64,000 nucleotides of DNA, from positions 620,001 through 684,000 of the forward strand of contig NZ_QVLS01000001.1 in assembly GCF_003417535.1 (NCBI RefSeq). Direction: 5' to 3'. Positions 1 through 64,000 of this stretch are shown one piece after another. The notes beneath the pieces are model-generated. The model was not told the DNA's origin, did no database searches, and was given only the letters and a program-made list of their open reading frames with translations. Position 1 is the first letter of the stretch. Every line of letters starts with the position of its first letter. The stretch is from Hydrogenophaga borbori. Lineage in GTDB: Bacteria > Pseudomonadota > Gammaproteobacteria > Burkholderiales > Burkholderiaceae_C. A program made the position numbers and the translations under genes.

Positions 1-910
1 ATTGTGCGGCCAGGCGCGCGAGCCTGCCATCGGCCTCGGCCATGTCCGCACGGCACCCGCGCAGCAGGGCCGCCAGGGCGGGCGCATCGCCCACCGGAAA
101 GTAACCGCCATAGGCCTCGCCCAACATGCCGACGTTGCCGTCGATGCGCGAGGCCAGCACCGGCGTGCCGCCGCGCACCGCCTCCAGCACGGCGTGCGCG
201 CCGCCCTCCAGGCGGCTGGCGTGCACCAGCACGTGCGCGCGCTGCAGGCGGCGCAGCACGTCGGCGTGCGGCAGCGGGCCCAGCCAGCGGTAGTGCGGGC
301 AGGCCGCGGCGGTGGCCCGCGCAGCCGCGCCGAGCGCCGGGTCCAGGGCATCGCCGATGTGGTCGATGCGGATGCCTTCGCCGGGGACGATCAGCCGCGC
401 CGCCTCGAACAGCGTCTGCGGCGATTTCTCGTCGCGCAGGTGGCCCACCATCAGCGCGCGCAGGAAGCGCCGGGGCTTGGGCAGGGGCGCGCGCGCGGGA
501 CCCGACTGGAACACCACGCGGCAGCGCTCGCGCAGCGGCGGCGGCAGCGCCAGCGGCCCGCGCTCTTGCAGCACCACCAGGCGGTGCGCGAGTGCCAGCG
601 AGCGGCGGGCGTCGGCGTCGCCCTGGATGTCGCGGTACAGGTCGGTGCCCGTCAGCACCACCACCAGGGGCGCGAGTGGGTGCCCCTTCGCCCAGGCCGC
701 GACGGACGCCGCCGAGCGGCGCGCGTGCAGCGCGATCAGTGCCGCCGGCGTCTCGTGCAGCCTGGCCTCGGGCCATTCGCGCACGACCACCACCCGATAA
801 TGCCCCGCGAGCAGGCGCGCCCAACGCCGCGCGGTCTGCCAATTGCCGTTGTTCGCGTCGGCCAGCGACGGCGTGACGATGCACAACAGGGGTTTGTGGA
901 TGGTGGCCAT
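1..910 (-). CDS. senB: Selenosugar synthase SenB, 3' end cut off by window
   Basis: GT-B type glycosyltransferase. It matches the family that makes a selenosugar from selenophosphate and a UDP-sugar, the first committed step of selenoneine synthesis. About 303 residues are visible and the family is only slightly longer, so only the C-terminus is missing. The N-terminus reads MATIHKPLLCIVTPSLADAN. A mid-protein GHLRDEKSP stretch and a C-terminal VHASRLEGGAHAVLEAVRGG donor-site motif, followed by GTPVLASRIDGNVGMLG, are characteristic. The ATG lies at 910 and overlaps the divergent senA start by 11 bases. Being beside an EgtB-like gene supports SenB over a generic glycosyltransferase. The selenophosphate synthetase gene (senC/selD) is not visible and may lie to the left. 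Confidence 0.88.
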   Translation of the reverse strand, partial: MATIHKPLLCIVTPSLADANNGNWQTARRWARLLAGHYRVVVVREWPEARLHETPAALIALHARRSAASVAAWAKGHPLAPLVVVLTGTDLYRDIQGDADARRSLALAHRLVVLQERGPLALPPPLRERCRVVFQSGPARAPLPKPRRFLRALMVGHLRDEKSPQTLFEAARLIVPGEGIRIDHIGDALDPALGAAARATAAACPHYRWLGPLPHADVLRRLQRAHVLVHASRLEGGAHAVLEAVRGGTPVLASRIDGNVGMLGEAYGGYFPVGDAPALAALLRGCRADMAEADGRLARLAAQ

Positions 911-2114
911 CGATCAAGGGATTCTGTCGGAGCCCGGCGACGCCTGCGGCGCGGCGGCCGAGCAGGCCCGCCGGGGTGGTCGGGAAACGCTGGCCGCCCT
1001 GCTGCGCCGCACGCGCGCGCGCACCCTGCGCCTGGCCCAGGCCTACGAGGCCGCGCTGGGCCCTGGCCTGCGCGTGCCGCGGTCGCCCGAACTCAACCCG
1101 CCGCTGTGGGAGCTGGGCCACCTCGGCTGGTTCGCCGACCGCTGGATCGCGCGCCAGCCCACGCCGCAACGCGAGCGCGGCGCGCGCGCCGACCCCCTGG
1201 CGCCGCTGGCGCCGGCGCGCCAGGCCGTGCGCGGCCTCGACGCCGACGCGCTCTACGACAGCAGCGCGGTGCCGCACGACGCCCGCTGGTCGCTGCCCCT
1301 GCCCGACCTGGCCACCACCCGCGCCGACCTGCAGGCCAGCCTGGACGACACCCTGGCCTGGCTGGCGCGCGCGCCCGAGACCGACGACGGCCTGTACGCC
1401 TTTCGCCTCGCCCTCTTCCACGAGGACATGCACAACGAGGCATGGATCTGCATGGCCCAGGTGCTGGACATCGATCCCGGCGAGGCCGCGCCCTCGCCCC
1501 CGGCCGCGCGCGAAGGCACGCTGCACCTGCCCGCCGGGCCCTGGACCCTGGGCTGGCGCGGCCCGGGCTTCGCCTTCGACAACGAATGGCCGGGCCAGAC
1601 CGTCGAGCTCGCGGCCGTCGACATCGATGCGGCCCCGGTGAGCTGGGCGCGCTACCTGCCCGCCATCGAGGCCGGGGCCGTGCCCGTGCCACGCTTCCTC
1701 CAACACAAGGCCGGCGGCTGGTGGCAGCGCGCCCAGGGCCGCTGGCGGGTGCTGGACCCGCAGGCGCCGGTCTGCCACGTCAGCGCCACCGAAGCCCAGG
1801 CCTGGTGCGCCTGGACCGGCCGGCGCCTGCCCACCGAAGCCGAATGGGAGCGCGCGGCGCTCAGCGCGCCCGGCTTCGCCTGGGGCCAGGTCTGGGAATG
1901 GACCGCTAGCGCCTTCGCCCCCCACCCGGGCTTCGAGCCGCACCCCTACCGCGACTACTCCCAGCCCTGGTTTGACGGCCGGCCCGTGCTCAAGGGCGCC
2001 AGCTGGGCCAGCGCGCCGCAGATGCGCCACCCGCGCTACCGCAATTTTTTCGGCGCGCCGCGCAACGACATCCTCGCGGGCTTTCGCAGCGTGGCCCTGC
2101 CGGCCGCGCGCTGA
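900..2114 (+). CDS. senA: Selenoneine synthase SenA (EgtB-like non-heme iron enzyme)
   Basis: About 404 residues. SenA joins a selenosugar to hercynine by oxidative C-Se bond formation, giving the selenoneine precursor. The layout is that of EgtB. An N-terminal DinB-like helical domain contains GHLGWFADRW (His about 74) and HEDMHNE (His about 174 and 178, the HX3HXE iron-ligand pattern). A C-terminal FGE-sulfatase domain carries RRLPTEAEWERAAL, VWEWTASAF and a terminal GFRSVALP. Pairing with senB favours SenA over ergothioneine EgtB. The start is uncertain: ATG at 900 lies inside the senB 5' end, and GTG at 903 is the alternative. The import genes follow about 90 bases downstream, probably as one operon. 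Confidence 0.88.
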   Translation: MVAIDQGILSEPGDACGAAAEQARRGGRETLAALLRRTRARTLRLAQAYEAALGPGLRVPRSPELNPPLWELGHLGWFADRWIARQPTPQRERGARADPLAPLAPARQAVRGLDADALYDSSAVPHDARWSLPLPDLATTRADLQASLDDTLAWLARAPETDDGLYAFRLALFHEDMHNEAWICMAQVLDIDPGEAAPSPPAAREGTLHLPAGPWTLGWRGPGFAFDNEWPGQTVELAAVDIDAAPVSWARYLPAIEAGAVPVPRFLQHKAGGWWQRAQGRWRVLDPQAPVCHVSATEAQAWCAWTGRRLPTEAEWERAALSAPGFAWGQVWEWTASAFAPHPGFEPHPYRDYSQPWFDGRPVLKGASWASAPQMRHPRYRNFFGAPRNDILAGFRSVALPAAR

Positions 2115-2205
2115 ACGCGCCCCGGGTGGCGCGGGCCGGCCTTGCGGCCGGGATGGGCGTTCGCGGTCTAATCCGGGCTTCGTCCCCGCACCGGAGCCAC
2201 CCGTC

Positions 2206-3039
2206 TTGGAGATCGCCCTCGAACAGCTCAGCGCGCGCCACCCCGCGGCGCGCGCCACCCAGCCCGCCGCCGTGCAGGACCTGAGCCTGCGCGTGGCCGC
2301 GGGCGAACAGCTCGCGGTGATTGGCCCGTCGGGCGCTGGCAAGACCACGCTGCTGCAGCTCATGGCCTGCGCCATGCCGCCCAGCGAAGGGCGCCTGAGG
2401 CTCGATGGCGCCGATCCCTGGACGCTGCCGCGCGACGAGCTGCGCCGCCTGCGCGGGCGCCTGCTGCTCGCACCGCAGGTCCCGCCGCTGCCGCCGCGCC
2501 AGCGCGTGGTCACGGCCGTGCTGGCGGGCCGGCTGCCCGCCATGGGCCTGTGGGCCAGCCTGCGTTCGCTGCTGCGCCCGAGCGACATCCCCGCCGCCTT
2601 CGCCGCGCTCGAGCGCTTCGACCTCGGCGACAAGCTCTTCGAGCGCGTGGACCGCCTCTCCGGCGGCGAGCGCCAGCGCGTGGGCCTGGCGCGCACCCTG
2701 CTGGCGCCGGCCACCGCCTGGCTGGTGGACGAACCGCTCTCGGCCCTGGACCCGACGCGCGCGCGCCAGGCCATCCGCACCCTCGTCGAGGGCGCGCGCG
2801 AGCGCCGCGCCACGCTGGTGGCCACCCTGCACCAGGTGGACGTGGCGCTGGCGCACTTCCCGCGCATCGTGGGCCTGCGCGACGGCCGCCTGGCCTTCGA
2901 CCTGCCCGCCGCCGAAGTCACGCGCGAACGCCTGGCGCGCCTGTACGACCGGTTCGAACACGAGCTGCAAGGCGGCGCGCCCGCGACCCCATCGCCCGAG
3001 CCCGGGGCGGCCGTGCCGCCCATGCTGATGTGCCGCTGA
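2206..3039 (+). CDS. ABC transporter ATP-binding protein, PhnC-like (putative selenium oxyanion import)
   Basis: A 277-residue ABC ATPase with Walker A GPSGAGKT, signature LSGGERQRVGLARTL, Walker B WLVDEPLSALD and the switch histidine in TLHQVD. It resembles PhnC of phosphonate/phosphite importers. No ATG or GTG fits the N-terminus. TTG at 2206 does, with GGAG about eight bases upstream. Two PhnE-type permeases follow with almost no gap. The same transporter class is annotated in many genomes as putative selenate import because it neighbours selD-type genes. Position right after senA makes supply of selenium for selenoneine the best inference. Phosphonate or phosphite import remains possible. 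Confidence 0.8.
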   Translation: MEIALEQLSARHPAARATQPAAVQDLSLRVAAGEQLAVIGPSGAGKTTLLQLMACAMPPSEGRLRLDGADPWTLPRDELRRLRGRLLLAPQVPPLPPRQRVVTAVLAGRLPAMGLWASLRSLLRPSDIPAAFAALERFDLGDKLFERVDRLSGGERQRVGLARTLLAPATAWLVDEPLSALDPTRARQAIRTLVEGARERRATLVATLHQVDVALAHFPRIVGLRDGRLAFDLPAAEVTRERLARLYDRFEHELQGGAPATPSPEPGAAVPPMLMCR

Positions 3040-3047
3040 AGCCCGCA

Positions 3048-3887
3048 ATGAACACCGCCCCGGCCCCGCGCGCCGCTCCCACCCGCGACCCGGCCTGGCT
3101 GTCGCGGGTGTTCTGGATCGGCGCCGCGCTGGTGATGCTGTGGCCGCTGGGCGTGGCCACCGAGTTCCGGCCCTGGGTGCTGTTCGAGCCCCGCAACCTG
3201 CGCGTCTCGGCGCAGTTTCTGGGCAGCTTCCTGCCGCCCGCGCGGGACGGCGAATTCCTCGCGCTGGTGGCGCGAGAGACCTGGCGCACGGTGGCCATTG
3301 CCACCGCCGGCATGGCGCTGGCCATGCTGATCGCCGTGCCGCTCACGCTCGCCGCCACGCGCGTGCTCTCGCTGTCCGCCCTGTCGGGGCGCATGGCGCG
3401 CGGGCCCTGGGTGGTGCGCCAGGCGGTGCGCTGGTTGCTGATCGTGCTGCGCAGCGTCCCCGAGCTGGTCTGGGCCCTGGTCTTCGTGCGCGTGGTGGGC
3501 CTGGGACCCACCGCCGGCGTGCTGGCCATCGCCCTCACCTACGGCGGCATGCTCGGCAAGGTCTACGGCGAGATCCTGGAAAGCGGCGAGCCCCACGCCA
3601 CGCAGACCCTGCTGCGCAACGGCGCCTCGCGCCTGCAGGCCTTCTGCTACGGCCTGCTGCCCACCAACGCGGCCGAGCTCACCAGCTACACCGTCTACCG
3701 CTGGGAATGCGCCATCCGCTCTTCGGTGGTGCTGGGCTTCGTGGGCGCGGGCGGCCTGGGTCAGCAGCTCGACAACTCCATGAAGATGTTCAACGGCGGC
3801 GAGGTGGCCACCATGTTGCTGGTTTTCATGGCCCTGGTGGCGCTGGCCGACCGCGTGAGCGCGGGACTGCGAAAGGCGCTCGGATGA
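3048..3887 (+). CDS. PhnE-type ABC permease, first copy
   Basis: A 279-residue inner-membrane permease with about six hydrophobic segments. The coupling-helix region reads EILESGEPHATQTLLRNGAS, and an SYTVYRWECAIRSS stretch typical of PhnE follows, ending in GFVGAGGLGQQL. It starts at ATG 3048, eight bases after the ATPase stop, and its stop overlaps the next ATG as ATGA at 3884, which implies translational coupling. With the second permease it should form a heterodimeric channel. No periplasmic binding protein gene is present on this side of the locus. Confidence 0.85.
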   Translation: MNTAPAPRAAPTRDPAWLSRVFWIGAALVMLWPLGVATEFRPWVLFEPRNLRVSAQFLGSFLPPARDGEFLALVARETWRTVAIATAGMALAMLIAVPLTLAATRVLSLSALSGRMARGPWVVRQAVRWLLIVLRSVPELVWALVFVRVVGLGPTAGVLAIALTYGGMLGKVYGEILESGEPHATQTLLRNGASRLQAFCYGLLPTNAAELTSYTVYRWECAIRSSVVLGFVGAGGLGQQLDNSMKMFNGGEVATMLLVFMALVALADRVSAGLRKALG

Positions 3888-4693
3888 ATCCCTGGCCGCC
3901 CGCCCCGCCCTCCCTGCTCGACCCGCGCGGCAAGGCCCTGTGGTTCCTGCTGGCGCTGGCCGCGCTGGTCGTCGCCAGCTTCTGGTCGCTGGACCTGCAG
4001 TGGCGTCAGTTCCTGTCGCTGGACGCGGCGCGCAGCATGGGCCGCTTCCTCGGCGAGTTCTTCCCGCCCGACACCTCGCCCGCGTTCTTGCGCCGCGTGG
4101 CCCAGGGCACCTGGGAAACGCTGGCCATGTCAGCCCTGGGCACCGGCCTGGCGGCCGCGGCGGGCCTGGCGCTGGCGCTGCCGGCCAGCCGGCGGCCCGG
4201 CGGTGGTGCGTCCTGGGCGCGCGGCCCCACGCGGCTGCTGCTCAATGCGCTGCGCAGCATCCCCGAGCTGGTGTGGGCCGCGCTGCTGCTCATCAGCGCC
4301 GGCCTGGGGCCTTTCGCCGGCACCCTGGCCCTGGCCTTCCACACGGCCGGCGTGCTGGGCCGCCTGTTCGCCGAGGCCATCGAGAACGCCCCGCCCGGCC
4401 CGGCCGCCGCGCTGCGCGTGCAGGGCGTGGGCGGCGTACGGGTGTTCTGCTACGCCACGCTGCCGCAGGTGCTGCCGCAGCTGCTGAGCTACACCCTCTA
4501 CCGCTGGGAGAACAACATCCGCGCCGCCGCCGTGCTGGGCGTGGTGGGCGCGGGCGGCCTGGGCCAGATGCTGGCCTTTCACATGGGCCTGTTCCACATG
4601 GGCAAGACGGCCACCGTCCTCGGCGCGATGCTGCTGATGGTGGCCCTGGTGGACGCCGCCAGCCACGGGGCCCGGCGGTGGATGACGCGCTGA
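3884..4693 (+). CDS. PhnE-type ABC permease, second copy
   Basis: A 269-residue permease homologous to the preceding one. It shares SIPELVWAALLL, LSYTLYRWENNIRAAAVLG and VVGAGGLGQML, and has about six membrane segments. Its start overlaps the previous stop by four bases. It is the last gene of the senA-ATPase-permease-permease run, since the next gene lies on the other strand and ends only nine bases away. The substrate is inferred from context as selenate or selenite. The family itself is known for phosphonates, phosphite and related oxyanions. Confidence 0.84.
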   Translation: MNPWPPAPPSLLDPRGKALWFLLALAALVVASFWSLDLQWRQFLSLDAARSMGRFLGEFFPPDTSPAFLRRVAQGTWETLAMSALGTGLAAAAGLALALPASRRPGGGASWARGPTRLLLNALRSIPELVWAALLLISAGLGPFAGTLALAFHTAGVLGRLFAEAIENAPPGPAAALRVQGVGGVRVFCYATLPQVLPQLLSYTLYRWENNIRAAAVLGVVGAGGLGQMLAFHMGLFHMGKTATVLGAMLLMVALVDAASHGARRWMTR

Positions 4694-4702
4694 GCCGCGC
4701 GA

Positions 4703-5134
4703 CTACGCAGACGCCTTGTACAACAGCCGCCGGCCGGGTGCGGCGGGCATGGGCAGCAGGAGGGCGTTGCGGACGTGTGGATCGTCGTCGAGCTTGAACA
4801 GCAGAGGTCCGACCGACGGGGCCTCGCACGGCGCTGGCGCCCACAGCGCGCCAATCCAGCTCAAGCTCCAACTCGGGCCTGAATCGCGGCGCCGGTCCAG
4901 ACGGGCAATGCCGGTGAGGTTCGCGACGGGAATCTGGGCCAGCATGTCCAGCAAGGTGGAATCCCACGCCACCAGGGAGGTCTGCGAGACCTTCTTGCCG
5001 CGGTAGGAAACGTCGTAGACAAGCAGGTACCAGGGCCGCTCCATCGAGAGCGTGATGGCCTGCCAGTGGCTCTGGCGAGGGGCGACCTGAGAAGGGTGAA
5101 AGTGCTGGACGAGGCCGGGGGCGGTGATGAACAA
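4703..5134 (-). CDS. Hypothetical protein
   Basis: A 143-residue protein I do not recognise. It has no signal peptide or membrane segment. The middle reads PWYLLVYDVSYRGKKVSQTS and the C-terminal half is rich in Pro and Leu. The only upstream start is TTG at 5134. An internal ATG at about 5063 would remove the first 24 residues or so. Base composition is less GC-biased than the flanking genes. It is transcribed away from the XRE regulator, and the two share an AT-rich intergenic region, so they may form a regulated pair. No toxin or antitoxin fold can be assigned. Confidence 0.5.
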   Translation of the reverse strand: MFITAPGLVQHFHPSQVAPRQSHWQAITLSMERPWYLLVYDVSYRGKKVSQTSLVAWDSTLLDMLAQIPVANLTGIARLDRRRDSGPSWSLSWIGALWAPAPCEAPSVGPLLFKLDDDPHVRNALLLPMPAAPGRRLLYKASA

Positions 5135-5177
5135 GTGCGAACTCCCAAAATCCCAAAGCCACCCATTTATAGCTCAA

Positions 5178-5206
5178 ATTATCAGTTTAAGCGCATGCAA
5201 GGCCAA
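5178..5206 (-). promoter_or_regulatory. Candidate sigma-70 promoter for the 4703-5134 gene
   Basis: On the minus strand, TTGGCC (5201-5206) and GATAAT (5178-5183) are separated by exactly 17 bases. They lie in an AT-rich stretch rare in this window, upstream of the divergent hypothetical gene. This is a consensus-based guess only. Confidence 0.35.
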
Positions 5207-5216
5207 CACTTTTTTG

Positions 5217-5687
5217 GTGTCTGAACAAGCATCTGAAATACCGCCCTTCCTTGCCCCGCTGGCGGCGAACCTCGTTGCTCTTCGAGCAAAAGGGAACTGG
5301 AGCATCAGTGCGCTGGCGGAGCAAGCGCGTGTGAATCGACGAATGATTCGGCTGGTGGAACAGGGGCAGGTCAACGCCTCGCTGAAGACGATAGACAAGT
5401 TGGCTCGCGCCCTCGGCGTCACGGCGGGCTCACTGGTAGGAAACCGGCCGCTGGCCCGGCAAGAAGGTGATGCCTTGATCGAGGAAGTTGTGGCGAGGAA
5501 CCTTGTCTCGGCGAGGAAGGGGCTCAAGCTGACGCAAGAGAAGTTGAGTCAGCAGTCGGGCGTCAACATGCCCGCCATCGCCGACATCGAACGTCAAGCG
5601 CGCAACCCCTCTTTGCTCACCCTTGCAAAGCTTGCCGCTTCGCTCGGCTTGTCACTCGAAGCGCTTCTGACCGACTACCGTTCCTAG
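5217..5687 (+). CDS. XRE-family regulator with two HTH domains
   Basis: About 156 residues from GTG 5217. Two tandem Cro/C1-type helix-turn-helix domains are visible. The first has SALAEQARVNRRMIRLVEQG and ends in ALGVTAGSLV. The second has LTQEKLSQQSGVNMPAIADI and ends in SLGLSLEALL. It probably acts as a dimeric or pseudodimeric repressor of the divergent neighbour. An upstream in-frame ATG at 5127 would add 30 residues but would read through the AT-rich promoter-like region and overlap the divergent gene, so I prefer GTG. Codon use is less GC-rich than neighbours, which fits acquisition by transfer. Confidence 0.78.
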   Translation: MSEQASEIPPFLAPLAANLVALRAKGNWSISALAEQARVNRRMIRLVEQGQVNASLKTIDKLARALGVTAGSLVGNRPLARQEGDALIEEVVARNLVSARKGLKLTQEKLSQQSGVNMPAIADIERQARNPSLLTLAKLAASLGLSLEALLTDYRS

Positions 5688-5750
5688 CAGAACATGCGCC
5701 TCAAGGACCGGCGAGGACATCTCCTTGTTCACCTTGGGCGATGCGAATGA

Positions 5751-6869
5751 TCACCGCACCACCAGCCGCAGCACCTTCCCATCGCTGTCGTCCGTCAGCA
5801 CGTAGAGCCAGCCGTCCGGCCCTTCGCGCACGTCGCGGATGCGCTGGTTCAGCTCGGTCAGCAGGCGCTCCTGGTGCACCACGCGCCCGCCCTCCATCTG
5901 CAGGCGCACCAGGTGGCGGAACTTGAGCGAGCCGGTGAAGGCGTTGCCCTGCCAGGCGGCGCCGTAGCGGTCACCGCGCAGGAACACCAGGCCCGAGGGC
6001 GCGATGGAAGGCACCCAGTACTGCACCGGCTGCTCCAGGCCCGCGCGGCTGGTCAGGCCGGCACCGATGCGCCCGCCGCCGTAGTTTTCGCCGTAGGTGA
6101 TGAGGGGCCAGCCGTAGTTCTTGCCGGCCTCGGGACGGTTGAGTTCGTCGCCGCCCTGGGGGCCATGCTCGATGGTCCAGAGCGCGCCGTCCGGCCCCAG
6201 GGCCGCGCCCTGGATGTTGCGGTGGCCGAGGGTCCAGATCTCGGGCAGCGCGCGCGCCTGCTGCGTGAACGGGTTGTCGGGGTGCGGCTGGCCGTTGGCC
6301 TGCACGCGCACCACCTTGCCGTGGTGGTTGTCCAGGGTCTGCGCGTCGTGCATGCGTTGGTAGCGGTCGCCCAGGGTGAGGAAGAGGCTGCCGTCGTCCG
6401 CCTGCACGATGCGGCAGCCGAAGTGCAGCCGGCTGCCCACCTTGGGCTTCTGGCTGAAGACCACGCGCAGGTTCTCGAGCGCGGTGCGGTCGTCCGACAG
6501 CCGCGCCGAAGCCATGGCGGTGGAATTGCCCACCAGCCCGGGCTCGCTGTAGCAGAAGTGCACGGTGCGGTTGCGGGCGAAGTCGCGGTCGGTGATGACG
6601 TCGAGCAAGCCGCCCTGGCCCACGGCATCGACCTCGGGCAGGCCCTTGAGTGGCGGGCTGAGGCGGCCGTCGGCCTCCACCACCCGCAGGCGCCCGGGGC
6701 GCTCGGTCACGAGCAGGCGCCCATCGCCAATGAAGGCCAGGCCCCAGGGGTTCTGCAGGCCGCCGGCCACCACCTCGGGCGTCAGGCGCACCGACGGCTG
6801 GGCCAGGGCACAGGCGAAGGCCAGGCCCCCGGCCAGGGCGATGAACAGGGGGCGAAGGCGTCGGATCAT
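5751..6869 (-). CDS. PQQ-dependent sugar dehydrogenase (glucose/sorbosone dehydrogenase family)
   Basis: A 372-residue periplasmic protein with an N-terminal signal peptide (hydrophobic run ending ACALAQPS). The six-bladed beta-propeller of soluble aldose sugar dehydrogenases is recognisable from GLQNPWGLAFIGDGRLLVTE, HFGCRIVQADDGSLFLTLGD, HRNIQGAALGP and IEHGPQGGDELNRPEAGKNY. Family members oxidise aldoses or related sugars using PQQ. The substrate cannot be told from sequence. ATG 6869 follows GGGAG at good spacing. It ends 60 bases from the XRE gene, tail to tail. Confidence 0.88.
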   Translation of the reverse strand: MIRRLRPLFIALAGGLAFACALAQPSVRLTPEVVAGGLQNPWGLAFIGDGRLLVTERPGRLRVVEADGRLSPPLKGLPEVDAVGQGGLLDVITDRDFARNRTVHFCYSEPGLVGNSTAMASARLSDDRTALENLRVVFSQKPKVGSRLHFGCRIVQADDGSLFLTLGDRYQRMHDAQTLDNHHGKVVRVQANGQPHPDNPFTQQARALPEIWTLGHRNIQGAALGPDGALWTIEHGPQGGDELNRPEAGKNYGWPLITYGENYGGGRIGAGLTSRAGLEQPVQYWVPSIAPSGLVFLRGDRYGAAWQGNAFTGSLKFRHLVRLQMEGGRVVHQERLLTELNQRIRDVREGPDGWLYVLTDDSDGKVLRLVVR

Positions 6870-6958
6870 GGAGTCTCCCATCGGTGTGAGGTGTTCAAGG
6901 CGTGCCCCGATGGAGGCGAGCGCCGGCGCCCGGGTTCCCGTGGGGGCCTGCCCAGGCC

Positions 6959-7543
6959 CTAACCGAACGGCCGCACGCCGATCAGGAAGCCGTGCGCCCA
7001 GAACGCGAACACCGCGTACAGGAGCAGGCCGCCCACCAGCGCGATCGCGTCGTTGGCCTTGCCGGGTCCGAAGGTGTGCGGGGCGCGCAGCAGGCCGGCC
7101 GACGCACGGCGCTTGAGCGAGACCCGGTCGGCCACGGCCCAGGCCAGGAAGGCGCCGAACAGCACCACGTCCGCCAGGCCGCCATTGGCCAGCAGGTGGG
7201 CCAGCGCCCACAACTTGGTGGCCACCAGCATGGGGTGCTTCGCGGCGCGCTGGATGCGCCCCGGCAGGTAGGCCGACAGCAGCAGCACGAACACCGGCAG
7301 CATCAGCACGGCGGCCGCGTGGCGCATGGCCACGGGCGGGGTCCACAGCAGCACCGGGTTCTGCCGCGCGGCGCTGTAGCCGGCCACGATGAGGCCGAAA
7401 CCGGCCAGGGCCACCAGCGTGTAGAGGCCTTTCCAGGGCCCCTCGCCGATGCGGTGCGCGACCGCGTGCCGCCCGCGCGGCGCGACGATCGACACCGAAT
7501 GGATGCCAAGAAACAGCACCAGTCCGAGCACAAGCCAGTCCAT
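6959..7543 (-). CDS. NnrU family membrane protein
   Basis: A 194-residue integral membrane protein with about five to six hydrophobic helices. It begins MDWLVLGLVLFLGIHS and carries the conserved KHPMLVATKLWALAHLLANG stretch typical of NnrU/isoprenylcysteine methyltransferase-like proteins. NnrU was first linked to nitrite and nitric oxide reductase expression in denitrifiers, but it is widespread in bacteria without that role. No denitrification gene lies nearby, so function is open. It is preceded by the DsbA-like gene on the same strand. Confidence 0.85.
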   Translation of the reverse strand: MDWLVLGLVLFLGIHSVSIVAPRGRHAVAHRIGEGPWKGLYTLVALAGFGLIVAGYSAARQNPVLLWTPPVAMRHAAAVLMLPVFVLLLSAYLPGRIQRAAKHPMLVATKLWALAHLLANGGLADVVLFGAFLAWAVADRVSLKRRASAGLLRAPHTFGPGKANDAIALVGGLLLYAVFAFWAHGFLIGVRPFG

Positions 7544-7586
7544 GGTCGACTCCCGTCGTGGGTGGAACGCAAAGACCGCGATGGTC

Positions 7587-8258
7587 TCACGGCCCCGGCC
7601 GCGCGCGGCGGGCGATCGCCACCTCTTCGGCGACCAACTCGGCCAGCGACTCGGGACCGAAGCGCGTCAGACCGCGGCCGTTGACGAAGAAGGTGGGCGT
7701 CTTCTCCACGTAGAGCGCATTGAGGTCTTCCACCTCCTGCTGCAGCAGGGCCGCCATTTCGGGGCGCTGCATGTCCTGCAGGGCACGTTCGATGTCCAGC
7801 CCGGCCTGCTTGGCGGCGGCGAAGGCCAGCGAGGGGTTGGGCTGCGCATGATCCGCCCAGGCGGGCTGCGCGTCCAGCACCGCCTCCAGCACGGGCTGGT
7901 ACAGCCCCTGGCGGCGCGCGGCCTCCAGCAGCTTGACGACGCTGTCCGAGCCCGGATGGAACGGGGCGTAGCGGATCACGAGCTTCACCTCGCTGGGGTA
8001 CTGCTCCAGCAAGGCCTTGACGAAGGGGTGGAAGGCGCGGCAGGCCTCGCAGGACGGATCGAAGAACTCGACGATCGTCACCGGCGCGCCGGCCGGGCCC
8101 AGAACCGGCGAATGCATGCGCTGAAGGCGGGCCGGGTCGGCCCGCTGGGGCGCCGGCGCTTCGGCCGGCGCGCGCTGCTGCCAGGCCCACAGGCCGAGCG
8201 CAAAAAAGGTCAGGAGCACGCCCAGCAGGACGGCGGTGGTGAGGGGTCTGGTTTTCAT
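7587..8258 (-). CDS. DsbA-family thiol-disulfide oxidoreductase
   Basis: 223 residues with an N-terminal membrane anchor or uncleaved signal (hydrophobic residues 8-25). A thioredoxin fold follows. The active site is C-E-A-C in FFDPSCEACRAFHPF, and the cis-proline loop is KTPTFFVNG. The helical insertion between them is as in DsbA-like proteins. It should work in the periplasm, making or rearranging disulfides. The small Cys/His-rich secreted protein encoded just upstream may be a partner or substrate, which is speculative. Confidence 0.88.
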   Translation of the reverse strand: MKTRPLTTAVLLGVLLTFFALGLWAWQQRAPAEAPAPQRADPARLQRMHSPVLGPAGAPVTIVEFFDPSCEACRAFHPFVKALLEQYPSEVKLVIRYAPFHPGSDSVVKLLEAARRQGLYQPVLEAVLDAQPAWADHAQPNPSLAFAAAKQAGLDIERALQDMQRPEMAALLQQEVEDLNALYVEKTPTFFVNGRGLTRFGPESLAELVAEEVAIARRARPGP

Positions 8259-8372
8259 GGGGAATCGGATCGGAACGGGGGCCCTGGCCGGGGCGGCGCG
8301 GGCCCGGCGCCGCGCGGGCGGCGAAGGAAGGGAACGTGTGGGATGGCGCGGCGTGCCGCCAGGCGCGGGGCC

Positions 8373-8741
8373 TCAGGCGGCTTGACGCGGCGCCCCGTGG
8401 CGCGCGGCGGGCCAGTTGGGGCGCTCGGGGCGGCTCGGGTGCCCGTCGCTCGGGCGCCAGTGGGCGGCGCTCGGCGCGGCGCCCCGGCAGGCGGGCGGCA
8501 CCGCGCCGGGTGAAGGCAGCGCCACGCCGTGCGCGTGGCAGGGGTCGCCATCCAGGCCAGCGGACGCCGCGGTCTGGACGGTCTGCGGGGTCACGGCCTC
8601 GGGCGCCGCCGCATCGCCGGTGGCGGCGGCCACCGCCACGGCCGCCGAGACCACGCCGTGCCCGCCGTGCGCCAGCGCCGACACCAGCGGCACGCACAGC
8701 AGCAGCAAGATCAACAGCCAGCGGCGCACGGACTGGGGCAA
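8373..8741 (-). CDS. Small secreted hypothetical protein
   Basis: 122 residues. A clear signal peptide (RRWLLILLLLCVPLVSALA) is followed by HGGHG, an Ala/Val-rich stretch, a DPCHAH motif and a low-complexity Pro/Arg tail. It resembles short DUF2946-like leader-bearing proteins near copper or redox genes, but I cannot assign a family. The signal peptide and the same-strand position 114 bases before the dsbA-like gene support it being real. The high-GC tail weakens confidence in its full extent. Confidence 0.5.
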   Translation of the reverse strand: MPQSVRRWLLILLLLCVPLVSALAHGGHGVVSAAVAVAAATGDAAAPEAVTPQTVQTAASAGLDGDPCHAHGVALPSPGAVPPACRGAAPSAAHWRPSDGHPSRPERPNWPAARHGAPRQAA

Positions 8742-8757
8742 ACGGTGGCGGCAGCGC

Positions 8758-9396
8758 TCAGGCCGTGCGCCGCTGTTCCATGGCCAGGCGCACCGCCAGC
8801 GCGGCCAGCACCGTGCCCATCACGTAGCGCTGCGCCGCCAGCCAGCGCGGGCTGCGCGCGAACCACAGCGCCAGCGTCGCGGCCGACAGCACGATGCTCA
8901 GGTTCACGCAGAAGCTCACCACGATCTGCGTCAGGCCGAGCTGCACGCTCTGCGCGAACACCGAGCCGTGCGCGGGCGAGACGAACTGCGGAAAGATCGA
9001 CAGGTAGAAGACCGCGATCTTGGGGTTGAGCAGGTTGGTGAAAAAGCCCATGAGAAAGAGCTTGCGCGGCGGGTCGGCCGGCAGGTCCTGCGCCTCGAAG
9101 GGCGAGCGCGCGCCCGGCTTGACCGCCTGCCAGGCCAGGTAGAGCAGGTAGGCCGCGCCGGCCCACTTGAGCAGCTCGTAGGCCAGCGGCACCGCCATGA
9201 ACAGCGCGGTCAGCCCCACGGCCGCCGCGAACATGTGCGCCAGAAAGCCCACGACCACGCCCAGGAGCGAAATCACGCCCGCCCGCCGGCCCTGGCAGAG
9301 CGAGCGCGACAGCAGGTACACCATGTTGGGGCCGGGCGTGACGGCCACGAACAGGGCGGCGGCGGCGAACAGCAGCCAGTCGTTCAGGGGAACCAA
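8758..9396 (-). CDS. LysE family translocator
   Basis: A 212-residue inner-membrane exporter of the LysE/RhtB type with about six membrane helices. The hallmark VAVTPGPNMVYLLSRSL lies near the N-terminus, and GFFTNLLNPKIAVFYLSIFP at mid-length. Such proteins export amino acids or related small molecules. The start is TTG at 9396: GGAG sits seven bases upstream and residues further upstream are not family-like. It is divergent from a MarR-type regulator, a common arrangement for regulated exporters. Confidence 0.88.
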   Translation of the reverse strand: MVPLNDWLLFAAAALFVAVTPGPNMVYLLSRSLCQGRRAGVISLLGVVVGFLAHMFAAAVGLTALFMAVPLAYELLKWAGAAYLLYLAWQAVKPGARSPFEAQDLPADPPRKLFLMGFFTNLLNPKIAVFYLSIFPQFVSPAHGSVFAQSVQLGLTQIVVSFCVNLSIVLSAATLALWFARSPRWLAAQRYVMGTVLAALAVRLAMEQRRTA

Positions 9397-9521
9397 GGGG
9401 CGTCTCCGGTGGGCGGGTGGGGCCGAATGGTAGAGGGTCCGCCGTTTCCGGCGCGGGCGGAGGGAATGGTCCGGCTGACGTGGCAATTTTTCCGGGCTTT
9501 AAATTAAATCAATTCCAAGGC

Positions 9522-9537
9522 ATATATCTTGTTATAT
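9522..9537. promoter_or_regulatory. Candidate MarR operator
   Basis: Short inverted repeat ATATA-N6-TATAT in an AT-rich 60-base stretch just upstream of the MarR-family start at 9540, between it and the divergent lysE-like gene. Such repeats are usual MarR targets, but AT-rich palindromes also arise by chance. Confidence 0.35.
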
Positions 9538-9539
9538 TT

Positions 9540-10055
9540 ATGGCCATGGAAGACGTTGTCAAAGCGCTCGGTCTGCTGACCCTGGGCACGCGCCTGAAGC
9601 GCGTCGGCGAGCGGCTGCAGGCGCAGACGCAGGCCGTCATCGAAGCCGAGGGCGTGGACCTGCCCTCGTCCCACCTGCCGGTGCTGGCCACGCTGCAGCG
9701 CCTGGGCCCCCTCACGGTGGGCGACATCGCGCTGGCGCTGGGCGTGAGCCAGCCCGGCGTGACACGGCAGCTGGGCAAGCTGCAGGAAGCCGGCCTGGTG
9801 ATCGCGCGCCAGTCGGCCGGCGACCTGCGGCTGCGCACCATCGAACTGACCGAGGCCGGCCAGCGCCATGTGGCCCATGCCTGGCGCTACACCTGGCCGG
9901 CCATCGAGGCCGCCGTGGCCGAGGCCTGCGCGCCGCACGGCCCCACCCTGCTCGCGCTGCTCCAGGCCCTGGAAGAGGCCCTGGACGCGCAAGACCTGCT
10001 TGCGCGCGTGAACCGCCACCCGCGCGCCGCCGCAGAACCCCATGCACCCGCTTGA
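9540..10055 (+). CDS. MarR family transcriptional regulator
   Basis: About 171 residues with a winged helix-turn-helix: PLTVGDIALALGVSQPGVTR as the HTH, then QLGKLQEAGLVIARQ and the wing with DLRLRTIELTEAGQR. ATG 9540 is preceded by no clear ribosome site, and ATG 9546 is an alternative. The gene overlaps the following acetyltransferase by 14 bases, so the two are probably co-expressed. It is divergent from a LysE-type exporter. It probably represses itself and one or both neighbours. The ligand is unknown. Confidence 0.85.
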   Translation: MAMEDVVKALGLLTLGTRLKRVGERLQAQTQAVIEAEGVDLPSSHLPVLATLQRLGPLTVGDIALALGVSQPGVTRQLGKLQEAGLVIARQSAGDLRLRTIELTEAGQRHVAHAWRYTWPAIEAAVAEACAPHGPTLLALLQALEEALDAQDLLARVNRHPRAAAEPHAPA

Positions 10056-10725
10056 CCGCCCCGTCTGGGCCAGCCTCACCGGCGCGCACGCGCCCCTGTC
10101 CGTGGGCGGCGCCCTGGCGCGCCGCTACCGGCCCGACGTCAACCGCTTCGCCGCCACACCCGACGACGGTCCCGAAGCCCTGGCCGCGCTGGCGGCCCTG
10201 CTGGCGCCGGGCGAGAGCGCCTTCCTGGCCCAGGTGCCCGCGCTGGTGGTGCCGCCGGGCCTGCGGGTGGCCAAGCAAGGCCTGTGTGTGCAGATGCTGG
10301 CCACACGCGCGCTGCGCGACGACGGCGGCCCCGACGCCCTGCTGCGGCTGGGCGAGCCCGACGCGGCCGAGATGCTGGCGCTGGCGACGCTCACCGAGCC
10401 CGGACCCTTCCTGCCCCGCACCCATGCGATGGGTGACTTCCTGGGCGTGCGCCGGCCCGGCCGGCTGCTGGCCATGGCCGGCGAGCGCTTCCGCGTGCCG
10501 GGCTACGCCGAAGTGAGTGGCGTGTGCACGCACCCCGAGGCGCGCGGCCTGGGCCTGGCGCGGCGCCTGTCGGCGGCGGTGGCGGCGCGCATCCAGGCAC
10601 GCGGCGAGCAGCCCTTCCTGCACGCCTGGGAAACCAACACGCCGGCGATCGCGCTGTACGAGACGCTGGGTTTTCGGGTACGGACGAAGGTGCACGTGGC
10701 GGTGCTGGAGCGCTTGGCCGGCTGA
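10042..10725 (+). CDS. GNAT family N-acetyltransferase
   Basis: A 227-residue FR47-like acetyltransferase. The acetyl-CoA binding region is VSGVCTHPEARGLGLARRLS with the R/Q-x-x-G-x-G/A core. The C-terminal strand reads FLHAWETNTPAIALYETLGF, matching the usual N-x-x-A-x-x-L/Y-Y-x-x-x-G-F signature. Substrate unknown. Overlap with the MarR gene suggests translational coupling and shared control. The N-terminal 100 residues are less conserved, as in other FR47-like proteins. Confidence 0.86.
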   Translation: MHPLDRPVWASLTGAHAPLSVGGALARRYRPDVNRFAATPDDGPEALAALAALLAPGESAFLAQVPALVVPPGLRVAKQGLCVQMLATRALRDDGGPDALLRLGEPDAAEMLALATLTEPGPFLPRTHAMGDFLGVRRPGRLLAMAGERFRVPGYAEVSGVCTHPEARGLGLARRLSAAVAARIQARGEQPFLHAWETNTPAIALYETLGFRVRTKVHVAVLERLAG

Positions 10726-10739
10726 GGCACCGGCCCGCC

Positions 10740-11029
10740 GAGCCCGCTCGCCTGGCAGCGGCCCGGGGAGCTGCTTTGCAAGGTGTCGGCGCAAGACATC
10801 GAGCGCTTCGTGCGCAAGATTGACGCGGCACACGTCGGCAACCGCGTCTGCTGCGACACAACGGCCCCATCGCGCTGGGCGCCCTGCTGCACACGGTTCA
10901 GGACGCGTTCTCTCTCAGCCACGCCAACCGCGAGGACCGCCAGGCCAACTGGCTGAAGGTGAAGGCCTGGCTGAAGGACGAGGTCTTCGCCATCAGCCCC
11001 CACACGCCGCCAGGCCGCCAGACCCTGGC
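10740..11029 (+). pseudogene. Degraded gene remnant, possible phospholipase C/nuclease-like fragment
   Basis: This 290-base gap has no intact gene. One reading frame gives PGELLCKVSAQDIERFVRKI, and a frame shift near 10850 continues as GALLHTVQDAFSLSHANRED and WLKVKAWLKDEVFAI. The HTVQDAFSxSH pattern recalls zinc-dependent phospholipase C or P1-nuclease-like proteins, but the similarity is from memory and short. No start codon fits and the pieces are in different frames. I read it as a decayed gene. Confidence 0.35.
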
Positions 11030-12268
11030 TCAGCCGAAGCGCGCCGGCGCGTACGGCCGCGGGTCCACCACCGGCGACTCGCCCCCCAGCAGCTCGGCCA
11101 GCAGCCGCCCGCTCACCGGCCCCAGCGTGAAGCCCTGGTGCGCGTGGCCGAAGTTGAACCACAGCCCCCGGTGGCGCGGCGCGGCGCCGATGACGGGCAG
11201 CATGTCGGCCGTACAGGGACGCGAGCCCATCCAGGGCTGCGCCTCCACGGCCTGCGGCAGATCGAAGAGCTCGCTGGCCAGCGCGTGCGCGCGCGGCACC
11301 TGCACCGGCGTGGGCGGTGCGTCGACCCGCGCGAACTCGGCGCCCGTGGTCACGCGCACGCCCTGGCGCATGGGCACGATGACCAGGCCGCCATCGGCGT
11401 CGAGCATCGGCAGGCGCGGTGGCTCGCCGCCGCTGTAGTGGCGGTGGTAACCGCGCTTGACGAACAGCGGGTAGCGGTAGCCCAGCGGGCGCAGCAGGCC
11501 GTCGGACCAGGGGCCCAGCGCCACCACGGCGTGCGGCGCGTCGATCTCGCCCTCGTCGGTGCGCACCCGCCAGCCCGCGCCCGCCTGGCGCAGCGTGCCG
11601 GCGTCGCCGCGCAGCACGCGCCCGCCCGACTGGCCCAGCAGCGCGGCGTAGCGCGCCACGAGTTCGCCCGGGTCGTTCACCGACCAGGGGTCCAGCCAGT
11701 GGATGGCGCCGGCCAGGCGCCGGCGCAGCGCCGGCTCGGCCTGCGCGAGCGCCTCGCTGTCGAGCACGGCGTAGCGCACGCCGTACCCGTCGGCCACGCG
11801 GCGCGCGTCGGCCACGGCCTGGCGCATCGAGTCGGCCTCGCGGAACGCGTCGCGAAACCCTTCGCGGCGCACCAGGTCCTGCGCGCCCGACCGCTCGATC
11901 AGCGCGTGATGCTCGCCCAGGCAGTGTTCGATGAGGCGCGCGTAGGACCGCGCGATGCGCTGGTGGCTCGCGGGGCGCGAGTGCCACCAGTAGCGGCCCA
12001 GCGGCCCCGCCAGCGCGGGCAAGGCGCCCAGGTGGTAGTTGACGTCGGCGCCGCGCTTGAGCGCCACGCGCGCGAGCATGGCCCAGTCGCGCGGGAAGGC
12101 GTAGGGCTCCACCGCCTCGCGCTGGATAATGCCGGCATTGCCGTAGGAGGTTTCGCGGCCAGGCCCGCGCCGGTCGACCAGGGTGACGGCGTGGCCGCGC
12201 TGGCGCAGGTGCAGCGCGGTGCACACGCCGACCATGCCGGCGCCGAGAACGATGACGGGATCTGCCAT
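11030..12268 (-). CDS. FAD-dependent D-amino acid dehydrogenase/oxidoreductase (DadA-like)
   Basis: A 412-residue DAO-family flavoprotein. The N-terminal dinucleotide fold is VIVLGAGMVGVCTALHLRQRG, followed by ETSYGNAGII, which is characteristic of DadA-like enzymes. The C-terminal FAD contacts are GHAHQGFTLGPVSGRLLAEL. The family oxidises D-amino acids or other secondary amines and passes electrons to the membrane chain. A GntR regulator lies directly upstream on the same strand, with fumarylacetoacetase-family and TctC genes divergent. A catabolic role is likely, but the substrate is unknown. Confidence 0.86.
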   Translation of the reverse strand: MADPVIVLGAGMVGVCTALHLRQRGHAVTLVDRRGPGRETSYGNAGIIQREAVEPYAFPRDWAMLARVALKRGADVNYHLGALPALAGPLGRYWWHSRPASHQRIARSYARLIEHCLGEHHALIERSGAQDLVRREGFRDAFREADSMRQAVADARRVADGYGVRYAVLDSEALAQAEPALRRRLAGAIHWLDPWSVNDPGELVARYAALLGQSGGRVLRGDAGTLRQAGAGWRVRTDEGEIDAPHAVVALGPWSDGLLRPLGYRYPLFVKRGYHRHYSGGEPPRLPMLDADGGLVIVPMRQGVRVTTGAEFARVDAPPTPVQVPRAHALASELFDLPQAVEAQPWMGSRPCTADMLPVIGAAPRHRGLWFNFGHAHQGFTLGPVSGRLLAELLGGESPVVDPRPYAPARFG

Positions 12269-12326
12269 GAGCGAAGGCGTCGTGAAGAAGCCGGGATTAT
12301 TCCCGCGCCCCGAGGCCTCGCCCCGC

Positions 12327-12998
12327 TCAGGACCCCAGCAGGTTCTGCCGCACGCGCAACAGGTGCGCTCGCGTCATCTCCTTCGCGCGCGCTGCGTCGC
12401 GGTCGCGCAGCGCGTTCACGATCTCGCGGTGCTCGGCCTGGTAGGCCAGGCGGCGCTCGGGCGTCACGCTCTTCTTCTTGAGCTGGCCCCAGTCGCCCTG
12501 GGCGCGCACGGTCTTCATCAGCTCGAACACGTTGGCCACGAAGCTGTTGTGCGCGGCGTCGGCGATGGCCTGGTGCAGCTCGGCGTCCCAATGTTCGAAG
12601 GCCTCCAGCGTGGTCGCGCGCTCGGCCTCGTCGCAGCAGCGGTCCATGCGCTGCAGGTCGGCCGCGTTGGCGTTGCGTATGGCCATGTCGATGATGGCCG
12701 GCTCCATCGCCAGGCGCGCCTCCATGAGTTCGGCCGGGCTGGTGGTGCGCGACGAGTCCTGCGCGGCGCGGCGCCCCAGGCGCTCGCCGGCTTGCTCGGT
12801 GACGTAGGTACCGCTGCCCACGGTCTGCTCGATCAGGCCCTGTTGCTTGAGCGCGAGCAGCGCCTTGCGCACCGTGGTGCGGCTCACACCGTGCTGCTCG
12901 GACAGCTCGCGCTCGGTGGGCAGGCGATCGCCCGCGCGCCACTGGCCGCTCTGGACCTGGTCGAGAAGGCTCTGGTGCAACTGGTTGGACAGGCTCAT
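12327..12998 (-). CDS. GntR family regulator, FadR subfamily
   Basis: 223 residues. The N-terminal winged HTH reads LPTERELSEQHGVSRTTVRK with GLIEQTVGSGTYV in the wing. The C-terminal FCD helical domain contains ARLAMEPAIIDMAI, DAELHQAIADAAHN and EHREIVNALRDRD, with the Asp/His metal or ligand residues typical of the subfamily. ATG 12998 was chosen because upstream codons are not family-like. TGGTA/TACCA repeats around the divergent intergenic region are likely operators, so it probably controls the FAH/TctC pair and itself. Confidence 0.9.
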   Translation of the reverse strand: MSLSNQLHQSLLDQVQSGQWRAGDRLPTERELSEQHGVSRTTVRKALLALKQQGLIEQTVGSGTYVTEQAGERLGRRAAQDSSRTTSPAELMEARLAMEPAIIDMAIRNANAADLQRMDRCCDEAERATTLEAFEHWDAELHQAIADAAHNSFVANVFELMKTVRAQGDWGQLKKKSVTPERRLAYQAEHREIVNALRDRDAARAKEMTRAHLLRVRQNLLGS

Positions 12999-13100
12999 GC
13001 GCGGCACTGTACCAAACCAGACCAATTCATCGAGCCGATCGGGCCCAAGGGTATTCCCCCGGTCGATTCATCCTCTGGCGCCCTACCATTGCCGTTCTGG

Positions 13101-13112
13101 TACCAAATGGTA
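13101..13112. promoter_or_regulatory. Candidate FadR/GntR operator
   Basis: Perfect inverted repeat TACCA-AA-TGGTA, with further TGGTA copies at about 13099 and 13118 and TACCA near 13010, all between the divergent GntR gene and the FAH gene. FadR-subfamily regulators commonly bind TGGT-Nx-ACCA sites, so regulation of both directions is expected. Confidence 0.55.
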
Positions 13113-13149
13113 TTTATTGGTATCTTGAATTGAACCATCAGGAGATTTC

Positions 13150-14022
13150 GTGCGCATCGCCACCTTCGCCCATGAGGGCCAACGCCGTGTCGGCCTCGTG
13201 TCGGCCGACGCCCGGTCCGTGACCCCCTTCGACCTGTCGCCCGCCGAGGCCCAGCGCGGCGCCCTCGCCCTGGTCGAGGCCCAGGCCGAGGGCCGGGCCC
13301 TGCCGTCCACCCGCGGCGAGCCCATCGCCCTGTCGGCCGTGCGGCTGGAAGCGCCCATCCCCCGGCCGCGGCGCAACCTCTGGTGCGTGGGCCGCAACTA
13401 CCACGAGCACGCCAAGGAACTGCAGGGCTCGGTCTTCAAGAACAACAACGCCAACCCGGCCCAGTGGCCCATCGTCTTCACCAAGGTGCCGGAGTGCGTG
13501 GTCGGCCCCACCGACGCCGTGACCCTGCCCGGCGAGGCCATTTCGTCGCAGATCGACTACGAGGCCGAACTGGCCGTGGTCATCGGCACCGGTGGCAAGA
13601 ACATCGCCAAGGCCGATGCCATGAAGCACGTCTGGGGCTACACCGCCGTCAACGACGTGACCGCGCGCGACGTGCAGATGCGCCACCAGCAGTGGGACAT
13701 GGGCAAGAGCTTCGACACCTTCTGCCCCATGGGCCCCTGGATCGTCACGGCCGATGAGCTGGATGGCCAGCACACGCGCGTGCGCTGCTGGGTCAACGGC
13801 GAGCAGCGCCAGGACGGCCGCACGGAGGACCTGATCTTCGACATCCCCACGCTGATCGAGACCGTCTCGCGTGGCATCACGCTCTACCCCGGCGACCTGA
13901 TCGCCACCGGCACGCCGGCCGGCGTGGGCATGGGCCTGAACCCGCCGCAATTCCTGAAGGCCGGCGACGTGGTGCGGGTCGAGATCGACGGCATCGGCTT
14001 CATCGAAAACCGCTTTGCCTGA
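13150..14022 (+). CDS. Fumarylacetoacetate hydrolase family protein
   Basis: A 290-residue FAH-superfamily enzyme. The N-terminal cap is followed by LWCVGRNYHEHAKEL, the metal-binding IDYEAELAVVIG, YTAVNDVTARDVQMR and a C-terminal LIATGTPAGVGMG. These match isomerase/hydrolase members acting on 2-oxo acids in aromatic or sugar-acid catabolism. It is usually annotated near hydroxyhepta-dienedioate isomerase or ureidoglycolate lyase. Exact substrate not deducible. GTG 13150 has GGAG five bases upstream. The TctC gene follows 39 bases later, so uptake and breakdown of one organic acid is a sensible inference. Confidence 0.87.
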   Translation: MRIATFAHEGQRRVGLVSADARSVTPFDLSPAEAQRGALALVEAQAEGRALPSTRGEPIALSAVRLEAPIPRPRRNLWCVGRNYHEHAKELQGSVFKNNNANPAQWPIVFTKVPECVVGPTDAVTLPGEAISSQIDYEAELAVVIGTGGKNIAKADAMKHVWGYTAVNDVTARDVQMRHQQWDMGKSFDTFCPMGPWIVTADELDGQHTRVRCWVNGEQRQDGRTEDLIFDIPTLIETVSRGITLYPGDLIATGTPAGVGMGLNPPQFLKAGDVVRVEIDGIGFIENRFA

Positions 14023-14061
14023 GCCCGCGCCCTTTCCCCACCACCACAGGAGACAGACAGC

Positions 14062-15051
14062 ATGCAACGACGCGACTTCCACCGCCTGCTGGGCGCCTCG
14101 GCCCTCGGACTCGGCGGCCTGGGCGGCACCGCCACCGCCTTCGCACAGGACCCGTTCCCGAGCAAGCCCATCACCATGGTGGTGCCCTTCCCGCCCGGCG
14201 GCGTGGCCGACGCCGTGGGCCGGCCCGTGGCCGAGGCCATGGCGCGCCACCTGAACCAGTCGGTGGTGGTGGTGAACCGCGGCGGCGCGGGCGGTGCCAT
14301 CGGCATGGCGCAGGTGGCCAAGGCCCCGGCCGACGGCTACACCGTGCTGATGGCCTTGTCGTCCCTGGTGGTGCTGCCAGAGGCCGACCGCATCCTCAAC
14401 CGCCCGCCCCAGTTCGAGGTGAACCAGCTGGCGCCCATCGCGCGCATGACGGCCGACCCCACCGTGCTGGTGGTGCGTGCCGACAGCCCCTGGAAGACCT
14501 ACGCCGAGTTCATCGCCTACGCCAAGGCCAACCCGGGGCGCGTCAGCTTCGGCTCGTCCGGCAACTACGGGACCATGCAGGTGCCGATGGAGCAGCTCAA
14601 GGCCGCCACGGGCAGCTTCATGCTGCACGTGCCCTATACCGGCGCGGGCCCGGCCATCGTGGGCCTGCTGGGCGGCCAGGTGGACGCGCTGGCCAGCGGG
14701 CCGGCCAGCATCGTGGGCCACATCAAGAGCGGGCGCATGCGCGCGCTGGCGCACTGGGGCGAAGGCCGCCTGGCCCTGCTGCCGGACGTGCCCAGCTTCA
14801 AGGAGCTGGGCGTGAACATCGGCTATTCGCAGTGGGCCGGGCTGTTCGCGCCGGCCGGCACGCCGCAGCCGGTGATCGACAAGCTGCGCGAGGCCGCGCG
14901 CGCCGCGGCGCGCGACGAGCGCACCATCCAGGTGATGACCACCGCCGGCACGCAGTTCCAGTACCAGGACGCGGCCGAGTTCGACGCCTTCGTGAAGGCC
15001 GACGCCGCGGCCATGAAGAGCGTGGTGCAGCGCATCGGCAAGGTGAACTGA
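14062..15051 (+). CDS. TctC/Bug family periplasmic solute-binding protein
   Basis: 329 residues with a twin-arginine-like leader (MQRRDFHRLL then a hydrophobic stretch ending TAFAQ). The mature start is DPFPSKPITMVVPFPPGGVA, the Bug hallmark, with FGSSGNYGTMQVPMEQLKA and PYTGAGPAIVGLLGGQVDAL later. Bug proteins bind carboxylates for TctAB-type transport, and Burkholderiales carry hundreds of copies, many without adjacent TctAB, as here. The upstream enzyme suggests an oxo- or hydroxy-acid ligand. Confidence 0.92.
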   Translation: MQRRDFHRLLGASALGLGGLGGTATAFAQDPFPSKPITMVVPFPPGGVADAVGRPVAEAMARHLNQSVVVVNRGGAGGAIGMAQVAKAPADGYTVLMALSSLVVLPEADRILNRPPQFEVNQLAPIARMTADPTVLVVRADSPWKTYAEFIAYAKANPGRVSFGSSGNYGTMQVPMEQLKAATGSFMLHVPYTGAGPAIVGLLGGQVDALASGPASIVGHIKSGRMRALAHWGEGRLALLPDVPSFKELGVNIGYSQWAGLFAPAGTPQPVIDKLREAARAAARDERTIQVMTTAGTQFQYQDAAEFDAFVKADAAAMKSVVQRIGKVN

Positions 15052-15153
15052 CGGGGCGATGAACGCTCGCGCAGGCCAAGCCCTTGCTCCCAGGGGGGCG
15101 CACGTCCCGTGATCGACGTGCGCCCACGACCGCGACGACACGCCGCCCGCGCC

Positions 15154-15672
15154 CTAGGCAGCGGCCTGCTGTGCTGCCGCGGCCTGTTGCTGCAGCGCTC
15201 CCTGGATGGCCAGGTTGGCCGCGCGCAGCTCGGGCGTGATACGGAAACACGTTCTTTCCCAGGCTGAGCGCTCCCAGGCCTGACCACGCCCTTGATCCTT
15301 GCCGAGGATGTACTCCACCGCCGCGCGCACATGGGGATCAGGGTGGTTCTGGAACTGCCTGGCAATACTTCTCTGCGCGTACACGAAGGCCTTGCGCTCG
15401 GAATCCAGCTTCAAGGAACCCAGCTCTTCCGTGCCCTTGCTCCGGTTCTTGAGGTAAGCGCGCAGCCCGGCCTGAACCGACCGCTTGTGCGTTGTCAACA
15501 CGCCACCGTTCTTGCTATAGGCCACGCGCCCATACCGGTCTTCTCGTTTGGGGTCGACAACAAAGTTGATGAATTTTTCGGGATCGGCGACCCGAGCCTC
15601 CGGACCCATGGCCCGGTTCTTGTTGCTGAAATCTTTGACGACGTGGCGAATGGCGTTGCTGATGGCACCCAT
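15154..15672 (-). CDS. Hypothetical protein, possible recent acquisition
   Basis: A 172-residue soluble protein I do not recognise. It is basic, with many Lys and Arg through residues 8-110 (AIRHVVKDFSNKNRAMGPEA, then VVDPKREDRYGRVAYSKNGG). It ends in an Ala/Gln-rich tail (IQGALQQQAAAAQQ). No signal or membrane segment. ATG 15672 has GGAGAG about seven bases upstream, which supports expression. GC content and codon bias are clearly lower than neighbours. It stands alone between a TctC gene and the MCE cluster. An effector or phage-derived origin is conceivable but unsupported. Confidence 0.6.
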   Translation of the reverse strand: MGAISNAIRHVVKDFSNKNRAMGPEARVADPEKFINFVVDPKREDRYGRVAYSKNGGVLTTHKRSVQAGLRAYLKNRSKGTEELGSLKLDSERKAFVYAQRSIARQFQNHPDPHVRAAVEYILGKDQGRGQAWERSAWERTCFRITPELRAANLAIQGALQQQAAAAQQAAA

Positions 15673-15819
15673 GAATCACTCTCCGTACCCATGAACTGAA
15701 GGAGCCGAAGCCGATGGGCTCAGGCATTGGCCTCTCTCAGTGTCACACCATGGCGCAAGGGTTCGACCCCGCACCGGGCCCCATTCGCTAGACCACATGG
15801 CCATTCGGCCCCGCCGCGT

Positions 15820-16473
15820 TCAGCGCCCGCGCGGCGCCACCGCGTCGATGCGCCGCTGCAGACGTTCGGCGCTGGCCGTGTCGCCAGCGGCCTGGGCCGC
15901 GCGCTGCTGCACCAGCAGCCAGGCCAGCAGCGGCCGGGCCCAGCCCTGGGCCGAGGCGGTGTCCACCGCCAGCTGCACCAGCGCCGGGCTGGCCTGACCG
16001 CGCTGCAGGGCGGCGCCGGCGGCCACCAGTTGCGTCACCGGGTCCGGCACGCCGCGCAGCGCGCCGACCGGGTCGGCCGCCGCGAGCGCGGCGCGGTGCG
16101 CGGCCGGCAGGCGCTCGGCGTCACCCGGCCGCAAGCGGTTGGCCAGGTAGCGCGCATAGGCCGCGTCCTCGGGCGTGGCGTCGGCCGCCAGGGCCTCGAA
16201 GCCCGCGCAGGGCTCGAACACCAGGGTGGCCGTCCGCAAGGCGCAGCGGTGCAACTCGGCGCGCGCCAGCAGGTCCAGGCGGCCGGTGCGCGCGATGGCG
16301 GCGCGCGCCCGCGTGAATTCCACCGCCTCGGTGGCGGTGCGCCCTTCCAGCCAGGCCAGGGCGGCGGCGTCGAGCCCGCTGCGCGCGCTCATCTGCCAGG
16401 CCGGGGTGGGCGGTCCGCTGGAACAGGCCGCGAGCGCCAGCGCGAGCAGCAGGGAAACCACGGCCCGGCTCAT
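15820..16473 (-). CDS. Lipoprotein of the MCE transport cluster
   Basis: About 217 residues with a lipoprotein signal (SLLLALALAACSSG, lipobox Cys about 16). The mature part is Ala-rich and largely helical, resembling TPR-like repeats. It does not show the usual PqiC/ABC-auxiliary lipoprotein fold signature, so I leave it as a hypothetical outer-membrane-directed lipoprotein. Its ATG overlaps the MCE gene stop as ATGA, so the two are translationally coupled. A role in phospholipid or hydrophobe transfer is inferred from that. Confidence 0.75.
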   Translation of the reverse strand: MSRAVVSLLLALALAACSSGPPTPAWQMSARSGLDAAALAWLEGRTATEAVEFTRARAAIARTGRLDLLARAELHRCALRTATLVFEPCAGFEALAADATPEDAAYARYLANRLRPGDAERLPAAHRAALAAADPVGALRGVPDPVTQLVAAGAALQRGQASPALVQLAVDTASAQGWARPLLAWLLVQQRAAQAAGDTASAERLQRRIDAVAPRGR

Positions 16474-17495
16474 GGCAGCTTGATCTCCGTGTCGCGCGCG
16501 AACGGCCACCTGCGGTTGATGTCGTCGATCAGGCCGTCGATCTTGCGCAGGCTGCTTTCCACGTCGGCGCGCAAGGGGCCCAGGTCGGTGGTGGCCTCGC
16601 GCGCGTTGCTGGCCACGCCCTGGGCCTCCACCAGCACGGCGTCCAGCTTCTGCAGGCTACCCCGCGCCTGCTCGAGCAGGCCGTTCATCTGCACCACGGT
16701 GGCGCGCACATCGCCCACCACACTGCCCTCGCCGGGCTTGGCGCCCTGGCCGAAAACCTGCCGGTCGGCGTTGGCCACCAGGCTGTCCAGGCGGGTGGCC
16801 AGGGCGTCGGCGCGCGCGATCAGCGCGTTGCTGCGCTCGATGGCCTGGCTGAGCTGCTTCGCATCGGCCTCGTTGCCCACCAGCACGCCCATGGCGCCGC
16901 GCGGGCCATTGAGCTTCTCGGTGGTGGCGCGCAGGTTGGCCAGCGTGCCTTGCAGCGGCGCGTCCTCGCGCGTGATGGCGTTGAGGTTGTCCAGCAGCGA
17001 GCGCGCCGCCGCCGTGATCTGCGGGATCTCGGCCGCCGCGTCGCCGCGCAGCACGGTGCGTTCGGCGCCGTCGGGCAGCGCCGGGTCGTCGAGCACGCCG
17101 CTGAAGGCGCGGATGCGCGTGCCGCCCACCAGGCTGCGTTCCATGGTGAAGATGCTGGAGGTGCGCAGCCACTTGGCGTCGCGCTCGCGCACGTCGATCA
17201 GGATGCGCGCGTTGCCGTCAGGGGCCAGCTCCACGCGCGTGACGCGGCCGATGGGAAAGCCGGCGAAGGTCATGTCCATGCCCACGGTGACACCCTCGGC
17301 ATCGTCGGCGATCAGCACCACGCGCTGCGTGGGCTCGAACACACCGCGCGCGAACATCACGTACAGCGCCGAGCCCACCACCAGCAGCAGGGTCAGCGCC
17401 ATCAGCAGCGCGGCCTTGAACTCCAGACCGCGCACGGGCGGTGGCTCGGGCACCAGGGGTTCCTCGGATGCGGGCGATCGCTCGTGTTCGTTCAT
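16470..17495 (-). CDS. MCE family periplasmic substrate-binding protein (MlaD-like)
   Basis: 341 residues. A cytoplasmic Pro/Glu-rich start is followed by one membrane anchor (about 27-50). The MCE domain then has GVTVGMDMTFAGFPIGRVTR. A long C-terminal helical region has heptad character (about 175-320), as in PqiB/MlaD proteins that bridge the periplasm. It carries hydrophobic molecules between membranes together with a MlaE permease and MlaF ATPase. The permease gene ends just four bases upstream, but no ATPase gene lies in the cluster. Confidence 0.87.
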   Translation of the reverse strand: MNEHERSPASEEPLVPEPPPVRGLEFKAALLMALTLLLVVGSALYVMFARGVFEPTQRVVLIADDAEGVTVGMDMTFAGFPIGRVTRVELAPDGNARILIDVRERDAKWLRTSSIFTMERSLVGGTRIRAFSGVLDDPALPDGAERTVLRGDAAAEIPQITAAARSLLDNLNAITREDAPLQGTLANLRATTEKLNGPRGAMGVLVGNEADAKQLSQAIERSNALIARADALATRLDSLVANADRQVFGQGAKPGEGSVVGDVRATVVQMNGLLEQARGSLQKLDAVLVEAQGVASNAREATTDLGPLRADVESSLRKIDGLIDDINRRWPFARDTEIKLP

Positions 17496-17499
17496 GCGT

Positions 17500-18315
17500 T
17501 CAGTAGTAGTTGCCCACCAGGGATCCGATCTCGACCATCAACAGCACGGAGAACAGCCGCGCGAACTCCACCATCTCGCTGCGCGCCACGTAGCGGCCGT
17601 GCTCGTCGGGTTCGGCCGCGGCGGCCAGCGGCACCACGGCCACCGCCAGGCTGAAAAACGCGGTCTTGAGCACGAAGATCAGCGAGACCACCGAGTTGAA
17701 CACGCGCCCGACGTCGTAGGTGTAGGACGGCACCGCCCAGGGCGACAGCCCATGCACCATCAGATAGGTGAGCACCAGGGCCACCACGCCCGACAGCGCG
17801 GCCAGCAGCACCACGGCGTGCACGCTGGCCAGGGCACGCGGCAGCAGGGTGCCGGCCAGGCCGGCGATGCCGGGAATGCGCCCGCCCGCGCGCTGGCGCT
17901 GGTCCAGCTGGTGGCGCAGCAGTTCGGCGCCCGGCATGGCGTGGCGCAGCGCCACGAACAGGGCCGCGAACAGCGGGATCAGCTCCAGCACCAGGGTGCG
18001 CACCAGCACCTCCAGCGCGTACTGCGACAGCCCATAGCTGCCGGCCGTGGCCGTGACGATGCGGATGATGACCAGGCTGATGAGCGCCGACAGCACCAGG
18101 AACCAGGGCAGCAGCGGCAGCACCGCCACCACCAGGTGCGACAGCACCGTGCGCGCCCGCCCGCCCGTGTAACTGCTGGGCGAGAGCATCAGCACCATGA
18201 TCTGCGCGCCCATCTGCAGCGTGTGCCACCAGGCCACCACCTGGGCGCGGCGCAGCCGCGTCTGGCGCCGAAAGCCCTGGTCCACGTTGGAGGTGATGCC
18301 ACGCATGCGGCGCAT
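17500..18315 (-). CDS. MlaE-type ABC permease
   Basis: 271 residues with about five hydrophobic segments. VRTLVLELIPLFAALFVALR corresponds to the conserved MlaE loop that contacts the ATPase, and YDVGRVFNSVVSLIFVLKTA lies near the C-terminus. It is the inner-membrane permease for the MCE protein encoded next. The start at ATG 18315 is uncertain (ATG 18306 is an alternative), and no clear ribosome site is seen for either. The usual mlaF-type ATPase gene, normally beside it, is absent, so the ATPase must come from elsewhere if this complex works. Confidence 0.84.
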   Translation of the reverse strand: MRRMRGITSNVDQGFRRQTRLRRAQVVAWWHTLQMGAQIMVLMLSPSSYTGGRARTVLSHLVVAVLPLLPWFLVLSALISLVIIRIVTATAGSYGLSQYALEVLVRTLVLELIPLFAALFVALRHAMPGAELLRHQLDQRQRAGGRIPGIAGLAGTLLPRALASVHAVVLLAALSGVVALVLTYLMVHGLSPWAVPSYTYDVGRVFNSVVSLIFVLKTAFFSLAVAVVPLAAAAEPDEHGRYVARSEMVEFARLFSVLLMVEIGSLVGNYY

Positions 18316-18469
18316 GATAGCCAGCGCCGGCGTCGGGCCCGCGTGTCTCAAGCTGAGAAAACCGGGGTCGCGCCGGCGACAACATGGTGAAAACGCCGAT
18401 GGCCAAGCCGCGGGCGGCCGCTCCAATCGAAGCCTGTTGCCGCCGCCCGTTTACCAGGAGACACCGAGA

Positions 18470-20035
18470 ATGACCACCGCCATCGCACCCGTGGTGCGCC
18501 GCCAGACCATCGCCGACGCGCTGCACCGCACCGCCCAGCGCCTGCCCGACAAGCTCGCCATCGCCTGCGGCGACACGCGCTGGAGCTACGCCGACTTCAA
18601 CGCCCTGGTCACGCGCCTGGCGGCCGGCCTGGCCCAGCTCGGCGTCGAGGAAGGCGACCGCGTGGCCGTGCTGGCGCGCAACTCGCATGGCTTCGCGGCG
18701 CTGCGCTTTGCCATCGCGCGCCGGGGCGCGGTGCTGGTGCCCATCAACTTCATGCTCAAGGCCGACGAGGTCGCCTACATCCTTCGCCACGCCGGCGCCA
18801 AGACCCTGGCCACCGACAGCGGCCTGGCCGAGCTGGCGCGCGCCGCCGCCGCGCAGGACACCGCCGTGGAGCGCTTCATCTGGCTGCCCAGCGAAGACCC
18901 CAGCGAGCCCGACGCCGCCATGCACCGCTTCGACCACCTCGCGGCCTGCGCGGACCCGCTGCCCGAGGTGGGTCTGCAAAGCACCGACCTGGCGCAGATC
19001 GTCTACACCAGCGGCACCGAGTCCATGCCCAAAGGCGCCATGCTCACGCACGACGCCGTGCTGTGGCAGTACGTGAGCTGCGTGATCAACGCCGAGATCG
19101 CCGAAGCCGACGTCGCCCTGCACGCCCTGCCGCTGTACCACTGCGCCCAGCTCGACGTGTTCTTCGGCCCGGCCATCTACATCGGCAGCAGCAACGTCAT
19201 CACGGGCAAGCCCGTGCCCGACCACCTGCTGAACCTGCTGGAGAAGCACCGCATCACCAGCTTCTTCGCCCCGCCCACGGTGTGGATCGCCCTGCTGCGC
19301 TCGCCGGCCTTCGACGCCGCGCGCCTGACCACCCTGGCCAAGGGCTACTACGGCGCGTCCATCATGCCGGTGGAGGTGCTCAAGGAACTGGCCGCGCGCC
19401 TGCCGGCGGTGCGGCTGTGGAACCTGTACGGCCAGACCGAGATCGCGCCGCTGGCCACGATGCTTGGCCCCGAGGACCAGCTGCGCAAGCCCGGCTCCTG
19501 CGGCAAGGCGGTGCTCAACGTGGAGACGCGCGTCGTCAACGAACTGATGGAAGACGTCATGCCCGGCGAGGTGGGCGAGGTGGTGCACCGCTCGCCGCAC
19601 CTGATGCTGGGCTACTTCAACGACGCCGAAAAAACCGCCGCCAGCTTCTCCGGCGACTGGTTCCACAGTGGCGACCTCGCCACCATCGACGCCGAGGGCT
19701 ACATCACCATCGTCGACCGCAAGAAGGACATGATCAAGACCGGCGGCGAAAACGTGGCCAGCCGCGAGGTCGAGGAAATGATCTACCGCCTGGGCGCGGT
19801 GAGCGAGGTCGCGGTGATCGGCCTGCCCGACGCCAAGTGGGTGGAGGCCGTGACGGCGGTGGTGGTGGTCAAGGCCGGCCAGTCGCTCAGCGAGGACGAG
19901 GTCATCGCGCACTGCAACGCGAACATGGCCGGCTTCAAGGCGCCCAAGCGCGTGCTGTTCACCGACGCCCTGCCCAAGAATCCCAGCGGCAAGCTGCTCA
20001 AGCGCGAGCTGCGGGTGCGCTACGCGACGGGCTGA
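18470..20035 (+). CDS. Acyl-CoA synthetase (AMP-forming ligase)
   Basis: 521 residues of the ANL superfamily. The ATP P-loop reads IVYTSGTESMPKGAMLTH, A5 LWNLYGQTE, A7 WFHSGDLATIDAEGYITIVD and A8 RKKDMIKTGGENVASREVEE. The catalytic lysine lies in NPSGKLLKREL. It activates a carboxylic acid, probably a medium- or long-chain or aryl acid, to the CoA thioester. An AGGAG ribosome site lies at 18456-18460. It is divergent from the MCE cluster. The specificity pocket cannot be read by eye, so no gene symbol is given. Confidence 0.92.
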   Translation: MTTAIAPVVRRQTIADALHRTAQRLPDKLAIACGDTRWSYADFNALVTRLAAGLAQLGVEEGDRVAVLARNSHGFAALRFAIARRGAVLVPINFMLKADEVAYILRHAGAKTLATDSGLAELARAAAAQDTAVERFIWLPSEDPSEPDAAMHRFDHLAACADPLPEVGLQSTDLAQIVYTSGTESMPKGAMLTHDAVLWQYVSCVINAEIAEADVALHALPLYHCAQLDVFFGPAIYIGSSNVITGKPVPDHLLNLLEKHRITSFFAPPTVWIALLRSPAFDAARLTTLAKGYYGASIMPVEVLKELAARLPAVRLWNLYGQTEIAPLATMLGPEDQLRKPGSCGKAVLNVETRVVNELMEDVMPGEVGEVVHRSPHLMLGYFNDAEKTAASFSGDWFHSGDLATIDAEGYITIVDRKKDMIKTGGENVASREVEEMIYRLGAVSEVAVIGLPDAKWVEAVTAVVVVKAGQSLSEDEVIAHCNANMAGFKAPKRVLFTDALPKNPSGKLLKRELRVRYATG

Positions 20036-20059
20036 GCGCGCGCCCGCGCCGGCGCGCGC

Positions 20060-20863
20060 TCACAGGGTTTCGTGGTGGCCCGCGCTGCCGCGCTTCCAGT
20101 AGGCCGAGGCGCGCACGCGCGCCTTGTCCAGGCCATGGCCCTGCACCAGGGCCTGGCGCACGGCGGCCATGCTGGCGGCCTCGCCCGCGGCCCAGGCGAA
20201 GCCCTCGCCGGCGGGCAGCGTGAGCGCGGCCACCTCGCGCGCCAGCGCGTCGGCGGCATCGGCCCGGACCCAACGAACCTCGGCCAGCGCCCGCCCCCCG
20301 AAGCCGCGGCGGTCGGCTGCATCGGCGGTCTGCGCCACCACCAGCACGCGCGCGCCCTCGGGCAGTTCCTCGAGGCGCCGCGAGATCGCCGGCAAGGCGG
20401 TCTCGTCGCCCACCAGCAGGTGCCAATCGAACCCCGTGGGCACCACGAAGGAGCCGCGCGGCCCGCCCACGCCGACCTCGTCGCCCACCCGGGCGCCGGC
20501 GGCCCATTCGCTGGCCGCGCCGTCGCCGTGCAGCAGAAACTCGATGTCCAGCCAGCCGGCGGCGGCGTCGAAGGCGCGCGGCGTGTAGTCGCGCATCCGG
20601 GGTTTCTCGGCGCCCGGCGGCAGGGCCAGGCCGTCCGGACCGGGCGCGGGCAGCACCAGCGGCGCGCCGGCCCGCGCGGGCAGCATGAGCTTGAGGTGGT
20701 CGTCGAAAGAGGCGCTGACGAAATCGCCCAGCCCGTCGCCCGAGAGGCGCAGGCGCAGGAAGTTCGCGCCCAGGCGCCGGATGTCGCTCACCCGCAGGCG
20801 GCGCACTTTCAGCGCGTGGCGCACACGCTCCACGCTCAGGGAAGACGGGGTAGAGATGGTCAC
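20060..20863 (-). CDS. Siderophore-interacting protein (FAD-dependent ferric reductase)
   Basis: 267 residues. The N-terminal FAD-binding barrel contains MRDYTPRAFDAAAGWLDIEF, the RxYTxR flavin motif of the SIP/ViuB family. The C-terminal half has HLLVGDETALPAISRRLEEL and FAWAAGEAASMAAVRQAL for NAD(P)H. The family reduces ferric siderophores in the cytoplasm to release iron. GTG 20863 was chosen; TTG codons further up are possible. It is divergent from a MarR-type regulator, with a strong palindrome between them. No siderophore receptor gene is adjacent. Confidence 0.9.
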   Translation of the reverse strand: MTISTPSSLSVERVRHALKVRRLRVSDIRRLGANFLRLRLSGDGLGDFVSASFDDHLKLMLPARAGAPLVLPAPGPDGLALPPGAEKPRMRDYTPRAFDAAAGWLDIEFLLHGDGAASEWAAGARVGDEVGVGGPRGSFVVPTGFDWHLLVGDETALPAISRRLEELPEGARVLVVAQTADAADRRGFGGRALAEVRWVRADAADALAREVAALTLPAGEGFAWAAGEAASMAAVRQALVQGHGLDKARVRASAYWKRGSAGHHETL

Positions 20864-20906
20864 AAGGGCCTTTTTAGTTGACAATAACAACGATCATTCC
20901 CCGAAC

Positions 20907-20925
20907 TGGTTGACCACATCAACCA
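20907..20925. promoter_or_regulatory. MarR-type operator palindrome
   Basis: Perfect 7-base inverted repeat TGGTTGA-CCACA-TCAACCA directly before the MarR-family start and between it and the divergent siderophore-interacting gene. A TTGACA hexamer lies just upstream at 20878-20883. Its size and place are typical of a MarR dimer site that would control both genes. Confidence 0.6.
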
Positions 20926-20935
20926 TGTGGACATC

Positions 20936-21373
20936 ATGACCCGCCCCACGACCACCGATGTGACCGACCGGCTGCACGCCGTCATGCACGGCCTTCGCCG
21001 CCACCTGCAGCAGGCCCTGCGCGAGGACGCCGAGGGCCTGAACCCGATGGAGGCCCGCTGCCTCAACTACTTCGCGCTCCACGAGGGCCACACCCAGAGC
21101 GACCTGGTGCAGCACGCCGGGCGTGACAAGGCGCAGATCGCGCGCCTGGTGAAGGGCCTTCACGAACGCGGCCTGCTGCAGGGCCAGGCCGACCCGGCCG
21201 ATGGCCGCGTCCAGCGCCTGCGCCTGACCCCCGCCGGCCAGGCCCTGCAGCGCCGCCTGCAGCAGCACCGCGCCCGCTTCGAGAAGGCCCTGACGGCCGG
21301 ACTCAGCGCGCAGGAGCGCGCCACCCTGCTCGCCCTGCTCGACCGGCTGCAAGACAACCTGCCGGGTGGCTGA
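20936..21373 (+). CDS. MarR family transcriptional regulator
   Basis: 145 residues (148 if GTG 20927 is used). The HTH core reads TQSDLVQHAGRDKAQIARLV followed by KGLHERGLLQGQADPADGRVQRLRL, the recognition helix and wing of MarR proteins. The C-terminal helix forms the dimer interface. The palindrome overlapping its leader suggests autorepression and control of the divergent siderophore-interacting gene, linking it to iron or redox stress. Stops close to convergent queG. Confidence 0.86.
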   Translation: MTRPTTTDVTDRLHAVMHGLRRHLQQALREDAEGLNPMEARCLNYFALHEGHTQSDLVQHAGRDKAQIARLVKGLHERGLLQGQADPADGRVQRLRLTPAGQALQRRLQQHRARFEKALTAGLSAQERATLLALLDRLQDNLPGG

Positions 21374-21380
21374 CCCCTTA

Positions 21381-22457
21381 TCAGCCCTGCGCCAGCGCCC
21401 AGGCCACGTGTTCGCGCACCAGCGCGCTGGGGTCCTCGGCGCGCGCCCGCAAGGCCCGCCGCACGGCCTCGTCCCCGGTGGCCCGCAGCGCGTTGCCCAG
21501 GCCCACCGCCAGGTTGCGCAGCCAGCGCTCGTGCCCGATGCGGCGGATCGCGCTGCCCTCGGTGCGGCGCAGGAACTCGTCCTCGCCCCAGGCGAACAGC
21601 TCGATCAGCGTGGCGCCGCCCAGGCCCTCGCGCGGATCGAAGTCCGGCAGCGGCGAGCGCTGGGCGTACTTGTTCCAGGGGCAGGCCAGCTGGCAGTCGT
21701 CGCAGCCATAGATGCGATTGGCCATGGCCGGGCGAAGCTCGACCGGGATGGGCCCGGCGTGCTCGATGGTGAGGTAGCTGATGCAGCGCCGCGCGTCCAC
21801 GCGGCGCGGACCGGTGATGGCCTGGGTGGGGCAGACGTCGATGCAGGCGCTGCAGCTGCCGCAGTGCTCCGTCACCGGCTCGCAGGGGGGCAGGGCCAGG
21901 TCCACGTAGATCTCGCCGAGGAAGAACATGGAGCCCGCCTCGCGGTGCAGCGTCAGCGTGTGCTTGCCGCGCCAGCCGATGCCGCTGCGCGCCGCCAGCT
22001 CCACCTCCAGCACGGGGGCGGAGTCGGTGAACACGCGGTGGCCGAATGGGCCGACGGCCCCCGCGAGGCGCTCGGACAGCCGCTGCAGGCGCGATCGCAA
22101 CACCTTGTGGTAGTCCCGCCCCCGCGCGTAGAGCGAGACGATGGCCTCGCCGGGGCGCTGCAGGCGGGCCCATTCCTGTGCCACCCAGTCGGGTGCCGCG
22201 TCGCGCGGCAGGTAGTCCATGCGCGCGGTGATCACGCTCAGCGTGCCGGGCACCAGCTCGGCCGGGCGGGCGCGCTTGAGGCCGTGCGCGGCCATGTAGG
22301 CCATCTCACCGTGGCATCCAGCCGACAACCAGGCCATCAATCCCGGTTCTGCGGCGCTCAGATCCACCCCGGCCACCCCGATTTGGGAGAATCCAAGCTG
22401 TCGTCCCCAAGCACGCAACTGCGAGACGAGTTGAGCAGCATCCAACACAGCCTTCAT
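21381..22457 (-). CDS. queG: Epoxyqueuosine reductase QueG
   Basis: 358 residues. It reduces epoxyqueuosine to queuosine in tRNA, the last step of queuosine synthesis, using cobalamin and two [4Fe-4S] clusters. The cluster cysteines are visible in HCGSCSACIDVCP (Cys 199, 202, 205, 209) and GCDDCQLACPWN (Cys 252, 255, 259). The catalytic Asp is in FTDSAPVLE (about 145). The C-terminal HEAT-like helices are present. Length matches the family. It is divergent from tsaE, with starts only ten bases apart. Confidence 0.96.
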   Translation of the reverse strand: MKAVLDAAQLVSQLRAWGRQLGFSQIGVAGVDLSAAEPGLMAWLSAGCHGEMAYMAAHGLKRARPAELVPGTLSVITARMDYLPRDAAPDWVAQEWARLQRPGEAIVSLYARGRDYHKVLRSRLQRLSERLAGAVGPFGHRVFTDSAPVLEVELAARSGIGWRGKHTLTLHREAGSMFFLGEIYVDLALPPCEPVTEHCGSCSACIDVCPTQAITGPRRVDARRCISYLTIEHAGPIPVELRPAMANRIYGCDDCQLACPWNKYAQRSPLPDFDPREGLGGATLIELFAWGEDEFLRRTEGSAIRRIGHERWLRNLAVGLGNALRATGDEAVRRALRARAEDPSALVREHVAWALAQG

Positions 22458-22466
22458 GGGGCGCCG

Positions 22467-22994
22467 ATGGTAGCAACGGCGCCCGCCACCTGGCAGGGCC
22501 GCTGGGCCCACGAGGCCGACACCCAGGCCTTCGCCCAGCGCCTGGCCCTGTGCCCCGCCGTCGCCCACGCCACCCTGGCCCTGCACGGCGACCTCGGCGC
22601 CGGCAAGACCACCTTCGTGCGCCACCTGCTGCGCGCGCTCGGCGTCAGCGGCCGCATCAAGAGCCCCACCTACGCCGTGGTCGAGCCGCACAGCGCCATC
22701 GACTGCCCCCTCATGCCGCCGGGCGAGGCGCTGTCCATCTGGCACTTCGACTTCTACCGCTTCAGCGACCCGCGCGAATGGGAAGAAGCGGGCTTTCGGG
22801 AACTGTTCGCCAGTCCCGGCCTCAAGCTCGTCGAATGGCCCGAACGCGCCGCGGGCTTCCTGCCCCCCATCGACCTGGACCTGTACATCACGCCCGACCC
22901 GATGAACACCGACCCCGAGCACGACGACGCGCGCCAGGTGCGCGCCGAGGCCCGAACCTCCGCCGGCCAGCTGCTGCTGGCCGCAGTCCAATGA
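22467..22994 (+). CDS. tsaE: tRNA threonylcarbamoyladenosine biosynthesis ATPase TsaE
   Basis: 175 residues. Walker A is LHGDLGAGKTTFVRHLL. The family motifs SPTYAVVEPH, IWHFDFYRFSDPREWEEAG and LVEWPERA are all present. TsaE is the ATPase that supports the TsaBD complex making t6A37 in ANN-decoding tRNAs. It is linked to an amidase gene, as in many Proteobacteria, with stop and start overlapping as ATGA at 22991. The N-terminus is not certain, as an in-frame TTG lies about 30 bases further upstream. Confidence 0.94.
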   Translation: MVATAPATWQGRWAHEADTQAFAQRLALCPAVAHATLALHGDLGAGKTTFVRHLLRALGVSGRIKSPTYAVVEPHSAIDCPLMPPGEALSIWHFDFYRFSDPREWEEAGFRELFASPGLKLVEWPERAAGFLPPIDLDLYITPDPMNTDPEHDDARQVRAEARTSAGQLLLAAVQ

Positions 22995-24430
22995 CGGGAC
23001 CGATGAATCACCCCCCCCTGCCCCGCCGCAGGCTGCTGCAGGCCGGCACCCTGGTGCTGCTGCTGGGCACCGCGCACCTCGCCCGCGGCGCCAAGGTCGT
23101 GGCCGTGCGCATGTGGCCGGCCGAGGACTACACGCGCGTCACCATCGAAAGCGACGCGGTGCTCAAGACCAACTCCTTCATGGTCAACGACCCGCCGCGC
23201 CTGGCGGTGGACATCGAGGGCGTGGACCTGCTGCCCGGCCTGCGTGAGCTGGTGGGCCAGCTCAAGTCCGACGACCCCAACATCGCCGGCCTGCGCGTGG
23301 CCCAGAACGCGCCCAACGTGGTGCGCCTGGTGATCGACCTCAAGCACCCGATCAAGCCGCAGATCTTCAACCTGCAGCCCGTGGCGGCCTACCAGCACCG
23401 CCTGGTGTTCGACCTCTACCCCAGCGCCCCGCCCGACCCGCTGCTGCAGCTGGTGGAGCAGCAGTCCCAGGCCGACAAGGCCGCCAGCGAGCGCGCCGCG
23501 CGCCTGCTGGGCAAGGAAACCGAGGGCCTGGCCCGCACCCAGCCCGACCCGCTGGGCGATCTGATCGCGCGCAGCCAGCGCGGCGAGGCGCCGCCGCCCG
23601 AAACCCCGGCCGACACCCCGTCCACTCCACCGCCCGTGGCCAAGGCCCCGCTGCCGCCTGGCCCGAGCAAGCAACGCCCCGGTGGGGGCGCCAGGCAGGC
23701 CCCCACCGAACGCCTCATCATCGTGGCGCTCGACCCCGGCCACGGCGGTGAAGACCCCGGCGCCATCGGCCCCAAGGGCACGCAGGAAAAGCAGGTGGTG
23801 CTGCAGATCGCGCGCAAGCTGCGCGACCGCATCAACGCCACCACCGTCAACGGCAACCCCATGCGCGCCTTCATGACGCGCGACGCCGACTTCTTCGTGC
23901 CGCTGCAGATCCGCGTGGCCAAGGCCCAGCGCGTGCGCGCCGACCTGTTCATCAGCATCCACGCCGACGCCTTCTACAACGCCCGGCCTCAGGGCGCCAG
24001 CGTCTACGCGCTGAGCACGCGCGGCGCCAGTTCGGCCGCGGCGCGCTGGATCGCCGACAAGGAGAACAAGGCCGACCTGGTGGGAGGCCTGAACGTGCGC
24101 GCCAAGGACGCCACCATCCAGCGCGCCTTGCTCGACATGAGCACCACGGCCCAGATCAACGACAGCCGCAAGATCGGCACCAAGCTGCTGGGCGAGGTGG
24201 GCCGCCTGGGCAAGCTGCACAAGCCCCAGGTGGAGCACGCCAACTTCGCCGTGCTGCGCGCGCCCGACATCCCCAGCGTGCTGGTGGAAACCGCCTTCAT
24301 CAGCAACCCCGACGAGGAACGCCGCCTGCGCGACCCGAAGTACCAGGACGACCTGGCCGACGCCCTGCTGCGCGGCATCGTGAAGTACTTCGAGGCCAAC
24401 CCACCGCTGGCGCGCAACCGCACGATCTGA
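22991..24430 (+). CDS. amiC: N-acetylmuramoyl-L-alanine amidase, AmiC-like
   Basis: 479 residues. A twin-arginine-like leader (PRRRLLQAGTLVLLLG) precedes an AMIN domain (about 35-140). A Pro/Ala-rich linker leads to the Amidase_3 catalytic domain (about 240-470). Zinc-site motifs are VALDPGHGGEDPGAIG, LFISIHADAF and the late VLVETAFISNPDEER with the catalytic Glu. It cleaves the stem peptide from MurNAc to split septal peptidoglycan. Overlap with tsaE implies coupled translation. Confidence 0.94.
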   Translation: MTGPMNHPPLPRRRLLQAGTLVLLLGTAHLARGAKVVAVRMWPAEDYTRVTIESDAVLKTNSFMVNDPPRLAVDIEGVDLLPGLRELVGQLKSDDPNIAGLRVAQNAPNVVRLVIDLKHPIKPQIFNLQPVAAYQHRLVFDLYPSAPPDPLLQLVEQQSQADKAASERAARLLGKETEGLARTQPDPLGDLIARSQRGEAPPPETPADTPSTPPPVAKAPLPPGPSKQRPGGGARQAPTERLIIVALDPGHGGEDPGAIGPKGTQEKQVVLQIARKLRDRINATTVNGNPMRAFMTRDADFFVPLQIRVAKAQRVRADLFISIHADAFYNARPQGASVYALSTRGASSAAARWIADKENKADLVGGLNVRAKDATIQRALLDMSTTAQINDSRKIGTKLLGEVGRLGKLHKPQVEHANFAVLRAPDIPSVLVETAFISNPDEERRLRDPKYQDDLADALLRGIVKYFEANPPLARNRTI

Positions 24431-24447
24431 ACGGAGCGGCCAGGCCC

Positions 24448-24681
24448 GTGGCGACTCGCATCATCGAGGTGCAGGTGAAGCCCAACGCGCGCGTGAGCGA
24501 GCTGGTGGACAACGGCGACGGCACCTGGACCGCCCGCCTGAAGTCGCCGCCGGTGGATGGCAAGGCCAACGAGGAGCTGATCGCGCTGGTGGCCAGGCGC
24601 TTCGGCTGCGCCAAGGCCGAGGTGGGCATCAAGACGGGCGCGTCGGGAAGGAAGAAGCGCCTGGTCGTTCAAGAGAAATAG
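24448..24681 (+). CDS. yggU: DUF167/YggU family protein
   Basis: 77 residues starting with GTG 24448. It contains IEVQVKPNAR, SPPVDGKANEELI and IKTGASGRKKRLVV, the three conserved parts of the small YggU/DUF167 fold. Function is unknown despite wide conservation. It follows amiC by 17 bases on the same strand and is probably co-transcribed. Confidence 0.9.
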   Translation: MATRIIEVQVKPNARVSELVDNGDGTWTARLKSPPVDGKANEELIALVARRFGCAKAEVGIKTGASGRKKRLVVQEK

Positions 24682-24918
24682 ACGCCACTGCCGGGCCGAG
24701 TGGGCCACCTCGACGCCGCTCGTCGACGCAGGCGACTCATCCTCAAAGCGTGGGATGTTCGCTACAAACTGTTTCCGACAGAATTTTCCGCAGATTTCAT
24801 GGCGCCACGCTCCCTCCAACCGAGTGGCGCTCCGCGACACGGACTGAATATTCGCTGCTTTCTGTCGCCAACAGAGCCGCAGCGACGCCGACAGTGTGTG
24901 ATCCCAGGAGAGACATCC

Positions 24919-26100
24919 ATGATGCCTAGTCGCACCGTGTGCGCGTTTGCTTTGTCGTCCATCTTGCTGGTCGGCTGCAGCGCCAGCAAACCCGGGTTCG
25001 TGGTTCGTGATTGGTCCACGAATCTGCGCGAACTTGGCATATATCCCATGTTCCCGCCACGCGAAGACGTCTGCGTGGGCGACCTGTTCGTCAGCCCGGT
25101 CAGCGCCGACCCACAGAAGCCGCTGTCCGATCCCACGGGATATGTGCCGATCGGATCGTTTCACGCCCATGTGAACATGAAAGCCGAACTGGACCGGCAC
25201 TACGCTGAACGCAATCGATTCCCCGCCCGCACCGTCGAGACGGCTTCCGGCAACACATCGAGCGGCATGCCAGTGCCATCGGCAGGCTGCAATGGCGGGC
25301 GGACCGGTGATCTCTTGAGGCAGGTCGCCTTTCCCTTGTTTGTCCGTGCCCAGGTGAACTCCGCTCAGCTGGGTGCCTACCTGCCGCCGGATGTATATGC
25401 CGTCGCGGTCCGCGCTGGCGCGTCGTCCGCGAGAAGCGCCACGGTTTCTGTGTCCGCGGGTGAAAGCTATGGACTTCCAGCAAGGGTCGCGCTTGAACCC
25501 TTCGCCAGGCACTGGGTCATGATGTCGCAAGAACCCCAGGCGACGACAAAAATCAATCCGATCGAACTCGCGTGGCTGCGTTTCGCGGCCGCCGGCAACC
25601 AGGATGCCTCCCAGCGGCTGGTTGATCTCACGCTGGTGACGGAGCTGTACGTCGTTCGAACATTCGACGTTTCACTTCATGCCTCGGATCAGGCCGGCGC
25701 AGCGATCGACGTCGCCCCAGCATCGGGGGCGCCCGCGACACCCACCGCGACGAGCGCTTCGGACGGCGCCAACGGCCCGGCCAACAAAGACACCTCGACA
25801 CCCGCCAGTGCCTCGTCCGCCGCCCAAGCACTGCGCGATGCTTCGCTGGCGCAGTGGAGATCCGTGCCCAGCCAGCCCGCACCGGGCGTCACCGCCCAGG
25901 TGTTGGCCGCCTCCACTGGCGATGTGGCCCTGCGCGCAACCTATGAGCGCCCTATCGCCATTGGCTACCGCGGTATCCGGTGGCGGGTTAACCTTGAAAC
26001 AGGTGAGATGTCGCGGTCACCCCCACCTGGGGAAGCCAACTTCCATCAGCCGCAGTCCGTACCCAAAACCATCGACCCGGCGCCGAGTCCGGCATCCTAG
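24919..26100 (+). CDS. Hypothetical lipoprotein upstream of a secreted protease
   Basis: 393 residues with a lipoprotein signal (ALSSILLVGCSAS, lipobox Cys about 20). The first 250 residues are mixed alpha/beta, with pairs such as REDVCVGDLFVSPV and PVPSAGCNGG. A Thr/Ser/Ala/Pro-rich low-complexity linker (about 260-320) leads to a short C-terminal domain with YERPIAIGYRGIRWRV. I recognise no family. ATG 24919 (or 24922) has AGGAG at 24906-24910. The protease gene starts 15 bases after the stop, so the two almost certainly form one transcript. Codon use is less GC-rich than neighbours. Confidence 0.7.
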   Translation: MMPSRTVCAFALSSILLVGCSASKPGFVVRDWSTNLRELGIYPMFPPREDVCVGDLFVSPVSADPQKPLSDPTGYVPIGSFHAHVNMKAELDRHYAERNRFPARTVETASGNTSSGMPVPSAGCNGGRTGDLLRQVAFPLFVRAQVNSAQLGAYLPPDVYAVAVRAGASSARSATVSVSAGESYGLPARVALEPFARHWVMMSQEPQATTKINPIELAWLRFAAAGNQDASQRLVDLTLVTELYVVRTFDVSLHASDQAGAAIDVAPASGAPATPTATSASDGANGPANKDTSTPASASSAAQALRDASLAQWRSVPSQPAPGVTAQVLAASTGDVALRATYERPIAIGYRGIRWRVNLETGEMSRSPPPGEANFHQPQSVPKTIDPAPSPAS

Positions 26101-26115
26101 GCGCGCGAGGTGTCC

Positions 26116-27708
26116 ATGCGACCACCTGATTTCCGGCCCTGGGCGATCACCGCCGCGCTGATGGTCCTTGCCTCGGCCAGCCATGCCTTGCCGCGGTGCC
26201 CTCCCCAGACAGCAGCAAGCCTCGGCACCTCCCCGCCCAGCGCCGACGCTGTTGCCGCGGCCCTTGCATCGGCAATCGCCGCTGCCATGAAGCCACCTAC
26301 CAGCGAAACCTCGTCCATCGCCTTGCGGGGGTATTCGGGCCGGATCGGGTCGGACAGAGGATCGCCGGGCCCATGGGCCCCGCCCAGTGAATTCCCGTTG
26401 GTCCTGGGTGACGCCGCGGGTACCCGCGGGCCATTCGGCACTGGCGTGACCCGGCAGGTGTGGCCGGATCGCAGCGAATGGACCACTGGCGCGAGGCCCT
26501 CGACCGCCGCGCCCCCCTATGAGCCAGGACGCGTGGCCGAACGGTTGCGCGGCGTGGCAGCGCTCGATCCCTGGTTGACGGCCCGCGTCAGTAGCGACGA
26601 AAACCAGTGGTTTCGGGTACTGGGGTCGAGGACCATCAAGGACTCCATTTGGGTGCAAACACCCATAGGCTTGAAAAAGAAGATCGGCGACGCGGGCTGC
26701 ACCAACTGCCAGACCGGTGGAGGAACCGCGGTGCCCGAGGGCGGACTGGGCGGGGCACCTGGTGGTGAATTGGTGGCGGGCGGCCGCATGCCCGATGGGG
26801 CGCCTTGCTGGCGGCCGGCCGAGGATGTCGACTGGCGGATCGATGCCACTCACAACACGACGAACCTCTTGTACGACCCCACAGGCTTTCGCGAAGTCGG
26901 CGTTCTTGCATTCAAAAGCGGTGGCATCGAAATCGTCAAACACTGCACGTTTGTTCGCGTGTCGCCAACGTATATCGTGACCGCGGCCCACTGCGTAGCG
27001 GCAAGCGACCGTCGGGAAGGCAAAGTGTTGGCGTCCGAACCGCTCATGAACGGATTGCTGGCCCTGATTCCGTCAGACGCCGCGGCACAAGCGAACACGC
27101 CACGCTCGCGCGATCTCATGAGGTGTTGGACGCACGCGAATGATTGCGGCTATCACGTCGGCTTTCCGCAAGGAGAGGTCGTATTTCATCCGGACGTGGC
27201 CTGGGCAGATGCCAAGGGCATCGGCGCCGCCTTTCCCGTTCCCGACCTTGCCGTCGTCAAGGTGCGTTTTCCTGCCGACACCCCTTCTCGTTTTGCCCGG
27301 CTCCCATCCAAGCCATCGGTCCCAGGTTTGATCACCACACTCGGATTCGGGCTCACCGACCGGCGAGAGATTGCGGACGACGGCAACCCCATCGTTGGAT
27401 GGAGCCACCACGACGGCCCCACCGCCTTGGACGGAGGCTTGGTCTACATAGCACCAACCAAAGGGCGAAGGACCCGAAGCTGCTTCGGTGATTCCGGGGG
27501 AGCTGTCTACGGCCATGGGCAGAACGGTTCGCCCAACGAAGCCCCACGCGAGCTGATTGCCATCGTTTCAGGCGCGCAAGGCATGGCGCAGGGCCTACCG
27601 CCGGTGGATCAATGCCTGAATGCGCCCCTCGGCCGCGCGCAGACCCTCGCTCCCTTGCGTGCATGGCTTTGCGAAGCGACCCGTCAGGAAGCTCTCGGGT
27701 GCAGCTGA
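26116..27708 (+). CDS. Secreted trypsin-like serine protease (S1 family)
   Basis: 530 residues with a signal peptide (ITAALMVLASASHALP). The chymotrypsin triad is visible: His 292 in SPTYIVTAAHCVAA, Asp 377 in VPDLAVVKVRF and Ser 460 in SCFGDSGGAVYGHG. A 250-residue Pro/Gly-rich N-terminal region with a CTNC pair (195, 198) precedes the catalytic domain. This is much longer than in a plain trypsin and may be a propeptide or recognition part. Many cysteines suggest disulfides. It is co-transcribed with the lipoprotein gene and lower in GC than its surroundings. Confidence 0.85.
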   Translation: MRPPDFRPWAITAALMVLASASHALPRCPPQTAASLGTSPPSADAVAAALASAIAAAMKPPTSETSSIALRGYSGRIGSDRGSPGPWAPPSEFPLVLGDAAGTRGPFGTGVTRQVWPDRSEWTTGARPSTAAPPYEPGRVAERLRGVAALDPWLTARVSSDENQWFRVLGSRTIKDSIWVQTPIGLKKKIGDAGCTNCQTGGGTAVPEGGLGGAPGGELVAGGRMPDGAPCWRPAEDVDWRIDATHNTTNLLYDPTGFREVGVLAFKSGGIEIVKHCTFVRVSPTYIVTAAHCVAASDRREGKVLASEPLMNGLLALIPSDAAAQANTPRSRDLMRCWTHANDCGYHVGFPQGEVVFHPDVAWADAKGIGAAFPVPDLAVVKVRFPADTPSRFARLPSKPSVPGLITTLGFGLTDRREIADDGNPIVGWSHHDGPTALDGGLVYIAPTKGRRTRSCFGDSGGAVYGHGQNGSPNEAPRELIAIVSGAQGMAQGLPPVDQCLNAPLGRAQTLAPLRAWLCEATRQEALGCS

Positions 27709-27782
27709 ACCGTTCTCGGGGTCGCTTGCATTCCCCCATGGGATGAGCAGGTGAAGCCCAGGCGGGGCCTGAGACTCAACAG

Positions 27783-28205
27783 CTAGCGCACCAGCAGCAC
27801 CGGCGTGCGGCACAAGGACATCACCTTCGTCGCCACCGACCCCATCACCAGCCCGGCCATCGCGCCATGGCCGTGGGTGCCCATCATGACCAGATCGAAC
27901 CGGCGCTCGCTGGCGAACTTGGCGATGGTCGATCCGGGGGAACCGACCCGGTGGACAAAGGCGACACCCTGCAAATGCCGATTCAGGAACGTCCGTATCG
28001 GCCTGAGCACCGTCTCGGCGTCGTCGCGGTACAGGGCCTGCACCTGCGGCTTGCCCACAAAGGCCGCCGCGCGGTGGGGAATCGCCGGCACGCAATGCAG
28101 CACCGTGTAGCGGTGCTGCGGGCCCAGCCATTCGTCGTGGGCCGCGATGAAGGCCAGCAAACGCTTGGTGCAAGCGCTGCCATCGGCCGCGATCAGGATC
28201 TTCAC
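27783..28205 (-). CDS. Universal stress protein (UspA family)
   Basis: 140 residues with the single Usp fold. The N-terminal strand is VKILIAADGSACTKRLLAFI and the nucleotide-loop motif is MMGTHGHGAMAGLVMGSVAT, i.e. G-x2-G-x9-G-S/T, followed by VMSLCRTPVLLVR. It therefore probably binds ATP. GTG 28205 is the start, with GGAGG seven bases upstream. It lies 47 bases downstream of the P-type ATPase gene and may be the last gene of that operon. Confidence 0.92.
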   Translation of the reverse strand: MKILIAADGSACTKRLLAFIAAHDEWLGPQHRYTVLHCVPAIPHRAAAFVGKPQVQALYRDDAETVLRPIRTFLNRHLQGVAFVHRVGSPGSTIAKFASERRFDLVMMGTHGHGAMAGLVMGSVATKVMSLCRTPVLLVR

Positions 28206-28252
28206 GCATGAACCTCCTACCCCGACAACCATAGCAGCTGCGCCGGGCGCCG

Positions 28253-30904
28253 TCACCCCGGTGGCCCGACACCTTGTCCGGCACGGGGGGCGGGCGGGCC
28301 CGGGTCGGGCGCTCGCCGGCGCACCCACTTGATCACCTCGAACCAGACCACGCTCGCCAGGCCACCAGCCACGGCCGCGGCCAGTTCGAGCGGGGCCAGC
28401 GGCGCGAAACGCAGCACGCCCGCCGCCCAGGGCAGGTACAGCGCCAGCGCCTGCAGCGCCAGCCCCGCGCCGATGACCCACCACAGCGTGCGGTTCGGGG
28501 TGCGCAGGGAGGCCCACAACGAGCCGCTGGCGGAGCGGTTCGACAGGATGAGCGCGAGATTGCCGGTCACCAGCGTTGCGAACGCGAAAGCCCGCGCCTG
28601 CTCCTCCGCCATCGACCCACGGGCCCAGGCGAAGGCCAGCAGGACCGCGGCCAGCACGCCCAGGCCTTGCAGCAGCGCGAGCCACAGCGTCGCCCCACCG
28701 AACAGCGGCGCCTCGGGCCGCCGAGGGGGGCGCTGCATCACCCGGCGCTCGGCCGGCTCGTTCTCGAACGCCAGGGAACAGGCCGGGTCGATGACCAGTT
28801 CGAGCAGCGCGATGTGCATCGGATACAGCAGCGCCGGCCAGCCCAGCAGCCCCGGCAGCAGGGCCATGCCCGCGATCGGCACATGCACCGCGAGGATGTA
28901 CGACATGGCCTTGCGCAGGTTGTCGAAGATGCGGCGCCCGAGCCGCACCGCGCGCACGATGGCCGCGAAGTTGTCGTCGACCAGCACCAAAGACGCCGAC
29001 TCGCGCGCCACGTCGGTGCCGCGCCCGCCCATGGCCACGCCGACATGCGCCGCCCGCAGCGCGGGCGCGTCGTTCACGCCGTCGCCGGTCATCGCCACGA
29101 CCTCGCCGCGTGCCTTGAGCGCCTGGACGATGCGCAGCTTCTGTTCGGGGGCAATGCGCGCGCACACGCTGACCTCGGCCATGCGCTCACGCAAGGCCTG
29201 GTCGCTGAGCGTGGCGATCTCATCGCCCGACAGCACGCCCGCGCCGCCGTCGGCCAGGCCGGCCTGGCGGGCGATGGCGCGCGCCGTCACCGGGTAGTCG
29301 CCGGTGATCATCACCACACGGATGCCGGCGGCACGGCACTCGGCCACGGCGGCCGGCACCTCGGCCCGCACCGGATCGGCCAGCCCGAGCAAGCCCACGA
29401 ACTCGAAGTCGAAGCCGTGCTCGTGGGTGGGCAGTTCGTGCCCGGCCACCACACCGCGGGCCGCCGCCAGCACGCGCAGCCCCTGGGCGGCCAGCGCATC
29501 GACCGCGGCGGCGATGCGCTGCCTGTCCGCCGGGCCCAGGTGGCACAGGTCGACGACCGCTTCCGGCGCGCCCTTGGCCACCACCGTGCGGGCACCGTCG
29601 CTGCCATCGGCCCAGACGTGGGACATGGCGCGCAGCGCCGGCGTCAGGGCATAGGTCTGCACCAAGCGCCAGTCCCGGTGCAGGTGCTCGGTGTGGGCGA
29701 GGAAGCGCTGGCCCAGGCGGTGGAAGGCCTTCTCCATCGGGTCGAAGGGATCGATCTCGCTGGCCAGAATCGCCACCTCGACCAGGCCGTGGAAAGCCTC
29801 CGGCAGCTCGCCGTCGGCCAGCGGGTCCAGCACCAGGCGCTCGCTGACCGCGGGTCCGCCCGCCACCAGGTGCGTCACCGTCATGCGGTTCTCGGTCAGG
29901 GTGCCGGTCTTGTCGGCGCACAACACCGTGGTGGCCCCGAGCGTTTCGATCGCGGTGAGCCGCCGCGTCAGCACGCCCTCCTTCGACAGGCGGCGCGCCC
30001 CGAGGGCGGGAAACACGGTCAGCACCACGGGGTACTCCTCGGGCAGCATGGCCATGGCCAGCGCGATGCCGGCGAGCAGCGCCTGCAGCCAGTCGCCCTT
30101 GGACGCGCCCAGGATGAGCACCAGCGCCAGGCTGAACAGCAAGGCCAGCAGGGCCAGGCGACGCACCAGCCGGTCCGTCTGCCGCTGCAGCGGGGTCCGC
30201 TCGCTGGCCAGCGTGCCCAGCGCCTCGCCAATGCGGCCAATCGCGCTGCGCGCGCCGGTCGCCGCGACGCGCGCCATCGCGTGCCCCTGCACGATCAGCG
30301 TGCCGGCGTACACCATCGGCTGGTCGTCGCCACCGGGGGCGGTGCGCGCCGACGCGGGCGCGTCGGGATCGGCCCCTTCTTCGGCACGGGCCTGGCGCTT
30401 GCCGACCGGCACGGATTCGCCCGTGAGCAGCGACTCATCGACCTGCACGCTGTCGGCCGTCAGCAGCCAGGCGTCGGCGGGGACGCGGTCGCCCTCGCTG
30501 AGCACCAGGAGGTCGCCGCGCACCACCTCGCGGCCCGCGATGCGCTGCGGCTGCCCGTCGCGGATGACCAGCGCGCGCGGGCTGGTGAGCTCGCGCAGCG
30601 CCTCGATGGCGCGCTCCGTGCGGCCCTCCTGGTACAGGGTCAGCGCCAGCGTGACGACCACGAAGCCCAGGAGCGTCAGGCCCTCCTGCAGATTGCCGAG
30701 CGCCAGGTACAGCAGGCCCGCGGCCAGCAGCAACAGGAACATCGGCTCGCGCAAGGTCTCCCGCGCGATCGCCAGCAGGGTGTGGCGCTCACCGCCCGGC
30801 AGCGCGTTGGGGCCCTCCTGTGCCAGGCGCCGGGCCGCCTCGGCCGCGGTCAGCCCGGGGGCTTCGGGCGGGGCGTCTTGCGGACTCGCCGGCCGCTGGT
30901 TCAT
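28253..30904 (-). CDS. Cation-transporting P-type ATPase
   Basis: 883 residues of the P2-like class. The actuator motif LLTGES is at 159-164 and the phosphorylated Asp at 331 in CADKTGTLTENRM. The hinge is MTGDGVNDAPALRAAHVGVA. Six or more C-terminal helices are present. The M4 ion-site motif is PEEYPVVLTVFPALG (288 on), where Ca and Na pumps have PEGLPA. The transported ion therefore cannot be assumed to be calcium. An N-terminal cation-ATPase domain (LTAAEAARRLAQEGPNALP) is present. Its ATG overlaps the preceding SRPBCC stop by four bases. Confidence 0.93.
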   Translation of the reverse strand: MNQRPASPQDAPPEAPGLTAAEAARRLAQEGPNALPGGERHTLLAIARETLREPMFLLLLAAGLLYLALGNLQEGLTLLGFVVVTLALTLYQEGRTERAIEALRELTSPRALVIRDGQPQRIAGREVVRGDLLVLSEGDRVPADAWLLTADSVQVDESLLTGESVPVGKRQARAEEGADPDAPASARTAPGGDDQPMVYAGTLIVQGHAMARVAATGARSAIGRIGEALGTLASERTPLQRQTDRLVRRLALLALLFSLALVLILGASKGDWLQALLAGIALAMAMLPEEYPVVLTVFPALGARRLSKEGVLTRRLTAIETLGATTVLCADKTGTLTENRMTVTHLVAGGPAVSERLVLDPLADGELPEAFHGLVEVAILASEIDPFDPMEKAFHRLGQRFLAHTEHLHRDWRLVQTYALTPALRAMSHVWADGSDGARTVVAKGAPEAVVDLCHLGPADRQRIAAAVDALAAQGLRVLAAARGVVAGHELPTHEHGFDFEFVGLLGLADPVRAEVPAAVAECRAAGIRVVMITGDYPVTARAIARQAGLADGGAGVLSGDEIATLSDQALRERMAEVSVCARIAPEQKLRIVQALKARGEVVAMTGDGVNDAPALRAAHVGVAMGGRGTDVARESASLVLVDDNFAAIVRAVRLGRRIFDNLRKAMSYILAVHVPIAGMALLPGLLGWPALLYPMHIALLELVIDPACSLAFENEPAERRVMQRPPRRPEAPLFGGATLWLALLQGLGVLAAVLLAFAWARGSMAEEQARAFAFATLVTGNLALILSNRSASGSLWASLRTPNRTLWWVIGAGLALQALALYLPWAAGVLRFAPLAPLELAAAVAGGLASVVWFEVIKWVRRRAPDPGPPAPRAGQGVGPPG

Positions 30905-31371
30905 GACGCCCGCTCCTGCGGTGACAGCAGCAGCACCAGACGGTCCAGTCCTTCCTGCGTCCCCTGCAGGCGCCGGGCGCGGTCCTCGTGTCCGTCCAGG
31001 TACGCCAGCTGTTCCGTATAGACCATGCGCGCGCCTCGGCCCGCCGCGAAGAACTCCACCGTCACCAGCGATACCGACAGCGGCCTGGCGTCGAGCCGGA
31101 TGTCATAGCCGAACACGATGCGCCGATCGACCACGATGTCGAAGTACACGCGCTCGATGGTCTGCGTCCGTCCGTCGGCATGCACCACGCGATGCGTCTC
31201 GTGCCCCATGGGGCGGAAGTCGAACCGCTGTTCGCTGCCGCACTCGCCGTGGCAGTCGGACCAGAGGCGCCGCGCCTGCGGGTCGGCCCAGGCCTGGAAC
31301 ACCGCGCCGGGCGGCACGGCAAAGCGGCGTTCGATGACGAAGTCGGTGTGGGCACTGGGCGGCGTCGTCAT
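30901..31371 (-). CDS. SRPBCC/AHSA1 family protein
   Basis: 156 residues. FVIERRFAVPPGAVFQAWAD, then ARRLWSDCHGECGSEQRFDFRP and a C-terminal EGLDRLVLLL match the START-like AHSA1 fold often paired with ArsR regulators. The family binds small hydrophobic molecules or acts as a cochaperone. The biochemical role here is unknown. Its start overlaps the ArsR stop and its stop overlaps the P-type ATPase start, both by four bases, showing tight coupling. Confidence 0.9.
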   Translation of the reverse strand: MTTPPSAHTDFVIERRFAVPPGAVFQAWADPQARRLWSDCHGECGSEQRFDFRPMGHETHRVVHADGRTQTIERVYFDIVVDRRIVFGYDIRLDARPLSVSLVTVEFFAAGRGARMVYTEQLAYLDGHEDRARRLQGTQEGLDRLVLLLSPQERAS

Positions 31372-31715
31372 GGGCGGGTCTTTTCTTCGCGTGTCTTGAG
31401 ATAGGCATCCAGCCGGTCGAACTGCGCGTGCAGCATGGCCTTGTGCCGCTCGACCCAGGCCTGCATGGCGTCAAGCGCCGCCGGGTCGGCCTGGTAGGTC
31501 CGCACGCGCCCCGACTTGCGGGAGGCGACGAAACCGCCTTGCTCCAGCACCGCCAGGTGCTTCACCGCCGAAGGCAGTGCGATGCCCAGGGGCTCGGCCA
31601 ACTCGCTCACCGATGCCGGGCCCGATCCCAGCCGGGCGAGCATGTCGCGGCGGGTTGCATCGGACAGCGCGAAAAACAGGCGGTCCAACTGCGCCGGTTC
31701 GATGCGCGTGGGCAT
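31368..31715 (-). CDS. ArsR family transcriptional regulator
   Basis: 115 residues with a winged HTH. FFALSDATRRDMLARLGSGP is followed by ASVSELAEPLGIALPSAVKH as the HTH, LAVLEQGGFVASRKSGRVRT as the wing, and a C-terminal helix. It lacks a Cys pair of the ELCVCDL type, so metal sensing through the classic alpha-3 site is unlikely. This fits the ArsR/AHSA1 pair group. It sits between the GST and SRPBCC genes and probably controls this operon through the inverted repeat at 32411-32446. Confidence 0.9.
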   Translation of the reverse strand: MPTRIEPAQLDRLFFALSDATRRDMLARLGSGPASVSELAEPLGIALPSAVKHLAVLEQGGFVASRKSGRVRTYQADPAALDAMQAWVERHKAMLHAQFDRLDAYLKTREEKTRP

Positions 31716-31716
31716 C

Positions 31717-32406
31717 TCAGCGCCCCTGCGGCTCGAAGAAGCGCCGCGCCAGGCCGGCGCGCCCCGGGTAGAACTGGAAGAAAGGCCGCGCCTGATCCAC
31801 GGTGCGCGCCACCGATGGGCGGTCCATGAGGCGTTCAAAGTACGCCGCCAGGCGGGCGTGGTCCTCAGGCAGCGGCACGTAGGTCACCGCGTAGAACAGG
31901 GCTGGCGCCGCCGCGCAATCGGCCATGCTGAAGCCATCGGCGGCCACCCACCGGCGGCCCTGCAGGTGCCTGTCGATCAGCGCGTAAGACTTCAGCAGCG
32001 CTTCGCGCGCCTGGGCCACGTTCAGCGGGTCGCGTTGGGCCTCGGGGCGCAACAGGTCGGCCGTGAAGGCCTGCATGGGCGTCATCACGTATTGGTCGAA
32101 CAGACGGTCCCACAGGCGCACCTCGAGCGCCTGCTCGGGATCGGCGGGGATGAGCGCCCGCCCACTCGGTGCATGGCGGCGCTGCAGGTGCTCGATGATG
32201 ATGCTGGTCTCGGCCATCACCCGGCCCTGGTCCTCCAGCAGCGGCATCTTGCCGAGCGGCCAGAGCGCCAGGAAGGCCTCGCGCTGCGCGGGATCGCCCA
32301 GGTTCAGCAGGCGTTTGTCGACCTCGACGCCCAACTCGTCGAGCGCGATCAGCAGCTTGTGGCAGTAGGAGGACAGCGGGTGGTAGTGCAGCGTCGGGTG
32401 GGGCAT
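31717..32406 (-). CDS. Glutathione S-transferase family protein
   Basis: 229 residues. The N-terminal thioredoxin-like domain has YHPLSSYCHKLLIALDELGV, with Ser and Cys near the expected catalytic position. It continues with LWPLGKMPLLEDQGRVMAET and the SNAIL-like region ETSIIIEHLQ for glutathione binding. The C-terminal helical domain has VAADGFSMADCAAAPALF. Substrate unknown, perhaps a stress or xenobiotic electrophile. It is the first gene of the operon, one base ahead of the ArsR gene. Confidence 0.92.
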   Translation of the reverse strand: MPHPTLHYHPLSSYCHKLLIALDELGVEVDKRLLNLGDPAQREAFLALWPLGKMPLLEDQGRVMAETSIIIEHLQRRHAPSGRALIPADPEQALEVRLWDRLFDQYVMTPMQAFTADLLRPEAQRDPLNVAQAREALLKSYALIDRHLQGRRWVAADGFSMADCAAAPALFYAVTYVPLPEDHARLAAYFERLMDRPSVARTVDQARPFFQFYPGRAGLARRFFEPQGR

Positions 32407-32410
32407 GGCG

Positions 32411-32446
32411 GCGTCAATAGTTTCCAAAAAAGGAAAGTATTGACGC
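32411..32446. repeat. 36-base near-perfect inverted repeat before the GST operon
   Basis: Arms GCGTCAATAGTTTCC (32411-32425) and GGAAAGTATTGACGC (32432-32446) flank AAAAAA and differ from a perfect 15-base palindrome at one position. It ends five bases before the GST start codon. As DNA it is a candidate operator for the ArsR protein of the operon. As RNA it could form a hairpin over the leader. Confidence 0.7.
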
Positions 32447-32515
32447 GGCAAGCCCGGCCCGTCAAGCCCCGCGCCGCATGCATGGCCAGTGCCTGCCGCG
32501 GCCACGGCCACGGCA

Positions 32516-35500
32516 TCAGGCCGCCTGCGGTCGTTTCACCCGGAACCAGGCCGCGTACATCGCCGGCAGCGCCAGCAGCGTGAGCACCGTGGCCACGATC
32601 AGGCCGCCCATGATGGCCACGGCCATCGGCCCCCAGAACACGCTGCGCGACAGCGGGATCATGGCCAGCACCGCCGCCGCGGCCGTCAGCACGATGGGCC
32701 GCATGCGGCGCACGGCGGCTTCCACGATCGCGTCCCAGGCCGGCACGCCGCGCGCGCGGTCCTGCTCGATCTGGTCGATGAGGATCACCGAGTTGCGCTG
32801 GATCATGCCCATCAGCGCGATCACGCCCAGCAACGCCACGAAGCCGAACGGCCGGTTGAGCAGCAGCAGGGCACCGGCCACGCCGGCCATGCCCATGGGG
32901 CCGGTCAGGAACACCAGCATCGCGCGGCTGAAGCTCTGCAGCTGCACCATGAGCAGCGTGAACACGATGAACAGCATCAGCGGCACGCCCGCGGCGATGG
33001 AGGCCGATCCCTTGCTGCTTTCCTCCACCGCGCCGGCCACCTCGATGCGGTAGCCACCCAGGCCTTCGCTCAGCCAGCGGCGCTGGATCTCCTGCAGCCG
33101 GGGCTGCAGCTGCACGGTGACGGTGGCGCCCTGCAGACCCTCCACCACGTCGCTCTGCACGGTGATGGCGTATTCGCGGTTCTCGCGCCACATGACGCCC
33201 GGCTCCCAGCCGAAGTTCACGCGCACCACCTGCAGCAGGGGCACGGCCTGCCCGCTGGCGGTGGGCAGGTAGGCGTTGGCCAGGTCGGTGATGGTGTCGC
33301 GCTCTTCCAGCGGCTGGCGCAGCACGATGTCGATGAGCTCGTCGCCCTCGCGGTACTGGCCGACGGTGCTGCCCACGAGGATGGTGCGCGCCGCCTGCGC
33401 GATGCTGGCGCTGCTCACGCCCAGCGCGCGCGCCTTGGCCTGGTCCACCTCCAGGCGGATCTGCTTGACGGCCTCGTTCCAGTTGTCGTTCACGCCGCGC
33501 GCGTTGGGGTTGTGCGCCATCGCGCGCTTGACCTCGTCGGCCAGGCCGCGCAGCACCACCGGATCGTCGCCCACCACGCGGAACTGCACGGGATACGGCA
33601 CCGGCGGCCCGTTGGGCAGCAGCTTCACGCGGGCACGCACCTCGGGAAACTCGGCGGCCAGCAGCGCCGGCAGGTCGCGGCGGATGCGCTCGCGGGCCTT
33701 CAGGCCGCCGGGCAGCACGATGAACTGGGCCACGTTGCTCTGCGGAAAGATCTGGTCCAGCGGCAGGTAAAAGCGCGGCACGCCCGAGCCCACCCAGGTG
33801 GTCACGGCCTTCACGCCGGGCTCTTTCAGCAAGCGCTGCTCCACGCGCTCGGCCACCTCGTCCATGGCGCGGATGCTGCTGCCCTCCGGCAGCCAGATGT
33901 CGACCAGGATCTCGGGCCGGCTCGAGTCGGGGAAGAACTGCTGCTGCACCTGGCCCATGCCCGCCAGGCCCAGCACGAAGGTGAGGACCGTGGCGCCGAT
34001 GGTCAGCCAGCGGTGCTCGACGCACCAGTCCACGGCGCGGCGGAAGCGCTGGTAGAAGGGGCCGTCGAACACCTCGTGCGGCTCTGCGTCCACCTTGGGC
34101 TTGATCTTCAGCAGCTTCACGCCCAGGTAGGGCACGAACAGCACCGCCACCACCCAGGAAACGAGCAGCGCGATCACCGTGACCGCGAAGATGGCGAAGG
34201 TGTATTCGCCCGTCACCGACTGGGCCAGGCCGATGGGCAGGAAGCCCGCGGCCGTGATCAGCGTGCCCGTGAGCATGGGCATGGCGGTGGCGTCCCAGGT
34301 GAAGGTCGCCGCGCGCACCATGTCGTAGCCCTCCTCCAGCTTTCGCACCATCATCTCGACGGCGATGATGGCGTCGTCCACCAGCAGGCCCAGGGCGATG
34401 ATGAGCGAGCCCAGCGAGATCTTGTGCAGGCCGATGCCGTAGTGGTTCATCGCCAGAAAGGTGATCGCCAGCACCAGCGGGATGGTGATGAACACCACCA
34501 GGCCGGGCCGCATGTCCAGCACGTAGCGGCGCAGGCCCCGGCCGCCGGGGCGCCGGTGCAGGCCCAGCGCCAGGAAGCTCACCGCGAGCACGATCACCAC
34601 CGCCTCGATCAGCACCTTCACGAACTCGTTGACCGAGGCCGCCACGGCGGCCGGCTGGTCCTGCACCTGCACCAGGTGCATGCCCGCGGGCAGCGTGGGC
34701 CCGATGCCCGCCACCGCCGTCTTCAGCGCCTTGCCCAGGGCGATGATGTCGCCGCCCTTGGCCATGGAAATGCCCAACGCGATGCTGTCCTGGCCGTCGT
34801 GCCGCACCAGCACCTCGGGCGGGTCGATGGTGCCGCGCGCGATGTCGGCGATGTCGCCCAGCCGGATCGTGCGCCCGCTGGCGGCCGAGCGGATCGGCAT
34901 CGCGCGCAGCTCATCCACCGAGTTGAAACCGCCGTCCACGCGCACCTGCACCACGTCCAGTGGCGTCTGCACCGCGCCGGCCGAGGCCACGGCGTTCTGC
35001 TGGCCCATCTGGTCGAGCACGGCGTTGAGGTTCAGGCCCAGCGTGGCCAGGCGCTTCTGCGAGACCTCCACATAGATCTTCTGGTCCTGCACGCCGAACA
35101 GCTCGACCTTGGCCACATCGTTCACGCGCAGCAACTGCTGCCGCACGGCCTCGGCCACGTCCTTGCGCTCGGCATCGGAAAAGCCCTCGCCCTGCAAGGC
35201 GTAGATCACGCCGTAGACGTCGCCGAACTCGTCGTTGAAGAAGGGACCGATCACGCCCTGCGGCAGCTCGCCGCGCATGTCGCCCACCTTCTTGCGCACC
35301 GTGTACCAGATGTCCTGCACCTCGCCGGGCGGCGAGGCATCGTCCAGCTGCAGAAGGATCAACGCCTCCCCCGGCTTGGTGTAGCTGCGGATCTTGTCGG
35401 CGTAGGGCACTTCCTGCAGGGTGCGCTCGATGCGGTCGGCCACCTGTTCAGCCACCTGCGGCGCGGTGGCGCCGGGCCAGAACACGCGCACCACCATGGC

Positions 35501-35671
35501 ACGGAAGGTGAACGGCGGGTCTTCGTCCTGTCCGAGCTGGAAATAGGAGGCGATGCCGAACAGCATCAGCACCACCATGAGGTAGCGTGTGAAAGCCGGG
35601 TGATCCAGCGCCCAGCGCGAGAGGTTGAAGCGCGAGAACGGGCCTGTCTGGCCGGGTGGCGTGTCCTGCAT
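32516..35671 (-). CDS. RND efflux transporter inner-membrane permease
   Basis: 1051 residues, the usual RND length. It has twelve predicted membrane segments and two large periplasmic loops. An early FQLGQDEDPPFTFRAMVVRV segment and SLGSLIIALGLLVDDAIIAV in TM4 with the paired Asp residues of the proton relay mark the HAE1-like group. The closing half has MGMIQRNSVILIDQIEQD. It forms a proton-driven pump with the adaptor encoded upstream. No outer-membrane channel gene is present, so it probably uses a shared TolC-like protein. Confidence 0.95.
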   Translation of the reverse strand: MQDTPPGQTGPFSRFNLSRWALDHPAFTRYLMVVLMLFGIASYFQLGQDEDPPFTFRAMVVRVFWPGATAPQVAEQVADRIERTLQEVPYADKIRSYTKPGEALILLQLDDASPPGEVQDIWYTVRKKVGDMRGELPQGVIGPFFNDEFGDVYGVIYALQGEGFSDAERKDVAEAVRQQLLRVNDVAKVELFGVQDQKIYVEVSQKRLATLGLNLNAVLDQMGQQNAVASAGAVQTPLDVVQVRVDGGFNSVDELRAMPIRSAASGRTIRLGDIADIARGTIDPPEVLVRHDGQDSIALGISMAKGGDIIALGKALKTAVAGIGPTLPAGMHLVQVQDQPAAVAASVNEFVKVLIEAVVIVLAVSFLALGLHRRPGGRGLRRYVLDMRPGLVVFITIPLVLAITFLAMNHYGIGLHKISLGSLIIALGLLVDDAIIAVEMMVRKLEEGYDMVRAATFTWDATAMPMLTGTLITAAGFLPIGLAQSVTGEYTFAIFAVTVIALLVSWVVAVLFVPYLGVKLLKIKPKVDAEPHEVFDGPFYQRFRRAVDWCVEHRWLTIGATVLTFVLGLAGMGQVQQQFFPDSSRPEILVDIWLPEGSSIRAMDEVAERVEQRLLKEPGVKAVTTWVGSGVPRFYLPLDQIFPQSNVAQFIVLPGGLKARERIRRDLPALLAAEFPEVRARVKLLPNGPPVPYPVQFRVVGDDPVVLRGLADEVKRAMAHNPNARGVNDNWNEAVKQIRLEVDQAKARALGVSSASIAQAARTILVGSTVGQYREGDELIDIVLRQPLEERDTITDLANAYLPTASGQAVPLLQVVRVNFGWEPGVMWRENREYAITVQSDVVEGLQGATVTVQLQPRLQEIQRRWLSEGLGGYRIEVAGAVEESSKGSASIAAGVPLMLFIVFTLLMVQLQSFSRAMLVFLTGPMGMAGVAGALLLLNRPFGFVALLGVIALMGMIQRNSVILIDQIEQDRARGVPAWDAIVEAAVRRMRPIVLTAAAAVLAMIPLSRSVFWGPMAVAIMGGLIVATVLTLLALPAMYAAWFRVKRPQAA

Positions 35672-35690
35672 GTTGATTCGCCTGAGGCCT

Positions 35691-36779
35691 TTATTGCGCC
35701 ACGAAGCGAACGACCTTCTGGCCCGCGCTGAGCACATGGCCGCCGGTGGCCACCACCTCGTCACCCGGCTCCAGGCCGCCCGCGATCACCACGCGGTTGC
35801 CGTCGGCGCCGGCCACCTGCACGGGGCGCGGCTGCACGGTGCCCTTGTCCTCGTCGAACACCCACACCACGCTGCCGCGGCGATCGCCCTCGGCCGACTG
35901 CATCACCGCCGTGGTGGGCAGGGTGATGGCGGCCTGACCGGTGTGCGCCGTGGCCAGCGTGACGTAGGCGGTGGCGCCCAGCGGCAGTTTCGCGTCGGCC
36001 GGCAGCGCCAGCTTCACCTGGTAGGTGCGCGTGGCCGGATCGGCGCTGGCCGCCACCTCACGCACGGTGGCCTCCAGCTCCTTGCCATCGGCATGGGCCC
36101 AGGGCCGAACGCGCGCGCGCGTGCCGGGGCGCACCAGGGCCAGCCGGTCCTCCGGCACGGCGAAGACCACGTCGCGCTCGCCGTCCTGCGCCAGCACCAC
36201 CACCGGGCTGCCGGCCTGTACCACCTGGCCGGGGTCGGCCGGCACGGCCGTCACCACGCCGGGCGCGTCGGCCAGCAGGCGCGCGTAGCCCGCCTGGTTG
36301 CCCTGTACCGCGCTGTGCGCGCGTGCCTGGCGCAAGGAGGCCTCGGCCGCCTCCAGCGCGGCCTGGCGCCGGTCGATCTCGGCCTGGCTCACGAAGCCCT
36401 GGGCCAGCAGGCCTTTGAAGCGCTCCAGGTCGGCGCGCGCCAGGTCGCGCTGGGTGAGCGCGGCGGTGGCCGCGGCCTGCGCGGCCTGGCCGGACAGCGC
36501 CAGGTCCTGCGCGTCCAGCCGCGCCAGCAGCTGACCCGCCTTCACGCGCTGGCCCACCTCGGCCGGGCGCTCCACCAGTTTGCCGCCGACACGAAACCCC
36601 AGGCGCGATTCGACCCGGGCACGAACTTCGCCGGCGTATTCGCTGTTGGCGTTCAGCACCGAGGGGCCCACGGTGAGCAGCTTCACGGAGCGCACCGGCT
36701 CGGGCGCCGGCTCGGGCCGGGCGCAGGCGGCCAGCGCGGCGGTGCTGGCCAATACGCAGACAATCAGCGTCGTTTTCAT
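35691..36779 (-). CDS. RND efflux periplasmic adaptor lipoprotein
   Basis: 362 residues. A lipoprotein signal (LASTAALAACARP, lipobox Cys about 19) is followed by barrel-sandwich halves (RVESRLGFRVGGKLVERPAE and PADPGQVVQAGSPVVVLAQD) around a helical hairpin (about 95-155). Beta-barrel and membrane-proximal domains close the protein. It links the RND permease, 19 bases downstream, to an outer-membrane channel. A TetR-like palindrome lies 45 bases upstream of its start. Confidence 0.94.
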   Translation of the reverse strand: MKTTLIVCVLASTAALAACARPEPAPEPVRSVKLLTVGPSVLNANSEYAGEVRARVESRLGFRVGGKLVERPAEVGQRVKAGQLLARLDAQDLALSGQAAQAAATAALTQRDLARADLERFKGLLAQGFVSQAEIDRRQAALEAAEASLRQARAHSAVQGNQAGYARLLADAPGVVTAVPADPGQVVQAGSPVVVLAQDGERDVVFAVPEDRLALVRPGTRARVRPWAHADGKELEATVREVAASADPATRTYQVKLALPADAKLPLGATAYVTLATAHTGQAAITLPTTAVMQSAEGDRRGSVVWVFDEDKGTVQPRPVQVAGADGNRVVIAGGLEPGDEVVATGGHVLSAGQKVVRFVAQ

Positions 36780-36821
36780 GGAATTCCCCCGCGTTCGGGC
36801 CGGATGCGGCGCCGGATATTA

Positions 36822-37808
36822 ATGACTGACCGGTTAGTAACCGAAATTCTAGTGCAAACCCCCCACCCCACCGACACCGCCCATCCCAGCGGGAATACGG
36901 GCACGGCCGCACCCGACACGGCGAAGGCGCCCCGCGGCGCCGCGCCACCCGGGGCATCGGCCGCCTTCGGCGCCTCGGTCGAGCACTACGAGAACTTTCC
37001 GGTGGCCAGCTGGCTCTGCCCCGCCCCGCTGCGTCCCGCGGTGGCCGCGCTCTACCGCTTCGCGCGCACGGCCGACGACATCGCCGACGAAGGCGAGGCC
37101 GACGCCACCACGCGCCTGGCCGAGCTGGCCGCCTACCGCGCGGCGCTGGACGAGGCCCTGGCTGGCCGCCCCGTGCCCCCGCGCTGGCAGGCCGTCTTCG
37201 CGCCCCTGGCCGCCGCCGTGCAGCGCCACGCCTGGCCTTCGGACCTGCTGCGCGACCTGATCAGCGCTTTCGAGCAGGACGTGCGCCACACCGCCAGCGG
37301 CCACCGCTACGCCGACACGGCCGAGCTGCTCGCCTACTGCCGGCTCTCGGCCAACCCGGTGGGGCGGCTGCTGCTGCACCTGTGGGGCGTGACCGACGCC
37401 GCCGCGCTGGAGCGCAGCGACCGCATCTGCAGCGCCCTGCAGCTGATCAACTTCTGGCAGGACCTGGGCGTCGACCTGTCGCGACAGCGCGTGTACCTGC
37501 CGGCTGACACGCTGCGCCGCCACGGCGTGGCGGTGGAGGACTTCCTGCCCGGCGCCAGCGCACGCGAACGCGAGCGCCAGGCCGTGGTGGCCGAGCTGTG
37601 CGCGCAGGCGCGTGGCCTGATGCAGATGGGCGCGCCGCTGGTGCACCAGGTTGGCGGCCGCGCCGGCTGGGAGCTGCGCCTGGTGGTGCAAGGCGGCCTG
37701 CGCGTGCTCGACCGCATCGCCGCCATCCAGCACCGCAGCTGGGCGCAGCGCGTCACCGTGGACAAGAGCGAGCTGCCGCGGCTGCTGTGGCGCGCGCTCT
37801 GGATGTGA
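36822..37808 (+). CDS. hpnC: Hydroxysqualene synthase HpnC
   Basis: About 328 residues from ATG 36822, or 318 from GTG 36852; the first 50 are a Pro/Ala/Thr-rich extension. SVEHYENFPVASWLCP is the HpnC hallmark. The Asp-rich sites are RTADDIADEGE and LINFWQDLGVDLSRQRVYLP. HpnC turns presqualene diphosphate into hydroxysqualene on the way to squalene and hopanoids. The usual partners hpnD and hpnE are not next to it, since an NAD(P)-binding gene follows, so it is an isolated copy or the rest of the pathway lies elsewhere. Confidence 0.9.
   Translation: MTDRLVTEILVQTPHPTDTAHPSGNTGTAAPDTAKAPRGAAPPGASAAFGASVEHYENFPVASWLCPAPLRPAVAALYRFARTADDIADEGEADATTRLAELAAYRAALDEALAGRPVPPRWQAVFAPLAAAVQRHAWPSDLLRDLISAFEQDVRHTASGHRYADTAELLAYCRLSANPVGRLLLHLWGVTDAAALERSDRICSALQLINFWQDLGVDLSRQRVYLPADTLRRHGVAVEDFLPGASARERERQAVVAELCAQARGLMQMGAPLVHQVGGRAGWELRLVVQGGLRVLDRIAAIQHRSWAQRVTVDKSELPRLLWRALWM
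36825..36838. promoter_or_regulatory. Candidate TetR-family operator
   Basis: ACTGACCGGTTAGT is a 14-base inverted repeat with one mismatched pair, between the adaptor gene and divergent hpnC. The form is common upstream of TetR-controlled RND pumps. No TetR gene is beside it, so the regulator would be encoded elsewhere. It overlaps the ATG option for hpnC. Confidence 0.5.
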
Positions 37809-37955
37809 TCCGGGCCAGCGGCAAAGACCCCGCCGACGGATGGTCGTTCGCGGCGGTCACAAGCGGGGCACCGGCGCCGTCTTGGGCCTGAGGACGCCGC
37901 TTCGGCCTGCGCCGCGACCGCGGGTCCTCGCCATCCCCAGACACAAAGGACCCAT

Positions 37956-38714
37956 ATGAAAGTCGTGATCATCGGAGGCACCGGCCTCATCGGCCAACAG
38001 GTCGGCGCGCTGTTGCGCCAGGGCGGGCACGACGTGCTGGCCGCCGCCCCCTCCACCGGCGTCAACACGCTCACCGGAGACGGCCTGCCCGAGGCGCTGC
38101 GGGGCGCGCGGGTGGTGGTGGACGTGAGCAACTCGCCCTCGTTCGAGGCAGCGGCGGTCATGCACTTCTTCCAGACCTCCACGCGCCGGGTCCTGAGCGA
38201 AGCGACCGCGGCCGGTGTGCGCCACGTCGTGGCGCTGTCCGTCGTCGGCACCGATCGCCTGCGCGAGAGCGGCTATTTCCTCGCCAAGCTGGCGCAGGAA
38301 CAGCTGATCCGCGACGGCGCCCTGCCCCACACCATCGTGCGCGCCACGCAGTTCCACGAGTTTCTCGGCGCCATCGCCGACGCCGCCACACGGGACGGGC
38401 GCGTGCACGCGCCCTCGGCGGGCATCCAGCCGATCGCCGCGTCCGACGTGGCCGCGGCCGTGGCGCGCGCCGCCACGGCCGAGCCCCTGAATGGCCTCAC
38501 CGAGATCGCCGGCCCCCAGGCCTGGCCCATGGACGAACTGCTGCGGGACCTGCTGCGCCAGCGCGGCGATGGGCGCGAGGTCGTGACGGACGAGGGCGCG
38601 GGCTATTTCGGCGCGCCGCTCCAAACCGACTCGCTGCTGCCCGGCCCGGGCGCCTGGCTGGCACCGACCACGCTGCAGGCCTGGCTGGCCGCACGGGCCA
38701 CGGCGTCGGCCTGA
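37956..38714 (+). CDS. NAD(P)-binding NmrA/SDR-like protein
   Basis: 252 residues of the atypical SDR class. The Rossmann motif MKVVIIGGTGLIGQQVGALL is followed by VVVDVSNSPSFE and HVVALSVVGTDRLRESGYFL with a Y-x3-K pair, then IVRATQFHEFL. Such proteins bind NAD(P)H and act as reductases or redox sensors. No substrate can be assigned. It stands 147 bases from hpnC and tail to tail with the LysR gene. It may be regulated by that LysR, but no operator was seen on its side. Confidence 0.82.
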   Translation: MKVVIIGGTGLIGQQVGALLRQGGHDVLAAAPSTGVNTLTGDGLPEALRGARVVVDVSNSPSFEAAAVMHFFQTSTRRVLSEATAAGVRHVVALSVVGTDRLRESGYFLAKLAQEQLIRDGALPHTIVRATQFHEFLGAIADAATRDGRVHAPSAGIQPIAASDVAAAVARAATAEPLNGLTEIAGPQAWPMDELLRDLLRQRGDGREVVTDEGAGYFGAPLQTDSLLPGPGAWLAPTTLQAWLAARATASA

Positions 38715-38799
38715 GGCCGCCGCGCGGACAGCACGCGAACAGGGCACGAGACGCCGCCAGGGCCGCACGGCCTTCGCCGCCGCGTCGCCCGCCCGTGGC

Positions 38800-39711
38800 T
38801 CAGTCCTCGCTCAGCGCGGCAAAGCGCTCGGCCAGGTGATCGATCAGGAGCCGCACCGCGGGCAACTGGCCGCGCCGCGAGGCGAACACCGCGTGCACGA
38901 TCTCGCGCCGCGGTGCCCAGCCCGGCAGCACCGGCACCAGTTCGCCCGGCCCGAACTCGGCCGCCAGCATCATGCGCGGCAACTGCACGATGCCCACGCC
39001 CGCCACCGCCGCGGCGCGCAGCGCCAGCATGCCGCGCGTGACGTAGCGCGGCTGGTGCCGCACCTCGGCGCGCGCCCCGTCGGGGCCCTCGAGCACCCAC
39101 TGATGCACCTCCTGCGGCTGGCCCAGGTCCATGCTCGGAAAACGCGCCAGGTCGCCGGGCCCCTGCGGGTGGCCCAGGCGCTCGATCAGCGCCGGGCTGG
39201 CCACCAGGCACTGGCTGCGCTCGGACAGCACGCGCATGGCCAGTTCGCTGTCCTCCAGCGGCGGCGGGCGCACGCGCACGGCCAGGTCGATGCCCTCGGC
39301 CACCACGTCCACGCGCCGGTTGGTCTCCTCCAGGTGCAGCTCCACGCGCGGGTGGCGCGCCAGGAAGTCGGCCAGCATGCCGCCCATGCGCGTGGCCAGC
39401 AGCGCCACCGGGCAGCTCATGCGAACCACGCCGCGCGGCTCGCCGCGCGCCACGGCGATGGACTCCTCGGCCGCCTCGGCCTCGGTCAGCATGGCGCGGC
39501 AGTGCGTGTAGTAACCGCGGCCCGCGTCGGTGACGGAGAAGCTGCGCGTGGAGCGCAGGATCAGCCGCGCGCCCAGGCGCTCTTCCAGCAGCGCGATGCG
39601 CCGGCTCAGGCGCGACTTCGGGATGCCCAGGGCGCGACTGGCCGGCGCGAAGCCGCCGTGCTCCACCACCTGGGCGTAGTAGCAGAGGTCGTTGAGATCG
39701 GGCAGCTTCAT
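38800..39711 (-). CDS. LysR family transcriptional regulator
   Basis: 303 residues. The HTH reads GGFAPASRALGIPKSRLSRR with IALLEERLGARLILRSTRSF, and a periplasmic-binding-like effector domain follows (from about 90). The protein is divergent from a pirin gene 114 bases away, the arrangement usual for LysR activators. The intergenic region has a GTTC-N8-GAAC repeat touching its start and two further CGTTCCAC copies. ATG 39711 was chosen because upstream codons are not LysR-like. Confidence 0.92.
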   Translation of the reverse strand: MKLPDLNDLCYYAQVVEHGGFAPASRALGIPKSRLSRRIALLEERLGARLILRSTRSFSVTDAGRGYYTHCRAMLTEAEAAEESIAVARGEPRGVVRMSCPVALLATRMGGMLADFLARHPRVELHLEETNRRVDVVAEGIDLAVRVRPPPLEDSELAMRVLSERSQCLVASPALIERLGHPQGPGDLARFPSMDLGQPQEVHQWVLEGPDGARAEVRHQPRYVTRGMLALRAAAVAGVGIVQLPRMMLAAEFGPGELVPVLPGWAPRREIVHAVFASRRGQLPAVRLLIDHLAERFAALSED

Positions 39712-39799
39712 CGTTCCACCTATAGAACATTGCAACCGATTATCGCCATCTACCCAGGGCATCGTTCCACACATATCCTCTCACCATTCCCCGTTCCAC
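39712..39799. promoter_or_regulatory. Repeated LysR-type binding motif between lysR and pirin
   Basis: CGTTCCAC occurs at 39712, 39763 and 39792. The first is part of the inverted repeat GTTC-CACCTATA-GAAC (39713-39728). Three same-strand copies in under 100 bases, in the promoter of a LysR/pirin pair, suggest binding sites for the LysR protein. Confidence 0.5.
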
Positions 39800-39825
39800 C
39801 GGGGTGGTGTTCTCAGGAGAAGTCC

Positions 39826-40701
39826 ATGCTCAAGCCGATCCAAGGGGTCTACAGCGCGCCCCGCCCGCACTGGGTGGGCGACGGTTTTCCCGTGCGCTCG
39901 CTGTTCAGCTACGGCGACCACGGCGCCCAGCTCAGCCCCTTCCTGCTGCTCGACTACGCCGGCCCGGCGCAATTCCCGCCCAGCGATCGCCCGCGCGGCG
40001 TGGGGGTGCACCCGCACCGCGGTTTCGAGACCGTGACCATCGTCTACGACGGCGAGGTGGCGCACCGCGACTCCACCGGCGCGGGCGGCACCATCGGCCC
40101 CGGCGACGTGCAGTGGATGACCGCGGCCTCGGGCATCCTGCACGAGGAGTTCCACTCGCCCGCGTTCACGCAGCGCGGGGGCCAGCTGGAGATGGTGCAG
40201 CTGTGGGTGAACCTGCCCGCGCGCAGCAAGATGGAGGCGCCCGGGTACCAGAACATCCTGGACGCGCAGATCCCCGGCGTGGACCTGCCCGAGGGCGCGG
40301 GCCGCGTGCGCGTGATCGCAGGCGCCTACCGCGGCCACGCCGGCCCGGCGCGCACGCACACGCCCATGGACGTGTGGGACGTGCGACTGAACCAGGGCAA
40401 GACCGCGCGCCTGCCGCTGATCAAAGGCCACACCGCCGCGCTGGTGGTGCTGGCGGGCACCGTGCTGGTCAACGGCGAGGCCGTGGCCCGCGAGGCCCAG
40501 CTGGTGCAGTTCCAGCGCGACGGTGACGCGCTGGAGATCGAGGCCAACACCGACGCCAAGCTGCTGTTCCTGGGCGGCGAGCCGATCGAGGAACCCGTGG
40601 TGGGCCACGGTCCCTTCGTGATGAACACGCGCGAGGAGATCGTGCAGGCCTTCCACGACTTCCAGAGCGGGCGCTTCGGTCGCCTGGCGGCGCCGGCCTG
40701 A
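39826..40701 (+). CDS. Pirin family protein
   Basis: 291 residues with two cupin domains. The metal-binding GVGVHPHRGFETVTIVYDGE and TAASGILHEEFHSP in the first domain supply the three His and one Glu of pirins. AALVVLAGTVLVNGEA marks the second cupin. Some bacterial pirins have quercetinase activity and others act as redox-related regulators. The role here is unknown. AGGAGA lies at 39815-39820. It is divergent from a LysR gene whose homologues often activate pirin expression. Confidence 0.93.
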   Translation: MLKPIQGVYSAPRPHWVGDGFPVRSLFSYGDHGAQLSPFLLLDYAGPAQFPPSDRPRGVGVHPHRGFETVTIVYDGEVAHRDSTGAGGTIGPGDVQWMTAASGILHEEFHSPAFTQRGGQLEMVQLWVNLPARSKMEAPGYQNILDAQIPGVDLPEGAGRVRVIAGAYRGHAGPARTHTPMDVWDVRLNQGKTARLPLIKGHTAALVVLAGTVLVNGEAVAREAQLVQFQRDGDALEIEANTDAKLLFLGGEPIEEPVVGHGPFVMNTREEIVQAFHDFQSGRFGRLAAPA

Positions 40702-40780
40702 ACACGCCAGCGCAGGGAGCCGGCCATGCAACGCCGGCCCCGCGCGGGCACTGGGGCGACAGGGGGCGATCGGGCCGCCG

Positions 40781-42181
40781 ATGGTAGATTCGGCCATGGC
40801 GTATTCGATTGCTCCCAATTCCATAGTGAAAAAGCGAACAGGCCCCGCGGCGTGGCTGCGGACCCTGGCCTTGTCGGCCGCGGCCCTGCTGGCCGCTTGC
40901 GGGGGCAATCACTCCGGCACACCCACTGCGACGGCCCTGACCTACGACACCCCAAGGGCGCTGTACGTGGTGGGCGAGTCCATTGCCACCAACCATGCGC
41001 GGCTCAGCGGCGGCTCCGCCAGCGCGTTCACCGTTTCGCCGGCCCTGCCCAGCGGGCTGACCCTCGACACGCTCACCGGCGCGATCACCGGCACGCCCAC
41101 CGCGCTGCAGCGCGAGACCAGCCACACGGTCAGCGCCAGCCACCCCGCGGGCTCGGTCCAGACGCAGCTGCGCCTGACCGTCACGGGACGCGGCGCGTGG
41201 ACATCCGTCGCGACCGTCCCGACGCCCCGCCACTACGCGACCCTGTCGCGCCTGCCCGATGGCCGCCAGTTGCTGGCGGGCGGTTATGCCCTCGGCGGCC
41301 CGTCCTCTGAGGCCGACATCTACGACCCCGCCAGCGGCAGCTGGAGCGCGGCGGCCCCCATGCTCGTCGCGCGCGCGGATCCGGCGGCCGTGGTCCTGGC
41401 CGATGGCAGGGTCCTGGTCTTCGGCGGCGATGCCGCCGGCTTCAGCACGCTGGCCAGCGCCGAGCTCTATGACCCGGTGGCCAATACCTGGACGGCCACG
41501 GGCAGCATGAACGAGGCGCGCACGCGGCACAGCGCGCGCGTGTTGACCGATGGCAAGGTCCTGGTCGTCGGCGGATTCCGCGGCCCGGCGCCCCTCAGCT
41601 TCTCGAGCACGGCCGAGGTGTACGACCCGGCCACCGGCACCTGGACCGTGCTGCCCACCCCCTTGTCTTCCGCCCGGGCGCAGCACGCGGCGCAGCTGCT
41701 GCCGGGCGGCACCACGCTGCTGGTCGCGGGCGGCGTCAACAGCGGGGGCTTCGTCACCTCGGCCGAGCTCTACGCGGTGGACGGCAGCGCCACCACGCCG
41801 ATCGCCTTTGGCGGCAGCGGCAACGTCATGCTGTCGGTGCCATTGGACGACGGCAGCGTGCTCGTGACGAGCGATGCCGGCACGACGGCGTGGCGTTTCG
41901 ACCCGCACACCTCGACCTGGACCCCGAGCACGCAAAACACCGGCCGGCTCCTGCCCACCATGACGCTGCTGGCCGACGGCCGCGTGCTGCTGGCGGGTGG
42001 CGCCGGCCAGACCACCGCCGAGATCTACAACCCGGACCTCAACGTCTGGACCAGCGCCGCCTCCATGGCCCATGTGCGCCAGGCCGCGGTGGCCAGTCGA
42101 CTGGACAACGGCCAGGTGCTGGTGGTGAGCGGCTCTGTCGCCGGGGTCGAGGTCAACTCGACCGAACGCTACACCCCCTGA
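40781..42181 (+). CDS. Kelch-repeat lipoprotein with putative Ig-like domain
   Basis: 466 residues. A lipoprotein signal ends LSAAALLAACGGNH. A short Ig-like domain (about 50-130) follows, with the LPSGLTLDTLTGAITGTPT motif. Six or so Kelch/galactose oxidase-type repeats then show recurrent LADGRVLVFGGD and AELYDPVANTWTATGSM units, giving a beta-propeller. It probably sits on the periplasmic or outer face and binds a ligand or protein. No catalytic residues of galactose oxidase were recognised. Start is ATG 40781 or 40796. Confidence 0.84.
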   Translation: MVDSAMAYSIAPNSIVKKRTGPAAWLRTLALSAAALLAACGGNHSGTPTATALTYDTPRALYVVGESIATNHARLSGGSASAFTVSPALPSGLTLDTLTGAITGTPTALQRETSHTVSASHPAGSVQTQLRLTVTGRGAWTSVATVPTPRHYATLSRLPDGRQLLAGGYALGGPSSEADIYDPASGSWSAAAPMLVARADPAAVVLADGRVLVFGGDAAGFSTLASAELYDPVANTWTATGSMNEARTRHSARVLTDGKVLVVGGFRGPAPLSFSSTAEVYDPATGTWTVLPTPLSSARAQHAAQLLPGGTTLLVAGGVNSGGFVTSAELYAVDGSATTPIAFGGSGNVMLSVPLDDGSVLVTSDAGTTAWRFDPHTSTWTPSTQNTGRLLPTMTLLADGRVLLAGGAGQTTAEIYNPDLNVWTSAASMAHVRQAAVASRLDNGQVLVVSGSVAGVEVNSTERYTP

Positions 42182-42223
42182 CGGTGCGCAGGGCCCCGCG
42201 CCTGGCGCGTGGGCCCGCCGGCC

Positions 42224-43318
42224 TCAGCCCAACGAGCGCAGCGGGTGCGCGTGCGCCGGCCAGGGCGAGACGAAGAACGCGGCCACCTGCTCGGGCGTGA
42301 CGTCCTCGATGCGCGCCGGGTTCCACTTCGGCGCGTGGTCCTTGTCGATGGCGAGCGCGCGCACGCCTTCCACCGTTTCGCTCGCCGCGCCCGGGCGCAG
42401 GTGGAAGCAGTGGCGCACCAGGTCGCGCTCCATGCGCAGGTCCTCGGCCAGGCCCACGCGGCGCGCGCGGCGGATCTGCTCCAGCACCACGTGCAGCATC
42501 AGCGGCGAGCGCTGGCGCAGCACCTGCAGCGTCTCCTTCGCCCACTCGCTGCCGCTGGCCCCCAGTGCGGCCACCATGGCGGACACCGAGCCCAGGCCGA
42601 AGACGGCGTTGACCTCGTCCACCGGCCAGGGCGCGGCGGGCGCCTGCGCCTGCAGGTGGCTTTCCACCCAGCGCTGCACGGCCTCGCCGTTCTCGAAGGG
42701 CGTGGCGCCCAGGCTGTCCCAGAGCTTGGGCAGGCGCTGCGATTCGATGTGGCCGTCGGCCAGGCCCGCGCTCAACGCCTCGCGGCCTTGCAGCATCCGG
42801 CCCGTGAGGCCCAGGTACTCGCCCAGGTGGCCCGCGCACCGGCTCAGGAAGTAGCCGCCGCCCACGTCGGGGAACAGGCCGATGTTGGTTTCGGGCATCG
42901 CCAGCTTGCTGCGCTCGGTCACCACGCGCAGGCTGGCGCCCTGGCTGATGCCCATGCCCCCGCCCATGCAGATGCCGTCCATGAAGGCGATGTAGGGCTT
43001 GGGGTAGGTGTGGATCAGGTGGTTGAGCGCGTACTCCTCGGTGAAGAAGTCCTCGAGCTCGGGGTTGCCGGCCAGCGCCGCCTGGTGGAAGAAGCGGATG
43101 TCGCCGCCCGCGCAAAAGGCGCCGAAGGGGCCCTCCTTGTTGACGCCGCGGATGGCCACGGCCAGCACCGCGGGGTCCTCGCGCCAGGCCAGCAGCGCGG
43201 CCGTGAGCCCGCGGATCATGCCCAGCGACAAGGCGTTCAGCGCCTTGGGACGGTTGAGCGTGATCAGGCCCACGCGGCCCTGCACTTCGGTGATCACGAG
43301 CGGTTCGGTCGAAGACAT
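42224..43318 (-). CDS. 3-Hydroxyisobutyryl-CoA hydrolase (enoyl-CoA hydratase/isomerase family)
   Basis: 364 residues with the ECH_2 domain. GAFCAGGDIRFF and GICMGGGMGISQGASLRVVT form the oxyanion-hole region. MPETNIGLFPDVGGGYFLSR is the hallmark of the hydrolase branch, with the conserved Glu and Asp. It releases 3-hydroxyisobutyrate in valine breakdown or acts on a related acyl-CoA. The length fits HIBCH better than a crotonase. It follows the EamA gene on the same strand by about 30 bases. Confidence 0.9.
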   Translation of the reverse strand: MSSTEPLVITEVQGRVGLITLNRPKALNALSLGMIRGLTAALLAWREDPAVLAVAIRGVNKEGPFGAFCAGGDIRFFHQAALAGNPELEDFFTEEYALNHLIHTYPKPYIAFMDGICMGGGMGISQGASLRVVTERSKLAMPETNIGLFPDVGGGYFLSRCAGHLGEYLGLTGRMLQGREALSAGLADGHIESQRLPKLWDSLGATPFENGEAVQRWVESHLQAQAPAAPWPVDEVNAVFGLGSVSAMVAALGASGSEWAKETLQVLRQRSPLMLHVVLEQIRRARRVGLAEDLRMERDLVRHCFHLRPGAASETVEGVRALAIDKDHAPKWNPARIEDVTPEQVAAFFVSPWPAHAHPLRSLG

Positions 43319-43348
43319 GCGGGTACTCCAGGCGGTGGTTGTTCTTCC

Positions 43349-44374
43349 TCAGGCGCCACGCGAGTCGCGGGCGTCGCGGGCGTCCAGGGTTTGTATGCGG
43401 GGCGTGCCGCTGCGCGAGCGCCAGCCCAGCAGCTCATTGGTGAGCAGCGCGCCGATGACCAGGCTGCCGCCGATCAGCACCTCGGCACCGGGCTCTTCTC
43501 CCGCACCCAGCCAGGCGAGCAGGATGCCGAAGATCACCTCCAACAGGGCCAGCAGCGACACCTCGGGCGCCTTGAGGGCGCGCGAGCAGACGACGACCAG
43601 CGCGCAGGGAATGGCGAGCTGCACCAGGCCCAGCAGCGCCAGCCAGGCGATGTCGCGGCCCGTGGCATCGAAGGGCAAGGCCATGGGCAGCGTGAACAAG
43701 GAAGAGATGAGCCCGCCGAGCAGCACCGAAGGCACGAGATCGATGTGCCGGCCCTGGGACTTGCCACGCTGCATCACCGTCCAGTTGATGGCGCCGGCAA
43801 TGGGCACGCACAGCGCCACCAGCGAGCCGATCACCAGCGCGCTGGTGTCGATGTCGGGCCGGGCAAAGGCCTGCAGGAACTGGCTGCCGTACATGTAGAC
43901 GATGCCCAGGCCCGCGACCACGATGGCGGCCCATGTCCGTGGCGCCAGCGTCTGACCGATGGTGAAGCGCGCCAGCAGCGCGGTGAACAGCGGCCCCGCC
44001 GCCATGATGACGAGTACGTTGGCCACGGTGGTGAAGGTCAGCGCCAGCATGAAGGCGGTGAACATCACGCTCCAGCACACACCGCTCATCCAGAATGCCC
44101 CGGACCCCGGCTGCATGCCCCAGTGGCGCTGCCATGGGCCCTGCCCTGGTTCGTCCTCGAGGCTGCCCGCCGCGCGGTCGGCCGAGCGCCACAGCGGCAG
44201 GATCACCAGCAGCGACAGCGCGGTGAAGGCGCTGCGCCAGAAGGTCACCTCGAAGCGAGCGGCCGATTCGAGCTGGCGCGCGACCACGCCGGCGATGGAC
44301 CACATCAGGGTCACCGCGACCATCAGGAAGACCGCCTGCGTGTGCGTCAGGCGGCTCAGCAGGTGGAAGGGCAT
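43349..44374 (-). CDS. EamA/DMT family permease
   Basis: 341 residues with ten predicted membrane helices forming two EamA repeats, e.g. AVFLMVAVTLMWSIAGVVAR at the start and PIAGAINWTVMQ opening the second half. The family exports amino acids, metabolites or drugs, and the substrate is not predictable. It starts seven bases downstream of typA and so may be read through from the translation operon. Confidence 0.9.
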   Translation of the reverse strand: MPFHLLSRLTHTQAVFLMVAVTLMWSIAGVVARQLESAARFEVTFWRSAFTALSLLVILPLWRSADRAAGSLEDEPGQGPWQRHWGMQPGSGAFWMSGVCWSVMFTAFMLALTFTTVANVLVIMAAGPLFTALLARFTIGQTLAPRTWAAIVVAGLGIVYMYGSQFLQAFARPDIDTSALVIGSLVALCVPIAGAINWTVMQRGKSQGRHIDLVPSVLLGGLISSLFTLPMALPFDATGRDIAWLALLGLVQLAIPCALVVVCSRALKAPEVSLLALLEVIFGILLAWLGAGEEPGAEVLIGGSLVIGALLTNELLGWRSRSGTPRIQTLDARDARDSRGA

Positions 44375-44381
44375 GGTCGGC

Positions 44382-46204
<1,823 letters not shown>

Positions 46205-46208
<4 letters not shown>

Positions 46209-47179
46209 GGTGCGGGTGCCTCGGTTTCGAGGATTTGCTGGATGTCGGTGGGGCTCAACAGGCGCCCCGGGATGAGTTCGCCGCCCTGGACGTGAGCGGT
46301 GCCCAGCAGGACGGTGGGCGTGGGGTCCGCGGGCGAAGGGCCGAAGACGGCCACGCGCTCGCGGTTGGGCCAGTCGCCGCGGCGGCGCACGCCGCTCAGG
46401 AAGCGCCCGGCATGCTCGGCGTCGAGCGCGATCCGTTCATGGCCCTCGAGCAGGGCCTCGACCGGCTTCAGGGCGCCCAGCCGCTCGGCTTCGCCCATCG
46501 CCTCGAGCGCGTCGAGCGTGACGGCGTCGGCCACGCCGAACGGCCCGGTGGCCACGCGGCGCAGCGCGATCAGGTGACCGCCGCAGCCCAAGGCCTCGCC
46601 GATGTCTTCGCCGAGCGTGCGGATGTAGGTGCCCTTGCTGCAGACCACGCGCAGGCGCAGCTGGGGGGCCTCGCCGTGCAGCTGCAGGTCGAGCAGCTCG
46701 ATCTCGTGGATGCGCACGCGGCGCGGCTCGCGCGCCACGGTTTCACCCTCGCGCGCGTACTCGTACAGGGCCTTGCCATCCTTCTTGAGCGCGCTGTGCA
46801 TGGGCGGCACCTGGTCGATCTCGCCCATGAAGCGGTCCAGCACCTCCACCACCTGGCCGGCGGAGCACGACACGGGACGGGTGTCGATGACCTCGCCCTC
46901 GGCGTCGGCCGTGCGCGTGCGCACGCCCAGTCGCACGGTGGTTTCGTAGGTCTTGTCGGCGTCCAGGTGCAGTTGGCTGAACTTGGTGGCCGCGCCAAAA
47001 CACAGCGGCAGAACGCCTGTGGCCAGGGGGTCGAGCGTGCCGGTGTGGCCCGCCTTTTCGGCGCGCAGCAGCCACTTGGCCTTCTGCAAGGCCTGGTTGC
47101 TGGACAGGCCCAGCGGTTTGTCGAGCAGCAGCACCCCATGCACGGGGCGCCGTTGCACCCTCGTGCGTTGGCGCTGCAT
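46205..47179 (-). CDS. truB: tRNA pseudouridine-55 synthase TruB
   Basis: 324 residues. The catalytic region is [20 protein letters not shown] with the active Asp, preceded by [40 protein letters not shown] is the conserved second motif. It makes pseudouridine 55 in the T-loop of tRNAs. The gene lies two bases after rbfA and overlaps typA by four, in the common infB-rbfA-truB order. Confidence 0.97.
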
Positions 47180-47181
47180 GG

Positions 47182-47556
47182 CTAGTCCTCGTTCTTGGAA
47201 CGCGAAGCCACCGCCTTGGAAATCAAGGCGTTCATGTCGGCCGCGCGCTCGGTGGTGCGGTCGAACACGAAATGCAGCGTGGGCACGGTGTGGATGTGCA
47301 GGCGCTTGAACAGCGCGTTGCGCAGGAAGCCCGCCGCGGCGTTGAGGCCTTCGGCGGTTTCCTCGGGGTTGCCGGTGAGCAAGCTGAAGAACACCTTGGC
47401 GTGCGCGTAGTCGGGCGTGACCTCGACCGCGTTGAGCGTGACCATGCCCACGCGCGGGTCCTTCAACTCGCGCGCGATCAGCTCGGCCAGATCGCGCTGG
47501 ATCTGGTCGGCCACGCGGTAACCGCGGTTGGGAACGGACGAGGCCTTGCGGGGCAT
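47182..47556 (-). CDS. rbfA: Ribosome-binding factor A
   Basis: 124 residues with a single KH-like fold: [40 protein letters not shown] and [20 protein letters not shown] are all RbfA motifs. RbfA helps mature the 5' end of 16S rRNA and the 30S subunit. The gene sits 27 bases after infB and directly before truB. Confidence 0.96.
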
Positions 47557-47583
47557 GGTGTGTCTCTGGCTGGCTCGGGTGGA

Positions 47584-50439
<2,856 letters not shown>

Positions 50440-50469
50440 GTGTTCTGTGCTCCGTGGGCCTCCGGGTGA

Positions 50470-51969
50470 TCAAGACTGGGACTGCGTTTCGTCACCGGTG
50501 AACCAGTGCGCGCGCGCCTGCATGATCAGCTCGGTGGCTTGCGCTTCCGACTGGCCCGTGATCTCGGTGAGTTCGTCCGTCGCGAGATCGGCCAGGTCGT
50601 CGCGGGTGTGGATGCCGGCCTCGGCCAGCTTGGCGATCAGCTCGGGCGTGAGGCCGTTCAGGTCGCGCAGGTCCTGCGAGACTTCCTCGACGCTTTCCTC
50701 GCGGGCGATCTCCATGGTCAGCAGCGCGTCCTTGGCGCGGGTGCGCAGCTCGTTGACCGTGTCTTCGTCGAAGGACTCGATCTCCAGCATCTCCTGCAGC
50801 GGCACGTAGGCCACTTCTTCGAGGCTGGTGAAACCCTCCTCGATCAGGATGTCGGCGATCTCCTGGTCCACGTCCAACTTGGACATGAACAGCGTGCGGA
50901 TCGAGCTGGCCTCCTCGGCCTGCTTCTGGGCCGATTCGTCGGCCGTCATGATGTTGATGCGCCAGCCGGTGAGCTCGCTGGCCAGGCGCACGTTCTGCCC
51001 GCCGCGGCCGATGGCGATGGCCAGGTTCTCTTCGTCCACCACCACGTCCATGGCGTGGCGCTCTTCGTCGACCACGATGGAGACCACGTTGGCCGGCGCC
51101 AGCGCGCCGATCACGAACTGTGCCGGGTCTTCGGACCACAGCACGATGTCCACGCGCTCACCCGCGAGTTCGTTGGTGACCGCATTGACGCGCGAACCGC
51201 GCACGCCCACGCAGGTGCCGATGGGATCGATGCGCTTGTCGAAGCTGTGCACGGCGATCTTGGCGCGCGAGCCGGCGTCGCGGGCGCACTTCTTGATCTC
51301 CAGCAGGCCCTGCTCGATCTCGGGCACTTCCTGGCGGAACAGCTCGATCATGAACTCGGGTGCCGAGCGCGACAGCAGGATGGGCGCGCCGCGCAGCGTG
51401 AGGTCGACCTCCATGATCATGGCGCGCACGCGGTCGCCGGTGCGGAAGTTCTCCTTGGGGATCATCTCGCCGCGCTTGAGGCGGCCTTCCACGCGGCCGC
51501 TCTCGACGATGAGGTCGCCCTTGTCCATGCGCTTGACGGTGCCGACGAAGATCTTGTCGCCGCGCGACATGAAATCGTTGAGCAGCATCTCGCGCTCGGC
51601 GTCGCGGATCTTCTGCAGGATGACCTGTTTGGCGGCCATGGCGCCGATGCGGCCGATGGGCACGCTTTCCACCGGTTTTTCGATGTAGTCGCCCTCTTCG
51701 ATGTCGGCGATCTCGTCGCGCGCGTCGGACAGCATTTCCTCGGCGTCGGGGTTCTGCAGGCCGGCCTCGTCAGGCACCACCAGCCAGCGGCGGAAGGTTT
51801 CGTAGGCGCCCGTGTCCGGGTCCATCGCCACGCGGATGTCGACCTCGCCCTTGTAGAGCTTCTTGGTGGCCGAGGCCAGCGCCTGCTCGACCGCGCCGAG
51901 CACCACGTCGCGCTCGACGTTCTTCTCGCGCGAGATGGCATCGATCAGCATCAACATTTCGCGGTTCAT
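50470..51969 (-). CDS. nusA: Transcription termination/antitermination factor NusA
   Basis: 499 residues. An N-terminal RNA polymerase-binding domain precedes an S1 domain (about 135-200, [20 protein letters not shown]) and two KH domains with [19 protein letters not shown] and [19 protein letters not shown]. Two C-terminal acidic helix-hairpin repeats end the protein. It controls pausing, termination and rRNA antitermination. It lies between rimP and infB, with gaps of 37 and 30 bases. Confidence 0.97.
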
Positions 51970-52006
51970 CGTTCAGCCCACCTTTCCAATCCAATACGGT
52001 CCGTTG

Positions 52007-52606
52007 TTATGTTCTGTCGGCCGGCTCGGCGCCCGCCTCGCCGGCAGTGCCCCGGCCCTTGAAGTTAACGATCGGCGCCAGCCGCGCCTGAGCGATTTCG
52101 TCGAGCGTGAAGCCCAGCGCCTGCAGCGGTGCGGGCTCGCGCTTCTTGCTCACGCGCTGGCCCGGCTTCACCGGCGGCTCGTCGCTCCAGACGATCTGCC
52201 AGCGCCCGTCGGCGGCGCGCTCCAGCGTGCCGCGGAATTTCTTGCGATTGGCCGACACGGCGCCATTGGCGCCCAGCGGCGCCTTGAGCGTGATGTCGAT
52301 CACCTGGCCTTCGAAGCGCAGGAAGTCGTTCTCATGGCGCAGCGGGCGGTCGATGCCCGGCGAGCCGACTTCCAGGCGCCGGTAGTCCGTGCCCTCGACC
52401 TCCAGCGCGTACTGCATCTGGCGGGTGATGCGCTCGCAGTCCTCCACCGTGACGAAGCGCTCGGGCGGGCGGGGCTGGCCGTCGGCGGGAGGCTGCCAGG
52501 GCCAGTCCACCGTGACGCGCAGCAGGCCGCCGGCGGACCGTTCCAGGTCCACCAGGTCGAAGCCCAGCGCGGTGACGGTTTGCGCGACGGTGTCTTGCCA
52601 GCCCAT
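52007..52606 (-). CDS. rimP: Ribosome maturation factor RimP
   Basis: 199 residues. DLVDLERSAGGLLRVTVDWP, then VTVEDCERITRQMQYALEVE and LEVGSPGIDRPLRHENDF are the conserved RimP signatures. RimP supports 30S assembly by aiding S12 and S19 incorporation. Compared with typical RimP (about 150-170 residues) it has an insert of about 15 residues after VTVDWP and a C-terminal tail. It is the first gene of the operon, with a GC hairpin just upstream. Confidence 0.95.
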   Translation of the reverse strand: MGWQDTVAQTVTALGFDLVDLERSAGGLLRVTVDWPWQPPADGQPRPPERFVTVEDCERITRQMQYALEVEGTDYRRLEVGSPGIDRPLRHENDFLRFEGQVIDITLKAPLGANGAVSANRKKFRGTLERAADGRWQIVWSDEPPVKPGQRVSKKREPAPLQALGFTLDEIAQARLAPIVNFKGRGTAGEAGAEPADRT

Positions 52607-52641
52607 GGTTGAAATGCATCAGGCCGGCATCGGTTTCCCGC

Positions 52642-52663
52642 CCGGCCAAAAAAAAAGGGCCGG
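52642..52663 (-). promoter_or_regulatory. GC hairpin in the rimP-nusA leader
   Basis: CCGGCC (52642-52647) and GGCCGG (52658-52663) flank a run of nine A, seen as nine T in the rimP transcript direction. This stem-loop lies between DUF2788 and rimP in the untranslated leader. Unlike a normal terminator, its T-run sits in the loop, so an attenuation or spacer role is only a guess. Confidence 0.4.
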
Positions 52664-52738
52664 TAAGTACCCGCCCAATTGGTCGTGAAGCGCGCATTGT
52701 AGCGCGCCAAACCTGGCCTAGCAAGCTGCGAGCCAGGC

Positions 52739-52963
52739 TCAGATGCCCAGCAGCCACTGGATCAGGCTCTTGGCCAGAAAACCCAGCATGCCGAAGGACA
52801 GCACCATGAACAGCACGAAGGTGCCGAAGCGCCCGGCCTTGGACTCCCGGGCCAGGTTGAACACGATGAACAGCATGTAGAGGATGAAGGCGCCGATGCC
52901 CACGGTCATGCCGAACTGGGCGATCTGCGCCTCGGTAAAGCCCCACAGGGTGCCGGTGGCCAT
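52739..52963 (-). CDS. DUF2788 family small membrane protein
   Basis: 74 residues with two membrane helices (about 17-37 and 45-70) around the loop FNLARESKAGRFGT. It is recognisable as the DUF2788 family by EAQIAQFGMTVGIGAFILYM and FGMLGFLAKSLIQWLLG. Function is unknown. It follows the DUF2189 gene by six bases, so both are probably on one transcript ending near the rimP leader. Confidence 0.85.
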   Translation of the reverse strand: MATGTLWGFTEAQIAQFGMTVGIGAFILYMLFIVFNLARESKAGRFGTFVLFMVLSFGMLGFLAKSLIQWLLGI

Positions 52964-52969
52964 GGCGCC

Positions 52970-53716
52970 TCAACGCTCCGCGTCGGCCAGCAACTCGCGC
53001 CCCGCGTGCCAGCTGGCGTGCGCCAGCCAGGGGATCGCCACCACCAGCCCGAGCATGGCCAGCCCCATGCCCAGGGCCACCAGGGCCGCGATCAGCACCG
53101 CCCACAGGGTGAGCGTGAGCGGGTGGCTGGCCACGGCGCGCCAGCTGGCGCCCACGGCGGTGTGCACCGGCACGGGCCGGGCCACCAGCATGGGCAGGGC
53201 CACCACGGTGCTGGCATAGACCGGCGCCGCCAGCAGCGCGCCCTGCAGCAGCCAGACCTCGAACAGCCCCGGCTCGGGCGCCAGCACCACGTAACGCAGG
53301 AAATCCAGGGGCTTTTCGATCGGCACCGGCGAGGCCAGGGTGATCAGCCCGGCCGAGGTGAGCACCCAGCCGGTGCCGGCCAGGGCCAGCAGCAGGCCGA
53401 AGCGCACCAGCCGCCCGTCGCCCGAGCGCCACAGGCCCAGCACCTCGGACAGCGGCGCGCGGCGCCCGGCCGCCAGGGCCTGGCTGACCACGTACAGGCC
53501 AGTGGCCAGGATGGGCGCGACGATCAGGAAGCCCGAGAACGCCCCCGCCAGCAACCAGAAGCGGTCGCGCGCCAGGGTCAGCAGCAGCAGGCCGAAGCCG
53601 GCGATCAGCGCGCCGTGCAGCAGGCCCGGCAGCGGCTGGGCCCACAGGTCGCGCCAGCCCAGGGCCAGCCAGCGCAGGCAGGAACGGGGGGTGATGGGCG
53701 GGATCGTCTCGGCCAT
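52970..53716 (-). CDS. DUF2189 family membrane protein
   Basis: 248 residues with about six membrane helices. LRWLALGWRDLWAQPLPGLL at the N-terminus and AGAFSGFLIVAPILATGLY are typical of DUF2189, often found near respiratory genes. The role is unknown. It starts at ATG 53716, 50 bases after yejF ends on the same strand. Confidence 0.88.
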   Translation of the reverse strand: MAETIPPITPRSCLRWLALGWRDLWAQPLPGLLHGALIAGFGLLLLTLARDRFWLLAGAFSGFLIVAPILATGLYVVSQALAAGRRAPLSEVLGLWRSGDGRLVRFGLLLALAGTGWVLTSAGLITLASPVPIEKPLDFLRYVVLAPEPGLFEVWLLQGALLAAPVYASTVVALPMLVARPVPVHTAVGASWRAVASHPLTLTLWAVLIAALVALGMGLAMLGLVVAIPWLAHASWHAGRELLADAER

Positions 53717-53766
53717 GGCGTGCGGGCGATTCTGGGCTGAGGGCGCCGGCGCGGCACTGACCTGGA

Positions 53767-55371
53767 TCAAGCCGCGGCCTGAACCAGCAGGCGCGTATAG
53801 GGGTGAGCGGGCGCGGCCAGCACCTGCAGCGCGGGGCCGCGCTCGACGATGGCGCCGTCCTTCATGACGATGACCTCGTGCGCCATGGCGCGGATCACGT
53901 CCACGTCGTGCGTGATCAGCAGGAAGCTCAGGCCCCGGTCGCGCTGCAGACGCTGCAGCAGGGCCAGCACCTGTTTCTGCACGGTCACGTCGAGCGCGCT
54001 GGTGGGCTCGTCGAGCACCAGCAGCTGCGGCTCCACGATGAGCGCGCGCGCGATGGCCAGGCGCTGGCGCTGGCCGCCGGAGAACTCGTGCGGGTAGCGC
54101 TGCAGCCAATCGGCGCCGCGCTGCGGGTCATCGACCAGCCCCACCTCGGCGAGCAGCGCGCTCACGCGCTCCCGGCGCGCGGCGGCCGACAGGTCCGGCC
54201 GGTGCACCGCCAGCCCCTCGCCCACGATCTGCTCGATGGTCAGGCGCGGCGAGAGCGAGGAGAACGGGTCCTGGAACACCACCTGCACGCGCTGGCGCAG
54301 CTCACGCAGGCGCTTGTCGCGCCTGGCCTCGGCCCACCCGCTGCCGGTCACGTCCAGCCGGCCCTCGAACGGCAGCAGGCCCAGCGCGGCCAGGGCCAGG
54401 GTGCTCTTGCCCGAGCCCGATTCGCCGATCACCCCGAGGGTGCCGCCCGCCGGCACGGCCAGGTCGGCGCCCTGCACCGCCGTGAACGCCCCCTTGCGGA
54501 ACCAGCCTTTGAAGCCTGGCAGGGGCACGGGATAGCTCACGCGCAGGCCCTCGGCGCGCATCACCGGCGCGGCGCCGGCCGGGGGCTCGACCACGGCGCG
54601 CTCGGGCTGGCTGGCCAGCAGCTTGCGGGTGTAGGCGTGCTGCGGGCGCTGAAACACCTCGGCCACGCTGCCCTGCTCCACCAGCTGGCCCTTCTCCATC
54701 ACCGCCACGCGGTCGGCGAAGCGGCGCACCAGGTGCAGGTCGTGCGTGATGAGCAGCACCGCCATGCCGTGCTGGCGCTGCAGGTCCGACAGCAGCGCCA
54801 GTATCTGGCCGCGCAGGCTCACATCCAGCGCGGTGGTGGGTTCGTCGGCGATCAGCAGCCTGGGCCGGCTGGCCAGGGCCATGGCGATCATGGCGCGCTG
54901 GCGCTGGCCGCCGCTGAGCTGGTGCGGGAAGGCGTCGACCCGGCGCTCGGGCTCGGGAATACCGGTGGACGCCAGCAGCTCCACCGCCCCGGCCCGCGCC
55001 TGGCGCGGCGTCAGGCCGCGCTTGAGCTGCAGCACCTCGCCGATCTGGTTGCCCACGCTGTAGAGCGGGTTGAGCGCGGTCATGGGCTCCTGGAAGATGA
55101 CCGCCACCTCGTCGCCGCGCACCCCGCGCAGCTCGCGCTCGCCCAGGGCCAGCAGGTCGCGCCCGCCCAACAGGGCCCGGCCCGAGACCTCGGCGTTGAC
55201 CACCAGCCTGAGCAGCGACAGCGCCGACACCGTCTTGCCCGAACCCGACTCACCCACCAGCGCGAGCTTCTCGCCCTCGGCGATGGTGAAGCCGACGCCG
55301 TGCACCACCGGCTGGCCGCCGAAGGCGATGCGCAGGTCCTGCACGTCCAGCAGTGCCGGTCGTTCGCTCAT
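53767..55371 (-). CDS. yejF: Peptide ABC transporter ATP-binding protein YejF (fused double ATPase)
   Basis: 534 residues with two full ABC domains. The first has LVGESGSGKTVSALSLL, LSGGQRQRAMIAMAL and LLIADEPTTALD. The second has VIGESGSGKSTLALAALGLL, FSGGQRQRLAIARAL and LLVLDEPTSALD. It energises YejB and YejE for uptake of oligopeptides or microcin C-like compounds. Start and yejE stop overlap as ATGA. Confidence 0.95.
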   Translation of the reverse strand: MSERPALLDVQDLRIAFGGQPVVHGVGFTIAEGEKLALVGESGSGKTVSALSLLRLVVNAEVSGRALLGGRDLLALGERELRGVRGDEVAVIFQEPMTALNPLYSVGNQIGEVLQLKRGLTPRQARAGAVELLASTGIPEPERRVDAFPHQLSGGQRQRAMIAMALASRPRLLIADEPTTALDVSLRGQILALLSDLQRQHGMAVLLITHDLHLVRRFADRVAVMEKGQLVEQGSVAEVFQRPQHAYTRKLLASQPERAVVEPPAGAAPVMRAEGLRVSYPVPLPGFKGWFRKGAFTAVQGADLAVPAGGTLGVIGESGSGKSTLALAALGLLPFEGRLDVTGSGWAEARRDKRLRELRQRVQVVFQDPFSSLSPRLTIEQIVGEGLAVHRPDLSAAARRERVSALLAEVGLVDDPQRGADWLQRYPHEFSGGQRQRLAIARALIVEPQLLVLDEPTSALDVTVQKQVLALLQRLQRDRGLSFLLITHDVDVIRAMAHEVIVMKDGAIVERGPALQVLAAPAHPYTRLLVQAAA

Positions 55372-56402
55372 CGGTCGGCCTTTCGGGGATCCAGCGCGTC
55401 GCGCAGCGCGTCGCCCATGAAGGTGAGCAGCAGCAGGGTGAGCACCAGCACGCCGAAGGTGGACAGCGAGATCCACCAGGCGTCGATGTTGTTCTTGCCC
55501 TGGCTCAGCAGTTCGCCCAGCGAGGGCGTGCCGGGCGGTACACCCAGGCCCAGGAAGTCCAGCGAGGTGAGCGCCAGGATGGCCGCGCTCATGCGGAAAG
55601 GCAGGAAGGTCACCACCGGCGTCAGACTGTTGGGCAGGATGTGGCGCCACATGATCTGCACATTGCTCAGGCCCATGGCGCGCGCGGCGCGCACGTAGTC
55701 GAGCTGGCGGTTGCGCAGGAACTCGGCGCGCACGTAGTCGGACAGGCCCATCCAGCCGAACAGGCTCAGCAGGACCAGCAGCAGGCCCACGCTGGGCGCG
55801 AACACAGCCGAGAAAATGATGAGCAGGTACAGCTCGGGCATGGCGCCCCAGATTTCGATGAAACGCTGGAAGGCCAGGTCCGTCTTGCCGCCGAAGAAGC
55901 CCTGGATGGCGCCGGTGAGCACGCCCAGCAGCACACCGATGACCGTGAGCGCCAGCGCGAACAGCACGCTCACGCGAAAGCCGTAGATGAGCTGGGCCAG
56001 CAGGTCGCGGCCGCGGTCGTCGGTGCCCAGCCAGTTGGCGGCGCTGGGTCCCGAGGGGTTGGGCTTCTCGGCGAAGTAATTGATGGTTTGCGAGCCGTAG
56101 GGATTGGGCGCGTAGAGGGCCCAGTTGCCGCCCCGGGTGATCTGCTCGCGGATGAACGGGTCGAGGTAGTCGGCGGCGGTCTGGAAGTCGCCGCCGAACA
56201 CGGTCTCGGGCAGGTCCTGCACGATGGGGAAATAGGTCTTGCCCTCGTAGCGCACGACCAGCGGCCGGTCGTTGGACAGCACCTCGGCGAACAGGCTGGC
56301 CACCACCAATGCGCCAAACAGCAGCAGGCTCCAGTAGCCCAGGCGGTTGCGCCTGAAGCGCTGCCAGGCGCGCCGGCCGGGGCTCAAGGAAACCGCTGCC
56401 AT
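55368..56402 (-). CDS. yejE: Peptide ABC transporter permease YejE
   Basis: 344 residues. An N-terminal segment with one membrane helix and a long periplasmic loop (NYFAEKPNPSGPSAANWLGT) is typical of YejE. The OppC-like domain carries the coupling region YVRAARAMGLSNVQIMWRHI. It pairs with YejB, whose stop overlaps its start by one base (TGATG at 56400-56404), an arrangement that favours equal expression. Confidence 0.94.
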   Translation of the reverse strand: MAAVSLSPGRRAWQRFRRNRLGYWSLLLFGALVVASLFAEVLSNDRPLVVRYEGKTYFPIVQDLPETVFGGDFQTAADYLDPFIREQITRGGNWALYAPNPYGSQTINYFAEKPNPSGPSAANWLGTDDRGRDLLAQLIYGFRVSVLFALALTVIGVLLGVLTGAIQGFFGGKTDLAFQRFIEIWGAMPELYLLIIFSAVFAPSVGLLLVLLSLFGWMGLSDYVRAEFLRNRQLDYVRAARAMGLSNVQIMWRHILPNSLTPVVTFLPFRMSAAILALTSLDFLGLGVPPGTPSLGELLSQGKNNIDAWWISLSTFGVLVLTLLLLTFMGDALRDALDPRKADR

Positions 56403-57427
56403 CAGTCGAACTTCACGCGCGGGTCCACCCACACGTAGCACAGGTCGGAGATCAGCTTGGTCACCAGGCCGATCAGGGTGAACAGGAACAGCGTGCCCAG
56501 CACCACCGGGTAGTCGCGGCGGATCACGCTCTCGTAGCTCAGCAGGCCCAGGCCGTCGAGCGAGAACAGGGTCTCGATGAGCAGCGCGCCGGTGAAGAAG
56601 GCCCCGATGAAGGCGGCCGGGAAACCCGTGACGATGGGGATCAGCGCGTTGCGGAACACATGCTTCCACAGCACCTGGCGCTCGCCCAGGCCCTTGGCCC
56701 TGGCGGTCATCACGTACTGCTTGCGGATCTCCTCCAGGAAGGCGTTCTTGGTCAGCATCGCGATGACGGCGAAGCTGCCCAGCACCATGGCCGTGACCGG
56801 CAGGGTGATGTGCCACAGGTAGTCCACGATGCGCGCGCCCCAGCCCAGCTCGTCCCAGTTGGCCGAGGTGAGGCCGCGCAGCGGGAACCACTGCAGCTGC
56901 CCGCCAAAGACCACCAGCAGCGCCACACCCAGTACGAAGCCCGGGATGGCGTAGCCCACGAGCACGATCAGCGTGCTGACCAGGTCGAAGCGCGTGCCGG
57001 CGCGCACCGCCTTGGCCACGCCCAGCGGCACGGCCACGCCATAACTGATGAGGAAGGTCCACAGCCCCAGGCTGATGGACACCGGCAGCTTCTCGGCGAT
57101 GAGTTGGGACACCGGCTTGTTCTGAAAGAAGCTGGTGCCCAGGTCGAAGCGCGCGAAGCGGCCGATCATCTCGACGAAGCGCTGGTGCGCGGGTTTGTCG
57201 AAACCATAGAGCGCCTTGATCTGCTCGATGCGCTGCGGGTCCACGCCCTGCCCGCCACGGTACAGGGCACCGCCTTCAGCGCCCGTGCCACCCGCGGCGC
57301 GCGCCTCGGCCAGGTACTGCTCCACCGGACCGCCGGGCACGAACTGGATCACCACGAAGGTGATCAGCAGCACGCCGAACAGCGTGGGCAGCATCAGCAG
57401 CAGGCGTTTGAGGATGTAGGCCCACAT
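56402..57427 (-). CDS. yejB: Peptide ABC transporter permease YejB
   Basis: 341 residues. An OppB-type N-terminus MWAYILKRLLLMLPTLFGVL is followed by a periplasmic loop and the coupling motif YVMTARAKGLGERQVLWKHV. Six membrane helices are visible, ending IGLVTKLISDLCYVWVDPRV. It forms the channel with YejE. The SBP gene lies seven bases upstream on the same strand. Confidence 0.95.
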   Translation of the reverse strand: MWAYILKRLLLMLPTLFGVLLITFVVIQFVPGGPVEQYLAEARAAGGTGAEGGALYRGGQGVDPQRIEQIKALYGFDKPAHQRFVEMIGRFARFDLGTSFFQNKPVSQLIAEKLPVSISLGLWTFLISYGVAVPLGVAKAVRAGTRFDLVSTLIVLVGYAIPGFVLGVALLVVFGGQLQWFPLRGLTSANWDELGWGARIVDYLWHITLPVTAMVLGSFAVIAMLTKNAFLEEIRKQYVMTARAKGLGERQVLWKHVFRNALIPIVTGFPAAFIGAFFTGALLIETLFSLDGLGLLSYESVIRRDYPVVLGTLFLFTLIGLVTKLISDLCYVWVDPRVKFD

Positions 57428-57433
57428 GGCGCG

Positions 57434-59293
57434 TCAGTCCTGCCGCCGTGGGGCGGCCCACCAGGTGTCGATGGCCCAGGCCTCGCCGGTGGCGTACGGG
57501 GGCATTTCGGGCGGGCGCTGCAGGCGCCAGGCGTTGTAGGCCAGGCGGTGCGTGGACGCCGACCACTGCGGAATCAGGATGTGGCTGTGGGCGATCGCGC
57601 GGTCCAATGCCCGGCAGGCGGCGAGGAAATCGGGCTGGGTCTTGGCGCCCACCATGCGAGCGATGAGCCGGTCCACCACCGGGTTGGCGATGCCCGCGTA
57701 GTTGCCCGAGTCGGGCGTTTTCGCGGCCTCGCTGCCGAACAGGTCGGCGTACTCGGCGCCGGGGTTGGTCGTGCCCTGGAAGGCGATCGAAATGATGTCG
57801 AAGTCGAAGGTGCGCAGGCGCTGCTGGTAGAGCGCGAAGTCGACGGGCCGGAAGCGCAGCGTGATGCCGAGCTTTTGCAGGTTGCGGATCCAGGGCGAGA
57901 CCACGCGCGCGCCGGTTTCGTTGCTGTCGAGGTACTCCAGCACCAGGGGCTCGCCCTGGGCGTTCTTGAGCACGCCGTCCTGCACCGTCCAGCCCGCCTC
58001 GCGCAGCAGCGCCTGGGCCTTTCGCAGGTTGCCGCGCAGCGACTGCCCGCCGTCGGTGCGTGGCGGCGCATACATGGGCCCGAACACGGCCGGCGGCAGC
58101 TGCGCGCGGCCTGGCTCGAGCAGCGCCAGTTCCTCGGGCGAGGGCGAACCCTGGGCCGCGCACTCGGTGTTGCCGAACAGGCCCCGCACACGCTGGTAAG
58201 CGCCATAGAACATCTGCCGGTTCATCCACTCGTAGTCCACCGCCAGGTCCAGGGCCTCGCGCACGCGGATGTCGTCCAGCGGCTTGCGCCGGGTATTGAG
58301 CACATAGCTCTGGAAGCCAGTGGGCAGCTTGTGAGGCAGCTCGATCTTGACCAGCTCGCCGCTGTCGAACTTGCGGCCGTTGACGCGGCGCGCCCAGTCA
58401 CCGGCCGAGAAGAAGCGCATCAGGTCGAACTCGCCCGCCTTGAGCGCCTCCAGTCGCGCCGTGTTGTCCTTGTAGATCTTCACCGAGATGCGGTCGAAGT
58501 TGGCCGTGCCGCGGCGCACCGGCAGGTCGCGCGCCCAGTAGCCCGGGTCGCGCACATAGGTGATGTCGCGGCCGAACTTCACCGGTCCGATGGTGTAGGG
58601 GCCGCTGCCGATGGGCGGGTCCATCACGACCTTGTCGAAAGTCTTGCGCTGGCCGGTGGCGGGATCGGGCTCATTGCCCCACTGCCGGCTGAAGATGGGT
58701 ATGGCCCCGACGGTGAGCGGCAGTTCGCGGTTGGGTCGCTTGAAACGGAAGCGCACGGTGCGCTCGCCGAGCACGTCCAGGCCCGCCACATCCGCCAGGA
58801 TGGTCTTGTAGGCCGGCGAGGTGTAAGGGCCCAACAGGGTGTCGAAACTGAACTTCACGTCGGCGGCCAGCACCGGGTCGCCGTTGTGGAACTTGGCCGT
58901 GTCGCGCAGCCGAAACACCACGGACAAGCCGTCGGGCGCGGCCTGCACGTCCTCGGCCAGCAGACCGTAGCCGGAGCCGGTCTCGTCCAGCGCCCCGGTC
59001 AGCAGCGAATCGAACATCAGGCCGCTGAGGTAAGCCGGGGCGGTGCCGCGCAAGCTGAACGGGTTGTACTTGTCGAAATTGCTGACGCGCAGGTTGCTCA
59101 CCAGGCGCAGTTCGCCGCCCTTGGGCGCCTGCGGATTGACGTAATCGAAGTGGGTGAATCCCTCCGGGTACTTCAATTCACCCCAGATCGCATACCCGTG
59201 CGCGGCCCACAGCGCCGGCGCCGCCAGGCCCAGGGTCCACGCCACGCCCCAGCGGCACAGCCGGCGCAGCAAGGAAAGGGGCGTAACGTGCAT
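57434..59293 (-). CDS. yejA: Extracellular peptide-binding protein, family 5 (YejA-like)
   Basis: 619 residues with a signal peptide (LGLAAPALWAAHG). SBP_bac_5 features include VFRLRDTAKFHNGDPVLAAD, IGSGPYTIGPVKFG and the C-terminal FQGTTNPGAEYADLFGSEAA. It binds peptides for YejBEF import. The start is ATG 59293. The divergent fabI start is only 38 bases away, so promoters overlap in a very short region. Confidence 0.94.
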   Translation of the reverse strand: MHVTPLSLLRRLCRWGVAWTLGLAAPALWAAHGYAIWGELKYPEGFTHFDYVNPQAPKGGELRLVSNLRVSNFDKYNPFSLRGTAPAYLSGLMFDSLLTGALDETGSGYGLLAEDVQAAPDGLSVVFRLRDTAKFHNGDPVLAADVKFSFDTLLGPYTSPAYKTILADVAGLDVLGERTVRFRFKRPNRELPLTVGAIPIFSRQWGNEPDPATGQRKTFDKVVMDPPIGSGPYTIGPVKFGRDITYVRDPGYWARDLPVRRGTANFDRISVKIYKDNTARLEALKAGEFDLMRFFSAGDWARRVNGRKFDSGELVKIELPHKLPTGFQSYVLNTRRKPLDDIRVREALDLAVDYEWMNRQMFYGAYQRVRGLFGNTECAAQGSPSPEELALLEPGRAQLPPAVFGPMYAPPRTDGGQSLRGNLRKAQALLREAGWTVQDGVLKNAQGEPLVLEYLDSNETGARVVSPWIRNLQKLGITLRFRPVDFALYQQRLRTFDFDIISIAFQGTTNPGAEYADLFGSEAAKTPDSGNYAGIANPVVDRLIARMVGAKTQPDFLAACRALDRAIAHSHILIPQWSASTHRLAYNAWRLQRPPEMPPYATGEAWAIDTWWAAPRRQD

Positions 59294-59331
59294 GCGACAA
59301 TTCTGCGTGATTTTTTCCTGGAGTCCGATCA

Positions 59332-60123
59332 ATGGGTTTTCTCGCTGGCAAGAAGCTGCTCATCACTGGGGTGCTGTCCAACCGTTCCATCGCCTACGGC
59401 ATCGCCAAGGCCTGCCACGAACAAGGCGCTGAACTGGCCTTCAGCTACGTGGGTGAGCGCTTCAAGGACCGCATCACCGAGTTCGCCGCCGATTTCGGCT
59501 CCACGCTGGTCTTCGACTGCGACGTGGGCGACGACGCCCAGATCGAGAAGCTGTTCAGCGATCTGTCTCAGACCTGGCCCACCTTCGATGGTTTCGTGCA
59601 CGCCATCGGTTTCGCGCCGCGCGAAGCCATCGCGGGCGACTTCCTGGATGGTTTGTCGCGCGAGGCCTTCAAGATCGCGCACGACATCAGCGCCTACAGC
59701 TTCCCGGCCATGGCCAAGGCGGCCCTGCCCTACCTCAACCAGCGCGCCGCCCTGCTCACGCTGAGCTACCTGGGCGCCGAACGCTGCGTGCCCAACTACA
59801 ACACCATGGGCCTGGCCAAGGCCAGCCTGGAGGCCTCGGTGCGCTACCTGGCCGAATCCCTGGGTCCCAAGGGCATGCGCGTCAACGGCGTGAGCGCCGG
59901 CCCCATCAAGACCCTGGCCGCCAGCGGCATCAAGGGCTTCGGCAAGCTCATGAACCTGGTGTCCACCGTGTCGCCGCTGCGCCGCAACGTCACCATCGAA
60001 GACGTGGGCAATGCCTCGGCCTTCCTGCTGTCCGACCTGTCCTCGGGCATCACGGGCGAGATCATCTACGTCGACGGCGGCTTCAGCCACGTGGTGGGCG
60101 ACTCGGCCAACGCCGAGGCCTGA
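59332..60123 (+). CDS. fabI: Enoyl-[acyl-carrier-protein] reductase FabI
   Basis: 263 residues. It closely follows E. coli FabI, with [19 protein letters not shown] for NADH, the catalytic Tyr 156 and Lys 163 in [18 protein letters not shown], and Gly 93 in AIGFAP. It reduces the enoyl-ACP double bond in the last step of each fatty acid elongation cycle. A strong terminator follows. Length and motifs are complete. Confidence 0.97.
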
Positions 60124-60141
60124 TCCCCGGGCGTCGGCCAC

Positions 60142-60171
60142 AAAAAAGGCCCTGCAGCGCAGGGCCTTTTT
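60142..60171. terminator. Bidirectional intrinsic terminator
   Basis: Stem GGCCCTGC-AGC-GCAGGGCC (60148-60166) is flanked by six A on the left and five T on the right. It can thus end fabI on the plus strand and the decarboxylase gene on the minus strand, the two being convergent here. Confidence 0.9.
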
Positions 60172-60191
60172 GCTGGATGCGCGCCGGCCGC

Positions 60192-62480
60192 TCAGGCCTT
60201 CACGCAGTCCGCGAAATAGGCCTTGCGCCCGTCCTCGCCCACGGTCTCCACCAGGCCGTGGATGTCGGTCTCGAAACCCGGGCACTCGCGCGCGAACTCG
60301 CGGTTGAACTTGAGGTAGTCCACGATCTTGCGGTTGAACACCTCGCCCGGGATCAGCAGCGGGATGCCCGGCGGGTACGGCGTCACCAGGCTGGTGGTGA
60401 TGCGGCCCTCCAGCTCGTCGATGGGCACGCGCTCGGTGGTGCGCTGGGCGATGTGGGCAAAGGCCTCGCTGGGCTTCATGGCCGGCAGCAGGTCGCTCAG
60501 GTACATCTCGGTGGTCAGGCGCGCGATGTCGTACTTGGCGTAGAGCGCATGCACGTGCTGGCACAGGTCGCGCAGGCCCATCTGCTCGTAGCGCGGCTGC
60601 TTGGCGCAGAACTCCGGCATGATGCGCCACATCGGCTGGTTCTTCTCATAGTCGTCCTTGAACTGCTGCAGCGCCGTGAGCAGCGTGTTCCAGCGGCCCT
60701 TGGTGATGCCGATGGTGAACATGATGAAGAAGCTGTAGAGGCCGGTCTTCTCCACCACCACGCCGTGCTCGGCCAGGAACTTGGTGACGATGGACGCGGG
60801 GATGCCGGTTTCGCCGAAGCTGCCGTCCATGTCGAGGCCGGGCGTGACGATGGTGGCCTTGATCGGGTCCAGCATGTTGAAGCCCGGCGCCATATCACCG
60901 AAGCCGTGCCAGTCGCGCTCGGTGTGGTGCTCGGCGGCGTCGTCGCGGCGGCGATTGAGCACCCAGTCCTTGGCCTCGCCCACGCCCTCGTCGGCCAGGC
61001 GGTCCGGGCCCCAGACCTTGAACCACCAGTCGTCGGCGCCGAAGTCGTCCTCGACCTTGCGCATGGCGCGGCGGAAGTCCAGCGCCTCCAGCAGGCTTTC
61101 CTCGACCAGCGCGCGGCCACCAGGCGGCTCCATCATGGCCGCGGCCACGTCGCAGCTCGCGATGATCGCGTACTGCGGGCTGGTGCTGGTGTGCATCAGG
61201 TAGGACTCGTTGAACAGGTGCCGGTCGAGCTTGACGTTCTGAGAGTCCTGCACCAGCACATGGCTGGCCTGGCTGATGCCGGCCAGCAGCTTGTGGATGG
61301 ACTGGGTGGCGTACACCACCGACTCCATGGGCCGCGCGCGCTTCTTGCCCATGGCGTGGTAGTTGCCATAGAAGGGATGGAAGGCCGCGTGCGGCAGCCA
61401 GGCTTCGTCGAAGTGCAGGTTGCCGACGTAGCCATCCAGCATCTGCTTGATGGCCTCCGTGTTGTAGAGCACGCCGTCGTAGGTGCTCTGCGTGAGGGTG
61501 AGGATGCGCGGCTTGACGGCGGCGGCGTCCACGCCCTTGAGCAGCGGGTTGGCGCGGATCTTGGCCTGGATGGCCTCGATCTCGAACTCGCTCTGCGGGA
61601 TCGGGCCGATGATGCCGTAGTGGTTGCGCGTGGGCTTGAGGAAGACGGGAACGGCGCCCGTCATGATGATGCTGTGCAGGATGGACTTGTGGCAGTTGCG
61701 GTCCACCACCACCACGTCGCCCGGGGCCACCGTGTGGTGCCAGACCATCTTGTTGCTGGTGCTGGTGCCGTTGGTGACGAAGAAGCAGTGGTCGGCGTTG
61801 AAGATGCGCGCCGCGTTGCGCTCGCTGGCACCGATGGCGCCGTTGTGGTCGAGCAGCTGGCCCAGCTCCTCGACCGCGTTGCACACGTCCGAGCGCAGCA
61901 TGTTCTCGCCGAAGAACTGGTGGAACATCTGGCCCACGGGGCTCTTGAGGAAGGCCACGCCACCCGAGTGGCCCGGGCAGTGCCAGGAATAGGAGCCGTC
62001 CTCGGCGTAGTCCAGCAGGGCCTTGAAGAACGGCGGCTGAATACCTTCGAGGTAGCTCTTGGCCTCGCGGATGATGTGGCGCGCCACGAACTCGGGCGTG
62101 TCCTCGAACATGTGGATGAAGCCGTGCAGTTCGCGCAGCACGTCGTTGGGCAGGTGCCGGCTGGTCTTGGTCTCGCCGTAGATATAGATCGGCACGTCGG
62201 CGTTCTTGCGGCGCACCTCTTCGATGAAGGTGCGCAGGTTCAGCACCGCGGGGTCGAGGTCCGGCCCCTGGCTGAACTCCTCGTCGTCGATGGACAGGAT
62301 GAAGGCGCTGGCGCGGCTTTGCTGCTGCGCGAACTGCGACAGGTCGCCATAGCTCGTGACGCCCACGACCTCCATGCCCTCGCTTTCGATGGCCTGCGCG
62401 AGCGCGCGAATGCCCAGGCCCGAGGTGTTCTCGGAGCGGAAATCCTCGTCGATGATGACGATGGGGAAACGGAACTTCAT
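60192..62480 (-). CDS. Arginine/lysine/ornithine decarboxylase
   Basis: 762 residues of the fold-I PLP decarboxylases. The N-terminal wing-like domain (VIIDEDFRSENTSGLGIRAL) precedes the catalytic core with SYSWHCPGHSGGVAFLKSPV and DEAWLPHAAF. The PLP lysine is K397 in YATQSIHKLLAG. The C-terminal domain has TPYPPGIPLLIPGE. It removes CO2 from a basic amino acid for acid resistance or polyamine supply. Arginine, lysine or ornithine cannot be separated by eye. Confidence 0.94.
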   Translation of the reverse strand: MKFRFPIVIIDEDFRSENTSGLGIRALAQAIESEGMEVVGVTSYGDLSQFAQQQSRASAFILSIDDEEFSQGPDLDPAVLNLRTFIEEVRRKNADVPIYIYGETKTSRHLPNDVLRELHGFIHMFEDTPEFVARHIIREAKSYLEGIQPPFFKALLDYAEDGSYSWHCPGHSGGVAFLKSPVGQMFHQFFGENMLRSDVCNAVEELGQLLDHNGAIGASERNAARIFNADHCFFVTNGTSTSNKMVWHHTVAPGDVVVVDRNCHKSILHSIIMTGAVPVFLKPTRNHYGIIGPIPQSEFEIEAIQAKIRANPLLKGVDAAAVKPRILTLTQSTYDGVLYNTEAIKQMLDGYVGNLHFDEAWLPHAAFHPFYGNYHAMGKKRARPMESVVYATQSIHKLLAGISQASHVLVQDSQNVKLDRHLFNESYLMHTSTSPQYAIIASCDVAAAMMEPPGGRALVEESLLEALDFRRAMRKVEDDFGADDWWFKVWGPDRLADEGVGEAKDWVLNRRRDDAAEHHTERDWHGFGDMAPGFNMLDPIKATIVTPGLDMDGSFGETGIPASIVTKFLAEHGVVVEKTGLYSFFIMFTIGITKGRWNTLLTALQQFKDDYEKNQPMWRIMPEFCAKQPRYEQMGLRDLCQHVHALYAKYDIARLTTEMYLSDLLPAMKPSEAFAHIAQRTTERVPIDELEGRITTSLVTPYPPGIPLLIPGEVFNRKIVDYLKFNREFARECPGFETDIHGLVETVGEDGRKAYFADCVKA

Positions 62481-62605
62481 GCGGCTCTCCTGGCGAAGCG
62501 CGCAAGTGTACGGAAAACGCATGTCCGTCCGGCCTTGTCGGGCCTGGATTGGCGCAGAATGCGAAGCGGTCCCGACGGGGGACCGCTACACGGAGGACAA
62601 GGCAC

Positions 62606-63031
62606 ATGGCCGATTCGACCTGGTGGTGGCTGCTGGCGGGCGTGCTCGTGGGCACCGAGCTGCTCACCGGCACGTTCTACTTGCTCATGCTGGCGCTGGG
62701 CGCCGCGGCCGGCGCCATCGCCGCGCACCTGGGACTGCCCCTGACGGGACAGCTGGTGGTGGCCGCCCTGGTGGGCGCTGCCGCGGTGGCGGGGTGGCAC
62801 TGGCACTCGCGCCGCCGGCCCGGCGACCCTTCGGTGCGCAGCCTGCGCAGCGTCAACCTCGACATTGGCGAGGTCATTCACATCGAGCAATGGAACAACG
62901 ACGGCACGGCCACGGTCAAATACCGCGGCGCCGCCTGGACCGTGATCCAGCGGCCCGGCAACGCGCCCACACCCGGCGCCTACCGCGTCACCGAACTCGT
63001 GGGCAACCGCCTGCTCGTCGAGAAGGCCTGA
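62606..63031 (+). CDS. NfeD family membrane protein
   Basis: 141 residues. Two to three N-terminal membrane helices (WWWLLAGVLVGTELLTGTFY) are followed by a C-terminal OB-fold domain with VIHIEQWNNDGTATVKYRGA and RVTELVGNRLLVEK. The short form lacks a protease domain. These proteins pair with stomatin-type SPFH proteins, as here with 47 bases between genes. ATG 62606 has GGAGG about ten bases upstream. A role in membrane microdomains or their quality control is inferred. Confidence 0.92.
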   Translation: MADSTWWWLLAGVLVGTELLTGTFYLLMLALGAAAGAIAAHLGLPLTGQLVVAALVGAAAVAGWHWHSRRRPGDPSVRSLRSVNLDIGEVIHIEQWNNDGTATVKYRGAAWTVIQRPGNAPTPGAYRVTELVGNRLLVEKA

Positions 63032-63078
63032 GTCCAGGCCGCCCCGCAACCGCTCCCTAGAAAGAACAAGACCCGACC

Positions 63079-63999
63079 ATGGAAATCGCCATCCTGCTCA
63101 TCGTCGTCGCCGCGATCTTCGTCACGCGCGCCGTCAAGATCGTGCCCCAGCAGACCGCCTGGGTGATCGAACGCCTGGGCAAGTACCACGCCTCGCTCGC
63201 GCCCGGCCTGAACATCATCGTGCCCTTCATCGACAAGGTGGCCTACAAGCACAGCCTGAAGGAAATCCCGCTGGACGTGCCCAGCCAGGTCTGCATCACG
63301 CGCGACAACACCCAGCTCCAGGTGGACGGCATCCTCTACTTCCAGGTGACCGACCCCATGCGCGCGAGCTACGGCTCGTCCAATTACATCGTCGCGGTCA
63401 CGCAGCTGGCGCAGACCTCGCTGCGCTCGGTCATCGGCAAGCTCGAGCTCGACAAGACCTTCGAGGAGCGCGACATGATCAACGCGCAGGTGGTCTCGGC
63501 CATCGACGAGGCCGCGCTCAACTGGGGCGTGAAGGTGCTGCGCTACGAGATCAAGGACCTGACGCCGCCGGCCGAGATCCTGCGCGCCATGCAGGCCCAG
63601 ATCACGGCCGAACGCGAGAAGCGTGCCCTGATCGCCGCCTCCGAAGGCCGCCGGCAGGAGCAGATCAACATCGCCACCGGCGAGCGCGAGGCCTTCATCG
63701 CGCGCTCCGAGGGCGAGAAGCAGGCCGAGATCAACAAGGCCCAGGGCGAGGCAGCCGCCATCCTCGCCGTGGCCGAGGCCACGGCTGGCGCGATCCGGCA
63801 GGTGGCCGAGGCGATCCGCCAACCTGGAGGCCAGGAGGCCGTGCAGCTGAAGGTGGCCGAGAAGGCCGTCGAGGCCTACGCCAGCGTGGCGGCCGACGCC
63901 ACCACCACGCTCATCGTGCCCAGCAACATGACCGAGGTCTCGGCACTGATCGGCTCGGCCATGAAGATGGTGCAGGCGGGCAAAACCCCGGGAGCCTGA
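63079..63999 (+). CDS. SPFH/Band 7 stomatin-like protein (QmcA-like)
   Basis: 306 residues. An N-terminal membrane anchor (EIAILLIVVAAIFVTRAVKI) precedes the SPFH domain with VIERLGKYHASLAPGLNIIV. A long Ala/Glu-rich helical region with NIATGEREAFIARSEGEKQA and a C-terminal oligomerisation tail follow. It forms large membrane rings or microdomains and works with the NfeD partner encoded just before. The gene is complete, ending one base before the window edge. Confidence 0.94.
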   Translation: MEIAILLIVVAAIFVTRAVKIVPQQTAWVIERLGKYHASLAPGLNIIVPFIDKVAYKHSLKEIPLDVPSQVCITRDNTQLQVDGILYFQVTDPMRASYGSSNYIVAVTQLAQTSLRSVIGKLELDKTFEERDMINAQVVSAIDEAALNWGVKVLRYEIKDLTPPAEILRAMQAQITAEREKRALIAASEGRRQEQINIATGEREAFIARSEGEKQAEINKAQGEAAAILAVAEATAGAIRQVAEAIRQPGGQEAVQLKVAEKAVEAYASVAADATTTLIVPSNMTEVSALIGSAMKMVQAGKTPGA

Positions 64000-64000
64000 C

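Follow-up and report, generated by a model that had tools for sequence, protein, structure and literature searches.

At its left end, the 64,000-nucleotide stretch of Hydrogenophaga borbori DNA analysed here (the window) probably carries a selenoneine locus, in which senB, with selD just beyond the window edge, lies head to head with senA. Adjoining it is the membrane half of an ABC importer for what is likely a selenium oxyanion, most probably selenite, the likely partner binding protein being encoded 560 kb away. The pathway to selenoneine, a selenium antioxidant, is already known; the split importer is what is new. An earlier note on this DNA had described SenB- and SenA-type genes facing away from each other, with senA followed on one strand by an ABC ATPase and two PhnE-type permeases, and this arrangement was confirmed:

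just left of the window (match C1:618923-619849; gene L006:11313-12386), minus strand: selD
1..910, minus strand: senB, selenosugar synthase (N-terminal 303 of 342 amino acids in the window, the rest beyond its left edge)
900..2114, plus strand: senA, selenoneine synthase (ATG at 900; family model and PDB matches)
2206..3039, plus strand: ABC ATPase, PhnC-like (TTG start; 91 bases 3' of senA)
3048..3887, plus strand: ABC permease 1, PhnE-like (TIGR01097, 197.6 bits)
3884..4693, plus strand: ABC permease 2, PhnE-like (TIGR01097, 259.3 bits)

The enzyme identities that had been proposed hold up against family models. SenB exceeds the TIGR04348 cut-off of 300 bits both for the part within the window (399.8 bits) and in the genome search (429.2 bits), and the solved SenB structures 8fbx and 8jjq match the window protein with E < 1e-117; its residues 235-240, EGGAHA, share five of the six letters of the EGGAHV motif, as given in the accessible part of PMC10891094, and differ in the last. 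SenA scores 442.8 bits against NF041186 (cut-off 420) and 188.6 bits against the EgtB model TIGR03440 (cut-off 360), and its top PDB matches are the solved SenA structures 8ryz and 8k5i. The reverse pattern is seen in the genome's own EgtB, encoded with EgtD as a separate pair on another contig, which reaches 525.1 bits against the EgtB model and 354.7 bits, under the cut-off, against NF041186; the reading of the window protein as a plain EgtB was rejected on these scores. By family model it is thus a selenoneine synthase, predicted to make selenoneine from hercynine and a selenosugar. Its H74, H174 and H178, which we take to be the iron-binding histidines, are invariant in 16 aligned sequences, the window's included. 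A selD gene, which the earlier note had advised seeking to the left, was found at once: its GTG start overlaps the senB stop by 4 bases, and its product scores 431.9 bits against TIGR00476 (cut-off 125) and 542.1 bits against NF002098 (cut-off 299). Two outcomes that the earlier note had named as refuting its reading, a best score to EgtB and a genome without selD, did not occur. Given the chosen starts, senA and senB overlap head to head by 11 bases, an overlap that is not general, as ATG-N5-CAT was found near the senA/senB starts at just 11 of 82 junctions. The same three enzymes, with the same reactions by family model, form the sen cluster (senA, senB and senC/selD) of Variovorax paradoxus (PMC9814287; PMC10891094, accessible part), from which the present locus differs in the importer ATPase and two permeases that follow senA; PMC9814287 describes no transporter with the sen cluster, and the word "transporter" is absent from the accessible part of PMC10891094.

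The three importer reading frames are intact. The ATPase keeps its Walker A (GPSGAGKT), signature (LSGGE) and Walker B (LVDEP) motifs and falls under the cut-off of the PhnC model TIGR02315 (178.9 against 266.1 bits); permease 1 likewise misses the cut-off of the PhnE model TIGR01097 (216.7 bits), whereas permease 2, which overlaps it by 4 bases (ATGA), passes. A consensus scan of window positions 700-5200 yielded no site for either a promoter or a terminator, so that it is the 91-base gap that suggests co-transcription of senA and phnC. Beside the permeases there is no binding protein of this family, and genome searches with Pfam models and TIGR04553 put every match elsewhere. The transport operon that had been called built-in is therefore so for the ATPase and two permeases, and it lacks a binding-protein gene; nor does it hold PhnC, PhnE and PhnD all over cut-off in one operon, by which a PhnCDE importer would be recognised.

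One protein in the genome exceeds the cut-off (250 bits) of TIGR04553, a hypothetical equivalog model that NCBIfam names "putative selenate ABC transporter substrate-binding protein". Its gene (C1:59014-59787; 403.0-403.5 bits) lies on the same contig as the sen-locus permeases and about 560 kb from them, and is likely to encode their partner; in this it departs from the family genomes, where the two genes are no more than 3 kb apart in 120 of the 128 genomes that have both binding protein and permease 1. A gene for a YdjA-like nitroreductase adjoins it, and a tungstate-type ABC set is nearby. A partnership with these neighbouring ABC genes was rejected because they are followed by a TupA-like protein of their own, identified by inspecting the translated frames and not by a model.

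It might be supposed that no working binding protein serves the ATPase and permeases, which would then be the decaying remnant of half a transporter. The usual order of the locus is selD-senB / senA-egtD-SBP-phnC-phnE-phnE, and both egtD and the binding-protein gene (SBP) are gone from it in the window genome and in both H. intermedia strains; the missing binding-protein gene speaks for decay, as does the genome G041 (80% complete), where permease 1 is present and no binding protein exceeds the cut-off. However, this reading appears very unlikely, given the intact frames and ATPase motifs noted above, and given that a TIGR04553 protein over cut-off is kept elsewhere in all seven of the searched genomes whose transporter locus lacks one. 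Further, across 299 genomes of the family, in which permease 1, the binding protein, SenB and SelD were scored, permease 1 and the binding protein occur together in 128 and singly in just 5 of the 133 that have either. These counts leave out permease rows of about 160 bits or less (the second permease and more distant PhnE relatives) and, for G058, a further binding protein that scores under the cut-off.

A connection of the transporter with selenium use, offered by the earlier note as an inference, is backed by this comparison and by that of 80 SenA loci. Relatives of permease 1, 56-84% identical (254 bits or more), were found in 128 other genomes. Permease 1 is present in 85 of 111 SenB genomes (one of them, G291, with a SenB row below cut-off) against 44 of 188 without SenB, relatedness among genomes being ignored in the Fisher tests, and it lies within 12 kb of SenB in 61 of the 85. 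When the nine SenA loci without SenB are excluded, 41 of the remaining 71 have the transporter, 37 of them with its binding protein; no transporter was found in the fetched flank of 18 of the 59 scorable SenB loci. The selenoneine genes can evidently persist without the importer, as 26 of the 111 SenB genomes, including G208 of the same genus, have no strong permease 1 relative. SelD itself is near universal (273 of 299 genomes; 130 of 132 with the binding protein against 143 of 167 others), so that co-occurrence with it says little and nearness says more. Among the 47 genomes that have the permease or binding protein and no SenB, a SelD place was listed for 32, and in 19 of these the transporter is at most 5 kb from SelD; SelD also stands beside it in the fetched stretches of G156 and G297, outside those 32. 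An organic cargo of the pathway (selenoneine, ergothioneine or hercynine) in place of a selenium oxyanion could be proposed from the position of the transporter within a selenoneine locus and from the existence of bacterial ergothioneine importers (PMC9732360, accessible part). However, the same transporter still adjoins SelD, and at times SelU as well, where SenB is missing, and the pocket of the binding protein is of a small, tyrosine-capped oxyanion kind, which together leave such a cargo scarcely probable.

That pocket, by residue comparison, is phosphite-like: D38, F116, S145-T146-S147, H176, D223 and Y224 correspond to residues of the phosphite binder Pm_PhnD, and the pocket is unlike those of two other PhnD-like proteins compared from the same genome. 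The pocket residues by themselves would also fit phosphite. An ordinary phosphonate or phosphite importer, lying beside the sen genes by chance, would account for these residues, for the membership of all the proteins in the PhnC/PhnE/PhnD superfamily and for the passing score of permease 2; indeed, likeness to the PhnCDE and PtxABC importers extends to the ATPase-permease arrangement. The present set nevertheless departs from both in its sub-cut-off ATPase and permease 1, its lack of an in-operon binding protein and its adjoining selenium genes. The distant protein reaches 165.9 bits against the PhnD model (cut-off 261.1), far below its TIGR04553 score; associations with SenB, SelD, SelU and SelA/SelB are seen repeatedly, in several arrangements; and another ATPase-PhnD-PhnE set is encoded on contig C23, with a PhnE over cut-off (299.1 bits) and a PhnD whose cap residues are T and D, as in E. 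coli PhnD. A simple phosphonate importer was rejected on these grounds, and the wider form of this explanation is unlikely.

For the importer of a selenium oxyanion, the following route is proposed. Selenite would be caught in the periplasm by the distant binding protein and carried inward by the sen-locus permeases and ATPase, then reduced to selenide by cell reductants, perhaps including the YdjA-like enzyme. SelD could convert selenide to selenophosphate and SenB could form the selenosugar, which SenA would join to hercynine supplied by EgtD. The earlier note's idea of a functional module stands in this form, with an operon that is incomplete and a binding protein encoded elsewhere. Selenium brought in by this importer would also go into the 2-selenouridine of tRNA, and a SelU match is present in the window genome. 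Selenocysteine was rejected as a use of imported selenium there because no SelA match was found in that genome while the E. coli control was positive. An entire import-to-product cassette for selenoneine is predicted in H. pseudoflava (L044), where importer, selenophosphate synthetase, selenosugar synthase, histidine methyltransferase and selenoneine synthase lie in one stretch.

Among the matches listed from the open-licence literature, no paper was recognised that describes an ABC importer for selenium associated with SelD or selenoneine. The nearest parallel is YedE, a predicted selenium transporter proposed, like the present importer, because SelD and other selenium genes lie near it; it differs in being one membrane protein of ten transmembrane regions, similar to sulfur transporters, and might be an exporter (PMC5322559, accessible part). 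The comparison identifies the genes, a likely binding partner and a likely class of ligand, and it offers natural controls in genomes whose importer is present, absent or split, so that the question of the importer becomes a direct bench test.

A broader reading has about an even chance of being correct: that bacteria have here a high-affinity ABC importer dedicated to selenite, whose binding protein reuses a tyrosine-capped phosphite pocket for selenite and acts as a shared, movable subunit. It would have left the permease operon repeatedly and found a new partner in a YdjA-type reductase or in selA-selB, such that one importer serves the selenoneine, selenouridine and selenocysteine pathways. 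The lone binding proteins of G074, G156, G301 and G302 form one clade in a quick tree (SH-aLRT 99) and their permeases do not, so that not all can be simple relocations; G301 and G302, whose loci are near-identical, count as one lineage. The surroundings of the lone binding protein also favour the selenium importer as such: a YdjA-like reductase adjoins it in five of eight genomes, the window's included, and is absent as a neighbour in three. No paper on ydjA together with selD, nitroreductase and selenite was found in the open-licence literature. In R. puraquae SelB is encoded 1 kb away from the lone binding protein and SelA follows (446.5 and 561.9 bits, each above its cut-off), and in E. 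coli K-12 ydjA adjoins selD.

At the left end of the window (bases 620001-684000 of contig C1; genome 4.58 Mb), senB and senA diverge and senA leads into the genes of an ABC ATPase and a pair of PhnE-like permeases, as the earlier note had claimed, the gene content, order and family membership observed directly being as follows.

senB, minus strand, cut by the window's left edge: family model SenB 399.8 bits (cut-off 300)
senA, plus strand, diverging from senB: family model SenA 442.8 bits (cut-off 420)
ABC ATPase, plus strand, starting 91 bases past senA: PhnC model 178.9, below the cut-off of 266.1
Permease 1, 3048-3887, plus strand, after the ATPase: PhnE-like, 197.6, below the cut-off of 216.7
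Permease 2, 3884-4693, plus strand, after permease 1: PhnE-like, 259.3, above the cut-off of 216.7

The best PDB matches of SenA and SenB are the solved SenA and SenB structures, and the nearest titled SenA relative among the best 80 of 540 is that of Hydrogenophaga intermedia S1 (78% identity). The selD gene that the earlier note proposed to look for left of the window was found there, overlapping senB by 4 bases. At their starts, senA and senB share 11 bases in a head-to-head overlap (900-910), and therefore the promoter of either gene would have to be within the other; the overlap recurs in H. intermedia and is not a general trait, as ATG-N5-CAT lies near the start in just 11 of 82 junctions. 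senA and the importer genes may be co-transcribed. Downstream of the permeases, a frame at 5124-5687 resembles by eye a regulator with two helix-turn-helix stretches. Elsewhere in the genome, contig C6 carries EgtD (308.1 bits, cut-off 290.9) beside a true EgtB (525.1, cut-off 360), and hercynine can therefore likely be made, from which the strain may produce selenoneine. As the genome search gave a SelU match (E 1.3e-101) and no match for SelA, the likely products of selenium use are selenoneine and tRNA selenouridine rather than selenocysteine.

Genome-wide Pfam and TIGR04553 searches placed no binding protein of the PhnD/TIGR04553 family in the sen-importer operon. The genome has ten matches to the Pfam PhnD-type binding-protein family, eight over cut-off, and a single protein passes TIGR04553, the model for putative selenate ABC transporter substrate-binding proteins (403.5 bits, cut-off 250; next scores 127.9 and 84.4, below cut-off). 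This protein (C1:59014-59787) lies on the same contig about 560 kb from the sen-locus permeases, with which it probably pairs. It is flanked on one side by a YdjA-like nitroreductase (NF008088 97.4 bits, under the cut-off of 183; 34% identity to E. coli YdjA) and on the other by a regulator and a tungstate-type ABC set with a TupA-like protein of its own; in E. coli K-12, ydjA adjoins selD. A step that reduces the imported selenium may precede SelD. In the same region (L021:10305-15547), the C-terminal half of the regulator is like a molybdopterin biosynthesis protein, and a SulP-type sulfate permease is apparent by eye.

The SenA loci compared were the best 80 of 540, titled records that include many metagenome assemblies; SenB is present in 71, and the 9 without it were excluded from the counts. 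Among these best 80, 59 SenB-bearing loci had enough sequence (12 more were too short to score), and the importer is present in 41 and absent in 18; 37 of the 41 have the binding protein and 4 do not. The usual arrangement has selD-senB facing senA, next EgtD on the opposite strand, and then the binding protein, phnC, phnE and phnE. EgtD adjoins senA in 49 of the 71 loci among the best 80 of 540 (e.g., L044 of H. pseudoflava, L048, L121 and L122), and all four copies tested (two from SenA loci, two from genomes G280 and G114) score above the EgtD cut-off; it is absent beside senA in the window and in H. intermedia. The four loci lacking the binding protein are those of H. intermedia S1 and MER 62, in which EgtD is missing as well, as in the window, and of Roseateles puraquae and a near-identical metagenome locus. 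In two Rhodocyclales loci, L090 and L110, from Aromatoleum buckelii and from a metagenome assembly, the importer as a whole is on the senB side in opposite orientation, which suggests that the linkage arose independently there.

Across 299 genomes of the family, relatives of permease 1 (counted at at least 254 bits) occur in 129 and the binding protein in 132, together in 128 and singly in 5, and the two lie within 3 kb of each other in 120 of the 128. They are apart in H. borbori itself, G074, G156 and G233, where contig ends are not the cause, and in G009, G137, G239 and G279, where contig ends are a possible cause. SenB was found in 111 genomes (110 over cut-off), and permease 1 is present in 85 of these, compared with 44 of the 188 that lack SenB (Fisher p 1.2e-19, genomes treated as unrelated); of the 85, 61 have the two no more than 12 kb apart, 22 have them on separate contigs and 2 have them at a greater distance on a single contig. 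However, 26 of the 111 SenB genomes, among them G208 of the same genus, lack a strong permease 1 relative, and G041 carries the permease and no binding protein over cut-off, both of which count against the link. Among the SelD places listed, 48 of 52 genomes have SenB no more than 5 kb from SelD. The permease or binding protein also occurs in 47 genomes without SenB, and among the SelD places listed 19 of 32 such genomes have it at most 5 kb from SelD; in two further ones, G156 and G297, SelD adjoins an importer gene in the fetched stretch. SelD is present in 130 of the 132 binding-protein genomes vs. 143 of the 167 others, the two exceptions (G083 and G104) being assemblies of 670 and 850 contigs. 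The SelD match in G209 (L131, 11-1067) is in two pieces and the SenB of G266 (C132:25019-25951) has one internal TGA, by sequencing error or decay.

The pocket was mapped by alignment to the phosphite binder Prochlorococcus PhnD (5LQ5), whose residues, including an STS-H motif, are named in PMC5700983. Those residues correspond one-to-one (binding protein/5LQ5: D38/D13, F116/F90, H176/H158, D223/D205 and Y224/Y206), with S-T-S at 145-147, and all 64 TIGR04553 sequences compared (L021:9428-10291 with 63 relatives) share F116, S-T-S, H176 and the capping Y224. Two pocket types occur with no mixed case, D38/D223 in 39 and E38/N223 in 25, the latter forming one clade, and these may differ in ligand or charge state. 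Two other PhnD-like proteins of the genome have at the two capping positions T and D (on C23), as described for E. coli PhnD, and S and S (on C3). The pocket would accept a small anion that turns a non-oxygen face to the tyrosine, namely phosphite and, by extension, selenite; it is the genome context, not the pocket, that decides for selenium as the probable ligand of the importer. The sen enzymes are already known, the importer's binding protein is labeled only as hypothetical in NCBIfam, and a 2026 review (PMC13188914) states that a specific high-affinity selenium transport system has not been identified so far in prokaryotes.

Nine genomes were searched for TIGR04553, seven with importer loci lacking the binding protein and two controls, and each of the nine has exactly one protein over cut-off. 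That of H. intermedia S1 is 93-94% identical to the H. borbori copy and has the same gene neighbors. MER 62 has an equivalent neighborhood, yet a different binding protein (65% identity to the H. borbori copy), which may reflect either an allele swap or an independent insertion; in its stretch (L154), the binding protein is of the other pocket type, and the flanking genes are 70-97% identical to those of L021. The R. puraquae copy has selB at a distance of 1 kb and then selA (both scoring over cut-off), and its metagenome twin has by eye a SelA-like frame nearby. A YdjA-like reductase adjoins the lone binding protein in five of eight genomes (H. borbori, S1, R. puraquae, its metagenome twin and G156), is not beside it in MER 62, G074 and G233, and is beside none of the in-operon binding proteins among the fetched loci; the reductase precedes the binding protein in Hydrogenophaga and follows it in Roseateles and G156. 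Quick trees group the binding proteins from G074, G156, G301 and G302 in a single clade (SH-aLRT 99) but do not group their permeases, and therefore replacement by a stand-alone copy would be as likely in these four genomes as relocation.
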